Of a stretch of DNA of 5,591 nucleotides, positions 1-5,591 are shown one piece after another. The notes under the pieces were generated by a model. That model did no database searches. It was not told the origin of the DNA and was given only the letters and a program-made list of their open reading frames with translations. The stretch comes from Deltaproteobacteria bacterium. Lineage in GTDB: Bacteria; Bdellovibrionota_F; JAHFAK01. Position 1 is the stretch's first letter, and every line of letters starts with the position of its first letter. The DNA is taken from positions 1 through 5,591 of the forward strand of contig JAHFAK010000128.1 in assembly GCA_023250585.1 (NCBI GenBank), read 5' to 3'. Made by a program: the position numbers and the translations under genes.

Positions 1-437
1 TTTTTTGAAACTTCTATAATGCTTTTTTTCGTTCCTTCAATTTCAAGAAATGATCCGATTTGCGGCAGGGTATCAATACAAATTTTTGTTTTTTTATACA
101 TGTAGAATTCTCGAATTTTTTCTTTCCCTCCGCTCACCTTAAAACCTAAAGCCTCTAAACATTGTTTTGCTTTTTGAAAATCACTTACCTTAACTTCTAT
201 TTCTTCTCTGATCTTAAAATATTTTGATTTTCTTGTTTTTTCCTTGATACTTAGAATTCCTGCAGTATCTATTTTTCTAAGCCGACATAGAATTTCATTT
301 TTTAAAAGTCGTTGCTCATAGGTATCAAAATAGATATCAACTTCTTTTTTCTTGGAAACTTTTATTGCTCTGATAATTTTGAGCGTATGTCTTACAATGT
401 TTGCATCAAGTATTTTAAATTTTATTTCAATTTCCAT
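1..437 (-). CDS. CYTH-domain protein (CyaB / class IV adenylate cyclase-like), 3' end cut by window
   Basis: The reading frame runs from an ATG at 437 to the window edge without a stop (145 complete codons), so the C-terminus is missing. The protein begins MEIEIKFKI, the ExExK signature of the CYTH superfamily (class IV adenylate cyclases, thiamine- and inorganic-triphosphatases). Further family landmarks follow in order: YFDT (36-39), RLR (52-54), SIKEK (63-67), REEIEV (77-82), LEALGF (94-99), R109/Y112, ID-LPQIG (121-128) and LEIEG (131-135). These alternating acidic and basic residues line the CYTH tunnel that binds triphosphate and divalent metal. The LPQIGSFLEIEG ending is typical of CyaB-type members, usually about 170-180 residues, so roughly 30 residues are probably missing. 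Substrate (ATP to cAMP, or a triphosphate hydrolysed) cannot be told from sequence. No Shine-Dalgarno precedes the ATG; see the promoter at 444-471. It lies 21 nt after the stop of the upstream TSP3 gene on the same strand. Confidence 0.88.
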   Translation of the reverse strand, partial: MEIEIKFKILDANIVRHTLKIIRAIKVSKKKEVDIYFDTYEQRLLKNEILCRLRKIDTAGILSIKEKTRKSKYFKIREEIEVKVSDFQKAKQCLEALGFKVSGGKEKIREFYMYKKTKICIDTLPQIGSFLEIEGTKKSIIEVSK

Positions 438-443
438 GCAAAG

Positions 444-471
444 ATTATAGCAAGTACATTAAAAGTCACAA
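444..471 (-). promoter_or_regulatory. Promoter for the CYTH gene, predicted leaderless
   Basis: On the minus strand there is a perfect -10 box TATAAT (444-449) with an extended TGC in front (450-452), and a -35-like TTGTGA (466-471, 4 of 6 matches) at 16-bp spacing. Only six bases separate the -10 box from the ATG, so the expected transcription start falls on or next to the A of the start codon. No ribosome-binding sequence is present. The -35 half lies inside the last codons of the upstream TSP3 gene. Confidence 0.6.
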
Positions 472-1958
472 GCATCTCCAATTTTATCGCCATCAGAATC
501 TTTTTGATCTGCATTTGGAACTAGTGGACAATTATCATTTACATTAGTTTTTCCATCTCCATCCATATCATTATCACTACTATTTACTTTGCCATCTCCA
601 TCTATGTCATTATCACAGTAGTTACCCTTTCCATCGTTATCTGTATCTTCTTGTTTAGGATTAGGAGTATCGGGACAATTATCGACATTACCACAAATGT
701 TGTCTCCATCACTATCATTTTGAGCATCATGGATACATGTATCACAACTATTGCCCATACCATCGTTATCATCGTCCTTCTGATCAGCATTAGAAACAGT
801 AGGACAATTATCAGATTCATCAGGGACTCCATCACCATCGGCATCTGTCAATGAATCTTCACAAGGATCTGGATCATCTGGACAGATATCACATACATCG
901 CCAACTTTATCACCATCTTTATCGCTTTGATCGCTATTTGATGCTTGAGGACAGTTGTCATTTGTATCAGGAACTCCATCCCCATCAGCATCATTCTCTT
1001 CTGGATTACACGTATCATTAGGATCTTGCGGGCAAGAGTCACAAACATCTCCTCGCTTATCTCCGTCTGAATCTTTCTGGTCAGTATTTGCTATGCTTAC
1101 GCAATTGTCACACACATCTCCTACTTTATCGCTATCAGAATCTTTTTGATCGGCATTTGCTGTATTAACACAATTATCAGCATTATTAGTAATTCCATCT
1201 TTATCAGAATCAAGGCTGCTGTCACATGCATCGCCAACTCCATTGCCATTCGTATCAGCTTGATCGGGATTAGCAGTGTCAGGACAGTTATCTAAATCGC
1301 CACAAATGTTATCGCCATCGCTATCATTTTGAGCATCATGGATACATCCATCACACATATCGCCTTTTTTATCTCCATCAGCATCTTCTTGGCCTGAATT
1401 AGCAGCGTTCTGACAGTTATCACTGCCATCGGGAACTCCATCACCATCACTGTCAGAGGTTGACGAAGGGGGATTTTCAGTGACAGGAACTTGCAGAAGC
1501 ATTTTTACCGGCACATCGGTATTGTCTGCAACATCTACAGCAATATCTTCGCTTTTGTATAAGAGTTTTCCATCAATATTATAAAGCTCTCCATGTCCTG
1601 CATAATGCCCCGATGATCCATCTATACGATGATAATCAACTCCGTCCGTGGCAAAATTTTCATTTTTTTCTAATGTATCAGTAACGACTTCATCGCTTGA
1701 GATGTCATTCTGAGTGAACGTGTACATTACTTTTAATCCAACGACATTATTTCGTTCTTGGGTATTATCGTAAGAAATCTTGAGAAGAATTTCGTGTTCA
1801 GCATCTTCTTGAGGTTGTCCTACTTGACCTTCGTCTGTATCTCCGCAAATAAATCCGAATGAAAGAATTACAATAATAAAAGCAAGGATAATAAGAAAAA
1901 CAAAAAACCATCCTTTTTTTCCTAAAAATGGAATACCATCATCTTTGAGCACGATCAT
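459..1958 (-). CDS. Membrane-anchored thrombospondin type 3 repeat protein, 499 aa
   Basis: Predicted surface protein with a calcium-binding stalk. Residues 1-16 form a short tail with lysines, about 17-37 form one transmembrane helix, and the helix ends in LSFGFICG (32-39), a motif shared with both upstream genes. Residues about 57-150 form a domain shared with the other two paralogs (ISYDNTQER, then LLYKSED and ADNTD). A Pro/Ser linker (161-168) leads to about eight TSP3 units (169-498) built on DxDxDGxxD-xxDNCP-xxxNxDQxDxDxDG-xGDxCD, where aspartates bind calcium and cysteines pair. The protein ends directly in GDACDF, with no C-terminal anchor or cap. The ATG at 1958 is supported by GAGGAGG (1964-1970) five bases upstream. 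It is the third gene of a same-strand cluster, 55 nt after the 148-aa gene. TSP3 stalks occur in OmpA-like and other bacterial surface proteins, but no such partner domain is visible here. Exact function is unknown. Confidence 0.9.
   Translation of the reverse strand: MIVLKDDGIPFLGKKGWFFVFLIILAFIIVILSFGFICGDTDEGQVGQPQEDAEHEILLKISYDNTQERNNVVGLKVMYTFTQNDISSDEVVTDTLEKNENFATDGVDYHRIDGSSGHYAGHGELYNIDGKLLYKSEDIAVDVADNTDVPVKMLLQVPVTENPPSSTSDSDGDGVPDGSDNCQNAANSGQEDADGDKKGDMCDGCIHDAQNDSDGDNICGDLDNCPDTANPDQADTNGNGVGDACDSSLDSDKDGITNNADNCVNTANADQKDSDSDKVGDVCDNCVSIANTDQKDSDGDKRGDVCDSCPQDPNDTCNPEENDADGDGVPDTNDNCPQASNSDQSDKDGDKVGDVCDICPDDPDPCEDSLTDADGDGVPDESDNCPTVSNADQKDDDNDGMGNSCDTCIHDAQNDSDGDNICGNVDNCPDTPNPKQEDTDNDGKGNYCDNDIDGDGKVNSSDNDMDGDGKTNVNDNCPLVPNADQKDSDGDKIGDACDF
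712..738 (-). repeat. Intragenic 27-nt exact repeat, copy 2 (paired with 1321-1347)
   Basis: Identical over 27 nt to 1321-1347, exactly 609 nt (203 codons) away and in the same frame. It encodes CIHDAQNDS at residues 408-416. The protein similarity extends further, through DGDNICG-x-x-DNCPDT, but there the DNA has diverged. Confidence 0.85.
1321..1347 (-). repeat. Intragenic 27-nt exact repeat, copy 1 (paired with 712-738)
   Basis: This is the N-terminal copy of the same 27-nt block, encoding CIHDAQNDS at residues 205-213 of the TSP3 protein. Other repeat units in this gene do not share such a long exact match, so a two-unit or larger segment was probably duplicated more recently than the rest of the array. 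Confidence 0.85.
1842..1873 (-). repeat. 32-nt exact repeat encoding the VILSFGFICG anchor (paired with 3829-3860)
   Basis: These 32 bases in the 499-aa gene are identical to 3829-3860 in the 487-aa gene. They encode VILSFGFICG at the outer end of the transmembrane helix. The DNA on either side has diverged, although the proteins remain related. Confidence 0.85.
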
Positions 1959-2013
1959 ATCTTCCTCCTCCGTGTTTAATCGCTTAAATAATAGTGTATG
2001 AGTTTGTGGAACT

Positions 2014-2460
2014 TTATCCTTGATTACGTAGTTCCATTAAAAACTCTAGTGTTGTAGGTTCAAAAACACCTACCCATACTATTTCACTCTCATACAAAAG
2101 ATTTAAACTTTTATTTAATACAACAAGTTTTAAGTTATACTCACCGCTCGGTAGTTGGGTTATAATGGAGCTAAAGCTTTCATTCACACCAACATACAAT
2201 GTTTCATTACCTTGCTCATTCACGTTGAGATCATAATAGATAGCTTTCAGTTCATACCCTGCCGCACTTTGTAGAGGAACATCATAGGTAAGATTGACCG
2301 TAACGAGCATTTTATCGGCAGTCATTAGAAAGCTGTCCGTTTTGCCTACGTGATCGTCACTCCCACACAAAAAACCAAATGAAAAAATAACGCACCCACA
2401 TGCAATAGTTATGAGACTCAATAAGATGTAGCTGCGCACGTTTAAATATTTTTTACTCAT
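2014..2460 (-). CDS. Small membrane-anchored paralog lacking TSP3 repeats, 148 aa
   Basis: Unknown function. The protein has a basic N-terminal tail (MSKKYLNVRS), one transmembrane helix (about 11-31) ending in FSFGFLCG (26-33), and one extracytoplasmic domain (about 50-140). That domain follows the pattern of the two TSP3 proteins beside it: NLTYD (56-60), a Y-rich strand (KAIYYDLNV), SGEYNLKL (105-112), LLYESE (121-126), then a final strand. It stops where the others enter their linker and TSP3 stalk, so it is a stalk-less member of the same family rather than a frameshifted copy; I see no TSP3 remnant downstream. The three lysine/arginine residues before the helix suggest N-in, C-out topology. 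The start is supported by AGGAGG (2465-2470) four bases before the ATG. It begins 15 nt after the 487-aa gene and ends 55 nt before the 499-aa gene, so co-transcription is likely. Confidence 0.85.
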   Translation of the reverse strand: MSKKYLNVRSYILLSLITIACGCVIFSFGFLCGSDDHVGKTDSFLMTADKMLVTVNLTYDVPLQSAAGYELKAIYYDLNVNEQGNETLYVGVNESFSSIITQLPSGEYNLKLVVLNKSLNLLYESEIVWVGVFEPTTLEFLMELRNQG

Positions 2461-2475
2461 ATATCCTCCTGCCCT

Positions 2476-3939
2476 TTATTGTCGCTGTAACTCCTGAAAA
2501 ATCTTAAACGTATATTTGTATGAAGCACTTTCTTTTTTGTATGAATCACTTTCTTTATCGCCATCAATGACCTTCTCTACTGTAATATTTTTTGTATATT
2601 CCTTTGGAATCATTACTGGTGAGAAGAAAACAATCGCGGTATCTTTCCAGCTCTGAATGCACGCCGTTGAATCATTTGCCCCACAAATGGTCGAAATTTC
2701 TTTATCACCAAAAATAATTTTCGAACCTTGTAATCCCTCAGTTAAATTACAAAAATTTATTCCGCTCATTTCTACTTTCACTCGGAGAGCGTAATATTCT
2801 TTACCCAAAGCAACAGAGGAAATGGCCATTGTTTTAGTATGGTTAGGACATATATCACATATATCTCCAAGGCCATCTTTATCAGAATCTTTCTGATCTT
2901 CATTTGCCTGGCTCGGGCAATTATCACAGCTATCTCCAGTAAAATCAGAATCTTTATCTGCCTGATCGTTATTTGAAATATAATCACAATCATCGCACGC
3001 ATCACCAAACTGATCGCCATCGCTATTTTTTTGATCTTTATTTGCTGTATTAGGGCAGTTATCGCAGGCATCGCCAATTGAATCCCCATCTTGATCTTGC
3101 TGGTTTTCATTTCCTACTAACGGACAATTATCCGAATCATTACGATAGCCATCTCCATCAGAGTCAACAGCTTCACACGCGTCTCCTATGCCATCTCCAT
3201 CATCATATCCATTACTATCACTTTGATCAGCATTAGAAATTGATGAACAATTATCGCAGGCATCGCCGATGCCATCTTCATCACTATCAGTTTGATCAGC
3301 ATTCGCTAGATTTGGGCAATCATCTACGTCATCTGTTATACTATCTTGATCTGTGTCAGGTTTTTCTTCTGGAATGGTTTGCTCTTTACTTTCTGATACG
3401 TCTTCCGATGAGCTTTCGGCTGACGCTCCATTTGAATTCTCATTTTCGTTGTTGTTGAGCGCAAGCATAGAAACAGGGATGATTACGGCGTCAGTGTTAT
3501 CAGCAGAAACCTCAAAAGAAACCGACTTTTCTATTCGATACAACAATTCATTCTCTTCTCCATAGAGTTCAAGAAGCTTTACAGCATAGCTGCCGGGAGG
3601 AAAATTAAGATAAATGACATCATATCCTGCTTCCTCGAATTCAGGATTAATATAGAAATCTTCCTTATCTACGGTGAATGTATCTTGAGCACCACGTGCA
3701 TCAATATAATTAACATGTAGAGTATAGAAGAAAGCTTTTAAACGTTCTGTAGAATTATCATAAGAAAGATGTAATTCAATTACTTCCGGTGTTTTATCAT
3801 AAAGGACTTTGAGAAAAATTGTGTTTGTTCCGCAAATAAATCCGAATGAAAGAATTACAAAGAAAAAAGCGAGAAGAATTAAAATGAGATGACTATAAAT
3901 TGTCCTCTCATAATTTTTAAGCGTTTGTTGAATATCCAT
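2476..3939 (-). CDS. Membrane-anchored TSP3 repeat protein with C-terminal IPT/TIG-like domain, 487 aa
   Basis: First gene of the three-gene cluster. Order of parts: cytoplasmic tail (1-15); transmembrane helix (about 16-35) ending in LSFGFICG (30-37); the shared family domain (about 52-160, with LSYDNSTER, PPGSYAVKL, ELLYRIEKS and ADNTD); a low-complexity Asn/Ser/Glu linker (161-194); about six TSP3 units (195-362); and a C-terminal domain (about 366-478). The last domain has SGINF, GSKIIFGDKEI, SWKDTAIVFFSP and a closing YKYTF, the strand pattern of IPT/TIG immunoglobulin-like domains, plus cysteines at 397, 419 and 427 that may form a disulfide. One TSP3 unit (230-256) carries an extra NGYDD-type insertion. 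The ATG at 3939 follows a moderate Shine-Dalgarno, TAGGAAG (3942-3948). A surface adhesion or scaffolding role is inferred from the domains. The TSP3 and anchor calls are firm, the IPT call moderate. Confidence 0.9.
   Translation of the reverse strand: MDIQQTLKNYERTIYSHLILILLAFFFVILSFGFICGTNTIFLKVLYDKTPEVIELHLSYDNSTERLKAFFYTLHVNYIDARGAQDTFTVDKEDFYINPEFEEAGYDVIYLNFPPGSYAVKLLELYGEENELLYRIEKSVSFEVSADNTDAVIIPVSMLALNNNENENSNGASAESSSEDVSESKEQTIPEEKPDTDQDSITDDVDDCPNLANADQTDSDEDGIGDACDNCSSISNADQSDSNGYDDGDGIGDACEAVDSDGDGYRNDSDNCPLVGNENQQDQDGDSIGDACDNCPNTANKDQKNSDGDQFGDACDDCDYISNNDQADKDSDFTGDSCDNCPSQANEDQKDSDKDGLGDICDICPNHTKTMAISSVALGKEYYALRVKVEMSGINFCNLTEGLQGSKIIFGDKEISTICGANDSTACIQSWKDTAIVFFSPVMIPKEYTKNITVEKVIDGDKESDSYKKESASYKYTFKIFQELQRQ
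2506..2844 (-). other. IPT/TIG-like C-terminal domain of the 487-aa protein
   Basis: This segment encodes residues about 366-478. IPT/TIG domains typically read G-x-NF, then a V-x-FG strand turn, then W-S-D-T-x-I-x-V-x-x-P, then a final strand ending in (Y/F)xY/F. Here one sees SGINF (392-396), IIFGDKEI (408-415), WKDTAIVFFSP (431-441), NITVEKV (451-457) and SYKYTF (473-478). Three cysteines (397, 419, 427) are not part of the usual pattern. The assignment is from motif reading only. Confidence 0.55.
2854..3357 (-). repeat. TSP3 repeat array of the 487-aa protein (about 6 units)
   Basis: This segment encodes residues 195-362. Units end in GDACD, GDACE, GDACD, GDACD, GDSCD and GDICD. Most are the short 23-residue form NCPxxxNxDQxDSDxDxxGDxCD. 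It is about half the length of the array in the 499-aa protein, so the stalks would differ in length. Confidence 0.88.
3829..3860 (-). repeat. 32-nt exact repeat encoding the VILSFGFICG anchor (paired with 1842-1873)
   Basis: This is the partner of 1842-1873, lying in the 487-aa gene. In the 148-aa gene between them the same motif (SFGFLCG) is written with different codons, so the motif is kept at protein level there. Confidence 0.85.
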
Positions 3940-3966
3940 ATCTTCCTATAACATCCTCTATTTATT

Positions 3967-3995
3967 AGTTTAACATAAAAAAACTAAGGTTACAA
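3967..3995 (-). promoter_or_regulatory. Probable promoter of the three-gene surface-protein operon
   Basis: The minus strand carries TTGTAA (3990-3995, 4 of 6 to -35) and TAAACT (3967-3972, 4 of 6 to -10) at 17-bp spacing, with an extended TGT before the -10. Transcription would start near 3960, leaving a leader of about 20 nt that contains the Shine-Dalgarno of the 487-aa gene. No GC-rich terminator hairpin for the upstream rpmA is visible in 3996-4113, so read-through is possible. Confidence 0.4.
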
Positions 3996-4068
3996 TGGTA
4001 TATTATTGAAAGAGCTTAAAACTGCACAAAGAATTATTGAGGAATTAAAACAAAAAAAATTGGTATAA
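3988..4068 (+). other. Short open stretch, possible micropeptide or gene remnant
   Basis: In the AT-rich gap between rpmA and the surface operon, the plus strand is open from 3988 to a TAA at 4066-4068. From a TTG at 4006 it would read LKELKTAQRIIEELKQKKLV, a heptad-like Leu/Ile/Lys/Glu pattern typical of an amphipathic helix. There is no ATG in frame and no clear Shine-Dalgarno, and A-rich DNA gives Lys/Glu codons by chance. It may be the 3' end of a lost gene or nothing at all. Confidence 0.15.
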
Positions 4069-4113
4069 AATATTGAAATTATTAAATAAATCAATGATTA
4101 ATAGAAATGAAAG

Positions 4114-4374
4114 CTATGAAATAACGGGATATACGCTCACTTTTTTTCTTTTGGAATCGAGCTGTTCAAAGGTAACATGACCTTCGACAAGTGAATAAAT
4201 GGTGAAATCTTTAGCAAGTTTAACATTACGACCAGGATGAACTTTGGTACCAACTTGACGAATAATTATATTACCCGGTTTTACCAATTCGCCACCAAAT
4301 CTTTTAACGCCACGTCGTTGTCCTGCACTATCTCGTCCGTTACGAGTACTTCCTTGTCCTTTCTTATGCGCCAT
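4114..4374 (-). CDS. rpmA: 50S ribosomal protein L27
   Basis: Component of the large ribosomal subunit whose N-terminal tail reaches toward the peptidyl-transferase centre. The 86-residue protein is full length and starts [16 protein letters not shown], followed by [27 protein letters not shown] and the conserved [17 protein letters not shown]. The N-terminus has no cleavable extension of the kind found in Firmicutes. The start at 4374 follows GGAGGG (4383-4388) with an 8-nt gap. This Shine-Dalgarno lies inside the end of rplU, and the two genes overlap by 11 nt (4364-4374), which suggests translational coupling. The order rplU-rpmA is the standard bacterial arrangement; the obgE gene that often follows is absent here and is replaced by the surface-protein operon. 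Confidence 0.97.
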
Positions 4375-4726
4375 CTGCTGTGCCCTCCACTGCTGATTTC
4401 TTTGCTCGCGCCGAAGTTATGCTAATCTTTTCGATAAGAACTTCCGTGAAATCCTGTCGATGCCCCTTCTTTTTCATAAAGGTTTTACGACGTTTTTTCT
4501 TAAACACAATGATCTTCTTACCTCGATCATGATTAATAACCGTAGCAGTTACCGATGCTCCCTTAACATAAGGAGTTCCTATATGAATTTCGTTATCAGT
4601 ATTAAGCAAAAGTATAGAATCAAACTTAATCTTTTTATGTATCTCGGTTTCCTGTTTATCGAGCTTAACCTTTGATCCTTCAGTAACATTAAATTGCTTT
4701 CCACAAGCTTCTACAATTGCGTACAT
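4364..4726 (-). CDS. rplU: 50S ribosomal protein L21
   Basis: Structural protein of the large subunit that binds 23S rRNA. The 120-residue product starts [14 protein letters not shown], matching the usual MYAIVxTGGKQYxV start, with Cys in place of the first Gly. It carries the conserved [29 protein letters not shown] region (residues about 74-102), with GHRQ typical of L21. A TTG at 4738 would add four residues (MEIS), but it lies on the GGAG Shine-Dalgarno (4733-4736), which is six bases before the ATG at 4726. L21 family members start at MYAIV, so 4726 is chosen. The C-terminal extension after the RNA-binding region ([16 protein letters not shown]) is a short tail. It is the first gene of the rplU-rpmA operon and is divergent from the RNA ligase gene. 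Confidence 0.96.
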
Positions 4727-4767
4727 TGATATCTCCAATTTATAATAATAGTGAGAATTATGGCGGA

Positions 4768-4796
4768 TTCATAACCAAGTTGAGTCTTGTTGTCAA
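4768..4796 (-). promoter_or_regulatory. Promoter of rplU-rpmA
   Basis: The minus strand has a perfect -35 TTGACA (4791-4796) and TATGAA (4768-4773, 4 of 6 to -10) at 17-bp spacing. The expected transcript starts near 4760 with a leader of about 35 nt ending in the GGAG ribosome-binding site. I see no stable leader hairpin of the autoregulatory ribosomal-protein kind. Confidence 0.55.
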
Positions 4797-4807
4797 GCAT
4801 GTTCTTG

Positions 4808-4885
4808 CCCTAACCATACCCCCAGTTTTGAACGTAATGCCTACTCCCTAACTCACCCCATTAACTGAGCCATTACTTTTGAACG
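4808..4885. repeat. Diverged two-copy compound repeat between divergent promoters
   Basis: Plus strand: copy 1 reads CCCTAACCATACCCCCA (4808-4824) followed after one base by TTTTGAACG (4826-4834). Copy 2 reads CCCTAACTCACCCCA (4846-4860), then a 16-nt spacer, then TTTTGAACG (4877-4885). GTAATG (4834-4839) and CATTAC (4871-4876) form an additional 6-bp inverted pair inside. The minus strand therefore holds four G-runs (GGGG, GGG, GGGGG, GGG) with loops of 7, 22 and 8 nt. This C-rich patch stands out from the AT-rich surroundings. Function unknown. Confidence 0.55.
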
Positions 4886-4921
4886 ATACTTTGACTCACA
4901 TTACTTATTTCTTTAGTATCG
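4884..4921. repeat. 7-bp inverted repeat overlapping the RNA ligase promoter
   Basis: CGATACT (4884-4890) and AGTATCG (4915-4921) are perfect reverse complements with centres 31 bp apart, about three helical turns. The left arm abuts the -35 box and the right arm covers most of the -10 box. It could be a two-site operator, but a 7-bp match in this much sequence can arise by chance. Confidence 0.3.
4891..4919 (+). promoter_or_regulatory. Promoter of the RNA ligase-like gene
   Basis: TTGACT (4891-4896, 5 of 6 to -35) and TAGTAT (4914-4919, 4 of 6 to -10) are spaced by exactly 17 bp. Transcription would start near 4926, giving a leader of about 22 nt that includes the AAGGA ribosome-binding site (4937-4941). 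Confidence 0.5.
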
Positions 4922-4947
4922 AAAGAAATTAATAGAAAGGATCTCTT

Positions 4948-5591
4948 ATGGAAGTACTTACTGATTTTCCAAAACTTTATTGTCCATTTATTCGTAAAAC
5001 ATTCAAAGTTAATAAAGAAGATTGGAAAAAATACGGACACGAATATCAGCTCAGAACTCCCGAAGTATATTTGGTATTGAACAAAATTACTCCAGGATTT
5101 GAATGGGTGTTTGAAGAAAAAGATACGCAAGCAATTGAAAAACTGAATGGCACCAATATTAAATTGAAAACAGAAAAAGGAAGACTGATAGCATTTCAGA
5201 ATAGAAAAAATGTCATTGATCCTCTACAGATCATCCATGGGAGAACTCATTTAATTGAAGGGGTATTCAGAGCAATTGGAAAAGAGTATGTTAAAGGTGA
5301 TGGTGAACAAGCCGGAGAGCTTATGGGCCCAAAACTTCAGGGCAATCCTTATAAGCTTGATTTTCATGTGTGGTATCCATTTGAACGAGCGCGCGATTTT
5401 TTGATCTATAAATCATTTCATGAGCATGAACGGACATTTGATAATTTCAGTTCGTGGTTTAAAGATTTTTTGCGCAGTAGATTCTATATGAAAGAACATA
5501 AATGTCCTCTTGAAGAATCGGTCTTTGCCGAAGGCGTTGTCTTTTATAATAAACGTCTCCAAGAAGCTGAAAAAACCTATCAAGCAAAACT
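4948..5591 (+). CDS. RNA ligase-family (covalent nucleotidyltransferase) protein, 3' end cut by window
   Basis: The frame is open from ATG 4948 to the window end (214 codons, C-terminus missing). The start follows AAGGA (4937-4941) by six bases. The sequence shows the motifs of ATP-dependent RNA ligases in order. Motif I is EKLNGTN (64-70), with K65 the expected AMP-accepting lysine, followed by FQNRKNVI (83-90) with R86. A motif III-like GELMGPKLQGNPY lies at 123-135, FHVWYPF at 139-145, and motif IV EGVVF at 195-199. Motif V (K-x-K) should lie just past the end. Members of this superfamily adenylylate themselves, pass AMP to a 5'-phosphate RNA end and seal nicks, so RNA repair or end-joining is the likely role. 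The AEGVVFYNK spelling and the roughly 60-residue N-terminal extension before motif I do not let me assign it to Rnl1, Rnl2 or another subfamily. It is divergent from rplU; the next gene is out of view. Confidence 0.8.
   Translation, partial: MEVLTDFPKLYCPFIRKTFKVNKEDWKKYGHEYQLRTPEVYLVLNKITPGFEWVFEEKDTQAIEKLNGTNIKLKTEKGRLIAFQNRKNVIDPLQIIHGRTHLIEGVFRAIGKEYVKGDGEQAGELMGPKLQGNPYKLDFHVWYPFERARDFLIYKSFHEHERTFDNFSSWFKDFLRSRFYMKEHKCPLEESVFAEGVVFYNKRLQEAEKTYQAK

What the first reader, a model, noticed from the sequence alone, without database searches (positions are those of the whole stretch)
459..3939. Modular three-gene surface-protein cluster: no stalk, stalk, stalk plus cap
All three share anchor and membrane-proximal domain (Y-D/S-Y-D strand, SG-x-Y, LLY-x-x-E, ADNTD). 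One stops there, one adds about 8 TSP3 units, one adds about 6 TSP3 units plus a C-terminal globular domain. Co-directional with gaps of 15 and 55 nt, they could form a single surface assembly with calcium-stiffened arms of different length. The shared domain matches no family I recognise.
Basis: partly seen in the sequence, partly recalled or inferred. Interest (0 to 1): 0.65.

Follow-up and report, generated by a model that had tools for sequence, protein, structure and literature searches.

The report
Tandem envelope proteins sharing unusual anchor
Three neighbouring genes of an uncultured bacterium encode sister proteins that probably sit in the cell envelope (one bare, one with a calcium-binding stalk, one with a stalk plus a cap), and their membrane anchor turns out to be a recurring tag on about 17 otherwise mostly unrelated exported proteins of the same genome.

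Summary
Three minus-strand genes (487, 148 and 499 aa; gaps 15 and 55 nt) share an N-terminal anchor and a roughly 110-aa membrane-proximal domain. Two carry TSP3 (thrombospondin type 3) stalks with 8 and 6 repeat units. The proximal domain matches no Pfam family, is modelled as a generic Ig/transthyretin-like beta-sandwich (pLDDT 71), and was found nowhere else: not elsewhere in this genome, in the one class-mate, or convincingly in about 384 other genomes. The trio is best read as a lineage-specific tandem duplication with swapped distal modules. Nothing tested supports a joint complex.

The anchor is not specific to the trio. The motif (basic residues, ~20 hydrophobic residues, S-[FL]-G-x(1-3)-C-[GS], acidic linker) heads 17 proteins of this genome. 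They include a subtilase, a Kelch propeller, an FG-GAP protein and 12 TSP3 proteins, in about nine head families. Leave-group-out profiles recover all 17 at E <= 5e-8. The class-mate and about 384 other genomes lack it. It has no canonical lipobox. The organism is diderm, so the position (periplasm or surface) is open. Most likely it is a lineage-specific N-terminal anchoring or sorting tag; its processing is inferred, not shown.

The parts
2476..3939 (-). C487: anchor, proximal beta-sandwich domain, Ser/Glu-rich linker, 6 TSP3 units, C-terminal cap without family match
3457..3828 (-). proximal domain of C487 (residues about 38-161)
   Evidence: alignment A3, AlphaFold pLDDT 70.9
2479..2850 (-). 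C-terminal cap of C487 (approximate limits)
   Evidence: no confident Pfam match; model pLDDT under 50
2014..2460 (-). B148: anchor plus proximal domain only
459..1958 (-). A499: anchor, proximal domain, 8 TSP3 units, ends inside the last repeat without a cap
3829..3939 (-). anchor of C487 (polar N-terminus, membrane segment, SFGFICG)
2365..2460 (-). anchor of B148 (SFGFLCG)
1842..1958 (-). anchor of A499 (SFGFICG)

Best explanation
A lineage-specific tandem duplication produced three paralogous envelope proteins. Each is exported and held by an N-terminal tag (basic residues inside, ~20-residue hydrophobic segment, S-F-G-x-x-C-G at the outer face, acidic linker). Directly outside the membrane lies a small Ig/transthyretin-like beta-sandwich. 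A499 and C487 then extend through calcium-binding, disulfide-paired TSP3 repeats acting as a semi-rigid spacer, and C487 ends in a cap that is the candidate binding part. The three differ in distal modules and probably act as separate envelope or adhesion proteins rather than subunits of one machine. The tag is a genome-wide anchoring or sorting signal shared by 17 proteins of this bacterium. Shown by computation: homology, repeats, genome-wide tag and its absence elsewhere in the sample. Inferred: membrane topology, calcium filling and stiffness, location, adhesion role, recognition of the tag by any machinery.
For: Paralogy. TSP3 repeats. Beta-sandwich model. Anchor profile: 17 proteins at E <= 3.3e-14, next hit 0.005. 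Leave-group-out profiles recover every held-out anchor at E <= 5e-8, with the best background ORF no better than 2e-6. The carriers' bodies fall into about nine families once TSP3 stretches are masked, including Subtilase, FG-GAP/cadherin-like, TTR-NHL and Kelch heads. Not in the class-mate; no convincing case in the other 385 genomes of the sample. The -1 residue before Cys is I, L, V, P, F or W in all 17, and the polar-to-Cys distance averages 22.6 residues, versus 13.8 for 12 TSP3 proteins of the same genome with lipobox-like signals.
Against: No experimental or topology-predictor evidence for membrane location or processing. Two further anchor-like N-termini lack the adjacent Cys (C30 ...LSFGVVDDSGGC, C124 ...LSFGFVISVHD), so Cys is less constant than S-F-G. 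The domain and anchor are known from one MAG only. A-B ectodomain similarity is weak by itself. The diderm envelope leaves surface exposure unproven.
Confidence: 0.55

Rival explanations
1. The three proteins form one hetero-oligomeric assembly through their shared proximal domains, with calcium-stiffened arms of different length.
For: Adjacent, co-directional genes with short gaps and a shared proximal domain.
Against: No second genome with the trio, so no conserved co-occurrence; tandem duplication explains the spacing; the anchor is shared with 14 unlinked proteins.
Confidence: 0.12
2. The tag is an unusual lipoprotein-type signal: the Cys is acylated (for example by Lgt) and the proteins are moved to the outer membrane or surface, functionally a mirror image of MYXO-CTERM.
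For: Cys at the outer end of the hydrophobic segment in all 17, mostly followed by G/GGG and acidic residues as in many lipoproteins; an Lgt gene is present; MYXO-CTERM uses an invariant Cys without a defined lipobox, in inverted topology (PMC11980579).
Against: No lipobox in any of the 17; hydrophobic stretch longer than in the genome's lipobox-like proteins; two related N-termini lack the adjacent Cys; no processing enzyme was searched for.
Confidence: 0.25
3. The tag is only an uncleaved inner-membrane signal anchor, so the trio is periplasmic and not on the surface; the motif is inherited from one ancestral anchor without a special role.
For: About 20 hydrophobic residues, basic inside and acidic outside, fits an N-in signal anchor; diderm envelope; a continuous helix is modelled through the anchor.
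Against: S, G and Cys are invariant while the hydrophobic residues vary freely across about nine head families, which suggests selection on the motif; the heads are types usual for extracellular proteins.
Confidence: 0.3

Closest known systems
MtsC/MstC-type TSP3 MYXO-CTERM cohesion protein (NCBIfam NF047638; PMC11980579 names an MstC involved in cohesion)
   Same: Long TSP3 array in an envelope protein; best NCBIfam match of A499 and C487
   Different: Below the family cut-off (215 and 135 of 350 bits); no C-terminal MYXO-CTERM tag; the anchor is N-terminal; no counterpart of the proximal domain identified
MYXO-CTERM / myxosortase sorting tag (PMC11980579)
   Same: Tag on dozens of adhesins and hydrolases in one genome, built from basic residues, a membrane helix and a Cys without a lipobox
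   Different: Here the order is reversed and N-terminal; no cognate protease tested; processing unknown
Bacterial lipoprotein signal peptide (Lgt/LspA substrates)
   Same: N-terminal basic, hydrophobic, Cys, Gly, acidic order; the same genome has 12 lipobox-like TSP3 proteins
   Different: No small residue at -1 in any of 17, longer hydrophobic segment
Transthyretin-like / Cna-B-like and FnIII beta-sandwich domains
   Same: Modelled as a beta-sandwich; Foldseek and VIA-align list FnIII, transthyretin and pilin domains
   Different: No sequence match; structural scores are at the generic level (Z <= 6.8)

Membership tests
TSP3 repeat proteins (Pfam PF02412) | TSP_3 profile above the curated cut-off | tested here: met
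   A499 162.9 bits, C487 84.5 bits, cut-off 25; B148 has none
MtsC (NCBIfam NF047638) | whole-protein score above 350 bits | tested here: not met
   214.8 and 135.1 bits
MtsC / MYXO-CTERM proteins | C-terminal Cys motif, transmembrane helix and Arg cluster | tested here: not met
   A499 ends GDACDF, B148 MELRNQG, C487 KIFQELQRQ; no C-terminal hydrophobic segment
Omp28-related selenoprotein (NF045500) | score above 200 bits | tested here: not met
   181.9 and 83.3 bits
Lipoprotein (LspA substrate) | lipobox with a small residue at -1 | tested here: not met
   -1 is I, L, V, P, F or W in all 17 anchors
Lipoprotein | acylated Cys | not testable with these tools
   needs mass spectrometry; Lgt gene present
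Transthyretin-like / Ig-like beta-sandwich domains | fold | tested here: inconclusive
   model pLDDT 70.9; best Foldseek E 0.011, Z <= 6.8; the full-length model's best hit, E 3.7e-4, is an LRR protein

The most novel reading that the evidence does not exclude
The S-[FL]-G-x(1-3)-C-[GS] anchor is a new N-terminal protein-sorting tag, recognised by dedicated machinery in this lineage, that directs about 17 adhesin-, stalk- and hydrolase-type proteins to one envelope location, as MYXO-CTERM does from the C-terminus.
Probability: 0.3. Interest if true: 0.7.

Novelty: new variant of a known kind. Interest (0 to 1): 0.42.

Why it matters
TSP3-stalk envelope proteins are known, but a genome-wide N-terminal anchor motif shared by mostly unrelated heads is the kind of signature by which sorting systems such as MYXO-CTERM are recognised. 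If the motif is a sorting tag, it defines the exported surface-type repertoire of a scarcely sampled phylum and gives a concrete motif with which to seek the cognate enzyme. The trio itself is a simple example of one proximal module carrying different distal parts.

Tried and rejected
Trio in relatives: only one other genome of the phylum is held; no hit for the proximal-domain profile there, and in 386 genomes searched only four others gave weak hits (E 0.004-0.007), taken as chance. Viral contigs and plasmids gave none. PHROGs none. PDB by sequence: nothing better than E 0.58. Relation of the proximal domain to the TTR-like domain of another anchor protein (C15, 712-aa frame): hhalign probability 0.3%, rejected as unsupported. 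The cap has no paralogue among the own-genome stretches fetched. The full-length model gives no usable stalk or cap (pLDDT under 50). The rplU scan of named genomes gave no close relative, so the phylum could not be named. No terminator-like sites; promoter-like sites no more than chance. No Rfam match.

Full report
What is there. The window is contig C60 of a 2.24-Mb, 164-contig genome (97% complete) whose phylum has only one other held genome, a class-mate. On the minus strand lie rplU and rpmA, then after 174 nt C487 (3939-2476), after 15 nt B148 (2460-2014), after 55 nt A499 (1958-459), and after 21 nt a CYTH/CyaB-type gene that runs off the contig. Each of the three has a purine-rich ribosome-binding site.

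Homology. The first 175 residues are related pairwise (E 3e-15, 2e-8, 1e-7). Without the membrane segment, A499-C487 is unambiguous, B148-C487 is moderate (4 of 1000 shuffles reach it), and A499-B148 is weak by itself. Invariant positions include the Y-D of the first strand, G-x-Y and LLY-x-x-E. ADNTD is shared only by A499 and C487.

Proximal domain. No confident Pfam match and no PDB relative by sequence. AlphaFold on the three-row alignment gives a mostly beta fold, read here as a beta-sandwich (pLDDT 70.9, pTM 0.62). Foldseek and VIA-align give generic Ig, FnIII, transthyretin and pilin-type neighbours without a standout. In the own genome it occurs only in the trio. The class-mate has none, and about 384 other genomes gave only marginal hits in four. 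It is therefore an orphan, lineage-specific domain on present data.

Anchor. Searching with the trio's N-termini hit other proteins of the genome mainly in the membrane segment and SFGFICG motif. TSP3-type frames in the fetched stretches number 27, about 25 genes, since two genes appear split across contig ends. Twelve TSP3 proteins begin with lipobox-like signals, and twelve, including A499 and C487, begin with the S-[FL]-G-x(1-3)-C-[GS] anchor. Five more anchor proteins have no TSP3 match: B148, a subtilase, a TTR-NHL protein, an FG-GAP/cadherin-like protein, and a protein without Pfam match. A profile of the anchors finds exactly 17 in the genome with a sharp drop (3e-14, then 0.005) and none in the class-mate. 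The weak hits in other genomes that I inspected lack the motif. Because the profile was built from selected members, I repeated it leaving out whole head families: all 17 are recovered at E 8e-17 to 5e-8, against a best background of 2e-6 from an ORF that is itself a Cys-less relative. After masking TSP3, the bodies form about nine families if the trio counts as one. The motif is therefore conserved across mostly unrelated heads, which argues for a function in targeting or anchoring.

What the anchor might do. It runs basic, hydrophobic (mean 22.6 residues from the last polar residue to Cys, against 13.8 in the lipobox set), S-x-G, Cys-Gly, acidic. No member has a small residue at -1. S-x-G also satisfies the -3/-1 rule of signal peptidase I (established knowledge), so cleavage is possible. 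Lgt is present and Omp85 indicates an outer membrane. The nearest functional analogy is the C-terminal MYXO-CTERM tag: an invariant Cys, a helix and Arg residues, no defined lipobox, inverted topology, processed by myxosortase and proposed to be moved by type II secretion (PMC11980579). This is an analogy only. Two anchor-like N-termini lack the adjacent Cys, so S-F-G may be the essential part.

Verdict. TSP3 abundance is also unusual: 134 matches here, and in a sample of 290 genomes its first-look candidate count (226, in 2.24 Mb) is exceeded only by G058 (246, in 5.0 Mb) among the listed genomes. The most interesting part is the genome-wide anchor, not the trio.

Noticed in passing
G000 contigs C60 (three), C62, C157, C72, C20, C15 (two), C93, C114, C56, C91, C102, C22, C75, C104: 17 proteins share an N-terminal S-[FL]-G-x(1-3)-C-[GS] anchor that is absent from the class-mate and not convincingly found in about 384 other genomes.
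   Followed up: yes
L187 about 2867 (C30) and L180 about 2769 (C124): Two anchor-like N-termini with S-F-G but no Cys directly after it.
   Followed up: partly
G000 whole genome: 134 TSP3 repeat matches in about 25 genes of a 2.24-Mb genome; about half of those genes with intact N-termini use lipobox-like signals, half the other anchor.
   Followed up: partly
C50 start / C128 end, and C161 end / C137 start (L157, L171, L179, L175): The same TSP3 repeat sequence appears at both contig ends of each pair, so two long TSP3 genes are apparently split by the assembly.
   Followed up: no
window 4948-5589, + strand: ORF with a sub-threshold match to Pfam RNA_ligase (E 0.0011, below cut-off), running off the contig.
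   Followed up: no
window 3-437, - strand: CYTH / class IV adenylate cyclase-type protein (cyaB, above the NCBIfam cut-off) 21 nt downstream of A499; a promoter-like site at 471-444 lies just upstream of it.
   Followed up: no
L177 (C75) and L178 (C104): Two anchor-TSP3 proteins 92% identical over about 320 residues: a recent duplication, or variant copies in the MAG.
   Followed up: no
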